Under the pieces are notes generated by a model. That model ran no database searches and had not been told where the DNA came from. It saw nothing but the letters and a program-made list of their open reading frames with translations. Positions 1 to 49,235 of a stretch of DNA of 49,235 bases are shown in pieces (the first letter of the stretch is position 1; every line of letters begins with the position of its first letter). Origin of the DNA: Lachnospiraceae bacterium (GTDB lineage: Bacteria; Bacillota; Clostridia; Lachnospirales; Lachnospiraceae); contig JAFTXD010000001.1 of the NCBI GenBank assembly GCA_017461775.1, forward strand, positions 1 through 49,235, written 5' to 3'. The position numbers and the translations under genes were made by a program.

Positions 1-281
1 CATTCTCCGACAGGGTCCGGCAGCTCTGCAATCTGAGTAAGTCCCTCCGCCATGGCTGCCACACGCTCCTTGGTAAGGCTCAGACGGTCTAAAAGGCCGG
101 TATGAATAAAAGCATCCTCTCAGTATTTTATATCCACTTCATTTGCAAGAAAAATTTATTCATAATGGTCAACTAACGCCTATGCAATTGCTCTTAAAGC
201 CCGATTCTTGACTTCGGTAGTCAATCCCTGCATCTCATACTTCGCTGCTACAGCATTCTGACCTAATACTACTAAATCCAT
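1..281 (-). pseudogene. proA: gamma-glutamyl phosphate reductase, N-terminal part, with three in-frame stops
   Basis: ProA reduces gamma-glutamyl phosphate to glutamate semialdehyde, the second step of proline synthesis. Reading minus from the ATG at 281 gives a colinear ProA N-terminus. It ends in the family-typical stretch [18 protein letters not shown], followed by AELPDPVGE at the window edge. The frame is interrupted by TAG at 180-182 (codon 34), TAA at 156-158 (codon 42) and TGA at 120-122 (codon 54). No frameshift is needed, so these are three separate nonsense changes. An RBS-like GGAAGG precedes the ATG. It is the last visible gene of the proB-DUF896-fthC-proA unit. Either proA is decaying or this end of the sequence is of low quality; the frameshift in the adjacent fthC leaves both open. 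The rest of the gene lies outside the window. Confidence 0.8.
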
Positions 282-297
282 ATTTCCTTCCCTTCTC

Positions 298-860
298 CTA
301 GCCGGTAATCACCTGATAGGGCTTAATATCCGTTTCCTCCGCTATAATCTCCTCCACCATCTGACAGGCAAAGCCGATACCGATGGTGTAAATCTGCAAA
401 TCTTCTTTATCCGATAAATATTTATCGTAAAGCCCTTTCCGTAGCCAATACGATTCCGAAGCATATCAAAGGCGGCGCCGGGCATAATCATCAGTACACG
501 CTCTCCCTTGGCAAGTCGCGCTTTCTCATCATACTTTTCTGACTGACCTGTAGGCTCCAAAATCCCTTTATACCCTTCCGCCAGCTCCGATAGCCCGCCA
601 ATCCGGTAAAAGTGCATCACATCCCCTTCCACCTTGGGCACATACACCTTTTTCCCTTTCCGAAGAGCCTCCTCCACGATTTCCGTGGTATCAATTTCGC
701 TTCCATAGGATACAAAGACCAGAAGATGCTCCGCCTGATAAAACCACTGGTGTCCGATAATCCTGTCCGCCACCTTCAAAGAGCCCATCCTGCGCTCCTT
801 CTCACTTAAGGCATCTCTTATGGCAAGGACTTCCCTGCGAATCTCTCTCTTAGTTTTCAT
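298..860 (-). pseudogene. fthC: 5-formyltetrahydrofolate cyclo-ligase with a one-base frameshift
   Basis: This enzyme converts 5-formyl-THF to 5,10-methenyl-THF using ATP. The N-terminal 142 or so residues read well: a basic start MKTKREIRREVLAIRDAL, the segment LVFVSYGSEIDT, and the conserved RNRIGYGKGF. Directly after GYGKGF the frame is lost. Restoring one A in the AAA run at 429-431 recovers YDKYLSDKEDLQIYTIGIG and a natural C-terminus ending YQVITG with a stop at 298-300. As written, translation instead runs on to a stop at 342. The lesion sits in a homopolymer, so a sequencing error is as likely as a true mutation. The start overlaps the end of the DUF896 gene by 11 nt, typical of translational coupling in this operon. 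Confidence 0.85.
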
Positions 861-1080
861 TCTTTCTCTTTGCTACCATTTCACCTAAATTGGTAATGCT
901 TCCGTCCGCTTCCTTAATGTCAATATTGTCCAGCTGTCCACGCAGATTGGCACGTACATTGGCCACATATGCCTGACGAAGAGAAGCCTGCTCCTTCTTT
1001 TCCTCCTCCGTAAGTCCTTCCGGTGTTTTAGACTTGTGATAAAGCTCGTTAATACGGGCAATCATATCTGTTAAATTCAT
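850..1080 (-). CDS. DUF896 family small cytosolic protein
   Basis: This is a 76-residue protein starting MNLTDMIARINELYHKSK, with the acidic linker PEGLTEEEKKEQASLRQAY and a C-terminal LRGQLDNIDIKEADG segment. These are hallmarks of the DUF896/UPF0291 (YnzC-like) family of short helical-hairpin proteins in Firmicutes. The biochemical function is unknown; Bacillus members have been linked to the SOS/YneA region, but that link is not shown here. The ATG at 1078-1080 is chosen because the upstream in-frame extension into proB has no family similarity. The gene lies between proB and fthC, overlapping the latter by 11 nt, so it is co-transcribed with proline synthesis genes. Confidence 0.85.
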   Translation of the reverse strand: MNLTDMIARINELYHKSKTPEGLTEEEKKEQASLRQAYVANVRANLRGQLDNIDIKEADGSITNLGEMVAKRKNEN

Positions 1081-1090
1081 TTTTCCTCTC

Positions 1091-1957
1091 CTATTTGTGA
1101 AGACCGGTGACAAATTCCTGCACCTTAAACTCTTCATTTTTATTTGCCACGAATAAGGTTCCCACATCCTTACCATTTAAAATACGATGAAGGATACCGA
1201 TATCCGCACTGTTTGCAATAATCATATCCGCACCGATATTGGTAGCAATCTTGGCTGCAATCATCTTGGTATTCATTCCGCCGGTACCTACGCCGCTTCC
1301 CGTGGACGCCTTACCCATGTTCATAAATTCCTCGGTCAGCTCCCTTACCTCCGGGATAAATTCCGCATCCGGATTGGTACGTGGGTCGTCGGTATACAAG
1401 CCATCGATGTCGGACAGCAAAATAAGCAAATCCGCATCCACCAATGCTGCAACCACTGCAGAAAGGGTATCGTTATCACCGATGACAATTTCGTCCGTAG
1501 CTACGGTATCGTTCTCATTTACAATGGGGATGACACCCATTTTTAAAAGCTCCGAAAAAGTATTGTGAGCATTAAAACGGCTCAGGTCATCGGCAATAGT
1601 ATACTTTGTCATCAAAATCTGGGCTGCCACCTGATTGTACTCTGCAAAAATCTTCTGATAGGTCATCATGAGTCTTGCCTGTCCAATGGCTGCACATGCC
1701 TGCTTCACCGCCAGTGGCGCATCTCCTGCAATGTCCTTCCTGATATCAAAGGAAATAGCCTTCTTACCCACGGCAATGGCACCGGAGGTCACCAGCACCA
1801 CATCCTTCCCCTGATTGCGGATATCGCAAAGCTCTCTCACCAGCTTCTCCAGCTTTATATAATCCAAATCCCCGGTTTCGGGATGCTGCAAAGAGGACGA
1901 ACCAATCTTTACAACAATTCTTTTTTTATCTTTAATCGCATCTCTAAATGTACTCAT
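1091..1957 (-). CDS. proB: glutamate 5-kinase
   Basis: ProB phosphorylates glutamate to gamma-glutamyl phosphate, the first committed step of proline synthesis. The 288-residue protein is an amino-acid-kinase fold. It shows KIGSSSL at residues 17-23 (nucleotide loop), VTSGAIAVG near residue 56, NENDTV and IGDNDTLSA (substrate region), and GTGGMNTKM late in the chain. It lacks the C-terminal PUA domain of the 367-residue E. coli enzyme, as in many Clostridia. It is first in the proB-DUF896-fthC-proA unit and has a good promoter just upstream. With proA interrupted, the pathway may not run to completion in this strain unless those stops are errors. Confidence 0.95.
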   Translation of the reverse strand: MSTFRDAIKDKKRIVVKIGSSSLQHPETGDLDYIKLEKLVRELCDIRNQGKDVVLVTSGAIAVGKKAISFDIRKDIAGDAPLAVKQACAAIGQARLMMTYQKIFAEYNQVAAQILMTKYTIADDLSRFNAHNTFSELLKMGVIPIVNENDTVATDEIVIGDNDTLSAVVAALVDADLLILLSDIDGLYTDDPRTNPDAEFIPEVRELTEEFMNMGKASTGSGVGTGGMNTKMIAAKIATNIGADMIIANSADIGILHRILNGKDVGTLFVANKNEEFKVQEFVTGLHK

Positions 1958-1994
1958 ATTTACTCCTGTCTGACGTGTGAACTTTATTTATGGT

Positions 1995-2023
1995 ATTGTA
2001 ATGCAAAAAGTCCATCACGTCAA
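1995..2023 (-). promoter_or_regulatory. promoter of the proB operon
   Basis: On the minus strand a TTGACG box (2018-2023) is followed after exactly 17 nt by TACAAT (1995-2000). This matches a housekeeping sigma-A promoter about 40 nt upstream of the proB ATG. The -35 box overlaps the TGA stop of the upstream FAD dehydrogenase gene, so proB is transcribed separately from it, or in addition to readthrough. Confidence 0.6.
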
Positions 2024-3648
2024 TGCGTTAAAGGGGCATATTCTTTGGCAATTTCCTCCGCAATACGCATTCCGTCCATGGCTGCAGAGGTAATCCCCCC
2101 CGCATAACCTGCTCCTTCGCCGCAGGGATACAGTCCTCTGATGAGGGATTGCAGGCTTTCGTCCCGGTGAATCCGCACAGATGAGGAGGTTCGGCTCTCC
2201 ACACCAAGCATAGTGGCATCCGGCCTGTCAAAGCCCTTGATAATGTGACCAAAATGCTCCATTCCCTCCACAAAAGCCTGATTACATTCCATGGGTAGAA
2301 TTCCGGTCAAATCTGCTTCCTGATACGCTCCCTTGGTTAAGGGCTGTAAATTATCCTCCTGCGTCATTTCCGGCAAATTTTCCCCTGTCACAGTCGCCCT
2401 AAAAGCACCAAATCTTTGCATGGGGATTTTACCACCACCCGCTTTATAGGCATGCTCCTCCAGTCTTCTTTGGAATTCCACGCCTGCAAGAGGATGGTCG
2501 CTTCCAAAATCTGCAGGTGTCACTGCCACGATAATGGCGCTGTTGGCATTCTTAGAATCCCGTCCGCTATAGCTCATACCATTTACACATAAGCGCCCCT
2601 CTTCCGAAGAAGCATTTACCACATACCCTCCGGGACACATGCAGAAGGAATACACGCCCCTGCCTGTCGAGGTCTTGGCTGTCACTTTATAAGGCGCAGC
2701 TCCCAAGCTTCCGGCATCCTTTTTTCCATACTGGCTCTCATTAATCATCTCCTGAGGATGCTCCACACGAAAGCCCACTGCAAAGGACTTAGCCTCCATG
2801 GGTACCTGCATGCGATACAGCTCCTCAAAGGTATCTCTGGCACTGTGACCGATAGCCAGAACACAAAGAGAGGTCGTAATTCTCTCTCCATTTTCCAAAA
2901 CAAGCCCACATACCTGATTTCCCTCAAAATCAAAGCCGGAAACCTTCGCTTCAAACCTAACCTCTCCGCCCAGACGGATAATTTCCTCCCGCATGGACTT
3001 TACCACCTCTCGCAGCACATCCGTGCCGATATGGGGCTTATAATCATACAAAATCTTCTCCGGTGCACCGTGGTGTACAAAGGTTCTCATCACCTGATAG
3101 CTCCTGCCATCCACGTCTTTTACCAATGTATTTAACTTACCATCAGAAAAGGTACCGGCGCCCCCTTCTCCAAACTGTACATTGGAGGCTGGTTTTAGTT
3201 CCCCCGTTTCCCAGAAATGCTCCACATCCCTGGTTCTGGCATCCACATCCTTACCCCGCTCCAAAATCAGGGGACTGTACCCATGCTTTGCCAGAAAATA
3301 GCCACAGAAAAGACCTGCCGGTCCCATTCCTACGATGACAGGTCTATGCGTTAGCTTTTTATCTCCCGGCTTTGGAAAGACATATTCCTTTCTCTCTGCC
3401 ACAGAAATATTTGGATTTTTCAGCTTCTTTACCAGCCTTTCCTCCCAGGCTTTGTCCTTTCTTTTCAGCGTCACTTCCACCACATAGCTGATAATAATAT
3501 CCGGCTTTTTTCTGGCATCAATGGACTGCTTCACAATCCGGAAGGACTCCATATCAGAATCATTTATTTTAAGCAGGGCAGCAGCCTTTCTTAGGAGCTC
3601 CTTCTCAGAAGCATCCACTGCGCCCTTTAACTGATGAATACGAATCAT
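2020..3648 (-). CDS. NAD(P)/FAD-dependent dehydrogenase (COG2509-like)
   Basis: This 542-residue flavoprotein begins with a helical N-terminal region of about 100 residues. An FAD-binding Rossmann motif follows at VGMGPAGLFCGYFLAKHG near residue 105, with the ribose-binding LERGKDVDARTRDVE after it. GEGGAGTFSDGKL and the C-terminal PCGEGAGYAGGITSAAMDG complete the pattern of the uncharacterised FAD-dependent dehydrogenases (COG2509). The electron donor and substrate are unknown. It follows the HI0933-like flavoprotein gene with a 14-nt gap and is the last gene of the yqfC-yqfD-phoH-ybeY transcription unit. The pairing of two flavoproteins suggests related redox roles, but this is inference. 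Confidence 0.85.
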   Translation of the reverse strand: MIRIHQLKGAVDASEKELLRKAAALLKINDSDMESFRIVKQSIDARKKPDIIISYVVEVTLKRKDKAWEERLVKKLKNPNISVAERKEYVFPKPGDKKLTHRPVIVGMGPAGLFCGYFLAKHGYSPLILERGKDVDARTRDVEHFWETGELKPASNVQFGEGGAGTFSDGKLNTLVKDVDGRSYQVMRTFVHHGAPEKILYDYKPHIGTDVLREVVKSMREEIIRLGGEVRFEAKVSGFDFEGNQVCGLVLENGERITTSLCVLAIGHSARDTFEELYRMQVPMEAKSFAVGFRVEHPQEMINESQYGKKDAGSLGAAPYKVTAKTSTGRGVYSFCMCPGGYVVNASSEEGRLCVNGMSYSGRDSKNANSAIIVAVTPADFGSDHPLAGVEFQRRLEEHAYKAGGGKIPMQRFGAFRATVTGENLPEMTQEDNLQPLTKGAYQEADLTGILPMECNQAFVEGMEHFGHIIKGFDRPDATMLGVESRTSSSVRIHRDESLQSLIRGLYPCGEGAGYAGGITSAAMDGMRIAEEIAKEYAPLTH

Positions 3649-3662
3649 ATCCTACTTCCTAA

Positions 3663-4886
3663 CTATTTTGCTGCATGAAGCCCGGTCACATAACCGCTGC
3701 TCCACGCCCATTGCAGATTATAACCGCCACACCGGCCATACACATCCACTACTTCTCCGGCAAAATATACCCCCGGCACCTTCAAGGACTCCAGATTCTC
3801 GGACAGCTCCCGTAAATCCACGCCGCCACCGGATACCTGCGCCTGTTCATAGCCGTTACTGCCATTTACATGTAATACAAAATGCTTGCAGAGATAAAAC
3901 AGGGTTTCCACCTTTTCTCTGCTCACCTGTGAAACAATTTTATCTCCCTTTAAGCCGGATAGCTTGATGAAAAGCTGCATCAGCTTTTTATTGAGTATTC
4001 CGTTACAGAATTCCTCCACTCTACGCTGACTCATATGCTTTAAACGCTTTTCTCCAAAACGTCTCCAGTCCTTATCGGACCAGTCCGGCAGAAAATCGAT
4101 TTCTGCTCTTAAGCTGCTGTCTTTTGCAAGCTCCCTACAGGCAATACCACTGAGCTGGAAAATGGGAATTCCGGATATACCATAATCCGTCAGCTGCAGT
4201 TCTCCCCGTTCAACCACCAAAGGTACCCCACCAGAAATCAGCGTAATCTCTGCATCACAACGTATGCCTGCTATGGCCTTGCAATAATCCTCCTCACAGC
4301 GAAGCTGCACCAGCGCCGGATAAGAAGGAATTACCGCCTGTCCCAACTGCCTTGCCAGCTTTATACCGCTTCCGTCAGAACCGGTCTTGGGCGCCGCCTT
4401 TCCGCCACAGGTCACAATCACCTTATCAAAGCCAAAAGCTTCCTCACCACAAAGTACTTTTATGATCTTACCATCCCTTTTTATACCGGAGACCTTTCTT
4501 TCATACAACACCCGGATTCCAAGGTCATCAATCGTAAAACGGAGGGCATCTAAAAGCACACTGGCCTGCTCACAGGCCGGGTAAAAGTACCCGTTTTTCT
4601 CCTTGCTGAGCATGCCCAGACTCTCAAAAAAGCTTACCGTCTCTGTCACAGAAAAGGCCTGTAGCACACTCCAGGCCTTCTCCAAATCTTCACTGTCATA
4701 ACAGTACTTGTCCATTACCCGGTTGGTGAAATTACATTTTCCGTTGCCGGTAGCAAGGATTTTCTTCCCCAGACGGTCATTCCGCTCCAGGATGGTCACC
4801 TCGGCTCCCTGCCTTGCTGCCGTGATGGCAGCCATCATCCCGGCAGCGCCGCCGCCGATAATACCAACTTTTCTTTTCTCACTCAT
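3663..4886 (-). CDS. HI0933/BaiN-family NAD(P)/FAD-dependent oxidoreductase
   Basis: The protein has 407 residues, with an N-terminal FAD motif GIIGGGAAGMMAAITAARQG and LERNDRLGKKILATGNGKCN, the signature of the HI0933/YhiN family. The C-terminus GVYFAGEVVDVYGRCGGYNLQWAWSSG closes the FAD site. The family includes BaiN, reported in Clostridium scindens as a 3-dehydro-bile-acid reductase, but most members are uncharacterised. No bile acid genes are nearby, so a bile acid role should not be assumed. Its ATG overlaps the stop of the upstream flippase gene by one base (TAATG), indicating coupled translation. Confidence 0.85.
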   Translation of the reverse strand: MSEKRKVGIIGGGAAGMMAAITAARQGAEVTILERNDRLGKKILATGNGKCNFTNRVMDKYCYDSEDLEKAWSVLQAFSVTETVSFFESLGMLSKEKNGYFYPACEQASVLLDALRFTIDDLGIRVLYERKVSGIKRDGKIIKVLCGEEAFGFDKVIVTCGGKAAPKTGSDGSGIKLARQLGQAVIPSYPALVQLRCEEDYCKAIAGIRCDAEITLISGGVPLVVERGELQLTDYGISGIPIFQLSGIACRELAKDSSLRAEIDFLPDWSDKDWRRFGEKRLKHMSQRRVEEFCNGILNKKLMQLFIKLSGLKGDKIVSQVSREKVETLFYLCKHFVLHVNGSNGYEQAQVSGGGVDLRELSENLESLKVPGVYFAGEVVDVYGRCGGYNLQWAWSSGYVTGLHAAK

Positions 4887-6487
4887 TATCTAAATATCAA
4901 TCCTACAATTCGTTTTCCGATTTCTCCATACATAATGGAAATCTCATTTTCATGTATATTCCTGGTAAGCCCCAAAAGGAATATGTATATGATAAACCCA
5001 AATACCACGCAAAGTATCAGGCACACCAGATTCCCCAGGTGGGGAGTCATCAGACTGCTGATTAACAAAATCAAAAGGCCCACCACGCAGCCACATAAAA
5101 GGGGCACCACCAGCGTCGTCATCACCTCTGCGCCGATTCTTCTTCCCAGGGTCACCAGACAGATAGAAGAAAGGGCACACACTGCAAAGCCGAAAACCAT
5201 GGCATAGAGCATAAAATCATATACCTCAAACCCTTTTTTCGTACCGATAAAACAAGTCACAAGAGCCGCCAGCGCACCTAAAAAGGAGCAAAGCAGCACA
5301 TATCTCTTCTGGTTCATGCTCCGAAGCAGCCCCATACCGAAATTGGCAAGAATCATCACGATGACAAAGACACTTCCCAGCTTAATGTACTGTGCAAATT
5401 CTCCGTTTTCCAAGCCTACCAGCACCGCGGTAATCTGTCCTGACAACGTAAGGAAAATCACACTTAAAAACACAGTGAAAATCACACAGTAATGCAGTCC
5501 TGCCGCAATGGTCTCACGCACGCCCCTGTGATCCGACTTATTGGAATAATAAGTCAGTTTTCCCTGCATTACATAGGTGCCTATCTCCACCAAAATCACC
5601 GGAATAAAGCACAGCACCAAAAAAGGTCCATAGAACCTTCCTACCTGATATGCACTGCCAAAAGGGTCTGATAGTGCTCTCAAGGAAAACAGAATTCCCA
5701 TAACTATAGGCAGACGATAAAATACCTGACTAAAGAAAATTAACACCACCTTACTGTAATAGTAGTACAATGTGGTACGCAAATCCTCCGTGGTCTGCAG
5801 ACCATCCTTGATTCGTTTCTTTTCCTTCTTCCGGTCGCTGATAAGATATAAAAAGAACTGGAATAAAAATACCAAAAGCTCTGCCAGCGTAATTGCCGTG
5901 CACAACCCGATGGCTCCATACATGCCCGCAAAATCTTCATTCTGGAGCAGTCCTGCCACCTTTTCTCCATAACTCATGATTTTCTCTGTAAAGAGGAAAC
6001 CAAACACAAAGAACAATATCTGTCGCAGAAATGCACAGACCACCGTGGGCATCTGGGCTCCGGAGCTTTGAAAGGAGCCCAGATAAACCGTCTCCATACT
6101 CTTTAAAAATATCACCGGTGCAACAATCCGAAGACAGATACCAATATAAGGAACCTTAAAGATCCCTTCTGCCAGTACATCCGCCAGCGCAAAAAGAACC
6201 ACGGAAAGGATAATTCCGGTGATAAACTGAATCACCAGCACTCTCCGCCGCACATTATATGCATCCTTATGAAGCCCCTTTGTCTTCTTTCCCCGAATCA
6301 TTTTGGACACAAAGTCCGTAATCTCTTCGCTGACAAGAAATACAAACAAACAAAGAAGCTCTATCACCATGGCCATATATCCAATGCCGTTATTCCCTAT
6401 TTTCCCCGCAAAATAAAGGAAGAAGCATCCACCCAGAATATAGCTGATGGACATCAATTGTTTTTTAGTAATCATTGCCTGATTCAT
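4886..6487 (-). CDS. polytopic flippase-like membrane protein (MATE/MVF/polysaccharide exporter superfamily)
   Basis: The protein has 533 residues and about 12-14 hydrophobic segments spread over its whole length. The N-terminus resembles polysaccharide transporters (ITDFVSKMIRGKKTKG loop after helix 2; long amphipathic loops rich in K/R). The overall pattern matches the MOP superfamily that flips lipid-linked glycans or exports drugs. No substrate-defining motif is visible. It lies 10 nt downstream of ybeY. A link to envelope synthesis during sporulation would be attractive given yqfC/yqfD upstream, but that is inference. Confidence 0.7.
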   Translation of the reverse strand: MNQAMITKKQLMSISYILGGCFFLYFAGKIGNNGIGYMAMVIELLCLFVFLVSEEITDFVSKMIRGKKTKGLHKDAYNVRRRVLVIQFITGIILSVVLFALADVLAEGIFKVPYIGICLRIVAPVIFLKSMETVYLGSFQSSGAQMPTVVCAFLRQILFFVFGFLFTEKIMSYGEKVAGLLQNEDFAGMYGAIGLCTAITLAELLVFLFQFFLYLISDRKKEKKRIKDGLQTTEDLRTTLYYYYSKVVLIFFSQVFYRLPIVMGILFSLRALSDPFGSAYQVGRFYGPFLVLCFIPVILVEIGTYVMQGKLTYYSNKSDHRGVRETIAAGLHYCVIFTVFLSVIFLTLSGQITAVLVGLENGEFAQYIKLGSVFVIVMILANFGMGLLRSMNQKRYVLLCSFLGALAALVTCFIGTKKGFEVYDFMLYAMVFGFAVCALSSICLVTLGRRIGAEVMTTLVVPLLCGCVVGLLILLISSLMTPHLGNLVCLILCVVFGFIIYIFLLGLTRNIHENEISIMYGEIGKRIVGLIFR

Positions 6488-6497
6488 ATATTATTAC

Positions 6498-7001
6498 TTA
6501 ATCCTCTCTTGTAATTCCAAGTGCCCGTAAGGCCTCCTCCTGCTTTGCTTCCATGACAGCTGCCTCTCCCGGCTCCATATGGTCATAACCACATAAATGA
6601 AGCATACTATGGGCTACCAGAAACGAAAACTCTCTCTTTAAGCTGTGCCCGTAGCTTTCGGCCTGCTCCTTTACCTTGTCCACGGAAATGATGATATCCC
6701 CCAATATCAGCTCTCCCGTATCCGGGTCAAAATAGTCCGCTTCCATATCCTCATCAATATCAAAAACCCCTTCGGTTTCAAAATCCACATTAGGGAAGGA
6801 AAGCACATCGGTCTCCCTGTCAATGCTCCGATATTCTTTATTGTACTCATGGATTCCTTCATTATCGGTAAGAAGCACATTGACCTGGGCCTCGTATTCA
6901 CAGCCCTCTGTATCCAGCACCTGAAGCGCAATCTTCTCCACCAGTTCCTCTACATCAAAGGGAAATGCAACTTCAGTTTCATTCTCAACGTAAAAAGTCA
7001 T
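6498..7001 (-). CDS. ybeY: endoribonuclease YbeY (rRNA maturation factor)
   Basis: YbeY is a zinc-dependent single-strand endoribonuclease needed for 16S rRNA 3' maturation and ribosome quality control. The 167-residue protein carries the family's metal motif HSMLHLCGYDH near residue 131 (three histidines). It also has the LSFP segment and the ILGDIIIS strand preceding the active site. Length and order are normal. It sits directly after phoH (14-nt gap), the standard Firmicutes arrangement yqfC-yqfD-phoH-ybeY. Confidence 0.95.
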   Translation of the reverse strand: MTFYVENETEVAFPFDVEELVEKIALQVLDTEGCEYEAQVNVLLTDNEGIHEYNKEYRSIDRETDVLSFPNVDFETEGVFDIDEDMEADYFDPDTGELILGDIIISVDKVKEQAESYGHSLKREFSFLVAHSMLHLCGYDHMEPGEAAVMEAKQEEALRALGITRED

Positions 7002-7015
7002 AATAATCTCCTTCG

Positions 7016-8014
7016 TTATGCTTTTCTTCCGCCCTTTTCACGGGACGCTCTGTATTTTTCCTTTGCCTCAAAATCGTCATAAGCCTTTACAATCTTCTGC
7101 ACCAGCGGATGACGAACCACGTCCTTACTGGTCAGATTACAAAAGGCAATATCGTCAATCTTCCCAAGTACCTTGGTTGCGATATCCAGACCGGACTTGG
7201 TACCCACCGGTAAATCCTTCTGGGAACTGTCACCGGTAATCACCACCTTGGAGCCAAAACCGATACGGGTTAAAAACATCTTCATCTGGGCAGGCGTGGT
7301 ATTCTGAGCCTCATCCAGAATGATATAGGCATTATCCAAGGTTCGTCCCCTCATGTAGGCAAGAGGTGCGACCTCGATTAATCCTTTCTCCATATTCTTA
7401 GCAAAGCTCTCCGCTCCCATAATCTGATACAGTGCATCATATAAGGGACGCAGATAAGGATCCACCTTACTCTGCAAATCCCCGGGCAGAAAGCCAAGCT
7501 TTTCTCCGGCTTCGATGGCCGGTCTGGTCAGAATAATTCTGCTCACCTCATCGTTTTTGAAAGCGGTAATGGCCATCGCCATGGCCAGATAGGTCTTACC
7601 CGTTCCCGCAGGACCAAGACCAAATACAATCATCTTATCCCGGATGGCATCCACATACTGCTTCTGACCAAGGGTCTTTGGCTTAATGGGCTTTCCGCTG
7701 ATGGTGTGACATATGGTGTCACTGTCAATTTCTGTTAATAATTCTTCTTTCTCTTCCATACCTAACGAAATGGCGTAATCTACGCGCTGCTCCTCTATTT
7801 CATTTCCCTTCATGGAGCTTTCCAAAAGCCCCGCAAGAATCCGGCAGGCCTTATTGGCATGGGATTCTTCTCCGGTAATATTCACTTTCCCGTTCCGGTC
7901 TGTTATAATTACCTGAAAATCCTTTTCAATCTTTTTGATGTAGGAATCCCCGGCACCGAAAATCTTCTGCATATGCTCTATGGGCATTTCCATCTGCAAT
8001 GAAATCTTACTCAT
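7016..8014 (-). CDS. phoH: PhoH-family ATPase
   Basis: This 332-residue protein has an N-terminal KH-like region (about residues 1-90, GAGDSYIKKIEKDFQV) and a C-terminal P-loop ATPase of the PhoH type. The Walker A is GPAGTGKTY and the Walker B YIILDEAQN, followed by the sensor VVITGDSSQKDLP. PhoH proteins are predicted RNA-associated helicases/ATPases and lie beside ybeY in many bacteria. I chose the ATG at 8014, preceded by GGAAGG at 8-nt spacing, rather than the TTG one codon upstream. The start overlaps the end of yqfD by 8 nt. Confidence 0.92.
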   Translation of the reverse strand: MSKISLQMEMPIEHMQKIFGAGDSYIKKIEKDFQVIITDRNGKVNITGEESHANKACRILAGLLESSMKGNEIEEQRVDYAISLGMEEKEELLTEIDSDTICHTISGKPIKPKTLGQKQYVDAIRDKMIVFGLGPAGTGKTYLAMAMAITAFKNDEVSRIILTRPAIEAGEKLGFLPGDLQSKVDPYLRPLYDALYQIMGAESFAKNMEKGLIEVAPLAYMRGRTLDNAYIILDEAQNTTPAQMKMFLTRIGFGSKVVITGDSSQKDLPVGTKSGLDIATKVLGKIDDIAFCNLTSKDVVRHPLVQKIVKAYDDFEAKEKYRASREKGGRKA

Positions 8015-9173
8015 CAAACTTACCTTCCAGTGTTAACGTTCCATGCAGTCTGCTATAGTCTACATTTCTTTTTATTGTAACATCTTTTGCTATGATTTGA
8101 ATACCTTTTTCTGCTAATCCATCCAGAAAATCTTGCAGTTTTCCATACAAAATATTTTCCATCTCTGCATCACTCCGTCGATATTCCACATAATGATACT
8201 CCTTATACCTAACAATGGTGATTGGACAAAGCTGCTGAAACAGTCGACATACCTGTTCACTATCATATTGCCCAAATTCCCGGAAGGAATACTCCTTCCC
8301 CTGAAAAAGAAATCCATAGCCCTCCCTGCCGGTATATTCCTTCTTCACGTAGGTGTTATCCAACTTATCATCATACTCCTGCTGGTATGTAACGGTAATC
8401 TGGGCGCTGGCCGTCTCCATAAGATAGGTTTTCACAGTCCCATCATCCGCAAACACCGGAATCTGTCCGTAAACCAGCACATCTCCCGGCTTTACTTCCC
8501 CGGATGTCACTCCCGGGAAGCCTTTGCGAATCACCATGGAATCAATGGTAAAATCCCTGTCTGCCACCAGATTGGTAAAGCCATCGCCCTCCACCACAGA
8601 GATGCCAAGAAGCTTTCGGATATCTGCTTCGGTGGTAGGCTTATCATGCTCCGGTTCCTTTTCTTTGACAAATACCTGGAGGCGGTTCTCCTCCTGGGAC
8701 ACACTGCACCAGACGATACCCGGAAAGCTTCCGCGGACAGCCTCCTCCAGTGCCACATAATCAATCTCGCTGAGGAACATACCCACATGTACCTGTTGCT
8801 TCTCTATCACATCCAGAATCTGGTGATTTGTCACCACCTCCAGACCATGTACCTCAATGCTCCACAATATTTTCTGAGAAAACACCATAAGGCACAGAAG
8901 TAGACCAATTCCCCAGATAAGTCCTGTTCTTTTCACCATTTTCTGAAACAAAAAAGGTAGTCCATATCGCCCAGATATCACTACCTTTACCCCTGTCTTT
9001 CGTATGATTTCTTTTATCTTATAAAAATCCTCTACGGAAAGCACGCACCTGAAGGTTTTTCCATCGTCTTCAATCTGCTTAAAAACGATATCATGAAACA
9101 CACATAGATTCAGGAATCTTTCCACATTTTGTCCGGTCAGTATCAGTTCCACATATGCCTTTACAAATTTCAC
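8007..9173 (-). CDS. yqfD: sporulation protein YqfD
   Basis: YqfD is a mother-cell sporulation membrane protein, made under sigma-E control in Bacillus. The 388-residue protein has an N-terminal soluble domain (about 85 residues). One transmembrane helix follows at about 88-108 (LIWGIGLLLCLMVFSQKILW), then a large extracytoplasmic region containing repeats of the PGxxxGxVxxGDVLVYG type. This matches the YqfD/SpoIV-associated family in length and topology. It lies 10 nt after yqfC and overlaps phoH. The locus implies a spore-forming ancestor. Confidence 0.9.
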   Translation of the reverse strand: MKFVKAYVELILTGQNVERFLNLCVFHDIVFKQIEDDGKTFRCVLSVEDFYKIKEIIRKTGVKVVISGRYGLPFLFQKMVKRTGLIWGIGLLLCLMVFSQKILWSIEVHGLEVVTNHQILDVIEKQQVHVGMFLSEIDYVALEEAVRGSFPGIVWCSVSQEENRLQVFVKEKEPEHDKPTTEADIRKLLGISVVEGDGFTNLVADRDFTIDSMVIRKGFPGVTSGEVKPGDVLVYGQIPVFADDGTVKTYLMETASAQITVTYQQEYDDKLDNTYVKKEYTGREGYGFLFQGKEYSFREFGQYDSEQVCRLFQQLCPITIVRYKEYHYVEYRRSDAEMENILYGKLQDFLDGLAEKGIQIIAKDVTIKRNVDYSRLHGTLTLEGKFDE

Positions 9174-9183
9174 GCTGCTACTC

Positions 9184-9393
9184 CTACAAAAAATGCATTT
9201 CTTTGATTAATCCTTTTATATGCATATCCTCACCTGAGTAATATTCAATCAGCAAGTGATTCCCCAATATCTGAATAATACCTTCCTTGGCCTGGATTTT
9301 TACCTCATCACAGCTATATTTTAAGATGCCACGGTAGTTCTCAATCCAGACCCCTTCTCTTCCATGTAACTGAATAATACATCGATCTCTCAT
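9184..9393 (-). CDS. yqfC: YabP/YqfC-family sporulation protein, N-terminally short
   Basis: The 69-residue product contains the core of the YqfC fold: GVWIENYRGILKYSCDE, then GIIQILGNHLLIEYYSGEDM and the end IKGLIKEMHFL. YqfC homologues are usually about 90-95 residues. Their N-terminal 20-30 residues (a charged leader before the first beta strand) are absent here. An in-frame TAA lies two codons upstream of the ATG, and no Shine-Dalgarno sequence precedes it. Immediately upstream sits a 117-nt palindrome (9419-9535). The simplest reading is that the 5' end of yqfC was lost or replaced when that element formed; a non-ATG start further upstream is ruled out by the TAA. Confidence 0.75.
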   Translation of the reverse strand: MRDRCIIQLHGREGVWIENYRGILKYSCDEVKIQAKEGIIQILGNHLLIEYYSGEDMHIKGLIKEMHFL

Positions 9394-9418
9394 GGTTTAA
9401 ATGTATGCGAAGTGCTCC

Positions 9419-9535
9419 GCAAATATGAGTTTTGTATGCCCCATATTCATAGTACCCTTATAAAGGTTCCGATGCAGTGGCAAGTCACCTTTATAAGGGT
9501 ATTATGAATACGTTGCATACAAAACTCATATTTGC
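9419..9535. repeat. 117-nt near-perfect palindrome upstream of yqfC
   Basis: The outer arms GCAAATATGAGTTTTGTATG (from 9419) and their exact complement (ending 9535) flank inner arms around ACCCTTATAAAGGT and its complement. The tip is a 19-nt unpaired loop (about 9471-9489). The arms pair over about 48 bp with only small mismatches. It occupies most of the pdp-yqfC gap. It lacks the T-tract expected of a terminator and is far longer than one. It could form a cruciform or be a miniature mobile element. Confidence 0.85.
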
Positions 9536-9572
9536 TGGTGTGTTGGTCAACCTTTAAAACCAGAGTAGCTCT

Positions 9573-10877
9573 CTAGGCTATAACGGTTTTAATCATCCCC
9601 GGTTTTTGTACCGGGTCATTAGCGATGGTATAGGCTGCTTTAAAGCGTTTTTCGGCGGTATCGGCTTTGGCGGTATCGTTGGCATGCATGATGGCAAGGG
9701 TGTCGCCCTGTTTTACGTAGTCGCCGATTTTCTTTGTGAGGACAAAGCCTACGGATAGGTCGATTTCACTTTCCTTGGTTTCTCTGCCTCCGCCCAGGAT
9801 AAGGGAGCAGATGCCGATTTCATCGCACTGAATTTTGTGGATATAGCCTTCTTCATCACTCTTAATTTCTCTGATAACGGATGCTTTCGGCAAAAGGGTG
9901 GTATCATAGACTGCCCTTTCGTCGCCGCCCTGTGCCTTTACAAATTCTGCAAATTTATCAAGAGCAGTACCGTTTTCAATGGTATCCTGTAAAAGCTTCT
10001 TTGCTTCTTCCTTTGAGTTGGCTTTTTCACCGGCAATCAGCATCTGGCTGCCCAGCTCCATTACCAGCTCGGTAAAATCTGCCGGACCATTTCCCTTTAA
10101 GGTTTCGATGGCTTCGATGACCTCCAGGGAATTGCCCACCGCATATCCAAGGGGCTGGTCCATATCCGAAACTACGGCAATGGTATTTCTTCCCGCTCCG
10201 TTTCCGATATCAACCATCTCCTTAGCAAGGGCTATGGAATCCTCTAGGGTCTTCATAAAGGCACCGCTTCCGGTCTTTACATCCAGTACGATGGCATCCG
10301 CACCGGCCGCCAGCTTTTTGCTCATGATGGAGCTGGCAATCAGGGACATCTGGTCCACCGTAGCGGTTACGTCACGAAGGGCGTAGAGCTTTTTATCTGC
10401 CGGAGCAAGGTCAGCAGTCTGGCCCATGATGGCGATACCGATTTCGTTCACATTTTTGATGAAAGTCTCTCTGGAAATGCCTGTGGTAAAGCCTGTAAAG
10501 CTCTCCAGCTTATCGATAGTGCCTCCGGTGTGTCCAAGGCCTCTGCCGCTCATTTTTGCCACAGAAATGCTGCAGGCCGCTACCATAGGTGTCAGTGCAA
10601 GAGAAGTTTTATCTCCCACACCGCCGGTACTGTGCTTATCCACCTTAATTCCTTTTATCTCCGATAAATCCAGCATATCCCCACTCTTTGCCATCTCCAT
10701 GGTAAGGGTAAGGGTCTCCTCCTTACTCATCCCCTGAAAATAAATGGCCATCATCAGCGCCGATACCTGGTAGTCCGGTATCTCCCCTTTGGTATATCCC
10801 TGTACAAAAAAGCGGATTTCTTCCTCTGTCAAGGAAAATCCGTTTCGCTTTTTCATAATTACGTCATACATTCTCAC
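9573..10877 (-). CDS. pdp: pyrimidine-nucleoside phosphorylase
   Basis: The enzyme phosphorolyses uridine/thymidine/deoxyuridine to the base and (deoxy)ribose-1-phosphate for nucleoside salvage. It has the glycosyltransferase family 3 fold, with phosphate-binding KHSTGGVGDKTSLAL near residue 80 and the family signature KMSGRGLGHTGGTIDKLE. VLDVKTGSGAFM and a C-terminal barrel-sandwich region GDTLAIMHAND follow. I prefer the GTG at 10875-10877 as start: GGGGG lies about 9 nt upstream, and it yields V/M-RMYDVIMKKR, the family-typical beginning. An ATG two codons later is also possible. It is about 434 residues, normal for the family. It is separated from the TA module upstream by that module's terminator. 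Confidence 0.93.
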   Translation of the reverse strand: MRMYDVIMKKRNGFSLTEEEIRFFVQGYTKGEIPDYQVSALMMAIYFQGMSKEETLTLTMEMAKSGDMLDLSEIKGIKVDKHSTGGVGDKTSLALTPMVAACSISVAKMSGRGLGHTGGTIDKLESFTGFTTGISRETFIKNVNEIGIAIMGQTADLAPADKKLYALRDVTATVDQMSLIASSIMSKKLAAGADAIVLDVKTGSGAFMKTLEDSIALAKEMVDIGNGAGRNTIAVVSDMDQPLGYAVGNSLEVIEAIETLKGNGPADFTELVMELGSQMLIAGEKANSKEEAKKLLQDTIENGTALDKFAEFVKAQGGDERAVYDTTLLPKASVIREIKSDEEGYIHKIQCDEIGICSLILGGGRETKESEIDLSVGFVLTKKIGDYVKQGDTLAIMHANDTAKADTAEKRFKAAYTIANDPVQKPGMIKTVIA

Positions 10878-10924
10878 GATACATACCCCCACTTGTATTT
10901 TGCTTGTTATATTGCCAATATACG

Positions 10925-10957
10925 AAAAGCCATCCCCTATGCATTGGGATAGCTTTT
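10925..10957 (-). terminator. terminator of the ParE toxin gene
   Basis: AAAAGC-ATCCC and GGGAT-GCTTTT form a hairpin with an 8-9 nt loop, ten bases downstream of the toxin stop. In the minus direction it ends in CTTTT, consistent with an intrinsic terminator. Symmetry allows some bidirectional activity. Confidence 0.6.
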
Positions 10958-10966
10958 GTATCTTAG

Positions 10967-11308
10967 TTATTCATTTTCTTTCAGCCAGCGTTTCAATACT
11001 ACCTGCCAGTCCATACCTTCCTGCATTACACGTAAAATAGTTACAATCTTTGTCTTATTATCAACCACATAAAAAAACAAATACTTACGATATAACTTCA
11101 GACGTATGCCATAACCTCTATACTGAAGCCCAATCTTATCGAAACTTTCCGGCAACGTCTTTAAACCTTCTGTAGCTTCCTTCATCTTCCTGGTAAAATT
11201 TTCGCCAAGCTCACGATATTTGAAAGTATCCAAAATGTATTTCTTCATCTTCCGCATATCATCTCTGCTGCTGAAAGTAAACTCAATCTTATATTTACAT
11301 TTCTTCAT
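10967..11308 (-). CDS. RelE/ParE-family toxin
   Basis: The 113-residue basic protein has the ParE/RelE fold pattern. An N-terminal beta strand YKIEFTFSSRDDMRKMKKYI leads into two helices, then a beta sheet with YRGYGIRLKLYRKYLFFYVVDN and VTILRVMQEGMDW at the end. Toxins of this superfamily either cleave mRNA at the ribosome (RelE) or inhibit gyrase (ParE); sequence alone does not decide which. The antitoxin gene lies 11 nt upstream, the usual antitoxin-first order, and a terminator follows. The patch is AT-rich compared with the neighbouring housekeeping genes, which suggests acquisition. Confidence 0.85.
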   Translation of the reverse strand: MKKCKYKIEFTFSSRDDMRKMKKYILDTFKYRELGENFTRKMKEATEGLKTLPESFDKIGLQYRGYGIRLKLYRKYLFFYVVDNKTKIVTILRVMQEGMDWQVVLKRWLKENE

Positions 11309-11319
11309 GATGCACCTAC

Positions 11320-11469
11320 TTAAATTGCATCAAGTTCTGCCCACATTTCCTCTTCTGAAATCACTCTTCCATTTTCCATATCATCTATGGCTTCATCCAG
11401 CTTAGAAAACAAGACATCCACTGCATCATTGATGGTATATGCATTTTTATTTATCCGTATCGCTTCCAT
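11320..11469 (-). CDS. short antitoxin of the ParE/RelE module
   Basis: This 49-residue acidic protein starts MEAIRINKNAYTINDAVDVL and ends ENGRVISEEEMWAELDAI. It has an RBS AAGGA 7 nt before the ATG. Size, acidity and position immediately before the ParE-like toxin identify it as the cognate antitoxin. The segment EEEMWAELDAI resembles the toxin-wrapping C-terminal helix of RelB/ParD-like antitoxins. An N-terminal DNA-binding domain of normal size is not evident, so autoregulation may be limited or rely on a minimal motif. Confidence 0.8.
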   Translation of the reverse strand: MEAIRINKNAYTINDAVDVLFSKLDEAIDDMENGRVISEEEMWAELDAI

Positions 11470-11624
11470 ACAATTATCCTTTCTTATCGGAATGCCTCAT
11501 TCAATTATAGTATAACACAATCTACTATATCCTGCCATACCTTTCATCTTTATAAATACATTTTTGTGAATAGTCAATTTATATGAAGAAAAAATACCCG
11601 TAGCATTGTCCAATATTGTTTTCC

Positions 11625-12332
11625 TTAATTTTGAACGCTAATGAACTGTTCATTTGTTAACAAGGATTCTCCAACATTTATTTCATTATGATAATTTCTG
11701 ATAGGATATGACTCAATATTCTTGAATACATATATGTCTTCATTTACATATACAGTTCCCTCAACAATCTTACAAGGTTTTATAATCCATTGCTCTGCAT
11801 ATTGGTCAATTACTACATACTGCTCCTCATCAATCATCACAATACTCATCTCCAGATCACTCTTATATGAAGACTGGCAAGTATAATACATTATCACACA
11901 ACATAGTATCAATGCAACTACTCCTGCACCTGTAATAATTAAACAGTTCTTTGCATTAATTGACATTCCTTTAATCCAAGAAACTATATACTTTATCTCT
12001 TGGACAGCAACAGCAGAGATAAAGAGCATCAAACCAATTATTACAGACAAAGCAAATATCATCCCAAATACTTGTTTCTTATTTTGCAGAATATATTTTA
12101 ATATAAAAACTAATGTTTCACCAGAAAACATCCTCATAACTACAAACAGAGTGGTTGTAGTTACAAATATTGTCAATACCCACAATATTATATTCCATTT
12201 ATTCTTTTTATAGGATTTTTGAATCAAAATAGCACCAAAATAACATAACAATATAACAATACTAGATACTCCTATATTCGAAATAAGCTCATAGAGAGAG
12301 TTTGTATTTATACTTATGTAATTATACATCAC
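11625..12332 (-). CDS. predicted membrane protein of unknown function
   Basis: The protein has 235 residues and four predicted hydrophobic helices: about 20-40 (VSSIVILLCYFGAIL), 47-67 (NIILWVLTIFVTTTTLFVV), 88-112 (VFGMIFALSVIIGLMLFISA) and 130-150 (IITGAGVVALILCCVIMYY). A C-terminal soluble domain of about 80 residues is rich in acidic residues and tyrosine. I recognise no family. It follows the 100-residue gene with a 5-nt gap, and no convincing RBS precedes the GTG/ATG pair. The region is AT-rich, which fits an accessory gene. It could be real or a decaying remnant. Confidence 0.55.
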   Translation of the reverse strand: MMYNYISINTNSLYELISNIGVSSIVILLCYFGAILIQKSYKKNKWNIILWVLTIFVTTTTLFVVMRMFSGETLVFILKYILQNKKQVFGMIFALSVIIGLMLFISAVAVQEIKYIVSWIKGMSINAKNCLIITGAGVVALILCCVIMYYTCQSSYKSDLEMSIVMIDEEQYVVIDQYAEQWIIKPCKIVEGTVYVNEDIYVFKNIESYPIRNYHNEINVGESLLTNEQFISVQN

Positions 12333-12337
12333 AATTT

Positions 12338-12640
12338 CTACAAAAAGAGGTGTTCTCTTTTACTTTTCCATGCTTTACATTCCTCCAATATGTATGGCTT
12401 TAAATCAAAACCACCTAAATGCCCCTTTTCTGATATATGATATCCACCTACATAATAAGTACAGCAATAATGCAGACTCCAGCTTGTCACTTTTCTTCTG
12501 ACTGTCCGCACACTACTCATCAATTCGCTCCGTTCCTCAGCAAAATATTTAGAGGTTTCAAAAAATACCATTCCGCTGCTACCTGAGAAATCATTGAGAT
12601 GTCCCTCTCTGTGACGTATATGTTTTTTCTTCCTCACCAC
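12338..12640 (-). CDS. hypothetical protein, possibly a gene remnant
   Basis: A 100-residue frame opens with GTG GTG and a very basic start VRKKKHIRHREGHLND. It contains a Cys/Tyr/His-rich middle (SLHYCCTYYVGGYHISEKGH). No family is recognised and no Shine-Dalgarno is visible. It sits upstream of the unknown membrane protein and downstream of the rlmH terminator. The 253 nt between 12641 and 12893 hold that terminator and nothing else I can identify. Low confidence that it is expressed. Confidence 0.3.
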   Translation of the reverse strand: MVRKKKHIRHREGHLNDFSGSSGMVFFETSKYFAEERSELMSSVRTVRRKVTSWSLHYCCTYYVGGYHISEKGHLGGFDLKPYILEECKAWKSKREHLFL

Positions 12641-12851
12641 GCCCCACTTCAGCAGAAAAATCGTCTAAAAGCCAGCATTTCATAGCTTTTTAAGCAGATC
12701 TCTGTGCTGTATTTTACCCTTATCTTCTTATCACACCCTGCCTTTACCATCCAGATGGGGCCTAAATTGACTTATCTTAGATTCTACAGCACATCCAGCT
12801 CTAAAACAACGAATAAAATGACCAGTTTTCAAATATTCCCAAAGAAAACAG

Positions 12852-12884
12852 GGCGTAGGTGAGACATTTTCTCACCTACGCCCT
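12852..12884 (-). terminator. strong intrinsic terminator after rlmH
   Basis: GGGCGTAGGTGAG and its perfect complement CTCACCTACGCCC (13 bp stem, 7-nt loop) lie just past the rlmH stop. On the minus strand TGTTTTCTTT follows. This ends the fhs-folD-nfn-rlmH unit. Confidence 0.9.
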
Positions 12885-12893
12885 CATTGTACT

Positions 12894-13373
12894 TTACTTA
12901 TGGTATGGTTCATTATTCATAATCCGATAAGCCCTATATATCTGCTCTATCAAAATCACACGCATCAGCTGATGGGGAAAGGTCATATCAGAGAAACTAA
13001 TCGAACCATTGGAACGCTTCAACACCTTCTCGTGAAGTCCCAAGGAACCTCCGATGACAAACGCGATATTACTGGTTCCGTAAGTCCCCTTACTTTCCAG
13101 TTCCTTGGCAAAGGCTTCGGAGGTATACCGCTTTCCCTTGATTTCCAAAGTATAAACAAAGGTATCCTCCTTGATTTTCTCAAGGATACGTTCTGCTTCC
13201 TTCTCTTTAATCTGGTTTTCTACGGTTTCTGAAGCCTTATCCGGGGTCTTTTCGTCCGCCACCTCGATAATATCCAGCTTACAGTATTTACTGAGCCGCT
13301 TTGCATATTCATCGATAGCATCCCGGTAAAACTTCTCTTTAATTTTTCCCACACATACAATTGCGATTCTCAA
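12894..13373 (-). CDS. rlmH: 23S rRNA (pseudouridine1915-N3)-methyltransferase RlmH
   Basis: RlmH methylates pseudouridine 1915 of 23S rRNA using S-adenosylmethionine; it is a SPOUT-class knotted homodimer. The 159-residue protein has the family's exact length. It carries the SAM-binding FVIGGSLGLHEKVL near residue 105, the ISFSDMTFPHQLMRVILIEQ block, and the C-terminal EQIYRAYRIMNNEPYHK that is nearly invariant. It is the last gene of its operon, 9 nt after the zinc-ribbon membrane protein gene. Confidence 0.97.
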   Translation of the reverse strand: MRIAIVCVGKIKEKFYRDAIDEYAKRLSKYCKLDIIEVADEKTPDKASETVENQIKEKEAERILEKIKEDTFVYTLEIKGKRYTSEAFAKELESKGTYGTSNIAFVIGGSLGLHEKVLKRSNGSISFSDMTFPHQLMRVILIEQIYRAYRIMNNEPYHK

Positions 13374-13382
13374 TACAGATAC

Positions 13383-14240
13383 CTACTTAAACAACTCATC
13401 GTAAATCTCATCAACGAAATGATCAATAAAGGTATCGTCCAGATTTACAAACTGTCCCTTAATCATCATTTTCATTGCGGAAGTTCTCTTAAAGTAGAGT
13501 TCTTCCTCACTGGCACCCATCACCTCCATGCCAAGCATGGTGTCGATTCTGCCATTTTCAAATGCCTGTCTGCACCAATCCTTTAAGGTACTTTCCAGTT
13601 CATTGTCTTCCTTCGCCTGATTTGCATAGGTCTTAGACTTTTTCAGAGATACAAAGCCCATTACGATAAATAACAGGAACATTGCTCCCATCATACCATA
13701 CACCATAATACGGCTCGGTCCGCTTACATTAAAAGGTAAGACACCCAAAAATCCCAATACAACTACCACAAGACCGGCTCCACCTACCAGAAGAAGGGTC
13801 CATGCAGAGGAACGATTTTCTGCAGCGCGCTCTTTGTTGTCCATATACTTACGATTTTTCACTTCCGCAGCTGCCGGCTTTTCCTCTGCCTGAGCCTGCA
13901 CGTTAAATGCCCCCGCCTGCACCTGCTGGGCCATCATAGCCTCCTGCATACGACGTGCTTCCTGCTGCATAAAGTTGTTGGCATATTTCTTTGCCTTGTC
14001 CGCATCCGCTTCCTTTACTGCAAGCACATGCACACCTCTGGCACCATCGTAAAGTACCTGTACACCACTTAACTTGTTGTATTCCAAGTACTTCTTAAGC
14101 TGCTCCACACTGGCCTGATTACCGGCAAGAAGGGGGACATACTTCTCACCTTCTTTTACCGGTTCAAGTGCACAGCCACAATCTGCACACTTCTCAATAC
14201 CATCTCTATATTCGTTTCTACACTTTGGACAAATTAACAT
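13383..14240 (-). CDS. zinc-ribbon membrane protein, function unknown
   Basis: The 285-residue protein starts with a zinc ribbon CPKCRNEYRDGIEKCADCG (four cysteines, residues 4-22). A DUF2007-like region of about 60 residues follows (VPLLAGNQASVEQLKKYLEY...GVHVLAVKEAD). Next come a Gln/Ala-rich linker and two transmembrane helices near 145-165 and 178-198, and the protein ends in a C-terminal soluble tail. DUF2007-type domains are signal-transducing alpha-beta modules of unknown ligand. It lies between nfnB (11-nt gap) and rlmH (9-nt gap), so it is co-transcribed with them. The function is unknown. Confidence 0.7.
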   Translation of the reverse strand: MLICPKCRNEYRDGIEKCADCGCALEPVKEGEKYVPLLAGNQASVEQLKKYLEYNKLSGVQVLYDGARGVHVLAVKEADADKAKKYANNFMQQEARRMQEAMMAQQVQAGAFNVQAQAEEKPAAAEVKNRKYMDNKERAAENRSSAWTLLLVGGAGLVVVVLGFLGVLPFNVSGPSRIMVYGMMGAMFLLFIVMGFVSLKKSKTYANQAKEDNELESTLKDWCRQAFENGRIDTMLGMEVMGASEEELYFKRTSAMKMMIKGQFVNLDDTFIDHFVDEIYDELFK

Positions 14241-14251
14241 CGGTTTATCTC

Positions 14252-15634
14252 CTATTTATTGCTTAAGTACTCATCAATTCCCTTCGCAGCAGCCTTTCCT
14301 GCACCCATTGCAAGAATAACGGTTGCAGCACCGGTAACAGCGTCACCACCGGCATATACACCTTCCTTGCTGGTTAAGCCATTCTCATCTGCTACGATAC
14401 ATTTCCACTTATTTACCTCAAGGCCTTCGGTAGTAGAAGAAATGAGAGGATTTGGTGAAGTACCAAGGGACATAATTACAGTGTCTAACTCCATGGTAAA
14501 TTCAGAATCCGGCTGTACGACCGGTCTTCTTCTACCGGACTCATCCGGCTCACCAAGCATCATCTTCACACACTTCATACCGGTTACCCAGCCCTTCTCA
14601 TCCTTTAAGATTTCCACAGGGTTGGTAAGAAGGTCAAAAATGATACCCTCTTCCTTTGCGTGATGAACTTCTTCCACACGGGCAGGAAGCTCTTCTTCAC
14701 TACGACGATATACAATATGAACCTCAGCACCAAGACGAAGAGCTGTTCTTGCAGCGTCCATTGCTACGTTACCGCCACCTACAACAGCTACCTTCTGACC
14801 ACGCATAATCGGGGTGGTAGAATTCTCATCAAAAGCCTTCATCAGGTTACTTCTGGTTAAATATTCATTTGCAGAGAATACACCGTTAGCATTCTCACCC
14901 GGGATACCCATAAACTTAGGAAGACCGGCACCGGAGCCAATAAATACAGCCTCGAAGCCTTCCTCGGTAAGCAGCTCATCGATGGTAACGGACTTACCTA
15001 CTACCACGTTGGTTTCAATCTTAACACCAAGGGACTTCACATTCTCGATTTCCTTCTTAACAACCGCTTCCTTAGGTAAACGGAACTCCGGAATACCATA
15101 TACAAGTACACCGCCTGCCTCATGAAGTGCCTCAAAAATAGTTACATCATAGCCCATCTTGGCAAGGTCGCCTGCACAGGTAAGTCCGGAAGGACCGGAA
15201 CCGATGACAGCTACCTTCTTACCGTTCTTTTCTTTTGCGCCCTCCGGCTTAATGCCGTTCTCTCTAGCATAATCTGCAACGAAACGCTCTAACTTACCGA
15301 TAGAAATCGCATCACCGCGGATACCACGGATACATTTTCCTTCACACTGGCTTTCCTGAGGACATACACGTCCGCATACTGCGGGAAGTGCACTGGACTC
15401 GCTGATGGTCTGATATGCCTCTTCAATCTTGCCTTCCTTTACCTGAGCGATAAAGCCCGGAATGTTAATGGATACGGGACAGCCCTGTACACACTGTGCA
15501 TTCTTACAGTTAATACATCTGCTGGCCTCAGCCATCGCCTCTTCTAAATTATATCCAAGACAAACCTCTGCAAAGTTTGTCGCTCTTTCCTGTGCATCCT
15601 GTTCTCTTACAGGTACTTTCTTAAAAACGTCCAT
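14252..15634 (-). CDS. nfnB: NADPH-dependent ferredoxin:NADP+ oxidoreductase large subunit (GltD-like)
   Basis: The 460-residue protein has an N-terminal 4Fe-4S domain (CINCKNAQCVQGCPVSINIPGFI and CGRVCPQESQCEGKC). FAD-binding GSGPSGLTCAGDLAKMGYDVTIFE near residue 147 and NADPH-binding VVGGGNVAMDAARTALRLGAEVHIVYRR follow. The end is GVYAGGDAVTGAATVILAMG. This is the glutamate-synthase-small-subunit-like family, often annotated gltA/gltD. Because nfnA lies directly upstream and no large glutamate synthase gene is near, NfnB is the better call. NfnAB couples NADH and reduced ferredoxin to NADP+ reduction by electron bifurcation. Solo annotation as GltD remains an alternative. Confidence 0.9.
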   Translation of the reverse strand: MDVFKKVPVREQDAQERATNFAEVCLGYNLEEAMAEASRCINCKNAQCVQGCPVSINIPGFIAQVKEGKIEEAYQTISESSALPAVCGRVCPQESQCEGKCIRGIRGDAISIGKLERFVADYARENGIKPEGAKEKNGKKVAVIGSGPSGLTCAGDLAKMGYDVTIFEALHEAGGVLVYGIPEFRLPKEAVVKKEIENVKSLGVKIETNVVVGKSVTIDELLTEEGFEAVFIGSGAGLPKFMGIPGENANGVFSANEYLTRSNLMKAFDENSTTPIMRGQKVAVVGGGNVAMDAARTALRLGAEVHIVYRRSEEELPARVEEVHHAKEEGIIFDLLTNPVEILKDEKGWVTGMKCVKMMLGEPDESGRRRPVVQPDSEFTMELDTVIMSLGTSPNPLISSTTEGLEVNKWKCIVADENGLTSKEGVYAGGDAVTGAATVILAMGAGKAAAKGIDEYLSNK

Positions 15635-15660
15635 TCTCCTGACCTGACCTTTCTTCCAAA

Positions 15661-16539
15661 TTAGTTACAATTGCCGCATCCGCCGTGATGGGTCGCGCCC
15701 TCTTTTGCAGCAAGATAAGCTCTGCCTTCTGCAGTCTTATAAATCTGCTGACGGGTCATTGCCTCATCAAAATCAACAAGATGTCCATCAAATTCAGGTC
15801 CATCAACACATGCAAACTTCACTTTATCACCTACGGTTACACGACAGGCACCACACATACCGGTACCGTCAACCATGATGGGATTTAAGCTGACAATGGT
15901 CGGAATCTCCAGCTCTTTCGTGAGGAGACATACAAACTTCATCATAATCATAGGACCGATAGCTACACATACATCATACTTCTTACCCTCTGCAACAAGG
16001 TCTTTGATGGTCTGGGTAACCATACCGCTTCTTCCGTAAGAACCATCGTCAGTAGTCACGTACAGATTGCCTGCTACCTCTTCCATCTCTTTTTCTAAGA
16101 TGAGTAAATCCTTGGTCTTGCTGCCCACGATAACATCCGCATTTACCCCCTGCTCATGAAGCCACTTCACCTGCGGATAGACCGGTGCTGCACCAACGCC
16201 GCCCGCTACGAATAAAATGTTCTTTTTCTTAAGCTCCTCTAAAGGCTCCTTACAGAACTCAGAAGCACATCCTAAAGGTCCCACGAAATCGTGGAAGCTG
16301 TCGCCGGCCTTTAAGGCGCTCATCATCTGGGTACCCCCGCCAACAATCTGGAAAACGATGGTTACGGTTCCCTTCTCGCGGTCATAATCACAGATGGTAA
16401 GTGGAATTCTCTCACTGTTTTCATCCGTTCTGACAATGACAAACTGTCCCGGAAGTGCAGACGCTGCCACTCTCTTTGCCTCTACCTCCATCAAATAAAT
16501 GTTGGTGGTAAGTTCTTTTGCAACTAAAATCTTATACAT
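15661..16539 (-). CDS. nfnA: ferredoxin:NADP+ oxidoreductase small subunit (NfnA)
   Basis: The 292-residue protein belongs to the dihydroorotate-dehydrogenase-electron-transfer/FNR-like family. It has the flavin-binding LTICDYDREKGTVTIVFQ region and the NAD-binding VAGGVGAAPVYPQVKWLHEQG near residue 112. A 2Fe-2S cluster site MCGACRVTVGDKVKFACVDGPEF follows, and the terminus has a GGCGNCN tail. Together with NfnB it forms the bifurcating NADH-dependent ferredoxin:NADP+ oxidoreductase, known from Clostridium kluyveri and Thermotoga. It precedes nfnB by 26 nt. The arrangement next to folD and fhs ties NADPH supply to folate C1 metabolism. Confidence 0.9.
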   Translation of the reverse strand: MYKILVAKELTTNIYLMEVEAKRVAASALPGQFVIVRTDENSERIPLTICDYDREKGTVTIVFQIVGGGTQMMSALKAGDSFHDFVGPLGCASEFCKEPLEELKKKNILFVAGGVGAAPVYPQVKWLHEQGVNADVIVGSKTKDLLILEKEMEEVAGNLYVTTDDGSYGRSGMVTQTIKDLVAEGKKYDVCVAIGPMIMMKFVCLLTKELEIPTIVSLNPIMVDGTGMCGACRVTVGDKVKFACVDGPEFDGHLVDFDEAMTRQQIYKTAEGRAYLAAKEGATHHGGCGNCN

Positions 16540-16559
16540 ATCTATTACACCTTTCTATG

Positions 16560-17720
16560 TTAATTCGCTTCCATGGGGGAAGCTTCCATCATCATAACAA
16601 TGTACTCTCTTTCCGTGTAATCACTGGCTACTCCGTTTTCATCCACCTTAATAAAACGATAAAGTGTATAGCCCTTGTTCATCATCAGAGAATTCCTATA
16701 GCGCTGTGAGGACGTGGTGGGAACACTGCCGTCCGTGGTGTAATACACCACCTCATAATCCTCCACATCTACAATAATCGGTTCACTGACCATATACTCC
16801 CCTGACAAAGGATAAACCAAAGGTGCGGAAGGCTTCTGCACTTCAATCTCGTACTTTGCAGTAACACAGTCACTGATTACGCCATAACTGCTTACTACCA
16901 TAGCTTTCACCGTATACTCCTGGCCATCACGAAGGAAAATATTCTCTCCGGCATACACCTGACTGCTTGTTGTGGGATTACTGCCATCCAGGGTATAATA
17001 AATGGTTCCCTTGGTTTTGCAGGAAATCTTTAGGGGGATAATCTCATTATAATACCCACCGCTATGACTAAGCTCCGGCTCCCACACCAAATAATCACTG
17101 TAGTTTTTTACAACGTATTCATTATTACAACTGGTTAATATTTTGTCAATCTTTTCATAATCATTTTGTGACAGAAAATGCGAAATTAATTGCTTATAGG
17201 CCAGATTCTGGTCATTTTCTGTGACATTGGGACTAAAAATAATCTCATTCAACAGCTCTTCAAAGGCAGGATATTCTCCCATGTCGCGGAAGCAATATGC
17301 CAGCGAAAGCTTGGTCTGGATGTTTTCCGGATTAAGTTCGATTGCTTTTTTATAATTATATGCAGCCCGCGTCAGGTTACCTTCCTCATAAAAATGATGA
17401 CCGCGCCCAATCTGGAAACTCTCAGAATGCTCCATAAAGTAAAATGCGAAAATGATAAATCCAATACTGAAAAGAATAAGTATGGTTACAGCAATGTTAA
17501 GTCTGGAATGCCTACGTTTCTTTCTCTTCTTACGTTTCTTTTTCGATGGGACCTTCTCTTCCGTTTTTACAAAAGCATTTTCAAGTACCTGTCCCAGACT
17601 TTCTTCCATGGTAAGCTCTACCTCCGGCTCAAAATCCGGGACAATATGTATATCTTCTCCACACTGTTCGCAATAAAGCTTTCCTTCCGCCAGCTCCATC
17701 CCACAATTAGGACATTTCAT
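16560..17720 (-). CDS. zinc-ribbon/TPR membrane protein with CHB_HEX-type repeats
   Basis: This 386-residue protein combines four modules. A zinc ribbon CPNCGMELAEGKLYCEQCG (residues 2-20) is followed by a very basic stretch KKKRKKRKKRRHSR and one transmembrane helix near 80-100. TPR-like repeats follow (GHHFYEEGNLTRAAYNYKKA and IELNPENIQTKLSLAYCF). Two C-terminal beta modules each contain YYTLDGSNPTTSSQVY or YYTTDGSVPTTSSQRY, the chitobiase/hexosaminidase C-terminal-like (CHB_HEX_C) pattern. The ATG at 17718-17720 is chosen because the upstream extension reads into folD in another frame. It lies 17 nt after folD and 20 nt before nfnA. The function is unknown; the layout suggests a membrane-anchored surface sensor or scaffold. 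Confidence 0.75.
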   Translation of the reverse strand: MKCPNCGMELAEGKLYCEQCGEDIHIVPDFEPEVELTMEESLGQVLENAFVKTEEKVPSKKKRKKRKKRRHSRLNIAVTILILFSIGFIIFAFYFMEHSESFQIGRGHHFYEEGNLTRAAYNYKKAIELNPENIQTKLSLAYCFRDMGEYPAFEELLNEIIFSPNVTENDQNLAYKQLISHFLSQNDYEKIDKILTSCNNEYVVKNYSDYLVWEPELSHSGGYYNEIIPLKISCKTKGTIYYTLDGSNPTTSSQVYAGENIFLRDGQEYTVKAMVVSSYGVISDCVTAKYEIEVQKPSAPLVYPLSGEYMVSEPIIVDVEDYEVVYYTTDGSVPTTSSQRYRNSLMMNKGYTLYRFIKVDENGVASDYTEREYIVMMMEASPMEAN

Positions 17721-17737
17721 CTGGGACTCCTCTAAAA

Positions 17738-18580
17738 CTATTTCTGAAGCTGAATACTTTCCACGCAGTTCTTCATCAGCATGGCAATGGTCATGGGGCC
17801 TACGCCGCCGGGTACCGGGGTAATGGCACTGCACTTAGGTGCCACCTGGTCATAATCCACATCACCACAAAGCTTATTGCCCTCTCCTCTGTGGATACCT
17901 ACATCAATAACTACGGCGCCTTCCTTTACATAATCCGCGGTAATCATCTTGGGACGACCAATCGCCACTACAAGGATATCTGCTCTAGAGCAAACCTCCT
18001 TCAAATCCTTTGTCTTACTGTGGGTAATGGTAACGGTTCCGTTTTCTCTAAGAAGAAGCAGGGACATGGGCTTACCTACGATATTGCTACGTCCGATAAC
18101 CACACATTCCTTTCCTGCAATCTCTACATCACTGCGCTTTAACAGTTCAATGATTCCGGCAGGTGTACAGGACACAAAACCCTCTTTACCGATGCAAAGC
18201 GCACCCATATTCATAGGATGGAAGCCATCCACATCCTTTAACGGAGAAATGGTATTCAAAACCTTCTCCTCATCAATATGCTTAGGTAATGGAAGCTGTA
18301 CAAGGATTCCGTTTACATCTGCTCTTTCGTTTAACCCTTCAATCAAGTTAAGAAGCTCTGCCTCGGTGGTTTCCTCGGGAAGCTCGTAAGCAAGGGAGCG
18401 GATACCGATATATTCGCAGGCCTTTTTCTTATTACCTACATAAACGCTGGAAGCCGGGTCATTTCCCACCTGAATCACTGCCAGAGTAATTTCTACACCC
18501 TCCTCCTTATAAGCCGCTACCTTTGCCTTTAATTCATCCTTAATTTCTGCGCTGATGCGCTTTCCGTCGATAATTTTCAT
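17738..18580 (-). CDS. folD: bifunctional methylenetetrahydrofolate dehydrogenase/cyclohydrolase
   Basis: FolD interconverts 5,10-methylene-THF, methenyl-THF and 10-formyl-THF with NADP(H). The 280-residue protein shows YVGNKKKACEYIG (catalytic Lys), ILVQLPLPKHID near residue 95, VDGFHPMNMG, VIGRSNIVGKPMSLLLL (nucleotide site) and the C-terminal PVPGGVGPMTIAML. Length and order are standard. It follows fhs with an 18-nt gap, so 10-formyl-THF made by Fhs is passed directly to it. The co-operonic NfnAB makes or uses the NADPH. Confidence 0.97.
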   Translation of the reverse strand: MKIIDGKRISAEIKDELKAKVAAYKEEGVEITLAVIQVGNDPASSVYVGNKKKACEYIGIRSLAYELPEETTEAELLNLIEGLNERADVNGILVQLPLPKHIDEEKVLNTISPLKDVDGFHPMNMGALCIGKEGFVSCTPAGIIELLKRSDVEIAGKECVVIGRSNIVGKPMSLLLLRENGTVTITHSKTKDLKEVCSRADILVVAIGRPKMITADYVKEGAVVIDVGIHRGEGNKLCGDVDYDQVAPKCSAITPVPGGVGPMTIAMLMKNCVESIQLQK

Positions 18581-18598
18581 ACTCCTTTTTCTCCTCTA

Positions 18599-20269
18599 TT
18601 AGAATAATCCGGTAATCACACCGTCATCATTTACATCAATACCATAAGCCGCCGGGGTCTTAGAAAGTCCCGGCATGGTGGTTACCGCTCCGGTAAGAAC
18701 TACCACAAAGCCCGCACCTGCAGATACATACACCTCACGAATATTCATATCAAAGCCTTCCGGTCTGCCAAGCAGCGTCGGGTCATCGGATAAAGAATAC
18801 TGATTCTTTGCCATACAAACGGGCAGCTTGCCATAACCAAGCTCCTCCAGCTTTGCAATCTGCTTTGCTGCAGAAGGCGCAATATTTATGCTTCCTGCAC
18901 CATAGATTTCCTTGGCGATGGTCTCAATCTTCTCCTTGATGGAAAGTTCTAAATCATAAATTGGCTTGAAATGACTTTCCTTGGTTTCCAAGGTAGTAAG
19001 TACCTTCTCCGCAAGCGCTACGCCGCCCTCGCCGCCTTTGCCCCATACCTCGGATAAGGCAAATTCACAGTTTCTTTCCTCACAGAAGTTCTGTACGAAG
19101 GAAACCTCTTCCTCAGAATCGGTAATGAAGGAATTTAGGGTTACCACAACAGGTACGCCATATTTCTGTACATTTTCAATATGCTTCTCTAAGTTTACAA
19201 TACCCTTCTTCAGCGCCTCTAAATTAGGAGTATTTAAATCCGCCTTGGCTACGCCACCATTGTACTTCAGTGCACGGATGGTTGCCACAAGCACAACCGC
19301 ATCCGGCTTTAAGCCTGCCATACGACACTTAATATCAAAGAACTTCTCTGCACCAAGGTCCGCACCGAAGCCAGCCTCGGTAATACAGTAATCAGCCATC
19401 TTAAGAGCTGCTTTGGTAGCGATGATGGAGTTACATCCATGGGCAATATTTGCAAAAGGACCACCATGTACCAGAGCAGGAGTATGCTCTAAGGTCTGGA
19501 TTAAGTTGGGCTTAATAGCATCCTTTAAAAGTGCTGCCATAGCGCCCACTGCCTTCAATTCTCCTGCAGTTACCGGCTGTCCTGCAAAGTTATAAGCTAC
19601 CACAATTCTGGAAAGTCTTTCCTTTAAATCTACCATATCGCTAGCCAGACAAAGGATAGCCATAATCTCAGATGCTACGGTAATTACAAAATGATCCTCT
19701 CGAACCACACCGTCCATCTTGCTGCCCATACCCACTACCACATTACGGAGTACGCGGTCATTCATGTCCAGACATCTTTTCCATACCACACTTCTGGTAT
19801 CAATTCCCAGCTCATTTCCCTGCTGGATGTGATTGTCAAGAAGGGCTGCCAGTAAGTTATTGGCACTGGTAATGGCATGGAAATCTCCGGTAAAATGCAG
19901 GTTTAAATCCTCCATGGGAACTACCTGTGCATAACCGCCGCCGGCAGCACCACCCTTTACACCAAAGCAGGGTCCAAGGGAGGGCTCACGAAGAGCGATG
20001 ATTGCATTCTTTCCCAGCTTGCCAAAGGCCTGACCTAAGCCCACACTAGTGGTAGTCTTTCCTTCTCCCGCGGGAGTTGGATTGATGGCAGTCACCAGAA
20101 TTAATTTACCATCCGGTCTATCCTTGATTTTTTCCAGAAAATCCCCGGAAATCTTTGCTTTATATTTTCCGTATAACTCTAAATCGTCAGCGGAAATACC
20201 TGCTCTCTCAGCAACCGCTGTAATTGGTTCCATAATCGCTTCCTGCGCAATCTGAATATCTGTTTTCAT
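18599..20269 (-). CDS. fhs: formate--tetrahydrofolate ligase
   Basis: The ligase activates formate with ATP to give 10-formyl-THF, used for purines and, in acetogens, for the methyl branch of the Wood-Ljungdahl pathway. The 556-residue protein has the P-loop [17 protein letters not shown] near residue 65. It also has [38 protein letters not shown] and the C-terminal [15 protein letters not shown], all diagnostic. It begins the fhs-folD-(zinc ribbon)-nfnAB unit. No carbon-monoxide dehydrogenase or acetyl-CoA synthase genes are in the window, so acetogenesis is not demonstrated. Confidence 0.97.
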
Positions 20270-20296
20270 ATCAAATCCTCTTACCTTTCGAATAAA

Positions 20297-22372
20297 TTAT
20301 AATACTTCATCAACTAGCTGTTCAAATTGTTCCATGCTCATTAAAACCTTACGGGGTTTTGTACCTTCCTCTTCTCCTACAACACCATATTCACAAAGCT
20401 GGTCCATAATTCTGGCTGCTCTGTTAAAGCCGATTTTAAACATACGCTGTAGCATACCGATGGAGGCCTTGTCCTTCTCTATGATAAACTTTGCCGCCTG
20501 CTCAAACAGTTCATCCCTGTCAGCTGCGCCGCCTCCTCCTGCACCGGAGGATGAGCCTGAAAGACTTTTCATCTTTTCTTCAATTTCCTCGGAGTACACA
20601 TTACCGATGGCCTGGTTCTTTAAGAAATCCACTACATCCGCAACTTCCTTCTCCGACACAAATGCACCCTGCACACGCATCGGCTTGGATAATCCCTGTG
20701 GGAAGAATAGCATATCACCCTTACCAAGGAGCTTCTCCGCACCATTCATGTCCAGAATAGTTCTGGAATCCACACCACTGGATACAGCAAAGGCAATGCG
20801 GCTGGGCATGTTTGCCTTAATCAGACCGGTAATAACATCCACGGAAGGTCTCTGGGTAGCAATCACCAGATGAATACCTGCTGCACGGGCAAGCTGTGCC
20901 AGACGACAGATAGCCTCTTCCACCTCATGTCCTGCAATCATCATAAGGTCTGCCAGCTCGTCCACGATAAAGACAATCTGGGGCATCTTCTTAGGAGCAT
21001 TTTCGTCCCCATTCTCCCGCATGGTCTCTATCTTCTGGTTGTAGCCCTTAATATCCTTTACATTGATATCCGCAAACTTCGCATAACGGTCCATCATCTC
21101 CGAAACCGCCCAGTTCAGTGCTCCCGAAGCCTTTTTCGGGTCCGTAACTACCGGAATCAGAAGGTGTGGAATACCATTGTACATACTCAGCTCCACTACC
21201 TTGGGGTCCACTAAAATCAGCTTCACGTCATCCGGATGCGCCTTATACAAAATACTCATAATCAAAGTATTGATACACACAGATTTACCGGAGCCCGTAG
21301 AGCCCGCAATCAGCATATGGGGCATCTTGGCAATATCTGTCACAATGGTTTCTCCGGAGATATCCTTACCTACCGCAAAAGCAATATTGGAAGGAAATTC
21401 TTTAAACTTCTTACTTTCCAGAAGGTCACGCAGAGCAACCACGGAATTCTCTTTATTGGGTACTTCGATACCGATAGCCGACTTACCGGGAATGGGTGCT
21501 TCAATACGCACATCCGTAGCCGCCAGATTCAGCTTGATGTCATCCTGCAAGGAAAGAATCTTGCTTACCTTGGTTCCCGGCTCCGGCAAAAGCTCGTACC
21601 GGGTTACGGAAGGTCCCTGACTGATATCCGTAATGGTTACCTTCACCCCAAACAGATTCAGTGTCTGCTGCAAACGCATGGCAGTTTCCTTTAATACCTC
21701 CGGCGAATCACCACTTCCACCGCTGCCCTTGGATAATCTGGACAGGGGCGGGAAAATATACTTTCTGGGCACTCTCTTGTCTGCCTCGGCAGCTGCTTTA
21801 TTAATTTCCCTTTGGTTAGGGTTAACATTGTTCTTCACATCCTCGGTAAGGGTAGCAACCGGTCTGGCCGGACGTGGCTGGGACGCCCTTGGAGCAGTCT
21901 GCACGGGCTGGGGCTCATATACCGGCTCCTGCACCGGTTCTTCCTCCGAATACATCTCCGCATAGTCCTCCTCCGGTATCTGCTCTGCCTCCTGCAAGGT
22001 TACCTGATGGGCAGTTCTGATACGGATATTATCAAAATTAAACTCCGGCTCCTGCACCGGCTGCTCCACCGGCGTAGAAGTCTGGGCATAGCTTTCTTCA
22101 CTAAGGGTAATCTCATGAATATTGTCCTTACGCTTAGAGGTCTCCTTCACAAAGGTGGTATTATCAAAGGCCACACCGGACACCTTTCTGTCCATACGGA
22201 GGATTTTCTCATTTTCCCTTTCCTCCTGTTGCAGCACTCTTTCATTCTCCCGTTGCAAAGCACGCTCCCTGCGCTCTTTATCACGGCGGGCACGAAGCTC
22301 TGACTGCTGCTCTCTGCGCATGGCTGCGTATTCTCTGCGTCTGTCCGATTCCTCCTGGCTAAACTCCCGCAT
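20297..22372 (-). CDS. ftsK: FtsK/SpoIIIE DNA translocase, motor part (separated from its membrane domain by an amber codon)
   Basis: The 691 codons from the first internal ATG encode a charged RREQ-rich linker. The FtsK alpha/beta motor follows: Walker A LIAGSTGSGKSVCINTL and Walker B VFIVDELADLMMIAG. The hexamer segment is QRPSVDVITGLIKANMPSRI. A C-terminal gamma winged-helix domain lies at FIIEKDKASIGMLQRMFKIG, the part that reads KOPS/SRS orientation sequences. FtsK moves chromosomes at division or into the forespore. The reading frame is continuous with the upstream membrane module except for TAG at 22388-22390. If that stop is real, this motor would need its own start (ATG 22370-22372, poorly spaced SD) and would lack membrane anchoring. 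Confidence 0.9.
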   Translation of the reverse strand: MREFSQEESDRRREYAAMRREQQSELRARRDKERRERALQRENERVLQQEERENEKILRMDRKVSGVAFDNTTFVKETSKRKDNIHEITLSEESYAQTSTPVEQPVQEPEFNFDNIRIRTAHQVTLQEAEQIPEEDYAEMYSEEEPVQEPVYEPQPVQTAPRASQPRPARPVATLTEDVKNNVNPNQREINKAAAEADKRVPRKYIFPPLSRLSKGSGGSGDSPEVLKETAMRLQQTLNLFGVKVTITDISQGPSVTRYELLPEPGTKVSKILSLQDDIKLNLAATDVRIEAPIPGKSAIGIEVPNKENSVVALRDLLESKKFKEFPSNIAFAVGKDISGETIVTDIAKMPHMLIAGSTGSGKSVCINTLIMSILYKAHPDDVKLILVDPKVVELSMYNGIPHLLIPVVTDPKKASGALNWAVSEMMDRYAKFADINVKDIKGYNQKIETMRENGDENAPKKMPQIVFIVDELADLMMIAGHEVEEAICRLAQLARAAGIHLVIATQRPSVDVITGLIKANMPSRIAFAVSSGVDSRTILDMNGAEKLLGKGDMLFFPQGLSKPMRVQGAFVSEKEVADVVDFLKNQAIGNVYSEEIEEKMKSLSGSSSGAGGGGAADRDELFEQAAKFIIEKDKASIGMLQRMFKIGFNRAARIMDQLCEYGVVGEEEGTKPRKVLMSMEQFEQLVDEVL

Positions 22373-22387
22373 CCTCTCATGACTTCT

Positions 22388-22987
22388 CTACACACCACTG
22401 AGCAGGGATTTCTCCGTCATCAGAATAAAGCTGACCGCCGAGAGTAAAATTACCATCAAAATGGTTCCGATGGTTCCCAAATATTTATGCAGTACATAAG
22501 TTAAGGAACCGGAAATCACACCGCCGCCATTTTTATGGTCTCTGCAAAACTCATACAGTCCTTTGATATCATATTTTGTGTATGTAGGTAATGTTACACT
22601 GCCAAAAATCAGCTCACATACCACGCCAATCATTACAAACAGTACAATGCCCGCTACCAGCTTTCTTACAGCATTGGGATTGCCCACATTGGCATACCAG
22701 AAGCATACCCCCACAAAAAGAAGCACCGGTACTACATAAGCGGTCAGTCCGAAAAGGCCGAACATGCAGCCACTGATGGCATTTCCCACCGGGCCAATGA
22801 TACCGAAATTACACAAAAATAGAATAACCATTACTACGAAAAAGATAATCAGTCCAATCTCATGGAACAATTCACTTTCCCGCTTTGCATCATATGCGGA
22901 AACCTTACGTTTTCCGGTTGTCTTTGAAGTTGTCTTTTTTCTTGTTTTACTTGAAGATGATGTTTTTCTGCCATTTGTCTGTGCCAC
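22388..22987 (-). CDS. FtsK/SpoIIIE N-terminal membrane domain (truncated by amber codon)
   Basis: This 199-residue product has a Lys/Ser/Thr-rich cytosolic start KTSSSSKTRKKTTSKTTGK and four transmembrane helices: about 47-66, 70-95, 110-135 and 163-192 (IGTILMVILLSAVSFILM). That is the standard FtsK/SpoIIIE anchor. It stops at TAG after EKSLLSGV; in homologues this point continues with a basic residue into the linker. Here the codons after the stop, RSHERMREFSQEESDRRREY, carry on in the same frame. One base change (AAG to TAG) would explain it. Together with 20297-22372 it forms one gene of about 897 codons. Confidence 0.88.
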   Translation of the reverse strand: MAQTNGRKTSSSSKTRKKTTSKTTGKRKVSAYDAKRESELFHEIGLIIFFVVMVILFLCNFGIIGPVGNAISGCMFGLFGLTAYVVPVLLFVGVCFWYANVGNPNAVRKLVAGIVLFVMIGVVCELIFGSVTLPTYTKYDIKGLYEFCRDHKNGGGVISGSLTYVLHKYLGTIGTILMVILLSAVSFILMTEKSLLSGV

Positions 22988-23022
22988 TTTGCATCATTCT
23001 CCCTTTCTACTTATTTATTCCC

Positions 23023-23046
23023 AAAAAGGGACCAACCCCTGGTCCC
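23023..23046 (-). terminator. terminator after the membrane protein gene at 23047
   Basis: On the minus strand GGGACCA and TGGTCCC form a stem around a 5-6 nt loop, followed by TTTTT. It lies directly after the stop of the 415-residue membrane protein and before ftsK, separating the two transcription units. Confidence 0.85.
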
Positions 23047-24294
23047 TCATTTTAAATCATAATCGTCCTTCTCGGATACTCTGATATCGTAATCCATATC
23101 CTCAAAATCGGGCTCGAAGGCATAGCCCAGCGTCTTCTTCACATGCTTTTTGGGCAGTGGCAAAGGATTTTCAATGAAATGAACAACCGGCTTTGGCTCC
23201 TCCTTTTCAGGCTCCAGCGTAGCTTCTACCTTCTCCTCTTTGACCGGTTCGGTCACTTCCTTTTCGGTCACAGCAGTCTGTACAGGTACCTCTGCCTTCT
23301 GCTCTGCAGCACTTCCACTTTTCTGCGAACCTTCTGTCTGATTTACTAAAAGTCCTTCTACGTCCAATTCTCTCACCGCACGTGTAGTACGCTGGAACAA
23401 AAGATAAATCACAAAATAAACCATGACTGAAATATATGTAGCAACCATAATAATGCCCAGCCAGATATGTCTGTCCCGAAGAAGTACTTCAAAGGAAATA
23501 TAGCTGACCGCTCTATGATCCCAAAAGAGCTGGTTATAGCTGTTTTGCAGCCAAAGCTCCATCACATCTCCCACAGGCATCTGCGCAAGCATACTCTCTC
23601 CGAAACCACAGACAAATACTGCCGCCACCGCAGATATAACCCATACAAGTGAAACCAAGACTCCCTTACCTGCTCCCATACCATTTCTCAACAAAAACGG
23701 TACAAAAATTATAGGAAGTACTAATAATACACTGAATAAATCCAGATATATCAATAGCCCCCCGTAAAGTCCGGTGATAATGGTCTGCAAAATAATTATA
23801 CTCCCCATTTCTTGCTTTTTTTGACAGTCCATCACCAGAACGTGGGTATAGTATAATCCCACACCAAACAACAGGAAAAACAGCATCTGAGGACCATATA
23901 CATATGTAATGGGTAAAAACCAGGGAAGACAGAGCACACATCCTGCAATCAGAAGGCTGCCCACCCTTCCGTTTACCTTACGAATAGCAAAATAAAATAC
24001 CATGGCACCAATGGCAAACAACACCAGCTGAGCAATGTTTCCCACCTGCCAGATATTACCAAATATAGAGAACAGACCCCTTAGCATATAAAGATAAATC
24101 TGCGTAATACCGGTCCCCGTGATATATGGTACCGGTTTATAATTACCTACAGCAGCCGCATCAAAATAAGTGCCCACACCATACATCTCCGCGGGCATCT
24201 GCCAGATACGAATGCCTACTCCTGCCACAAAAAGGCACACAAAGAGTACGGCTTCCACTATCTTATATTTTGCCTCTCTGCCACTTTTCATCAT
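23047..24294 (-). CDS. polytopic membrane protein with acidic/proline C-terminal tail
   Basis: The 415-residue protein has about eight to nine hydrophobic helices in residues 12-310. Early loops resemble GT-C glycosyltransferases or their accessory proteins (RIWQMPAEMYGVGTYFDAAAVGN). A long cytosolic tail is rich in E, K, V and P (VTEPVKEEKVEATLEPEKEE) and ends DMDYDIRVSEKDDYDLK. No catalytic motif can be assigned. Its start overlaps the stop of the GT2 gene (ATGATGA), so the two proteins are made together. A role in flipping or extending a polyprenyl-phosphate sugar made by the GT2 enzyme is a reasonable inference. Confidence 0.65.
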   Translation of the reverse strand: MMKSGREAKYKIVEAVLFVCLFVAGVGIRIWQMPAEMYGVGTYFDAAAVGNYKPVPYITGTGITQIYLYMLRGLFSIFGNIWQVGNIAQLVLFAIGAMVFYFAIRKVNGRVGSLLIAGCVLCLPWFLPITYVYGPQMLFFLLFGVGLYYTHVLVMDCQKKQEMGSIIILQTIITGLYGGLLIYLDLFSVLLVLPIIFVPFLLRNGMGAGKGVLVSLVWVISAVAAVFVCGFGESMLAQMPVGDVMELWLQNSYNQLFWDHRAVSYISFEVLLRDRHIWLGIIMVATYISVMVYFVIYLLFQRTTRAVRELDVEGLLVNQTEGSQKSGSAAEQKAEVPVQTAVTEKEVTEPVKEEKVEATLEPEKEEPKPVVHFIENPLPLPKKHVKKTLGYAFEPDFEDMDYDIRVSEKDDYDLK

Positions 24295-25250
24295 TCGTCT
24301 TCACTCTCCAACACTTTTTCAATATTGTAACGAGGTCTCTGTTTTACTTCCATGTAAATCTTTCCGATATATTGTCCCACCAGACCAATGGCAATGAGCT
24401 CAAGGCCCCCAAGAAACCAGATGGACAAAATCAGGGAAGTCCATCCCGGTACTACCTGGTCGGTAAAATAGGATACAAAGGCATAAATTGCAGCCAGAAT
24501 GGAACAGATAATAATAAATACACCCAACCCCAGAATCATGGTAATGGGCTTTACACTGAAGGAAGAGATTCCATTAAAAGCCAGCGCAATCATCTTCTTA
24601 AGGGGATACTTGGATTCTCCCGCCACACGCTCCTTACGATCATAGTACACGCTGTCGGTCTCATAGCCAATCAGCGGCATCATGCCACGAAGGAACATAT
24701 TGGTCTCCTTATACTTGGCGAACTGCTCCACTGCTCTTTTGGACATCAGACGGAAATCCGCATGATTATATACCGTCTTTACCCCCATCACTGCCATCAG
24801 CTTATAAAAGGCCTGGGCTGTGGTTCTCTTAAAGAAGGTATCCGTCTTACGCTCCTTACGCACACCATAGACAATATCCTTGCCCTCGTGGAACTTATCA
24901 ATCATCTCTTCAATGACGGCCACATCATCCTGCAAATCCGCATCAATGGACACGGTTACATCGCTCATCTCCATAGCGGTAAGAAGTCCTGCGGTAAGGG
25001 CGTACTGATGCCCTACATTTCCCGCCAGCTTTACGCCCAGACACTGCACCGGATGCTCTTTGTGCTCCTTTTCAATCAGCTCCCAGGTACGATCCTTACT
25101 GCCGTCATTTACAAAAAGCACAAAGCTGTCTTCTGCAATTTTCTTTTTTGCAATTAAATCGTCCAGCACACCGCGAAGAGCCTCTGCCGCAATGTGCAGA
25201 ACCTCCTCCTCGTTGTAACATGGCACTACAATTGCCAGTTTATCCATCAT
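24291..25250 (-). CDS. family 2 glycosyltransferase, polyprenyl-phosphate sugar synthase type
   Basis: This 319-residue protein has the GT-A domain of DPM1/GtrB-like enzymes. It starts LAIVVPCYNEEEVLHIAAEAL, with VNDGSKDRTWELIE, the metal-binding SIDADLQDDVAVIEEM, and FRLMSKRAVEQFAKY. Two C-terminal transmembrane helices (about 228-255 and 265-290) end in GQYIGKIYMEVKQRPRYNIEK. Such enzymes load a sugar onto undecaprenyl phosphate on the inner face of the membrane. It overlaps the next gene by 4 nt. The acceptor glycan is unknown. Confidence 0.9.
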   Translation of the reverse strand: MMDKLAIVVPCYNEEEVLHIAAEALRGVLDDLIAKKKIAEDSFVLFVNDGSKDRTWELIEKEHKEHPVQCLGVKLAGNVGHQYALTAGLLTAMEMSDVTVSIDADLQDDVAVIEEMIDKFHEGKDIVYGVRKERKTDTFFKRTTAQAFYKLMAVMGVKTVYNHADFRLMSKRAVEQFAKYKETNMFLRGMMPLIGYETDSVYYDRKERVAGESKYPLKKMIALAFNGISSFSVKPITMILGLGVFIIICSILAAIYAFVSYFTDQVVPGWTSLILSIWFLGGLELIAIGLVGQYIGKIYMEVKQRPRYNIEKVLESEDE

Positions 25251-25270
25251 TCTATCTCCAAATACCGAAA

Positions 25271-26011
25271 TTACTCTTCGTCCTGCTCTTCCCAGTTGGT
25301 GTAAACATTCTGAACATCATCATCCGCATCCAATAAGTCCAGAGTCTTCTGAAGATTCTTCACTGCCTCTTCGTCCGTTAAAGAAACATAGTTCTGGGGA
25401 ATCATGGTTACTTCCGCACTCATCATAGGAATCCCTGCCTTCTCCAGTGCTGCACGAACCTCCTCGAAAGCATCCGGGTCAGTAAGTACCTGATAGCAGT
25501 CATCTTCCTCTACAAAATCATCTGCTCCGGCATCAATGGCAGTCATCATCAGCTCGTCAGAATCCATATCGCACTCTTCCTTATCGATGATGATTTCACC
25601 CTTCTTGTCAAACATAAAGGATACGCAGCCCATGGTACCGATACTTCCCTTGCCCTTGGTAAATGCACTTCGTACATTTGCTGCGGTACGGTTCTTGTTA
25701 TCGGTTAAAGCATCTACGATAATTGCAATACCATTGGGGCCGTAGCCTTCGTATGTAATGTACTCGTAGTTTACGTTACCTAAGTCACCGGAAGCCTTCT
25801 TAATACCTCTTTCAATGGTATCGTTGGGCATATTGTTAGCCTTTGCCTTTTCAATTACGGTAGCAAGCTTATAATTGTTGGCTGGGTCCGGTCCGCCTTC
25901 CTTAACGGCTACTGCAATTTCTCTACCGATGATGGTAAAAATTTTACCCTTTGCTGCATCGTTCTTCTCTTTTTTATGCTTAATGTTTGCAAATTTTGAA
26001 TGTCCTGACAT
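25271..26011 (-). CDS. yebC: YebC/PmpR family protein
   Basis: The 246-residue protein starts [23 protein letters not shown], the near-invariant start of the YebC family, and contains [38 protein letters not shown] and the acidic C-terminal domain. Members were long annotated as transcriptional regulators. More recent work assigns some a role in relieving ribosome stalling at proline-rich sequences; which applies here is not visible. It stands as a single gene with its own promoter upstream and is the last gene before the alr-mazF block. Confidence 0.95.
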
Positions 26012-26059
26012 AGTTTTCTCCTCACGTTTCTTTAATTAAATATAAAATTACATTATTTT

Positions 26060-26088
26060 ATAATAGCATTAAACGGCGTTCTCTTCAA
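26060..26088 (-). promoter_or_regulatory. promoter of yebC
   Basis: A minus-strand TTGAAG (26083-26088), a 17-nt spacer and TATTAT (26060-26065) lie about 50 nt upstream of the yebC ATG in an AT-rich stretch. It fits a sigma-A promoter. Confidence 0.55.
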
Positions 26089-26100
26089 GTGCTGTTTATC

Positions 26101-26442
26101 TCATGTATGTAACTCCAGACTGATGCAGAGCGCTCTGTCCACCTGCTTCATTACTTCATTGTCCAAATGACAGATTTTGGATTTCAGTCTCTTTTTGTCA
26201 ATGGTACGAAGCTGCTCCAATAATATCACCGAATCCTTATCCATTTCAAATTCGCTGGCACTAATTTGAATATGGGTTGGCAGCTTTGCCTTGGTCATTT
26301 TACTGGTAATGGCAGCACAGATTACCGTCGGGCTGTGCTTGTTTCCAATATCGTTCTGTATGATTAATACGGGACGGATTCCGCCCTGCTCCGAACCAAT
26401 GACCGGACGCAAATCCGCATAAAAAACATCTCCACGTTTCAT
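26101..26442 (-). CDS. mazF: MazF/PemK-family endoribonuclease toxin, no antitoxin gene adjacent
   Basis: The 113-residue protein begins [21 protein letters not shown] with [19 protein letters not shown], the diagnostic MazF/NdoA core with the catalytic Arg and Thr. It ends [12 protein letters not shown]. MazF toxins cut single-stranded mRNA at short sequences. In Bacillus the order is alr-ndoAI-ndoA. Here alr is directly upstream, but the 79-nt gap (26443-26521) is too short for an antitoxin and has no plausible small frame. The toxin is therefore either controlled by a distant antitoxin, by alr co-expression, or is a tame variant. Confidence 0.92.
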
Positions 26443-26521
26443 TCTTTAACCTCTCATATACTTCGATAGGAGAAGTATTTCCAGTTTGGATAAAGATATT
26501 CACACAGAAAATGTCCATATG

Positions 26522-27664
26522 CTATTTTTTCAGATATATTCTGGGAAGTCTGGGGTTTAATTCACACACCAGCTCATAATTGAACCGACCGGACAGCTCT
26601 CCCAGATAGTCCGCTGTAATCTCTTCTTCCCCATCCCTGCCGATGAGGGTCACCTTATCCCCCTCGCAGGCTCCTGCAATATGGGTCACATCCACCATAA
26701 ACTGGTCCATGCAAACCCTGCCCAGAATGGGCGCCTTCTGACCGCGGATTAATACATAACCCTTGCCGGATAAGCTTCTGGGATAACCATCCCCATAACC
26801 CAGCGGCACTGTGGCAATACGCATCCTTTTATCGGATACAAAGCAGCTTCCGTAGCTTACCGTGGTCCCCGGCTCACACTCCTTCACAAATACTACCTGA
26901 CTGTATAGGGACAGGGCCGGCTTTAAGCTGATATTCTGCATATCCACCTCATTAGAGGGCATCAACCCATACATGATGATTCCTGCCCGCACAAGGTCCA
27001 TATTGGCCTTTTCCAGCTCCATAATAGCAGCGCTGTTGGAGCAATGGCAGTAGGTAAATTCATAATCAAACCGTTCCTTAACCCCAGCGATAAATCCCTG
27101 AAAACGCCGCATTTGCAGCTCAGTAAAGCTCTTATCCAGCATATCCGCACAGGCAAAATGGGTAAAGATTCCTTCTGCCACAATATCCTCACAGGAAAGG
27201 AGCTTTTCCACAAAAGCCAGACCACTTTCATCGGGCATAATACCGATGCGTCCCATTCCTGTATCCACTTTTACATGTACAAAGGCCTTTTTCCCCTGCT
27301 TTCTTGCTGCCTCTGCCAGAGCCATAAGCATATCCTCCCGAAATACGGTAGGACGGATATCCTCTTTGACAAACCGCTCATACGCATAGGGGAAGGAGTA
27401 GCCCAGCACCAGAATGGGCTTTTTAATTCCATGATCCCGAAGCTCAAAGGCCTCCTCCGCCGTAGCCACCGCAAAACCGTAAAGAAAATCCAATTTTTCG
27501 ATTTCCGCTGCAATGGACACAGCACCATGTCCATAGCCGTCCGTCTTAATTACTGCCAAAATCCCGGCCCCGGTATCAATATGGGCCTTCATATGTTCCA
27601 AATTCTCTATAATATCATCCAGATTAACCTGAATGTATCCACGACAGCATCTGTTTTCCATCAA
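26522..27664 (-). CDS. alr: alanine racemase
   Basis: The PLP enzyme makes D-alanine for peptidoglycan. The 380-residue protein carries AVIKTDGYGHGAVSIAAEIE (catalytic PLP lysine) near residue 40, VKVDTGMGRIGIMPDE and HFACADMLDKSFTELQMRRF. The second catalytic site is VSYGSCFVSDKRMRIATVPLGYGDGYPRSLSG (tyrosine), and LGRVCMDQFMVDVTH follows. It overlaps the end of the NAD(P)HX repair gene by 4 nt, a gene order (nnr-alr-mazF) common in Clostridia. Confidence 0.97.
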   Translation of the reverse strand: MMENRCCRGYIQVNLDDIIENLEHMKAHIDTGAGILAVIKTDGYGHGAVSIAAEIEKLDFLYGFAVATAEEAFELRDHGIKKPILVLGYSFPYAYERFVKEDIRPTVFREDMLMALAEAARKQGKKAFVHVKVDTGMGRIGIMPDESGLAFVEKLLSCEDIVAEGIFTHFACADMLDKSFTELQMRRFQGFIAGVKERFDYEFTYCHCSNSAAIMELEKANMDLVRAGIIMYGLMPSNEVDMQNISLKPALSLYSQVVFVKECEPGTTVSYGSCFVSDKRMRIATVPLGYGDGYPRSLSGKGYVLIRGQKAPILGRVCMDQFMVDVTHIAGACEGDKVTLIGRDGEEEITADYLGELSGRFNYELVCELNPRLPRIYLKK

Positions 27665-29157
27665 TTACAATCCTTCAATTTCTTCATACTTTCTATAATT
27701 TTTCCGGCAGTCACCCCATACGCAGAGTATTCCTTCTCTGCTTCGTCCCCTGCCAGAGAGTGAATATACACTCCTAACGTAGCTGCATCAAAGCCACCCA
27801 GTCCCTGGGTCAGCAGACCGCCGATCATTCCGGCCAGCACATCCCCGCTTCCTGCGGTTGCCATACCATCGTTGCCGGTGATATTTAAGTAAAGCCGGCC
27901 CATGGCATCTGCCACAACCGTGCGCGCATCCTTAGCCACAAGAATAATCTGAAATGCTCTTGCCCAGTTAGATGCAGCCTCTGCCACATCCTCCTTTATA
28001 TCTGCCACAGAAGCACCTATTAAACGGGCAAATTCGCCCATATGAGGGGTCAAAACCGTCTCAAGCCCTCTATCCCCTCTGGCATACAAAGCATCCTGCA
28101 ATGCCTTATCTACAGAAAGGAGATTCAATGCATCCGCATCCAGTACCATGGGAAGCTCACATTTTTCAAGAAGAGTTGCCAGTACGCCCCTTGCACTCCG
28201 GCTCTGGCTCATTCCGGGTCCTGCAACTACTACATCTGCCCATTGTAAACTACTATCCACATCTTCGCAAGTACCATATAAAATCTCCGGCACTGCCTGC
28301 TGCAGAATACTTCTGTTTTCCAAAGGACTAATCACCTTTACCATTCCCGCACCCATCTCATAGCAGGCTTTTGCGCACAAAATGGCAGCTCCTACCATAT
28401 AATCAAAGCCGGCAATAATCAGTACCTTTCCAAAGGTTCCCTTGTTGCCACCGCCCTGACGGACCGGCAAAAGCTTTTCAATATCCTTCTCCTCGTAAAT
28501 GTACATCTTCGGTCTACATCCCGGATTGGACACAGGCCCGATACCAATATCCTCTACAAAAATTTCTCCGGCATACTCTGCTCCGGGATAAAAATACAGC
28601 CCCCGCTTTCCAAAGGCAAAGGTCACCGTCATATCCGCCCGGAAAGCCACGCCCAGCACCGCTCCGTTATCTGCACTGATGCCACTGGGAATATCCACCG
28701 CCACCTTCCTGCCATCCATGGCATTTAAAGCCCGGATGACTTCTGCAAAAATGCCTTCCACCGCTCTGGTCAGTCCCACTCCAAAGACAGCATCTATAAT
28801 CATATCATAATTTCTATCCTCAGGCACCTGATTTACGAAAATATGTACCGGATAATGTGCTAAAATAGCCTCCTGACAGGCAAATTCCTCTGTTTTCTTT
28901 TCCGTATTTCCATAGAGATAGGCATCTACAAGGCAGCCCCTTTCTGCCAGCATTCTGGCAATGGCAAGACCATCTGCGCCATTGTTTCCCATACCACAAG
29001 CAATACAGATTCGGCTTTTTTCCTTTATATGCTTCTCGATTCTAAGCACTACGCTATAGGCTGCCCGCTCCATCAAAACCAGGGAAGGCACCCCTACCTT
29101 CTCGATGGTATAGCTGTCGTAGCTTTTCATTTCCGCTGCTGTTACAATTCCCTTCAT
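27661..29157 (-). CDS. nnr: bifunctional NAD(P)HX epimerase/ADP-dependent dehydratase
   Basis: The enzyme repairs hydrated NADH/NADPH. The N-terminal half is a YjeF_N epimerase (ERAAYSVVLRIEKHIKEK, GMGNNGADGLAIARMLAERG, FGVGLTRAVEG). The C-terminal half is a ribokinase-like dehydratase (QGGGNKGTFGKVLIIAG, VVAGPGMSQSRSARGV, LTPHMGEFARLIG, GSGDVLAGMIGGLLTQG). The start at ATG 29155-29157 (498 residues) is preferred, with an AAAGG 9 nt upstream; a longer frame runs into the terminator hairpin. It overlaps alr at its 3' end. Confidence 0.95.
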   Translation of the reverse strand: MKGIVTAAEMKSYDSYTIEKVGVPSLVLMERAAYSVVLRIEKHIKEKSRICIACGMGNNGADGLAIARMLAERGCLVDAYLYGNTEKKTEEFACQEAILAHYPVHIFVNQVPEDRNYDMIIDAVFGVGLTRAVEGIFAEVIRALNAMDGRKVAVDIPSGISADNGAVLGVAFRADMTVTFAFGKRGLYFYPGAEYAGEIFVEDIGIGPVSNPGCRPKMYIYEEKDIEKLLPVRQGGGNKGTFGKVLIIAGFDYMVGAAILCAKACYEMGAGMVKVISPLENRSILQQAVPEILYGTCEDVDSSLQWADVVVAGPGMSQSRSARGVLATLLEKCELPMVLDADALNLLSVDKALQDALYARGDRGLETVLTPHMGEFARLIGASVADIKEDVAEAASNWARAFQIILVAKDARTVVADAMGRLYLNITGNDGMATAGSGDVLAGMIGGLLTQGLGGFDAATLGVYIHSLAGDEAEKEYSAYGVTAGKIIESMKKLKDCN

Positions 29158-29175
29158 ACGCTGCCTTTCACAATA

Positions 29176-29202
29176 GAAAAAAGGACCGTTAAAAACGGTC
29201 CT
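29176..29202 (-). terminator. terminator after the coiled-coil gene
   Basis: AGGACCGTT and its complement AACGGTCCT form a 9-bp stem with a 3-nt loop; in the minus direction a run of six T follows. It lies 6 nt past the stop of the coiled-coil gene. It sits only about 20 nt upstream of the nnr start, so it may be leaky or nnr may start transcription within the hairpin region. Confidence 0.85.
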
Positions 29203-29208
29203 CAAAGT

Positions 29209-29859
29209 TTACCCCTGCGTGCTTTCCGCATCGCCACCTACCTGTGGGTGCTGCTTCATAGGGTCATATTTCATATCAAACAGGTTGATTACCTCTGGAC
29301 CAAATATATCATGCATATATGAGTACATCTGATGATTATAATACTCCATTTCCTGCTTTCGTATCAAATTCTTTTTTAATTCTATACGAATATCTGTAAT
29401 CCATTTTGCGATTTGGACGATTTCCTCCGTATTGTCCTGCATACGCTGGTAACAATACTCCATGGTAAGAAGCATCAGCTCCTTATTCACCTCTTCAATC
29501 TGCTTCGGAAGTTCTAAAATCTCATCCTGATAGCTTTCTATCTTCTCATTACATTCTTCAATGAGACTTTTCTGCTTATCAATCTTCTTTTCCAGTTTTT
29601 TATCTCCGGTCTGATCAAGCTCCTCCGCCATGGGGATAATCTCATCCATCAGCTTTTTCTTCAGCTTCTTGATATCCTTAATCTCCGTATTCACTTTTCC
29701 CTGACGTTTTAAGAGGTCATTGAGCTTTTGTACCGTAGCGCTAATCTTCGGATACGCCTGCAGATTATCAAACAGCTTGTACCATTTATTGTCCAGCGTT
29801 AAAATCGGTATCTTTTTCGCCGAAAGTGCCTGCTCGTATTCTATATCCTTATCCTTCAA
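29209..29859 (-). CDS. coiled-coil protein of unknown function
   Basis: This 216-residue, highly charged protein has a long central coiled coil (about residues 40-150, many K/E/L heptads such as KLKKKLMDEIIPMAEELDQT). The C-terminal part, rich in M and Y, contains YNHQMYSYMHDIFGPEVINL. The start codon is TTG at 29857-29859, supported by AAGGGGA about 9 nt upstream. It follows rex by 14 nt and ends at a strong terminator, so it is co-transcribed with the redox regulator. No domain is recognised; the position suggests a conserved Lachnospiraceae partner gene. Confidence 0.7.
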   Translation of the reverse strand: MKDKDIEYEQALSAKKIPILTLDNKWYKLFDNLQAYPKISATVQKLNDLLKRQGKVNTEIKDIKKLKKKLMDEIIPMAEELDQTGDKKLEKKIDKQKSLIEECNEKIESYQDEILELPKQIEEVNKELMLLTMEYCYQRMQDNTEEIVQIAKWITDIRIELKKNLIRKQEMEYYNHQMYSYMHDIFGPEVINLFDMKYDPMKQHPQVGGDAESTQG

Positions 29860-29873
29860 AAAATCATCCCCTT

Positions 29874-30524
29874 TTACTGGTTCTCCATAAGTGACTGATT
29901 GTAACGGTTAATGTTGTAAGAAAGCTTCATCAAACTGTCGGAAAGGTGTACATTTTCCACCTGGATACCCTCCGGCACATTTAAATCTACATGAGCAAAA
30001 TTCCAGATAGCCTTGATTCCATAGCTTACCAGCTTCTCTGCCACATCCACAGCTCCGGTCTTTGGAATGGTGAGCACCGCAATATCTACCGCATTGTTCT
30101 TCACAAAGGCCTCCATCTCTTCCATGGGCTGTACCTTTACTCCACGCACGTCCTTACCTACCAGTGCGGGATTCTGGTCAAACATACCGGAAAAAATAAA
30201 ACCGCGACGCTCAAAATTCAAGTATCCACCCAGTGCCTGACCTAAGTTACCCGCACCGATAATAATAAAATGATGGGTCTGGTCAAGTCCTAAAATCTTA
30301 CCGATTTCCTTGTAAAGATACTCTACATTATAACCATAGCCCTGCTGTCCAAAGCCGCCGAAATTGTTGAAATCCTGGCGAATCTGGGAAGCGGTCACCT
30401 TCATAAGCTCACTTAATTCCTGGGAAGAGATTCTCTCCACCCCTTCATCCTTTAAATCACCCAAGTAGCGATAATATCTGGGCAGCCTTCCGATAACTGC
30501 CTGAGAGATTTCCTTTATTTCCAT
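29874..30524 (-). CDS. rex: redox-sensing transcriptional repressor Rex
   Basis: Rex senses the NADH/NAD+ ratio and represses fermentation and electron-transfer genes. The 216-residue protein has an N-terminal winged helix (SQAVIGRLPRYYRYLGDL, then RISSQELSELMKVTASQIRQDF). A Rossmann domain follows with GAGNLGQALGGYLNFERRG and the C-terminal helix SDSLMKLSYNINRYNQ that swaps between subunits. The ATG at 30522-30524 is chosen for its GGAGG at 9-nt spacing. It is the first gene of its unit, behind a promoter filled by a palindrome. Confidence 0.96.
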   Translation of the reverse strand: MEIKEISQAVIGRLPRYYRYLGDLKDEGVERISSQELSELMKVTASQIRQDFNNFGGFGQQGYGYNVEYLYKEIGKILGLDQTHHFIIIGAGNLGQALGGYLNFERRGFIFSGMFDQNPALVGKDVRGVKVQPMEEMEAFVKNNAVDIAVLTIPKTGAVDVAEKLVSYGIKAIWNFAHVDLNVPEGIQVENVHLSDSLMKLSYNINRYNQSLMENQ

Positions 30525-30564
30525 ATATATTAACCTCCACCTGCTTTTATCCCATTTTGACAAC

Positions 30565-30593
30565 ATTTTAACATTATGTTAAAATAATGTCAA
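30565..30593 (-). promoter_or_regulatory. rex promoter overlapping a perfect 21-nt palindrome
   Basis: Minus-strand TTGACA (30588-30593) and TAAAAT (30565-30570) are 17 nt apart, an excellent promoter. The 21-nt perfect palindrome ATTTTAACAT-T-ATGTTAAAAT (30565-30585) spans the -10 box and spacer. Rex operators in Clostridia are AT-rich inverted repeats of TTAAC-like half-sites, so autorepression by Rex is a good inference. Confidence 0.7.
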
Positions 30594-30610
30594 ATACTTC
30601 AAAAGAAATA

Positions 30611-30628
30611 CCCCGCCAAAAAGCGGGG
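30611..30628 (-). terminator. terminator downstream of the UbiA-family gene
   Basis: CCCCGC-loop-GCGGGG, with T-rich flanks on the minus strand (TATTTCTTTT). It is preceded by TTATAGGAAATT-like sequence also found before the icd terminator at 34957-34981. It ends the three-gene envelope cluster. Confidence 0.7.
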
Positions 30629-30685
30629 TTTTGTACTAATTTCCTATAAAAATTCTTCCGGTGTCTTACCATCCACATAGTAATA

Positions 30686-31555
30686 TTAAAATATCTGTGT
30701 TCCATATAACATGGCAACCATTATGACAGCGCAGATTCCACAGGATATCAAAAGCGTTTTATCGGATAATATCAGTGTGGTAGGATCCGCTTCTGCTCGT
30801 CCCTTGAACACTAGTAACAAATACCTTATTACTATGAAGAGGACAATCGGCACCGTATAAATCAAATTCGATTTCTGTGAAACAGCCCATAGAGAATAAA
30901 ACACCATACTCAAACCGGCACACATGAATACTATCCCATCCAGGAAATTTTTCTCATATATTTCCAAAACCTCTCTGGTTTCTCCGTCTGTGTAACTGTG
31001 CAGTTCTCCCCGTCGTTTTCCAAAGGACATGAATAAGGATAGAGCTAACACTGTCAAAAACATCCAATCAGAAACGCCATCACTGACTATGGTTCCTCCC
31101 ACCATCACTCGTAATAAAAAACCGGCAGCAATACAAAAACAATCAATAAGCACCATAGTTTTCAGCCACTTTGAGTACAAAATATTTATAACAGTATACG
31201 TCAGAATCAGTATAAAAGAATGCAAATTAACCCAAAGAGCCATACCACTCCCGACTATCATCAGGCATACCAGCAATATCCATGCATGTGAAAAAGGAAT
31301 TTGTCCTGACGCAATCGGACGGTTTTTCTTCACCTCATGCTTTCTGTCATTTTCGAAATCATTAATATCATTCAGCACATATATCGCCGAAGACACTAAA
31401 CAAAAAGCCAGCGTTAGAACAATAGCCTCCATGAGCTTATTCCATTCAAATAATTCCAGCGAAAATATAATAGGGCAAAACACAAACAGATTTTTCAGCC
31501 AACTTTTAATTCTCATCTCTCTCAGATAGCATTTAATCGATAACCTCATTCTCAT
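30686..31555 (-). CDS. UbiA-family prenyltransferase, DPPR-synthase type
   Basis: The 289-residue protein has eight or nine transmembrane helices and the UbiA aspartate motifs NDINDFENDRKHEVKKNRPIASG (residues about 60-83) and a later DGETREVLEIYE-type loop. The closest characterised relatives are decaprenyl-phosphate 5-phosphoribosyltransferases, which transfer phosphoribose from PRPP to a polyprenyl phosphate to start arabinan-like precursors. The substrate here is unproven. It is last in a cluster with a GT39-type transferase and a DUF6020 membrane protein. After its TAA the same frame continues for 13 sense codons (YYYVDGKTPEEFL) to a TAG. Confidence 0.8.
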   Translation of the reverse strand: MRMRLSIKCYLREMRIKSWLKNLFVFCPIIFSLELFEWNKLMEAIVLTLAFCLVSSAIYVLNDINDFENDRKHEVKKNRPIASGQIPFSHAWILLVCLMIVGSGMALWVNLHSFILILTYTVINILYSKWLKTMVLIDCFCIAAGFLLRVMVGGTIVSDGVSDWMFLTVLALSLFMSFGKRRGELHSYTDGETREVLEIYEKNFLDGIVFMCAGLSMVFYSLWAVSQKSNLIYTVPIVLFIVIRYLLLVFKGRAEADPTTLILSDKTLLISCGICAVIMVAMLYGTQIF

Positions 31556-31580
31556 TCGCCTTTCCTATATATCCCCTGTG

Positions 31581-33197
31581 TTACGGCAGCAGCTGATACA
31601 ATCTAATCTCATAGCCTGTCATTGCTCCACGCATATACCTATAAACGCTTCTTGCCGCATACCATATGTTTTGTACTTCCAGAAAATGACTACTGGGATT
31701 TTCCACTGTAAACAAACCAACCAAAGAATAATTCTCGTCCAAACTCCTATAAAAGTTCGCTATCCAGCCATATACCTCGGGGTCAGCCTCAAGATAAAGA
31801 TCTCGTTGTGCAGATGATGTCATTATAAACTTCGGACCGCCGCCATATTTAAACTTTGTAGGATCCCCTGCTTCAAAGTTACGCCACGCCCCATAGTATC
31901 CCCCCGGATCCAAAGGCGTATTACAGTCGAATTCGGTATTAGAAGCTGTTACATTTATTTCCTCAAATACCTCCTGAAGGAAAATACGACTGTCCGGTGC
32001 CAGAAAACTTGCAGAAACTGCCAATGCCCCAGCCATAAGGCTACCTGCCGGCAATAAAAGCAACAGGAAAAATGCAATCAGGGAAGCAATAGTCTTTCTT
32101 TCCAAAATCCTCTGCAAATCCTCCATAATATAAAACACTCCGAATGCCCCAAATAACAGACCAGCAGCATAAATCGGTAATGCATAACGCTCCCAATGGA
32201 TACTCAGCATGGAAATAGGTATTATATATGCCAGGAAAATAAGCAAAACAAGGGTCGACTTTACATTTTGTTTAAATGATCTCACTATTCCGTAAATGCT
32301 GCTCACTGTAAGTACCAATCCCATATGCTCTGCTGCGGTTTTTACATAAAATACTAAGGTTTCACCAAAATTTAAACCATCCGCCCCAAGGTGATATTGC
32401 TTATTCTGCCCTGCCATTACCTCCAAAACTGTCCTTAAGTCAATAAGCAGCACAGGGGAAACGGCCAAGATGCCCAGCACAAAAAAGAAAATTGCCAAAA
32501 GTCCGTCTCTTACAATCAGAATCGGCTTTTTTATCTGTGTCACACACACGGCTACAGCAATAATTGCACAGCCATAGGCTCCGGGATACTTTTCACAGGT
32601 AGCCAGGGCCGTGAAGAAAGACATCCAAAACAACCAACTTACACATGGCTTTTTCAGATAACAAAGCGCTGTCCATAGCACCCCCATCAGGAAGAATAAA
32701 AGTGGTATATCCGGCGTAATGTAATGTGAATGCTCGATAAACGACGGAAACACCGCAAATAGTAGTGTTGCAAACAATGCCTGACATCTCCCCCAAAACC
32801 GGGCGATAAAATATGCTAAAATCACCGTTCCCATTGAGAAAATCCCAATCAGAACACGAGATGCCGTAGTAAACAGAGCAAAGTGCTCGTTGTAATTAAG
32901 TGCAAAATCATCCTGCCCCTGTGGTGCAAAATACAAATCTTGAATTCCTGTATATAAAAGAGTATTTAATTTAATCGTGACATGATTGGGTCTGTAATAT
33001 TCCTTCACCTCATAGCTGCGTTCTAATGCACACTGATAGGCCTGTCCGAAAATAATCCCCTCGTCCGGATGAAGGTTATTATGTGGCATTCCCCAATCAA
33101 TCCCGACCATACGAAGGATTATTGCAAGAACAAATATAAGTGCCAGTATCCTGAAGTGCCAGTTTTCCATTTTCTCTTTTATCGCTGCAAATATCAT
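31581..33197 (-). CDS. GT39-type (GT-C fold) membrane glycosyltransferase
   Basis: This 538-residue multispanning protein has the acidic first-loop motif NLHPDEG near residue 40, expected for GT-C enzymes that use polyprenyl-phosphate sugars. About eleven transmembrane helices follow, then a C-terminal extracytoplasmic domain of about 120 residues. Family 39-like enzymes transfer mannose or other sugars from lipid carriers to proteins or glycans. It lies 25 nt upstream of the UbiA gene and 5 nt after the DUF6020 gene. Confidence 0.8.
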   Translation of the reverse strand: MIFAAIKEKMENWHFRILALIFVLAIILRMVGIDWGMPHNNLHPDEGIIFGQAYQCALERSYEVKEYYRPNHVTIKLNTLLYTGIQDLYFAPQGQDDFALNYNEHFALFTTASRVLIGIFSMGTVILAYFIARFWGRCQALFATLLFAVFPSFIEHSHYITPDIPLLFFLMGVLWTALCYLKKPCVSWLFWMSFFTALATCEKYPGAYGCAIIAVAVCVTQIKKPILIVRDGLLAIFFFVLGILAVSPVLLIDLRTVLEVMAGQNKQYHLGADGLNFGETLVFYVKTAAEHMGLVLTVSSIYGIVRSFKQNVKSTLVLLIFLAYIIPISMLSIHWERYALPIYAAGLLFGAFGVFYIMEDLQRILERKTIASLIAFFLLLLLPAGSLMAGALAVSASFLAPDSRIFLQEVFEEINVTASNTEFDCNTPLDPGGYYGAWRNFEAGDPTKFKYGGGPKFIMTSSAQRDLYLEADPEVYGWIANFYRSLDENYSLVGLFTVENPSSHFLEVQNIWYAARSVYRYMRGAMTGYEIRLYQLLP

Positions 33198-33202
33198 TTT
33201 AT

Positions 33203-34867
33203 TTATCTTTTTGGATGCCCTTTTGCATCCTTATCCTCCAATATTAGTGTTTCTGTACTTCCCCAAATCCCTATAAATGCAAGTGGAAGCATCAGATAAA
33301 AGGGCCAAGAATAACGAAAAGATGACATTGGCGAAAGTAGCATAATACCATATTGTGCTATCAATGGCAAAAACAGAGGTAAAACCCTCGTCAAAAATCC
33401 TCTCTTCTTCCATGCCAGTATCAGTGCATAAATCAAAAACCACAGAGTAAATCCCGGTACAAAAAACAATCTCAAAACGGGAGTCTCTCGCCAGAAATCT
33501 GAAGAACAGACACTCTCATAAAACTTCTTTATGAATTGTAAGTCCCCTATACTTTTTCGCTCCAAAGGTTCTACAAAAATTTCCGGAGCATAATTTTCAT
33601 ACACAACATAGGAGAATTCATAATAGCCCGGATACCAACATCCCAGAGTATTGGATAAAAAAGCTACTACATATTCTTTGGAAAATTGTTCTCCTGTCTG
33701 TAAATAGAATTTCCAAAATGCAATTGGATCATCAGTATAATGTTCCGAAATAAAACAACTCTTAGCAGGATCGGCAAAAAAAGGGTTATACTCACGACCG
33801 GGCGACCATTCTCTCCAACTCAAATCCGTGATATAATACAACATCAGTTCCGTTTGTTCTTCTGTCAGTTCATCTGCTTTGTTGATGGCAACTCGTTGTA
33901 ACTGCTGTATCGGTACGCTCAACGCTTCACGTACCTCGCCCTGCTGAATCCCAAACGCATCAAAAACAGGACCTGTATAAATCTTGTACATGAAAACCGG
34001 TAATACAATTGCCACAATCAAAGTAATATACGTTTTTACCTTCTTTATTTGAGAAACCCGTAATACTAACAAAACTGCAAAACAAAAAACATAAATATGA
34101 ATACCATTATTCCTAAAAGCACACATAAAAAAACTGATTATTGGTAAAAAAATTAAATTTTGCTTTCGACGGATATATTCTAACGGATTCGTCACTATTT
34201 CCACAAAATGGCAGACAAACAATACAAGAAACGCAGCATGCAGAGTATCCTTTATCATGGTTACTGACAAGCATGCATTCATAAACCAGATTGCTGAAAA
34301 AAGGGCTGTGAGCATGACAATCAGAATCGGAACCTTCTTTTTCTTTAACAGCACAACCAAACGCGCAAGGGCGTAACTTAAAATCACCATCTGTAGAAGT
34401 GACAACAATCCAATGCCATACTCATAGCTTGAAAACAGGCTCTCTCCCAATCTCATAAAAACACGTATAATCCATGTATGCAGAACCGGATGATGATTAT
34501 TGGTAATCTCCCCCAGAGCACTGCTGACCTGGGATATCATATCATAAGCCAATACCCCTGGATATAAAATAAGATAGGCTGGTATCCATGCCACAAAAAT
34601 GAATACCCAGACAAGCAAAAATAGCTTGCTGTCACCAAGCTTATCCAAATACTGATATATTCGTTTGTTCCCTATATCGAAACGCAACCGTGGAATCAGG
34701 GAAAAAACGAGAATATTAGCCGCCAAACACAATACAAAGCACAACACAAAAGGCAAAAGCAACGAAGAACTCAAGCTAAAACTCTGGGTCTTAATCATTG
34801 GTCCCAGAACAATATAAACTACACTATATAAAAGTGCGAGAAAAACAGCTAAAATCTTTTTTGTCAT
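33203..34867 (-). CDS. DUF6020-like polytopic membrane protein
   Basis: The protein has 554 residues with about twelve membrane helices. Conserved-looking segments include YPGVLAYDMISQVSSALGE and NNHHPVLHTWIIRVFMRLG near residues 110-145, and SVTMIKDTLHAAF later. These are features of DUF6020-type proteins in Firmicutes and resemble GT-C glycosyltransferases, though no activity is known. The start at ATG 34865-34867 follows GGAGG by 7 nt; a longer frame exists but lacks this signal. It is first in the envelope cluster behind its own promoter. Confidence 0.75.
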   Translation of the reverse strand: MTKKILAVFLALLYSVVYIVLGPMIKTQSFSLSSSLLLPFVLCFVLCLAANILVFSLIPRLRFDIGNKRIYQYLDKLGDSKLFLLVWVFIFVAWIPAYLILYPGVLAYDMISQVSSALGEITNNHHPVLHTWIIRVFMRLGESLFSSYEYGIGLLSLLQMVILSYALARLVVLLKKKKVPILIVMLTALFSAIWFMNACLSVTMIKDTLHAAFLVLFVCHFVEIVTNPLEYIRRKQNLIFLPIISFFMCAFRNNGIHIYVFCFAVLLVLRVSQIKKVKTYITLIVAIVLPVFMYKIYTGPVFDAFGIQQGEVREALSVPIQQLQRVAINKADELTEEQTELMLYYITDLSWREWSPGREYNPFFADPAKSCFISEHYTDDPIAFWKFYLQTGEQFSKEYVVAFLSNTLGCWYPGYYEFSYVVYENYAPEIFVEPLERKSIGDLQFIKKFYESVCSSDFWRETPVLRLFFVPGFTLWFLIYALILAWKKRGFLTRVLPLFLPLIAQYGIMLLSPMSSFRYSWPFYLMLPLAFIGIWGSTETLILEDKDAKGHPKR

Positions 34868-34905
34868 TTTGTTCCTCCGTCTCGTCGTGGATTTCAATTC
34901 AATTC

Positions 34906-34934
34906 ATCATATCACATCGATAAATTTAAATCAA
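34906..34934 (-). promoter_or_regulatory. promoter of the DUF6020-GT39-UbiA cluster
   Basis: Minus-strand TTGATT (34929-34934), a 17-nt spacer and TATGAT (34906-34911) lie about 40 nt before the start codon. It shows that the cluster is transcribed independently of icd. Confidence 0.6.
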
Positions 34935-34956
34935 CGTTTTCGAATGAATAGCAAAA

Positions 34957-34981
34957 TCCCCCCACCAAAAAGGCGGAGGGA
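34957..34981 (-). terminator. terminator after icd
   Basis: TCCCTCCGCC-TTTTT-GGTGGGGGGA hairpin on the minus strand, followed by TTTTGC. The sequence around it shares about 70 percent identity by eye with the terminator at 30611-30628, including TTATAGGAAATT just upstream of both. Confidence 0.75.
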
Positions 34982-34993
34982 TACACAAATTTC

Positions 34994-36202
34994 CTATAAC
35001 AATGTTTCCAAGGTTTCCTTAATTGCCTTGATAAACTCTAAACTGTTTAACTCTACCGGGTTTGGAATGGTAGAAATACCCGCAAGACTCTTGGTCATCT
35101 TACCGCCTTCCACGGTCTTAATACAAGCCTGCTCTAACTTCTCACCAAAGGCAGTAAGCTCCGGAAGATTATCCAGCTCACCTCTCTTCTTTAAAGCGCC
35201 GGTCCATGCAAAGATGGTGGCGATGGAGTTGGTGGAGGTTTCCTCTCCCTTTAAGTGCTTGTAATAATGTCTCTGTACGGTTCCGTGAGCAGCTTCGTAC
35301 TCATATACACCACTTGGAGATACCAGCACGGAGGTCATCATGGACAAATCACCGTAGGCAGTTGCCACCATGTCACTCATTACATCACCGTCATAGTTCT
35401 TACAAGCCCAGATGAAACCACCCTCAGAACGGATAACACGTGCTACCGCATCATCAATCAGGGTGTAGAAATACTCAATGCCCAGTTCTTTAAACTTCTC
35501 TGCGTACTCTGCATCGTAAATTTCCTGGAAAATATCCTTAAAGGTATGGTCATACTTCTTGGAAATAGTATCCTTGGTTGCAAACCATAAATCCTGCTTG
35601 GTATCTACCGCATAATTAAAGCATGCTCTTGCAAAGCTGGAAATGGACTTCTCGGTATTATGGATACCCTGTAAAATACCTGCACCGGTGAAGTTATGAA
35701 TGGTTTCACGAATCTCTCTGCCATCCTCCGTGGTAAATACCAACTCTGCCTTACCCGGTCCCGGAACCTTAATTTCGGTGTTCTTATATACATCACCATA
35801 AGCGTGTCTTGCAATGGTAATCGGCTTATTCCAGCGGTTTACATAGGGAACAATTCCATTGATAAGAATAGGCGCACGGAACACGGTACCGTCTAAAATA
35901 GCACGGATGGTTCCGTTAGGGCTCTTCCACATCTCCTTTAAATTGTACTCTGTCATGCGGGCTGCATTCGGGGTAATGGTAGCACATTTTACTGCTACGC
36001 CATACTTTAAGGTTGCGTTTGCGCTGTCCACAGTTACCTGGTCATCGGTTTCGTTTCTGTGTTCAAGACCCAAATCATAATACTCGGTCTTTAAGTCAAT
36101 GTAAGGAAGTAATAACTCATCCTTAATCATCTGCCAGAGAATTCTGGTCATTTCATCTCCATCCATCTCTACTAAAGGAGTGGTCATTTTAATCTTTTCC
36201 AT
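34994..36202 (-). CDS. icd: NADP-dependent isocitrate dehydrogenase
   Basis: The enzyme oxidatively decarboxylates isocitrate to 2-oxoglutarate. The 402-residue protein is the eukaryote-like NADP type. It starts [20 protein letters not shown], has [21 protein letters not shown] and [20 protein letters not shown] (substrate phosphoserine-region equivalent), and ends its core with [17 protein letters not shown]. With the Re-citrate synthase two genes upstream it makes 2-oxoglutarate for glutamate synthesis; aconitase is not in the window. It follows the GntR gene by 20 nt. Confidence 0.96.
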
Positions 36203-36222
36203 GATAGTGTCCCTCTTCTTTC

Positions 36223-36921
36223 CTAATCTTGCGCCTTTTCCCCAAAGTCTTCGTTTAATCCGTTCTTTACCATATTGTTATAGGCATTAATCATATGGGC
36301 ATTGGCCAAAGCCTGAGCTCTATCCCCGTCCTTTGCCTTAATAGCTTCCATAATCTGCTCGTGTTCTTCGTTGGATTTCCTTCCCCTATTCACATTGGAA
36401 AGAGTCTTTTTCCGCACCCGAAGCACATACTGGTGGAAATCCCGAAGCTGGTGCTCCAGCATTTTACTGTTGCAGGCCTCATACATGATTTCATGAAAAC
36501 GGTTATCCAGCTCTGCCAGCTGGTCATAATGTCCCTTTTCTGCATGGAACTTTGACAGGAAAATATTCTCCTCCATTTCCGCCATCTGCTCCTCGGTAAT
36601 ATTCTCCGTGGCCCATCTGGCACAAAGCCCCTCCAAAAGGGAACGAATCATATAAATATCCTGCACGTCCTTCCGGGTGATTCCGGTGACATATGCCCCT
36701 TTATTGGGCACAATCTGAATCAGCCCCTCCAGTTCCAACTGACGGAAGGCCTCCCGGACCGGGGTTCTGCTGACCCCCAGCTCCTCGCCGATAGCAACCT
36801 CCCGAAGCTCATCATTTTCCTTATATTTACCGTTTAAAATATCCTCGCGAATATTGTGAAACACGCGGCCACTCAGAGAAAAATTATCCGTTACCTCCTG
36901 CTTTACATCGTACTTACTCAC
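36223..36921 (-). CDS. GntR-family regulator with FCD effector domain
   Basis: The 232-residue protein has an N-terminal winged helix ([20 protein letters not shown] and [21 protein letters not shown], typical GntR). A C-terminal all-helical FCD domain includes the metal/effector segments [16 protein letters not shown] and [17 protein letters not shown]. FadR-subfamily regulators bind small acids, often organic or amino acids. It is encoded between the citrate synthase and icd genes, 21 nt and 20 nt from each. The operon promoter carries a TTGTATACAA-type palindrome, the classic operator of this subfamily, so it likely regulates this operon in response to citrate, glutamate or 2-oxoglutarate. 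Confidence 0.9.
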
Positions 36922-36942
36922 CTATCGTCTCTCCTATAAGGA

Positions 36943-38355
36943 TTACTTTCCAATCTTATAACCCTTTTCCAAACAAAGTCTGTTGATACAAGCAACAATC
37001 TCTTCGTCGGTCAATACCGTCACACGGCCACTGGCATATTCCTCATCCACCCATTCCTTAATATCCTTTACAAGGGGCATGGACTTATCCATCTGCTGTT
37101 CTGCCTTCAGCTTATAGTAGGTATTCATCCAATGAGCAATTCCCGCCAAACCGGAGGTGTTGGAAATCGCACAAAGTACCGGACGATTTAAGAATTTCTC
37201 GGTGTCAAAAATGTTGTAAATCTCTTCATTTTTCAGAAGTCCGTCTGCATGGATACCCGCTCTGGTAACATTAAAGTTCTTACCAACAAAAGGTGTTCTG
37301 TCAGGAATATGATAACCGATTTCCTTCTCATAGTACTCTGCAAGCTCTGTAATCACGGTGGTATCCATACCATTTAAATGACCTTTCAGCTGGGCATACT
37401 CAAATACCATAGCCTCCAATGGTGTATTACCGGTTCTCTCACCGATACCAAATAAAGAGGTATTAATACCGGCGCAGCCATAGAGCCATGCAGTGGTAGA
37501 ATTGGATACTGCCTTATAAAAATCATTATGTCCGTGCCACTCAATCAGCTCATGAGGTACACCTGCATGGTAATGAATCGCATAGATGATACCCTGTACG
37601 GAACGGGGAATAACGGCACCGGGATAGTTTACACCATAGCCCATGGTATCGCAGGCACGAATCTTAATCGGAATCTTGTACTCTTCCATCAGCTTCATCA
37701 GCTCACTACAGAAAGGCACCACGTAGCCATAAATATCTGCACGGGTAATATCCTCCAGATGGCATCTTGGGCTGATACCCTCTTCTAAACACTCCTTAAT
37801 TACGCTGAGATAATGGTCCATAGCCTGTCTACGGGTCATTTTCAGTTTCATGAAAATATGATAATCGGAGCAGCTTACCAGGATACCGGTCTCCTTCATG
37901 CCGATTTCCTTTACCAGCTTAAAGTCCTCCTTGCTGGCACGGATCCAACTGGTAATCTCCGGGAACTGGTAGCCCTTCTCCATACATTTATATACAGCAT
38001 CTCTATCCTTTTTACTATATAAGAAAAACTCGCTGGCACGAATCATTCCGTTGGGGCCACCCAGACGATGCAGGTAATCATAAATGGTTACGATCTGCTC
38101 CGTAGTATAAGGTGCTCTGGACTGCTGTCCGTCACGGAAGGTGGTATCGGTAATCCAGATTTCCTTAGGCATATCCTTGGGAACGATACGGTCATTAAAG
38201 GGAATCTTGGGAATTTCCGAATAAGGGAACATGTTACGGAAGACGTTTGGCTTCTCTACGTCATCCAGCACATACATATGCTCCTCAATCTCTAAAAGGT
38301 TATTTCTCTCATTAATCGTGACCGGTCTTGACTGGAACATTTCTTCATTTCTCAT
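36943..38355 (-). CDS. Re-type citrate synthase
   Basis: The 470-residue TIM-barrel protein belongs to the homocitrate/isopropylmalate synthase superfamily. It shows WITDTTFRDGQQSRAPYT near residue 67, EDITRADIYGYVVPF, ACDTMGYGVNYPGA, IEWHGHNDFYKAV and FGIGERTGNTPLEAMVFEY. Compared with LeuA it has an extra N-terminal arm and no C-terminal regulatory domain. This form matches the Re-citrate synthase described in Clostridium kluyveri and relatives, which condenses acetyl-CoA and oxaloacetate with the opposite stereochemistry. The icd gene two genes downstream strongly supports citrate over homocitrate or isopropylmalate synthesis. Confidence 0.85.
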   Translation of the reverse strand: MRNEEMFQSRPVTINERNNLLEIEEHMYVLDDVEKPNVFRNMFPYSEIPKIPFNDRIVPKDMPKEIWITDTTFRDGQQSRAPYTTEQIVTIYDYLHRLGGPNGMIRASEFFLYSKKDRDAVYKCMEKGYQFPEITSWIRASKEDFKLVKEIGMKETGILVSCSDYHIFMKLKMTRRQAMDHYLSVIKECLEEGISPRCHLEDITRADIYGYVVPFCSELMKLMEEYKIPIKIRACDTMGYGVNYPGAVIPRSVQGIIYAIHYHAGVPHELIEWHGHNDFYKAVSNSTTAWLYGCAGINTSLFGIGERTGNTPLEAMVFEYAQLKGHLNGMDTTVITELAEYYEKEIGYHIPDRTPFVGKNFNVTRAGIHADGLLKNEEIYNIFDTEKFLNRPVLCAISNTSGLAGIAHWMNTYYKLKAEQQMDKSMPLVKDIKEWVDEEYASGRVTVLTDEEIVACINRLCLEKGYKIGK

Positions 38356-38410
38356 TGTATAATCTCCCTCGTGTATGATTTCCTAATTTTTACCGGAAAT
38401 CAACCTTTGG

Positions 38411-38442
38411 ATAATTGTATACAATTATACGATTCATGTCAA
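38411..38442 (-). promoter_or_regulatory. promoter and palindromic operator of the citrate synthase-gntR-icd operon
   Basis: The minus strand carries TTGACA (38437-38442), a 17-nt spacer and TACAAT (38414-38419), a near-consensus promoter. The perfect 18-nt palindrome ATAATTGTATACAATTAT (38411-38428) covers the -10 box and part of the spacer. Its centre TTGTATACAA matches the operator class of FCD-type GntR regulators, one of which is encoded in the operon. Confidence 0.8.
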
Positions 38443-39258
38443 TAGCTTTCTTAAATTAATCATGCCCCAGCCTTGAATATGCCAGGGAAGCTTTACATCC
38501 GTCGCTGTTGCTTTCATTTTTTCCTTTATCTGACGATTGGACAGACGAGGGCTTTTTTCCCACAAAAGTGCGGCACATCCGCTGACAATGGGGGTTGCCA
38601 TGGAAGAGCCGCTTTTACGGGTGTAGCCTTTTTTGGTATCACAGGAAAGAATATCTTTTCCCCAGGCAATAATATCCGGATTGCAGGGTCCTCCTTCCAT
38701 GGTTCCCACCACCAGAGCACTTCCATGCTTTCCGCATAAAGACTTTGCTGAATATTCTTTACAATTATTTCCTGCCGCCGTTACCACCAAAAGTCCTTCC
38801 CTCCAGCATTTATCCAGCATCTGCTCCAGCGAAGCCTTCTTCTTTCCATCCTTCAAATCTGCAATACCAATGGACAGATTTACAATCCGGATTCCATATT
38901 TTCTCCGGATATCCAGTATCCATGCAAGTCCCTCCAGTGTATTCTCTACCATTCCTCCACCGGCTCTGTCCAGTACCTTTCCCACTACCAGGTTCGCTCC
39001 CGGCGCGATTCCTTTATAAACTCCTTTGGATGCACTACCATTTCCACATATGATACCGCCGATATGGCTGCCATGCCCATTATCATCATACATCTGTTTC
39101 CTGTTATTTACGAAATCCTTATATGCCAATACCTTATCCTTCAAATCGGGATGCTTACCGATACCGGTATCCAGCACCGCTACCGTAATCCCCTTACCGG
39201 ATACGCCATACTCCTGACAAATCTTTCGTAAGTCCATCTCCCTACACACCCGGTCCAT
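38434..39258 (-). CDS. S8-family (subtilisin-like) serine protease
   Basis: The catalytic triad is visible: Asp in VAVLDTGIGKHPDL, His in DNGHGSHIGGIICG (the usual HGTH reads HGSH) and Ser in KSGSSMATPIVSG. AAGNN provides the oxyanion asparagine. With the start at ATG 39256-39258 the protein has 274 residues and no signal peptide or prodomain, like intracellular subtilisins. A longer frame to 39360 begins inside the inverted-repeat element and is less credible, although the chosen ATG has only a weak RBS. It is separated from the citrate synthase operon by the promoter at 38411-38442. Confidence 0.85.
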   Translation of the reverse strand: MDRVCREMDLRKICQEYGVSGKGITVAVLDTGIGKHPDLKDKVLAYKDFVNNRKQMYDDNGHGSHIGGIICGNGSASKGVYKGIAPGANLVVGKVLDRAGGGMVENTLEGLAWILDIRRKYGIRIVNLSIGIADLKDGKKKASLEQMLDKCWREGLLVVTAAGNNCKEYSAKSLCGKHGSALVVGTMEGGPCNPDIIAWGKDILSCDTKKGYTRKSGSSMATPIVSGCAALLWEKSPRLSNRQIKEKMKATATDVKLPWHIQGWGMINLRKLLT

Positions 39259-39337
39259 TCTTACACCATAACTTCTTTTTATAAATATATTATGAAGCAG
39301 GGTGTAAAAGGTCAGCTTTTTCTTGCAATAAATAGTG

Positions 39338-39643
39338 TATGGGAATCCGGGCTTAAGCACCGCAGGCAGATGGAAGATGTTGGGAATAGGGCAAGGGTAG
39401 TTTTATCAGACTCCGAGGGTCAAGTACTTCTAAGATTTTTGCCAAGGGTATTGAAAAGCCACGCGTCGGATGCAATGCGCGTCCGTGCGCAGTGCATCCT
39501 AATTCGGGCATCCGTGCCCGAATTCCGCTGTTTGTGGTTCAAAAATCTAAGAAGTACTAAACCCTCTTCATATTCAAAAACTACCCTTACCCTATTCCCA
39601 ACATCTTCCACCTGCCTGCGGTGCTTAAGCCCGGATTCCCATA
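39338..39643 (+). repeat. structured inverted-repeat element, copy 1
   Basis: Long arms starting GGGAATCCGGGCTTAAGCAC (39341) pair almost perfectly with their complement ending at 39640. Inside lie the bulge motif CAGACTCCGA (39407-39416) opposite TCTTCATAT (39565-39573), a second stem with TCTAAGATT, and an 84-nt core (39454-39537). The core runs from AAAAGCCACGCGTCGG to CCGCTGTTTGTGG and holds two hairpins. The same core with compensatory changes occurs at 47515-47598. No transposase is encoded. It fills most of the gap between the LRR gene terminator and the subtilase start; apart from that terminator I see nothing else there. Confidence 0.9.
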
Positions 39644-39652
39644 GATACAAAA

Positions 39653-39687
39653 AAGCCGTAAGGGAAGCTGACCTCCACTTACGGCTT
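39653..39687 (-). terminator. terminator of the sortase/LRR operon
   Basis: AAGCCGTAAG and CTTACGGCTT form a 10-bp stem with an inner GAAG/CTTC-like extension; on the minus strand six T follow. It starts 5 nt past the stop of the 423-residue LRR protein. Confidence 0.85.
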
Positions 39688-39691
39688 ATAT

Positions 39692-40963
39692 TTACTCTTT
39701 GATTTTGGTGCATCCCTCAAAGGCTGTGGGTGCAATTTCGATGATTTTATCTTCGGGGTAAACCACGTTTAAAATCTCTGTGTGATTTAGGAAGACTTCA
39801 TCAGCGATGTAATTTACTTCATCCGGTATTTCTATAATACGGCTATTGCCGCGGTATGCTAAGAGGACTCCGTCTCCCACAATGAGGAAATCTCCCTGCT
39901 GGGGATTGTCACCATCTAAGAAGCTTTGTAGCCACGGTGTGTAGCTGAAAGCTTTGCTTTCGATGCGAGTTACGGTGGCAGGAATCTCTACCTCGGTCAG
40001 CTGGTCGCAATGATAGAAGGCTGCGTAATCGATGGTGGTAAGTCCTTCTGGTAAGACGATTTTCTGCAGGCTACTTCTGGAAAAAGCAAACTGCTCCACT
40101 TTTTCGGTGCCTTCCGGAAGATTTACCTCCGTAAGCTCCTCGTTCGTGTAATAGCTCCACTCCTTCACTGCACCATCCTGAATCAAAATCTCTCCATTGT
40201 TAAGATTCTGCTCTCCTTCAGCATTGTAATCCGGCTCATATTCTCCTACGCCTACTGTTACATCTTTATCCCAGAAGACAAAGGCCATATTGCCCACTAC
40301 CTGGCTCTGACCGATGACCTCACCGGGCACCGGGGTGGCTTCTGACTTTGCAATGGGTGTCGGGGTTGGCTCCGGAGTAGGAATGGCTACATCCGCCATA
40401 TCCTCCTGCTTCTTTGCAAATTCCTGAGCATAATCGTATGCATAGCTGCCCACCATTGCAGAAATGGTTAAGTTTTTATTACCATCAAAGGCAGTCTCAT
40501 GAATATCGTTAATATAAGAGGATAACTGAATATTTTGAAGAGACGGGCAATCCGCAAAAGCCATAATACCGATACGTCTGATGGAATCCGCCAAAGAAAC
40601 GCTCTCCAAAAGCCTACAATCTGTGAACGTAAAATCACCCACTTCATATAAGCCATTTCCAAGAGTCACACTCTTTAGCTTGGAACATCCCCAAAAGGCA
40701 TAGGGCTCTATTGTTTCTACGCTTTCGGGAACCACTACACTTTCCACAAAGGTATTGTTCTCAAAAGCACTCCTGCCGATTGTCTCAACGGTGGAAGGAA
40801 TGGTTACATTCTTGTCCATACCGATATACGCTACCAGTGTGGAGCCTTCCATCTTAAAGTTATCGGAGGGGACTGCTGCGCCCGCCTCCGATTTAGGTAT
40901 CAAGACAATTGCAAGCAATGTGATACTAAGTAAAGCACCAATCAATCCTACAATCTTCTTCAT
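39692..40963 (-). CDS. secreted BspA-type leucine-rich-repeat protein
   Basis: The 423-residue protein has a signal peptide (KKIVGLIGALLSITLLAIVLIP, residues 2-23). Two blocks of LRR_5 repeats follow, of the type VVVPESVETIEPYAFWGCSKL and LPEGLTTIDYAAFYHCDQLT, separated by a proline/threonine linker PTPEPTPTPIAKSEATPVPG near residue 200. No sorting signal or membrane anchor is visible, so it is secreted or held by its partner. It lies 9 nt after the large LRR gene and shares its operon. Such repeats bind host or bacterial surfaces in Bacteroidetes and Clostridia, but the ligand is unknown. Confidence 0.85.
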   Translation of the reverse strand: MKKIVGLIGALLSITLLAIVLIPKSEAGAAVPSDNFKMEGSTLVAYIGMDKNVTIPSTVETIGRSAFENNTFVESVVVPESVETIEPYAFWGCSKLKSVTLGNGLYEVGDFTFTDCRLLESVSLADSIRRIGIMAFADCPSLQNIQLSSYINDIHETAFDGNKNLTISAMVGSYAYDYAQEFAKKQEDMADVAIPTPEPTPTPIAKSEATPVPGEVIGQSQVVGNMAFVFWDKDVTVGVGEYEPDYNAEGEQNLNNGEILIQDGAVKEWSYYTNEELTEVNLPEGTEKVEQFAFSRSSLQKIVLPEGLTTIDYAAFYHCDQLTEVEIPATVTRIESKAFSYTPWLQSFLDGDNPQQGDFLIVGDGVLLAYRGNSRIIEIPDEVNYIADEVFLNHTEILNVVYPEDKIIEIAPTAFEGCTKIKE

Positions 40964-40972
40964 ATACTTTCC

Positions 40973-43900
40973 TTATCTCGCTGCTGCAACCTTTACCTTT
41001 GCAGGAGCTACTACTTTATCCTTTTTCAGGAATAAAATCATCGCGATACATAACAGGCCAATGGATAAGAACCACTTTGGATGAATTCCATCACCGGTCT
41101 TCGGTGTATCATCAATTATGGTACCGGCTGACAAATTGCCCTTATCTACATAGATTACATACGGTGAGAAATGCTCTGCAGTAAAGGTAATGCAGGATAC
41201 ACCATCGATGGTGGTAAACTTCGCACCAAGCTTCTCTAACTTGCCATCGGTTACGGATGCCACCTTATTGTTTCCGGCGTAAGCAATCATGCTGTCCGGA
41301 AGAGGTAAGGTAATGCTGATGGAAAGTCCCTGTGTATCTGTAATCAACTTTGTTCCCGTAGAATCATACAGGCTGATATCCATAGGGAAATAATTAATAT
41401 TGGTCAAATCACCATATTCTGCGATTAAGGCCTTGATAGCCTGTTCCTTCGCATATGCACTTTCCTGCACCTTGATGGTGAAGTTATCAGAAGAACCATT
41501 TACCTTTACGGATACTACACCGGTATTGGATAAGCCATTCTTATCAATGACAACAGTGGAACCGTTGGTGGTAATATTTCCTCCGGTAATATGGCTGGAG
41601 CCACCACTGTTTGAGGTGCTTCCAGAGCCGCTGCCTGTGCTGGATGAGGAGCTCTTCTTATAATTTGCTGTAACAGTTACATTCTTGGAAGGCATGGTAA
41701 TCACCGTTGCATCAGCAGTAGTAACGGCAATATTTACATCACTTGGTTCCACGGTCCATCTGCTGAAGGTCTGTCCACTGGCAGGTTCATTTGCATAAAT
41801 GATAACCTGAGAACCTTCTGCATAGCTTCCGGAGCCGCTACCATTCTTAACTGTCAAGGTATAGAAGTTGGGTGCCGGTGTGGCAGTCGTTCCGGTTCCT
41901 GTACCAGTTCCGGTTCCTGTACTCGTTCCACCACCGGATACATTTCCGCTACCATCCACAAAGGTTGCATAATAGTCAGCATTTCCGGTAATCGTTTCGC
42001 TTACCTTAGGTAACCAGCCTGCAAACTTCTTATTATCTACAGCTGGATCCTTCGGCTGATAAATAGCATCTCCAAGCTTACCGGTCTGGGTAAATACCAG
42101 CTTCGGCTCTCCGCTTCCATCCTCTACCCAGAAGTTTACGGTGTAATTTGCTTCTTCACATTTTGCATATACATTCAGGTTCTGGGTTACCGGATTTACA
42201 AGTCCTGTCCAACCGGTGATGGTAAAGCCTTCCTGTGGAGTATACTCCGGATAATCCAAGGAGGTCACATTAGCGCCCTCTGCTACGCTGATACTTCCGA
42301 TAAAGGTATTCTCATGCTCATCACACTCATAGAAGTTCACAGTATACTGGGTATCTGAGTAAATCGCAGTGTAGGTGCAATCTGCTAAAATATTGGTAAA
42401 GTCATCGGAAGGTAACCACTTAAGGAAGCTGTAGCCTTCGATGGCAGGTAAATCTTCAATGGCAGGCTTGATTGCATTCTGCCCGGTCTGTACACTCTGG
42501 GTCTCAATGGTATGATACTGCTGAGTAACAGGGTCTAAGTACTGGATGACTACCATATGGGTCTGAGCATCCGGCTCACGCTCTACGAAGATAACACTTT
42601 CATGATTATCTGCATAAATTGCTGCCGCACTATCCGGCTCACAATAGAAGGTAATCTGCTCATACTTAGAAGAATTCTTCTCTGTATTAAATGCATTCGG
42701 GTCAATATAGGTTACGCTGGAAGGAATCTCCAGGTAAACAATGGGGCTGTTGGTAAACGCACCCTGCTCAATTGCCTTACAGGTAGAAGGTAATAACACA
42801 CGGTTCATCTTTGACAGAGATGGCTTTGCATCCGATGTCAGGGAGAATGCATCCGTAGGTACGGTAGCGATTGCGGACTGCTTTAAATCAACCTCGCTGA
42901 TACCATTACAATCCTTAAATGCTTCCTTCTGGATATAGGTTACGCCTGCAAGCTCGGATGCCTGTACCGTTCCTGCGATACCACTGCTTACACCACGGGT
43001 CTCCAGACATTCGATAATTCCATCCTTGCTGCCATCCTTTAAGCTGTAAATAATTCCCTTATCACAGGTGTAGTTAGAACTTCCTAAGAAGTCCACTTCA
43101 TTTAAGCTGGTACATCCCTTGAAAGGTCTAAGACCCAGATACTCCACATTGGGTGAAATCTGAACAGTCTCTAATTCCTCACAGCCTTCAAATACATAAT
43201 CACCAACGGTGGTAGCATCACCTAAAATATAAGCTCCGCCCAGATTCTTCCAGTTTGCAAACATTCCATTGGAAATATTTGCAACGGTATTGGTGGTAAT
43301 GGTCTTACGATGCTTACTGTAGCTCTGTAAATCACCAACCTCATTGTCGGCAAATAAATCATCCTTAACTGCGGTAACGCCTTCCGGAATTACAATATTA
43401 AGACATGCATCGATAACCTCACGTTCATCCTGTGTCATCTCTTCCGTAGCTACCAGCTTGGCAACTGCAGTTCCGGCAGCCTTGGCATAGTCTTCCGTCA
43501 TATAAGGATACATATCCATATTGGTTGCATACTTTGTCAAGTCTGTCAAGGTAGGATAATCCACTAAAGTAGCTGCATTCTTCTCTTCGGTATACTGTAC
43601 CGTCAGATTGGTCGGCCAGCCGCTATAATAGGTAATATAAGTAACAGGCTGGTTGCCCTGATTAATCTTACTGCTGGAATTCATTGCATACTGGAAAGGA
43701 ACACTGCTGTTTGAAATCGTACCGGTAAAGGTAAGTACAGGAGTTGCTCTGTCCAGAGATGCTGCGTGGGAACAAATACCATCACTGACCTTCTGGGTCT
43801 GGAAAGCGTCCGTTCCGATACTCTGAATATTGTCCGCATCTTCAAAAATCACATGTTTTAAGTTGTGGGAGCCCTTGAAGGCATTCTCCATAATCACTTC

Positions 43901-45655
43901 TACAGAAGCGGGAATTACAACCTTTTCAATAGTACACTTGTTACTAAAGCTTGTGGAATCCACTGTCACAATCTTGTAGGGACCGATGGTAGACGGCATC
44001 ACTACATCCTTGATATTTCCTTCTACAATTACGGTCTTTAAGGTATTATTGCTGTCCACACGATAGGTAACACTTGCTCCACTATCTTCTCTGACAACGA
44101 TTTCATACAAATCCTGATCCAGATACTTGTATGCAATTTCATTCTTATTAGCGGTCTCATGAAGCTTAATCTTGTCCAGACCTTCAAAATAGAACTCTGT
44201 AGTAACCTCGTCCTTAAAATCATCCAGCTTATACTCTGTACTCTCGCCCACATCCATGGAATCACTCATGAAGCAGATGGATTTCAGACCCGTACATCCC
44301 ATAAACATGGAAATGTCAACAGTTGTTCCATGTTCTGCAGTATCCACACTGCCCGGGAAAACAAGTCTCTGCAGGGAAGTACACTCCGTAAAGCAGTAAT
44401 CACCAATGGCATTTAATAAAACCTTAGTTCCATCCTCGTAATACATGGTCAACTCTGTCATATCGGAACACTTGCTGAAGCAATAGTCACCAAATTCAAG
44501 AACATTAACCGGAGTCTCAAACTTAGTCAGAGACTGACAGTTATAAAAGGTATGGTTACCAAAAGCAGTAATGTTACAGTACTGCGGTATATTCATCTGC
44601 TTTAAGTTTACACAGTTTGCGAATGCATAGTTACCCACAGTATTAATACCGTTTCCTAAGGTAACGCTGCTCAAACCGGAACAATTATAGAACGCGAAAT
44701 CACCGATACCCTCTAATTTCTCACCAATCTTAAGGGTAACAATATTACCTTTTTCCGCAAAAACACCTTTTAAAGTACCAGCCTGAACCTTATCCGGAGT
44801 AATCCACTCACTGATGGACCATACTTCATCCACAGTTCCGTCCGCATTAGTCACCTTGGTGGTGATAAGGGACTGGTTTCCGATGTATGCAACCGTAATA
44901 CTCTTTACACGCTTTGTCTCTTCGGTTACGGTCTTCTCATAGTTGGCAGGATCATTTACATCTGCCATCTTATCGTAATCCATGATTGGAGTGTAGAGTT
45001 CTTCCAGTGCCATCTCACCCCAGGAAGCATAATCCTCATAATAACAAGGATATACACGCTCCACCATTACCGGATGCATAATCATCGCCTGTTGATTAGT
45101 GGTAGGATCAATCACCGGATCACCGTTCTCATCTACAACATACTCGATATCATAAACCAGTTCCCCATACTCATCCACTTTCTGGGTGCTGGTTAAATAC
45201 CAAAGGTCATTACCGGACTTACCTACAGCAATATAACCACTGCCGGAACCTTTGGAATGGGTATGCTTTTTATAAATATCTACAGTATCAGGCACGGTAA
45301 GTACATTATTATCCAGCTGTCCACCGCTGTATCCAATAATAACAGCCACCTTATCCCCTGAGGACTGTCCCTTTCTGTACACATACGCATACTGGAACAT
45401 ACCATCACCAGTAGTATATACCTGTTCATCGGTATCCACATAAGGAACACCGCTCTCCTCCTGGGTAATTGTTTTGTTCACAGACGCAGGCCACAAGGTT
45501 GCAGAGCCCAGCTCATCACCAGTCTCTCCTGCCGCCCTCAGATTATCTACAGGAATTGCCGCAACTAAAAGGGAGGAAATCAAAAAAAGTGCTCCCATTG
45601 TCTTGCGGATTCTCCTTCTTAATTTTAAACTTTTCTTCTTTACAGATTTTGTCAT
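40973..45655 (-). CDS. giant LRR surface protein with TPKTG sortase signal
   Basis: The 1560-residue protein has a basic signal peptide (residues 1-42). Many LRR_5/BspA repeats cover about residues 300-1010 (e.g. IGDFAFYNCSGLSSVTLGNG). Beta-grasp InlB B-type repeats follow near 1080-1260 (e.g. YTAIYSDTQYTVNFYE), then a Gly/Thr linker and a KNGSGSGSYAEGSQVIIYANE module. The C-terminal sorting signal is TPKTG at 1517-1521, then a hydrophobic helix and a basic tail. Clostridial class B sortases accept xPKTG motifs, and such a sortase gene is 39 nt upstream. It is likely anchored to peptidoglycan as an adhesin. Confidence 0.9.
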   Translation of the reverse strand: MTKSVKKKSLKLRRRIRKTMGALFLISSLLVAAIPVDNLRAAGETGDELGSATLWPASVNKTITQEESGVPYVDTDEQVYTTGDGMFQYAYVYRKGQSSGDKVAVIIGYSGGQLDNNVLTVPDTVDIYKKHTHSKGSGSGYIAVGKSGNDLWYLTSTQKVDEYGELVYDIEYVVDENGDPVIDPTTNQQAMIMHPVMVERVYPCYYEDYASWGEMALEELYTPIMDYDKMADVNDPANYEKTVTEETKRVKSITVAYIGNQSLITTKVTNADGTVDEVWSISEWITPDKVQAGTLKGVFAEKGNIVTLKIGEKLEGIGDFAFYNCSGLSSVTLGNGINTVGNYAFANCVNLKQMNIPQYCNITAFGNHTFYNCQSLTKFETPVNVLEFGDYCFSKCSDMTELTMYYEDGTKVLLNAIGDYCFTECTSLQRLVFPGSVDTAEHGTTVDISMFMGCTGLKSICFMSDSMDVGESTEYKLDDFKDEVTTEFYFEGLDKIKLHETANKNEIAYKYLDQDLYEIVVREDSGASVTYRVDSNNTLKTVIVEGNIKDVVMPSTIGPYKIVTVDSTSFSNKCTIEKVVIPASVEVIMENAFKGSHNLKHVIFEDADNIQSIGTDAFQTQKVSDGICSHAASLDRATPVLTFTGTISNSSVPFQYAMNSSSKINQGNQPVTYITYYSGWPTNLTVQYTEEKNAATLVDYPTLTDLTKYATNMDMYPYMTEDYAKAAGTAVAKLVATEEMTQDEREVIDACLNIVIPEGVTAVKDDLFADNEVGDLQSYSKHRKTITTNTVANISNGMFANWKNLGGAYILGDATTVGDYVFEGCEELETVQISPNVEYLGLRPFKGCTSLNEVDFLGSSNYTCDKGIIYSLKDGSKDGIIECLETRGVSSGIAGTVQASELAGVTYIQKEAFKDCNGISEVDLKQSAIATVPTDAFSLTSDAKPSLSKMNRVLLPSTCKAIEQGAFTNSPIVYLEIPSSVTYIDPNAFNTEKNSSKYEQITFYCEPDSAAAIYADNHESVIFVEREPDAQTHMVVIQYLDPVTQQYHTIETQSVQTGQNAIKPAIEDLPAIEGYSFLKWLPSDDFTNILADCTYTAIYSDTQYTVNFYECDEHENTFIGSISVAEGANVTSLDYPEYTPQEGFTITGWTGLVNPVTQNLNVYAKCEEANYTVNFWVEDGSGEPKLVFTQTGKLGDAIYQPKDPAVDNKKFAGWLPKVSETITGNADYYATFVDGSGNVSGGGTSTGTGTGTGTGTTATPAPNFYTLTVKNGSGSGSYAEGSQVIIYANEPASGQTFSRWTVEPSDVNIAVTTADATVITMPSKNVTVTANYKKSSSSSTGSGSGSTSNSGGSSHITGGNITTNGSTVVIDKNGLSNTGVVSVKVNGSSDNFTIKVQESAYAKEQAIKALIAEYGDLTNINYFPMDISLYDSTGTKLITDTQGLSISITLPLPDSMIAYAGNNKVASVTDGKLEKLGAKFTTIDGVSCITFTAEHFSPYVIYVDKGNLSAGTIIDDTPKTGDGIHPKWFLSIGLLCIAMILFLKKDKVVAPAKVKVAAAR
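41889..41930. repeat. 18-bp tandem repeat in the LRR protein linker
   Basis: The unit GTTCCGGTTCCTGTACCA is present about 2.3 times (41889-41906, 41907-41924 with two changes, partial to 41930). It encodes the Gly-Thr linker GTGTGTGTG on the minus strand. Copy number can change linker length without breaking the frame. Confidence 0.75.
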
Positions 45656-45694
45656 GATGAAACCATGCCTTTCTCTAAGATTCTTTATATAAAG

Positions 45695-46849
45695 CTATTT
45701 CACTCGCTTTGCTACAACTACAAACCGTCCGTTTGCCATCACCGACTTATCACAGGTGGACAGTGTCAGAAGCTGGTCTCCATAGGAAGCCGTCACACCG
45801 GTATCGTAAAGGGACCAGGATGCCATTTCCTTCATATAGGAATTAAATTCCACCTCGGAATAGGCATCTATAAACTGATAATACTTAAAGTCCACATCCT
45901 CCTGCTTGTACACCTTGGATTCAAAGGCATACATCACTTCGTAGGTGGCCTTCTCGTAAATAGTATCAAAGGTAATATACTTATGCTCCTGGTAATAGGA
46001 CTCTTTTTTATACTTATCCAGCTTACCGAACATATTCCCGCTTCGCATATCGTGTCCATAAATTATGTAATTGGTACTACCGTTAATCACGTCACATTCT
46101 GCGTCCAGAAACAGTGTCCCGTTCCTGTCCTCTTCCTGATTAATATTGTGGGTCAGATAATACACATTGTCCGAAGTCTGCACAACGGGGTAATCTATAT
46201 TTGTATCGTCAATTTTGAGCCATCCAATTAGCTTTTTATTCATATTAAATAATTTTTTGTATTCATCCAGCACTTCCGGAGCTTCTTTGTCCTGGGTATA
46301 GGTAATCTGCACTGGCTCCTCTTCGTAAACACCAAGTGCTATGTCCTTCTCCACCTGCTCCTTAATCTCGGACATCTGTTCAAAATTCTGCTCCGTGCGA
46401 TAGCCCTCGTAAGCATAATATCCAAAATAGAAAAGGCAAAAGCTTCCGACCGCACCGCACAGACCCAGCATCAGCTTCCTGCGCCGTTCCCTCCTTCGAA
46501 GCTCCTGAAGAACAAATTTCTCCATCTGCACTTCATCAAAGGATTTCTTCTTTCTTCTATTATTAGAAGGCTGCTGCACCTTCCCTTTTTTCTTCCCGGT
46601 AGTTGTCACCATAGGAAGCTTTCTAAGCTTATCTTCCAATTCTTCCAGAAAATCCTCTCCCAGAAGTGTATGGAAGCGATATTTTTCTCCCTGCTTTATC
46701 TCACGAATCAATGTGCGAAGACTGTCGGCATCATTTAAATCCGTTTCCGCCCGAAGAGTATCTATGATTTTCTGATCACGAAGGGCTTTGCGATAGTCCA
46801 TTTCCGTCCGATACTGCCGCCCCTCAACAATATATATCTTATCCGCCAT
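45695..46849 (-). CDS. srtB: class B sortase with long cytoplasmic N-terminus
   Basis: The transpeptidase domain (about residues 200-384) has the catalytic histidine in IYGHDMRSGNMF, cysteine in LTLSTCDKS (residue 366) and arginine in NGRFVVVAKR (residue 375), with SrtB-like spacing. Unlike most sortases it has about 125 cytoplasmic residues before the single membrane helix (about 127-147, LMLGLCGAVGSFCLFYFGYY). These include a basic stretch TGKKKGKVQQPSNNRRKKKS and a charged helix. It precedes the TPKTG-bearing LRR protein by 39 nt and is the first gene of the operon, so that protein is its probable substrate. Confidence 0.92.
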   Translation of the reverse strand: MADKIYIVEGRQYRTEMDYRKALRDQKIIDTLRAETDLNDADSLRTLIREIKQGEKYRFHTLLGEDFLEELEDKLRKLPMVTTTGKKKGKVQQPSNNRRKKKSFDEVQMEKFVLQELRRRERRRKLMLGLCGAVGSFCLFYFGYYAYEGYRTEQNFEQMSEIKEQVEKDIALGVYEEEPVQITYTQDKEAPEVLDEYKKLFNMNKKLIGWLKIDDTNIDYPVVQTSDNVYYLTHNINQEEDRNGTLFLDAECDVINGSTNYIIYGHDMRSGNMFGKLDKYKKESYYQEHKYITFDTIYEKATYEVMYAFESKVYKQEDVDFKYYQFIDAYSEVEFNSYMKEMASWSLYDTGVTASYGDQLLTLSTCDKSVMANGRFVVVAKRVK

Positions 46850-46908
46850 ATTCTAACACAATCTTCTTCATACCCCTATGGGCATACTCACCTCAAAGTA
46901 CTATATAT

Positions 46909-46936
46909 AGTATACTACATATGACGAAATTTTCAA
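46909..46936 (-). promoter_or_regulatory. promoter of the sortase/LRR operon
   Basis: On the minus strand TTGAAA (46931-46936) is followed after 16 nt by TATACT (46909-46914), about 60 nt before the sortase start. AT-rich flanks and the palindrome TACTATATATAGTA (46899-46912) overlap it. Confidence 0.55.
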
Positions 46937-46940
46937 TGTT

Positions 46941-47002
46941 TTTTTAAAAACAATTCAAAGTAATGTAGTTTTAAGACAAATAAACAAAATTGTTTTTAAA
47001 AA
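46941..47002. repeat. 15-bp perfect inverted repeat between divergent genes
   Basis: TTTTTAAAAACAATT (46941-46955) and its exact complement AATTGTTTTTAAAAA (46988-47002) are separated by 32 nt. It sits between the minus-strand sortase operon and the plus-strand Cys-rich gene, where a shared regulator or two terminator-like ends would act. No further feature is seen in the 229-nt gap. Confidence 0.6.
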
Positions 47003-47078
47003 AAGAAAAATAGTGAACAAAGCCAAGCCATACCGCATAACATGAAGTATAAACAAAAAAATTTATAGGAGGTTGCTT

Positions 47079-47342
47079 ATGAGCGACTTAACAGCTACCA
47101 ATTGTGGTTCTTGTTCTTCTACTATGGGCGGGGGATGTGGAAGCATCATCTGGATTTTACTTTTATTATGTGTATGTGGCGGCAACAATAACGGCGGTTG
47201 CGGTCTCGGCGGTATCTTAGGTGGCGGTTGTGACAACGACTGTGGTTGTGGCAATCACGGCTCTAACGGCTGCGATTGGTTGATCTGGATTATTCTTCTT
47301 TCCTGCATCTGCGGCGGAAATAACAACGGCTGCGGCTGCTAA
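47079..47342 (+). CDS. Cys/Gly-rich small protein with two internal repeats (HCB-13-like)
   Basis: This 87-residue protein starts MSDLTATNCGSCSS and consists of two similar halves. SIIWILLLLCVCGGNNNGG is matched by DWLIWIILLSCICGGNNNG; between them is a Gly/Cys/Asp-rich linker. Each half has one very hydrophobic stretch followed by CxCGGNNNG. RBS AGGAGG (47067-47072) is 6 nt before the ATG. Proteins of this type are annotated in Clostridia as chorion-class high-cysteine HCB protein 13 by remote similarity only. The function is unknown; spore-coat, membrane-associated metal-binding or secreted-peptide roles are all possible. It is followed by a strong terminator. Confidence 0.8.
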   Translation: MSDLTATNCGSCSSTMGGGCGSIIWILLLLCVCGGNNNGGCGLGGILGGGCDNDCGCGNHGSNGCDWLIWIILLSCICGGNNNGCGC

Positions 47343-47366
47343 TTAATTTACTTGCTTAAAGTGAAG

Positions 47367-47394
47367 TCGCCGGCTAAATAAGCCGGCGATTTTT
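47367..47394 (+). terminator. terminator of the Cys-rich gene
   Basis: TCGCCGGCT and AGCCGGCGA form a 9-bp GC-rich stem with a 5-nt loop, followed by TTTTT. It lies 25 nt past the stop codon on the plus strand. Confidence 0.92.
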
Positions 47395-47420
47395 CCATAA
47401 GAATTTGAATGCATTCCGAA

Positions 47421-47682
47421 GGATGGTGGGGCGGCGGGGGCTGGGGATATGGTGTGGTAAAATGGTTCAGACTCCGATATTTAAGAGTTTCTAAGATTGC
47501 TGATTCAGTTTAAGAAAAGCCACGCGTCGGTGGCAATGTGCATCCGTGCACAGTGCCACCTAATTTGGGCTTCCATGCCCAAATTCCGCTGTTTATGGAG
47601 CAGCAATCTAAGAAACTCTAAAATATCTTCATATGAACCATTTTACCACACCATCTCCCCAGCCCCCGCCGTCCCATCATCC
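47421..47682 (+). repeat. structured inverted-repeat element, copy 2
   Basis: The outer arms begin GGATGGTGGGGCGGCGGGGG and pair with their complement ending at 47682. They share no sequence with the arms of copy 1. CAGACTCCGA (47468-47477) again lies opposite TCTTCATAT (47626-47634), and TCTAAGATT recurs in the second stem. The 84-nt core 47515-47598 is 72/84 identical to copy 1. It occupies the 415-nt gap between the Cys-rich gene terminator and the gene at 47758; nothing else is visible there. Confidence 0.9.
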
Positions 47683-47757
47683 GCCAAAAATGCCACAAAC
47701 ATTTTACGAATAATGAAAAGCTTCATGCATAGACTTAAAAATGAGAGGAGGAAGCAT

Positions 47758-48258
47758 ATGGAATTAATCAACTGTAGCCAGGAACAAAAGGATTCAATCA
47801 CTACCTTTGATACCCTCTGTACAAATCCCGGTATTCAGCGGCTAAAAATCATAATTCCCTTCGTTACTCCCTCAATGCAAGGTATTTTTGCGTTTTATAT
47901 CAAGATGATGGAGCTTCAATATACCATGCAGCTGTTCAAAGAAGGTCGTAAAATTCTCTTTCCGGCTGCAGACAAGGACATTGAAAAGACTATGGATGAA
48001 CTGAACCCTTATCTTTCCCTGCAACAGCGCAGCCGTGTAAATTCTATGAAAAGCATGTTCCAAAACTTTCAACAGATGAAGGACATGATGGATATGGTAA
48101 ATACCATGAAGGAGCTTTTCCCCGAAGGCTTTGATATGAGCAATATGGGAGACATGGCAGGTATGATGGGTGGTATGGGCGATATGAGCGATATGGAAAA
48201 TATTATGAATATGATGAATGGGTTTGGAGGTATGGAAAACAATGGAACAGATACATAG
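47758..48258 (+). CDS. small protein with Met-rich C-terminus, function unknown
   Basis: This 166-residue protein has an N-terminal helical region (SQEQKDSITTFDTLCTNPGI) and a hydrophobic segment near 30-55 (LKIIIPFVTPSMQGIFAFYI). The tail is extraordinarily rich in methionine, glycine and aspartate (NMGDMAGMMGGMGDMSDM). The ATG at 47758-47760 is preceded by AGAGGAGGAAG, a strong RBS. The in-frame extension upstream reads only through the inverted-repeat element and is rejected. It overlaps the next gene by 17 nt, so the two are translated as a pair. No family is recognised; the tail suggests metal binding or oligomerisation. Confidence 0.7.
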   Translation: MELINCSQEQKDSITTFDTLCTNPGIQRLKIIIPFVTPSMQGIFAFYIKMMELQYTMQLFKEGRKILFPAADKDIEKTMDELNPYLSLQQRSRVNSMKSMFQNFQQMKDMMDMVNTMKELFPEGFDMSNMGDMAGMMGGMGDMSDMENIMNMMNGFGGMENNGTDT

Positions 48259-48544
48259 ACCACAGTGGATGAGTGATGAATCGGTAAAAGATATTGATAT
48301 ACGAAAGCTGGAATTTATTCAGGAGCTTCATGATAATTCTAAGGGAAGCTCACAAAAAGAGCTAATGATGAAACTGATGCCTAAGCTAAAATATGCCAAA
48401 GAACAGGGACTTCTGCTCTCCTTAAAGGAGGTACAGACTGCCATCGCTGCCATCAAAAAGTACAGTACTCCTGAGGAACTGGAGCAGATTGATAAGGTAT
48501 TGAACAAAGTAAAGGAGCAAAAAAAATCCGCCAGTGTAAACTGA
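48242..48544 (+). CDS. small helical protein paired with the Met-rich protein
   Basis: The 100-residue, mostly helical and charged protein begins MEQIHRPQWMSDESVKDID and contains KLEFIQELHDNSKGSSQKEL and LMPKLKYAKEQGLLLSLKEV. A start at 48242 has GGAGG 11 nt upstream inside the preceding gene; an upstream ATG at 48218 is possible. No domain is recognised. Its translational overlap with the Met-rich gene suggests the two proteins work together. It ends at a bidirectional terminator shared with leuS. Confidence 0.65.
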   Translation: MEQIHRPQWMSDESVKDIDIRKLEFIQELHDNSKGSSQKELMMKLMPKLKYAKEQGLLLSLKEVQTAIAAIKKYSTPEELEQIDKVLNKVKEQKKSASVN

Positions 48545-48555
48545 CGGATTTTTCA
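48526..48555. terminator. bidirectional terminator between the plus-strand pair and leuS
   Basis: ATCCG-CAGT and ACTG-CGGAT pair around a GTAA loop (48526-48549). Runs of A on the left and T on the right allow termination in both directions. It overlaps the last codons of the plus-strand gene and precedes the leuS stop by 12 nt. Confidence 0.85.
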
Positions 48556-48566
48556 TATCATAATCT

Positions 48567-49235
48567 TTATTTCGCAACAATATTTACCAGTCTGCCCGGA
48601 ACATAGATTTCCTTCACAATATTGCCGGTAAGCTTATCGCCAAGAGCCTCTTTCGCCTTAGCGATAACAACGTCCTTATCCTCATCCTTTGCAATATTCA
48701 TGGTTAACTTCACCTTACCGTTTACCTGTACAGCAATTTCGATGGTAGACTCTACGGTCTTTGCCTCATCGTACTCCGGCCAGGTGGTCTGGTATACTCT
48801 TCCCTCTAAACCTAAAGTAGCCCAAAGCTCCTCGGTAATATGAGGTGCTACCGGATTTAACAGAGTAATCAAGGTCTTGTATTCGCCTCTTGTCAAGGAG
48901 TTCTTCTTGTAGAAGTCATTGATAAGAGCCATCATAGCTGCAATTGCAGTGTTGTACTTTAAGTTCTCGAAGTCGTTAGAAACCTTCTTGATGGTCTGAT
49001 GCATCTTGGTAACCATATCTTCGCTATAGTCATCGCCGTCAACCACAAGGTCCTGAAGCTTCCATACACGCTCAAGGAATCTTCTACATCCCTTTACGCC
49101 TTCTTCGCTCCACGCTGCTGATAAATCAAAGGCACCGATAAACATTTCATAGGTTCTAAGAGTATCTGCACCAAAATCCTGTACGATTTCGTCCGGATTA
49201 ACAACGTTTCCACGAGACTTACTCATCTTCTCGCC
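48567..49235 (-). CDS. leuS: leucine--tRNA ligase, C-terminal part
   Basis: The visible 223 or so residues begin at the window edge with GEKMSKSRGNVVNPDEIV, the KMSKS class I ATP-binding loop. The anticodon-binding helical bundle follows (GCRRFLERVWKLQDLV, NDFENLKYNTAIAAMMALIN, LNPVAPHITEELWATLG). The C-terminal domain ends EIYVPGRLVNIVAK. These match LeuRS closely. The catalytic and editing domains lie outside the window. Confidence 0.97.
   Translation of the reverse strand, partial: GEKMSKSRGNVVNPDEIVQDFGADTLRTYEMFIGAFDLSAAWSEEGVKGCRRFLERVWKLQDLVVDGDDYSEDMVTKMHQTIKKVSNDFENLKYNTAIAAMMALINDFYKKNSLTRGEYKTLITLLNPVAPHITEELWATLGLEGRVYQTTWPEYDEAKTVESTIEIAVQVNGKVKLTMNIAKDEDKDVVIAKAKEALGDKLTGNIVKEIYVPGRLVNIVAK

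Follow-up and report, generated by a model that had tools for sequence, protein, structure and literature searches.

TwoAYGGAY RNA was found in 2010, was predicted in 2014 to bind CsrA and was still called "relatively unexplored" in 2025. The excerpts of the literature consulted attach no established function to it, and those from PMC2864571, PMC11701678, PMC4333381, PMC11661157 and PMC7657543 make no mention of mobility. Among other systems that insert at, or copy between, inverted repeats, excerpts of the respective papers describe group IIC introns, which insert beside a DNA stem-loop (PMC10190682), and template switching, which homogenizes the arms of inverted repeats in yeast sequences (PMC8604942; PMC3820800).

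How do two inverted-repeat elements in a Lachnospiraceae genome compare with these systems? Both lie in the 49,235-nt stretch of DNA that we analyzed (the window), and both are new instances of TwoAYGGAY RNA (Rfam RF01731). The cmscan matches are full length (model positions 1–168) and on the minus strand, at 39408–39572 for copy 1 (108.5 bits) and 47469–47633 for copy 2 (104.7 bits), against a gathering score of 43, and RF01731 was the sole Rfam family reported at both elements. A first-pass annotation had recognized no named RNA family here and had described TCC-containing loops; the former statement falls with the Rfam search, and the latter is correct for the plus strand, but the RNA sense lies on the minus strand, and its loops are thus GGA loops. 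In copy 1, the fold and the RF01731 structure line place core hairpin 1 at 39501–39524 (minus strand, loop ACGGAU) and core hairpin 2 at 39468–39499 (minus strand, loop ACGGAC); copy 2 carries ACGGAU and AUGGAA, the final base of AUGGAA being off the AYGGAY consensus. The same annotation had compared two 84-nt cores, 39454–39537 and 47515–47598, and recomputation gave the same 72 identical positions, yet the core as defined by Rfam is 165 nt long. Eight of the 12 differences form four changed pairs that are still paired on folding: 39470:39497 (A:T to T:A), 39471:39496 (T:A to G:C), 39478:39489 (C:G to T:A) and 39505:39520 (C:G to T:A). The remaining four are at two unpaired positions (39481 and 39514) and in two pairs altered on one side only, one weak and outer (39534), the other loop-closing (39510).

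Each core is enclosed by a pair of outer arms on the same strand. In copy 1, folding and arm pairing delimit a 5' arm of 71 nt (39573–39643) and a 3' arm of 70 nt (39338–39407); in copy 2, folding and a strict boundary measure give 49 nt (47634–47682) and 48 nt (47421–47468). The minus strand of 39330–39650 folds at −213 kcal/mol, compared with a mean of −91.2 (SD 5.4) for 100 shuffles (z −22.4), and that of 47410–47690 at −168.7 kcal/mol, compared with −82.3 (SD 5.1) for 200 shuffles (z −17.0), so the long inverted repeats noted at first pass are real. Copy 1 sits between an LRR gene and a subtilase gene (PF00082), pointing at the latter. The intrinsic terminator of the upstream LRR gene (39653–39687, minus strand; hairpin of −21.5 kcal/mol plus T-run) adjoins the outer arm with its T-run end, 1 nt away, or 11 nt by the final terminator count, where a 6-nt overlap of flank and arm is allowed. 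Copy 2 is directed toward a small convergent ORF (47073–47342), whose intrinsic terminator (47367–47394, plus strand; placed by sequence and terminator count) faces the element from its 3' side at 32 nt. A promoter scan of the two window regions gave one match in each, not above shuffles.

How widespread are such elements? The first-pass annotation had two copies, both of which are genuine, but the 2.9-Mb genome of the window (G000; a fragmented assembly, 82% complete) holds 37 RF01731 matches over the cutoff. Across the genus, 32 of 138 genomes are positive, with 1 to at least 18 matches each; in a survey of the class, in which up to 7 matches per genome were scored, 36 of 391 genomes match with an E-value no higher than 0.001, including 27 over the cutoff, and none of 14 control genomes has a match. 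A genome assembled as one contig (G006) contains 30 copies (six second fetches of its loci were left out of all tables), several with identical cores and many in near-identical subfamilies, the main one being part of a longer repeat that is bounded by terminal inverted repeats and occurs at unrelated loci. The same genome has a Clostridiales-1 RNA (RF01699, 111.8 bits; L089:2603–2764) about 900 nt from a TwoAYGGAY copy.

Most cores stand on a further outer stem that extends past the 168-position Rfam model and is specific to the copy. The stem has a median of 57 Watson–Crick pairs (range 30–129) in 31 of the 37 G000 copies, from the weakest (L017) to the longest (L035); six copies whose flanks were too short (L008, L010, L018, L019, L021 and L025) were left out of this count and of the terminator counts below. 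Over 42 nt in 27 G000 copies (L017, L027, L035 and L037 omitted), the two arms of a copy are 94.8% identical as reverse complements. Identity between arms of different copies is 62.1%, where shuffled letters give 58.5%, and that between cores is 76.5%. G makes up 46% of the 5' arm and C 14%. In other genera, 16 of 18 loci (all but L215 and L217) score higher than the 99th percentile for mismatched flank pairs, 11.0, and 7 of 18 also exceed the maximum for such pairs, 20.0; the extended stem is thus widespread, although usually shorter than in G000. In the main G006 subfamilies, terminal inverted repeats are common to copies, whereas in G000 they are copy-specific. At a site common to two species, the G000 copy (L037) and that of another genome of the genus, G053 (L113), are both palindromes with different arm sequences. 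Capture of an arm from elsewhere was considered and rejected for the one arm searched: within its own genome, 39338–39410 of copy 1 matched its partner arm (97% over 67 nt) and otherwise only itself and one 31-nt stretch at an E-value of 0.099. The copy 1 element had no match in phages or plasmids.

Do these elements move? In a tree of 102 distinct cores (without L098 and L101), copies cluster by genome, with 21 label changes against a minimum of 19 and a shuffled mean of 60.5; the clustering could alternatively reflect homogenization of old copies. G053 is the best match in the genus to both queried window stretches (73 and 74% identity) and has a single RF01731 match, the one at the site of L037. 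In the 644 kb of G053 sequence compared, 6 of the 37 G000 sites have both flanks, and four of these sites were read: three, corresponding to the two window copies and L029, are without the element, and the fourth, that of L015, holds a different hairpin. By eye, the copy 1 site (L023) has a terminator-like hairpin and T-run in G053 too, and the G000 element stands directly after its own terminator. L008 and L019 are identical save one base over the core and 49 nt of the 3' arm, the part available for comparison as both contigs end 5 nt upstream of the core, and their flanks beyond are unrelated. Dispersed copies and element-free sites are what a MITE-like nonautonomous transposon would leave, and the likeness extends to the inverted repeats and to the G006 unit with its common terminal repeats; unlike in MITEs, the inverted repeats of G000 are not common to copies, and no target-site duplication was recognized by eye in the G000 flanks inspected. 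No mobility gene was seen between the paired copies, and no conserved neighbor gene was seen across loci. L063 and L126 have two neighbor genes in common, with the element at a different place, and copies at L160 border a duplicated ordinary gene. The duplicated segment (L160:2947–5631, in G103) has TwoAYGGAY copies at its borders, and its gene is presumably polysaccharide-deacetylase-like.

We also examined where the elements sit and which way they point. A terminator T-run faces the element boundary within 25 nt on 14 of 58 element sides (14 of 31 copies), compared with 39 of 834 control sides, which are nonindependent intergenic positions of the 49-kb window only. The terminator at copy 2 lies beyond this limit and is uncounted; a first count with no 25-nt limit gave 15 of 31 copies. 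Terminators stand on the 5' side of some copies and the 3' side of others. Group IIC introns take a single fixed orientation relative to the terminator; the elements resemble them in lying beside a stem-loop but differ in being found either way round, and only RF01731 was reported here. Outside G006, L098 and L101, a crude open-frame caller placed a codirectional frame downstream of 44 of 85 copies, about the random expectation, so as a class the elements have no leader position. Among the 66 of these 85 that lie between codirectional frames, 36 have the same orientation as the frames and 30 the opposite one.

A second multicopy hairpin family came to light in genomes of the genus. Its DNA core is GGTACRTAAGC-hairpin-GCTAAGTRCC (as RNA, GGUACRUAAGC-hairpin-GCUAAGURCC), with CGCTTTCGCT upstream and a long stem that varies between copies (L236–L255 in G017; L226–L235), an architecture similar to that of TwoAYGGAY. 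The pattern occurs in 17 of the 138 genus genomes, with 41 matches in G017 and none in G000, and the backward pattern used as a control gave none. By eye, a sequence resembling AGGTAATTGCGAAACTC stands at both ends of many of the 20 copies in G017. No Rfam 15 family matched at the gathering threshold, and an identity with the only two matches below it, both miRNAs far below gathering (E-values of 0.005 and 0.009), was rejected. All eight matches in G006 are followed on the same strand by a TwoAYGGAY core, about 110–115 nt downstream; in G105, four of six lie 114–271 nt upstream of one. The different hairpin at the G053 site of L015 (L168:6735–6960) is long and has a core like that of this second family.

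Are the stems maintained by selection on RNA pairing? Covariation alone is no proof of this, because arm-to-arm DNA copying can also mirror changes in long bacterial hairpins. Pairing at the RNA level tolerates G-U but not A-C, and a comparison of the two helps tell DNA copying from RNA-pairing selection. The two core hairpins (102 sequences) contain 36 G-U and 3 A-C, or 24 and 3 if G006 is excluded; the corresponding numbers are 9 and 1 for the outer core stem and 4 and 8 for the inner one. In the outer arms of 31 G000 copies, we counted 1,777 Watson–Crick pairs, 34 G-U and 28 A-C, and across all tabulated genomes except G006, 126 and 131; the G006 arms have 82 G-U vs. 27 A-C, from near-identical copies. 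The hairpins differ from the outer arms in this ratio (Fisher P = 5e-5, with cells that are not independent). Since G-U far exceeds A-C in them, the core hairpins look RNA-selected on the strand with GGA, unlike the arms outside G006. Other counts disagree. By alignment columns, some of them misaligned, the core has 161 G-U and 196 A-C (L037 was left out of the core alignment for this count and included in the loop and core-hairpin counts). By folding, which favors G-U, and without L098 and L101, the core has 201 vs. 20, the arms outside G006 129 vs. 41 and the G000 arms 28 vs. 11. Misalignment and folding bias account for the difference between the column- and fold-based counts.

Changes in the arms were also compared between copies. 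Across 13 independent pairs of well-paired copies, drawn from the 53 of 104 copies with arms at least 80% identical (a selection that favors mirrored counts) and having, in 11 pairs, only 71–79% of the arm in common, 180 substitutions are mirrored in both arms and 49 are confined to one. Indel events in the same set are more often single-arm (12) than mirrored (8). L098, L099, L101 and within-genome pairs of G006 were left out. L001 and L002, the closest pair, have cores that are 95% identical; five of their substitutions and one indel are mirrored, and one of each is not. Mirrored substitutions are compatible with both copying and compensatory selection; the mirrored indels favor copying, and so does the near equality of G-U and A-C in the G000 outer arms. 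The selection on base pairing that the first-pass annotation had read from its four compensatory changes fits the two core hairpins but is not demonstrated for the long outer stem, where G-U about equals A-C and changes, some of them indels, are often mirrored.

On balance, these elements are probably copies of a small nonautonomous mobile palindrome that carries an RNA core and in which DNA copying keeps the arms alike. At its center would stand the TwoAYGGAY core, of which at least the two hairpins with GGA loops would act as RNA, flanked by two reverse-complementary arms, mostly 50–70 nt long in G000. We infer an enzyme acting in trans, which would recognize the folded core or the arms, in the form of either RNA or single-stranded DNA, and would insert the unit, often beside terminator hairpins, while a replication template switch within the hairpin would copy changes from one arm into the other. 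Such switching would leave arms complementary yet fast-changing, and the slower change of the core would reflect selection, either to be recognized or to perform a task in the cell, CsrA binding being one possibility. The likeness to the yeast cases lies in arms made alike by copying; the difference is that those concern yeast sequences and no mobile RNA element. A structured noncoding RNA and a palindromic mobile element had been offered at first pass as alternatives, and RNA-level pairing in the core hairpins together with the mobile-element behavior lends support to both.

Could the elements serve instead as a sponge? Two GGA hexaloops per RNA might titrate CsrA in trans, with copy number raising the dose and the arms merely stabilizing the molecule, a reading that we consider unlikely. 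A CsrA role for TwoAYGGAY has been proposed from motif matches (PMC4333381, in the portion consulted), and several observations agree with it: GGA is present in both loops of 73 of 102 distinct cores, in at least one loop of all 102 and in both loops of all 36 G000 cores aligned (L037 left out), G-U exceeds A-C in the core hairpins, and G000 itself has two CsrA matches. However, 29 of the 102 cores have one loop without GGA, mostly ACGAUG, among them 15 of the 19 distinct cores of G006 and 8 of the 12 of G010. CsrA occurs in 29 of 32 RF01731-positive and 75 of 106 negative genus genomes (Fisher P = 0.033), a weak association by a statistic that ignores kinship and completeness. The three positive genomes without CsrA are 59, 73 and 84% complete; the last of these, G065, has 14 RF01731 matches and no CsrA found. 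A CsrA sponge also leaves the copy-specific arms, the new sites and the random orientation unexplained.

A hairpin acting at the DNA level only, as a folded single strand or cruciform that serves as a transposase-like substrate or a chromosomal structure signal with no RNA role, is less probable still. It would suit the near equality of G-U and A-C in the outer arms and the lack of a G-U excess in the inner core stem, and orientation relative to genes is random and promoter matches in the two window regions are no more frequent than in shuffles. The ratios of 36:3 in the core hairpins and 9:1 in the outer core stem, on the strand with the GGA loops, stand against it. REP and BIME repeats are held to protect or end read-through transcripts, and we regard a comparable role here, with a very long 3'-end stem selected as RNA, as very improbable: the sites are near terminators and the folds are very stable, but the elements lie in either orientation, a terminator is often present already, and RNA selection predicts an excess of G-U well above A-C in the arms that is absent in G000. 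Finally, a cis-regulatory leader, as the Rfam type of RF01731 (Cis-reg) implies and the orientation of copy 1 toward the subtilase gene would allow, is scarcely credible, as the near-random orientation largely refutes it for the class, copy 2 faces a convergent ORF, cis-reg is marked "n" in the table of the discovery paper, and L037/L113 and L041/L119 are the only same-site-like pairs among the 60 listed of 69 cross-genome locus pairs with a common neighbor protein match (many to generic families); a subset of copies could nevertheless have been co-opted as cis-regulators.

If the mobile palindrome is the true account, the Rfam type Cis-reg would be wrong, and the question would become which enzyme moves TwoAYGGAY. 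More tentatively, and as a possibility rather than an expectation, Clostridia may have two or more families of mobile palindromic RNA elements, TwoAYGGAY and the similar second family among them, in which a conserved folded RNA core would move in hairpin form, frequently to positions next to terminators, and fold-back copying would rewrite both arms in step and so give each copy a long stem of its own.
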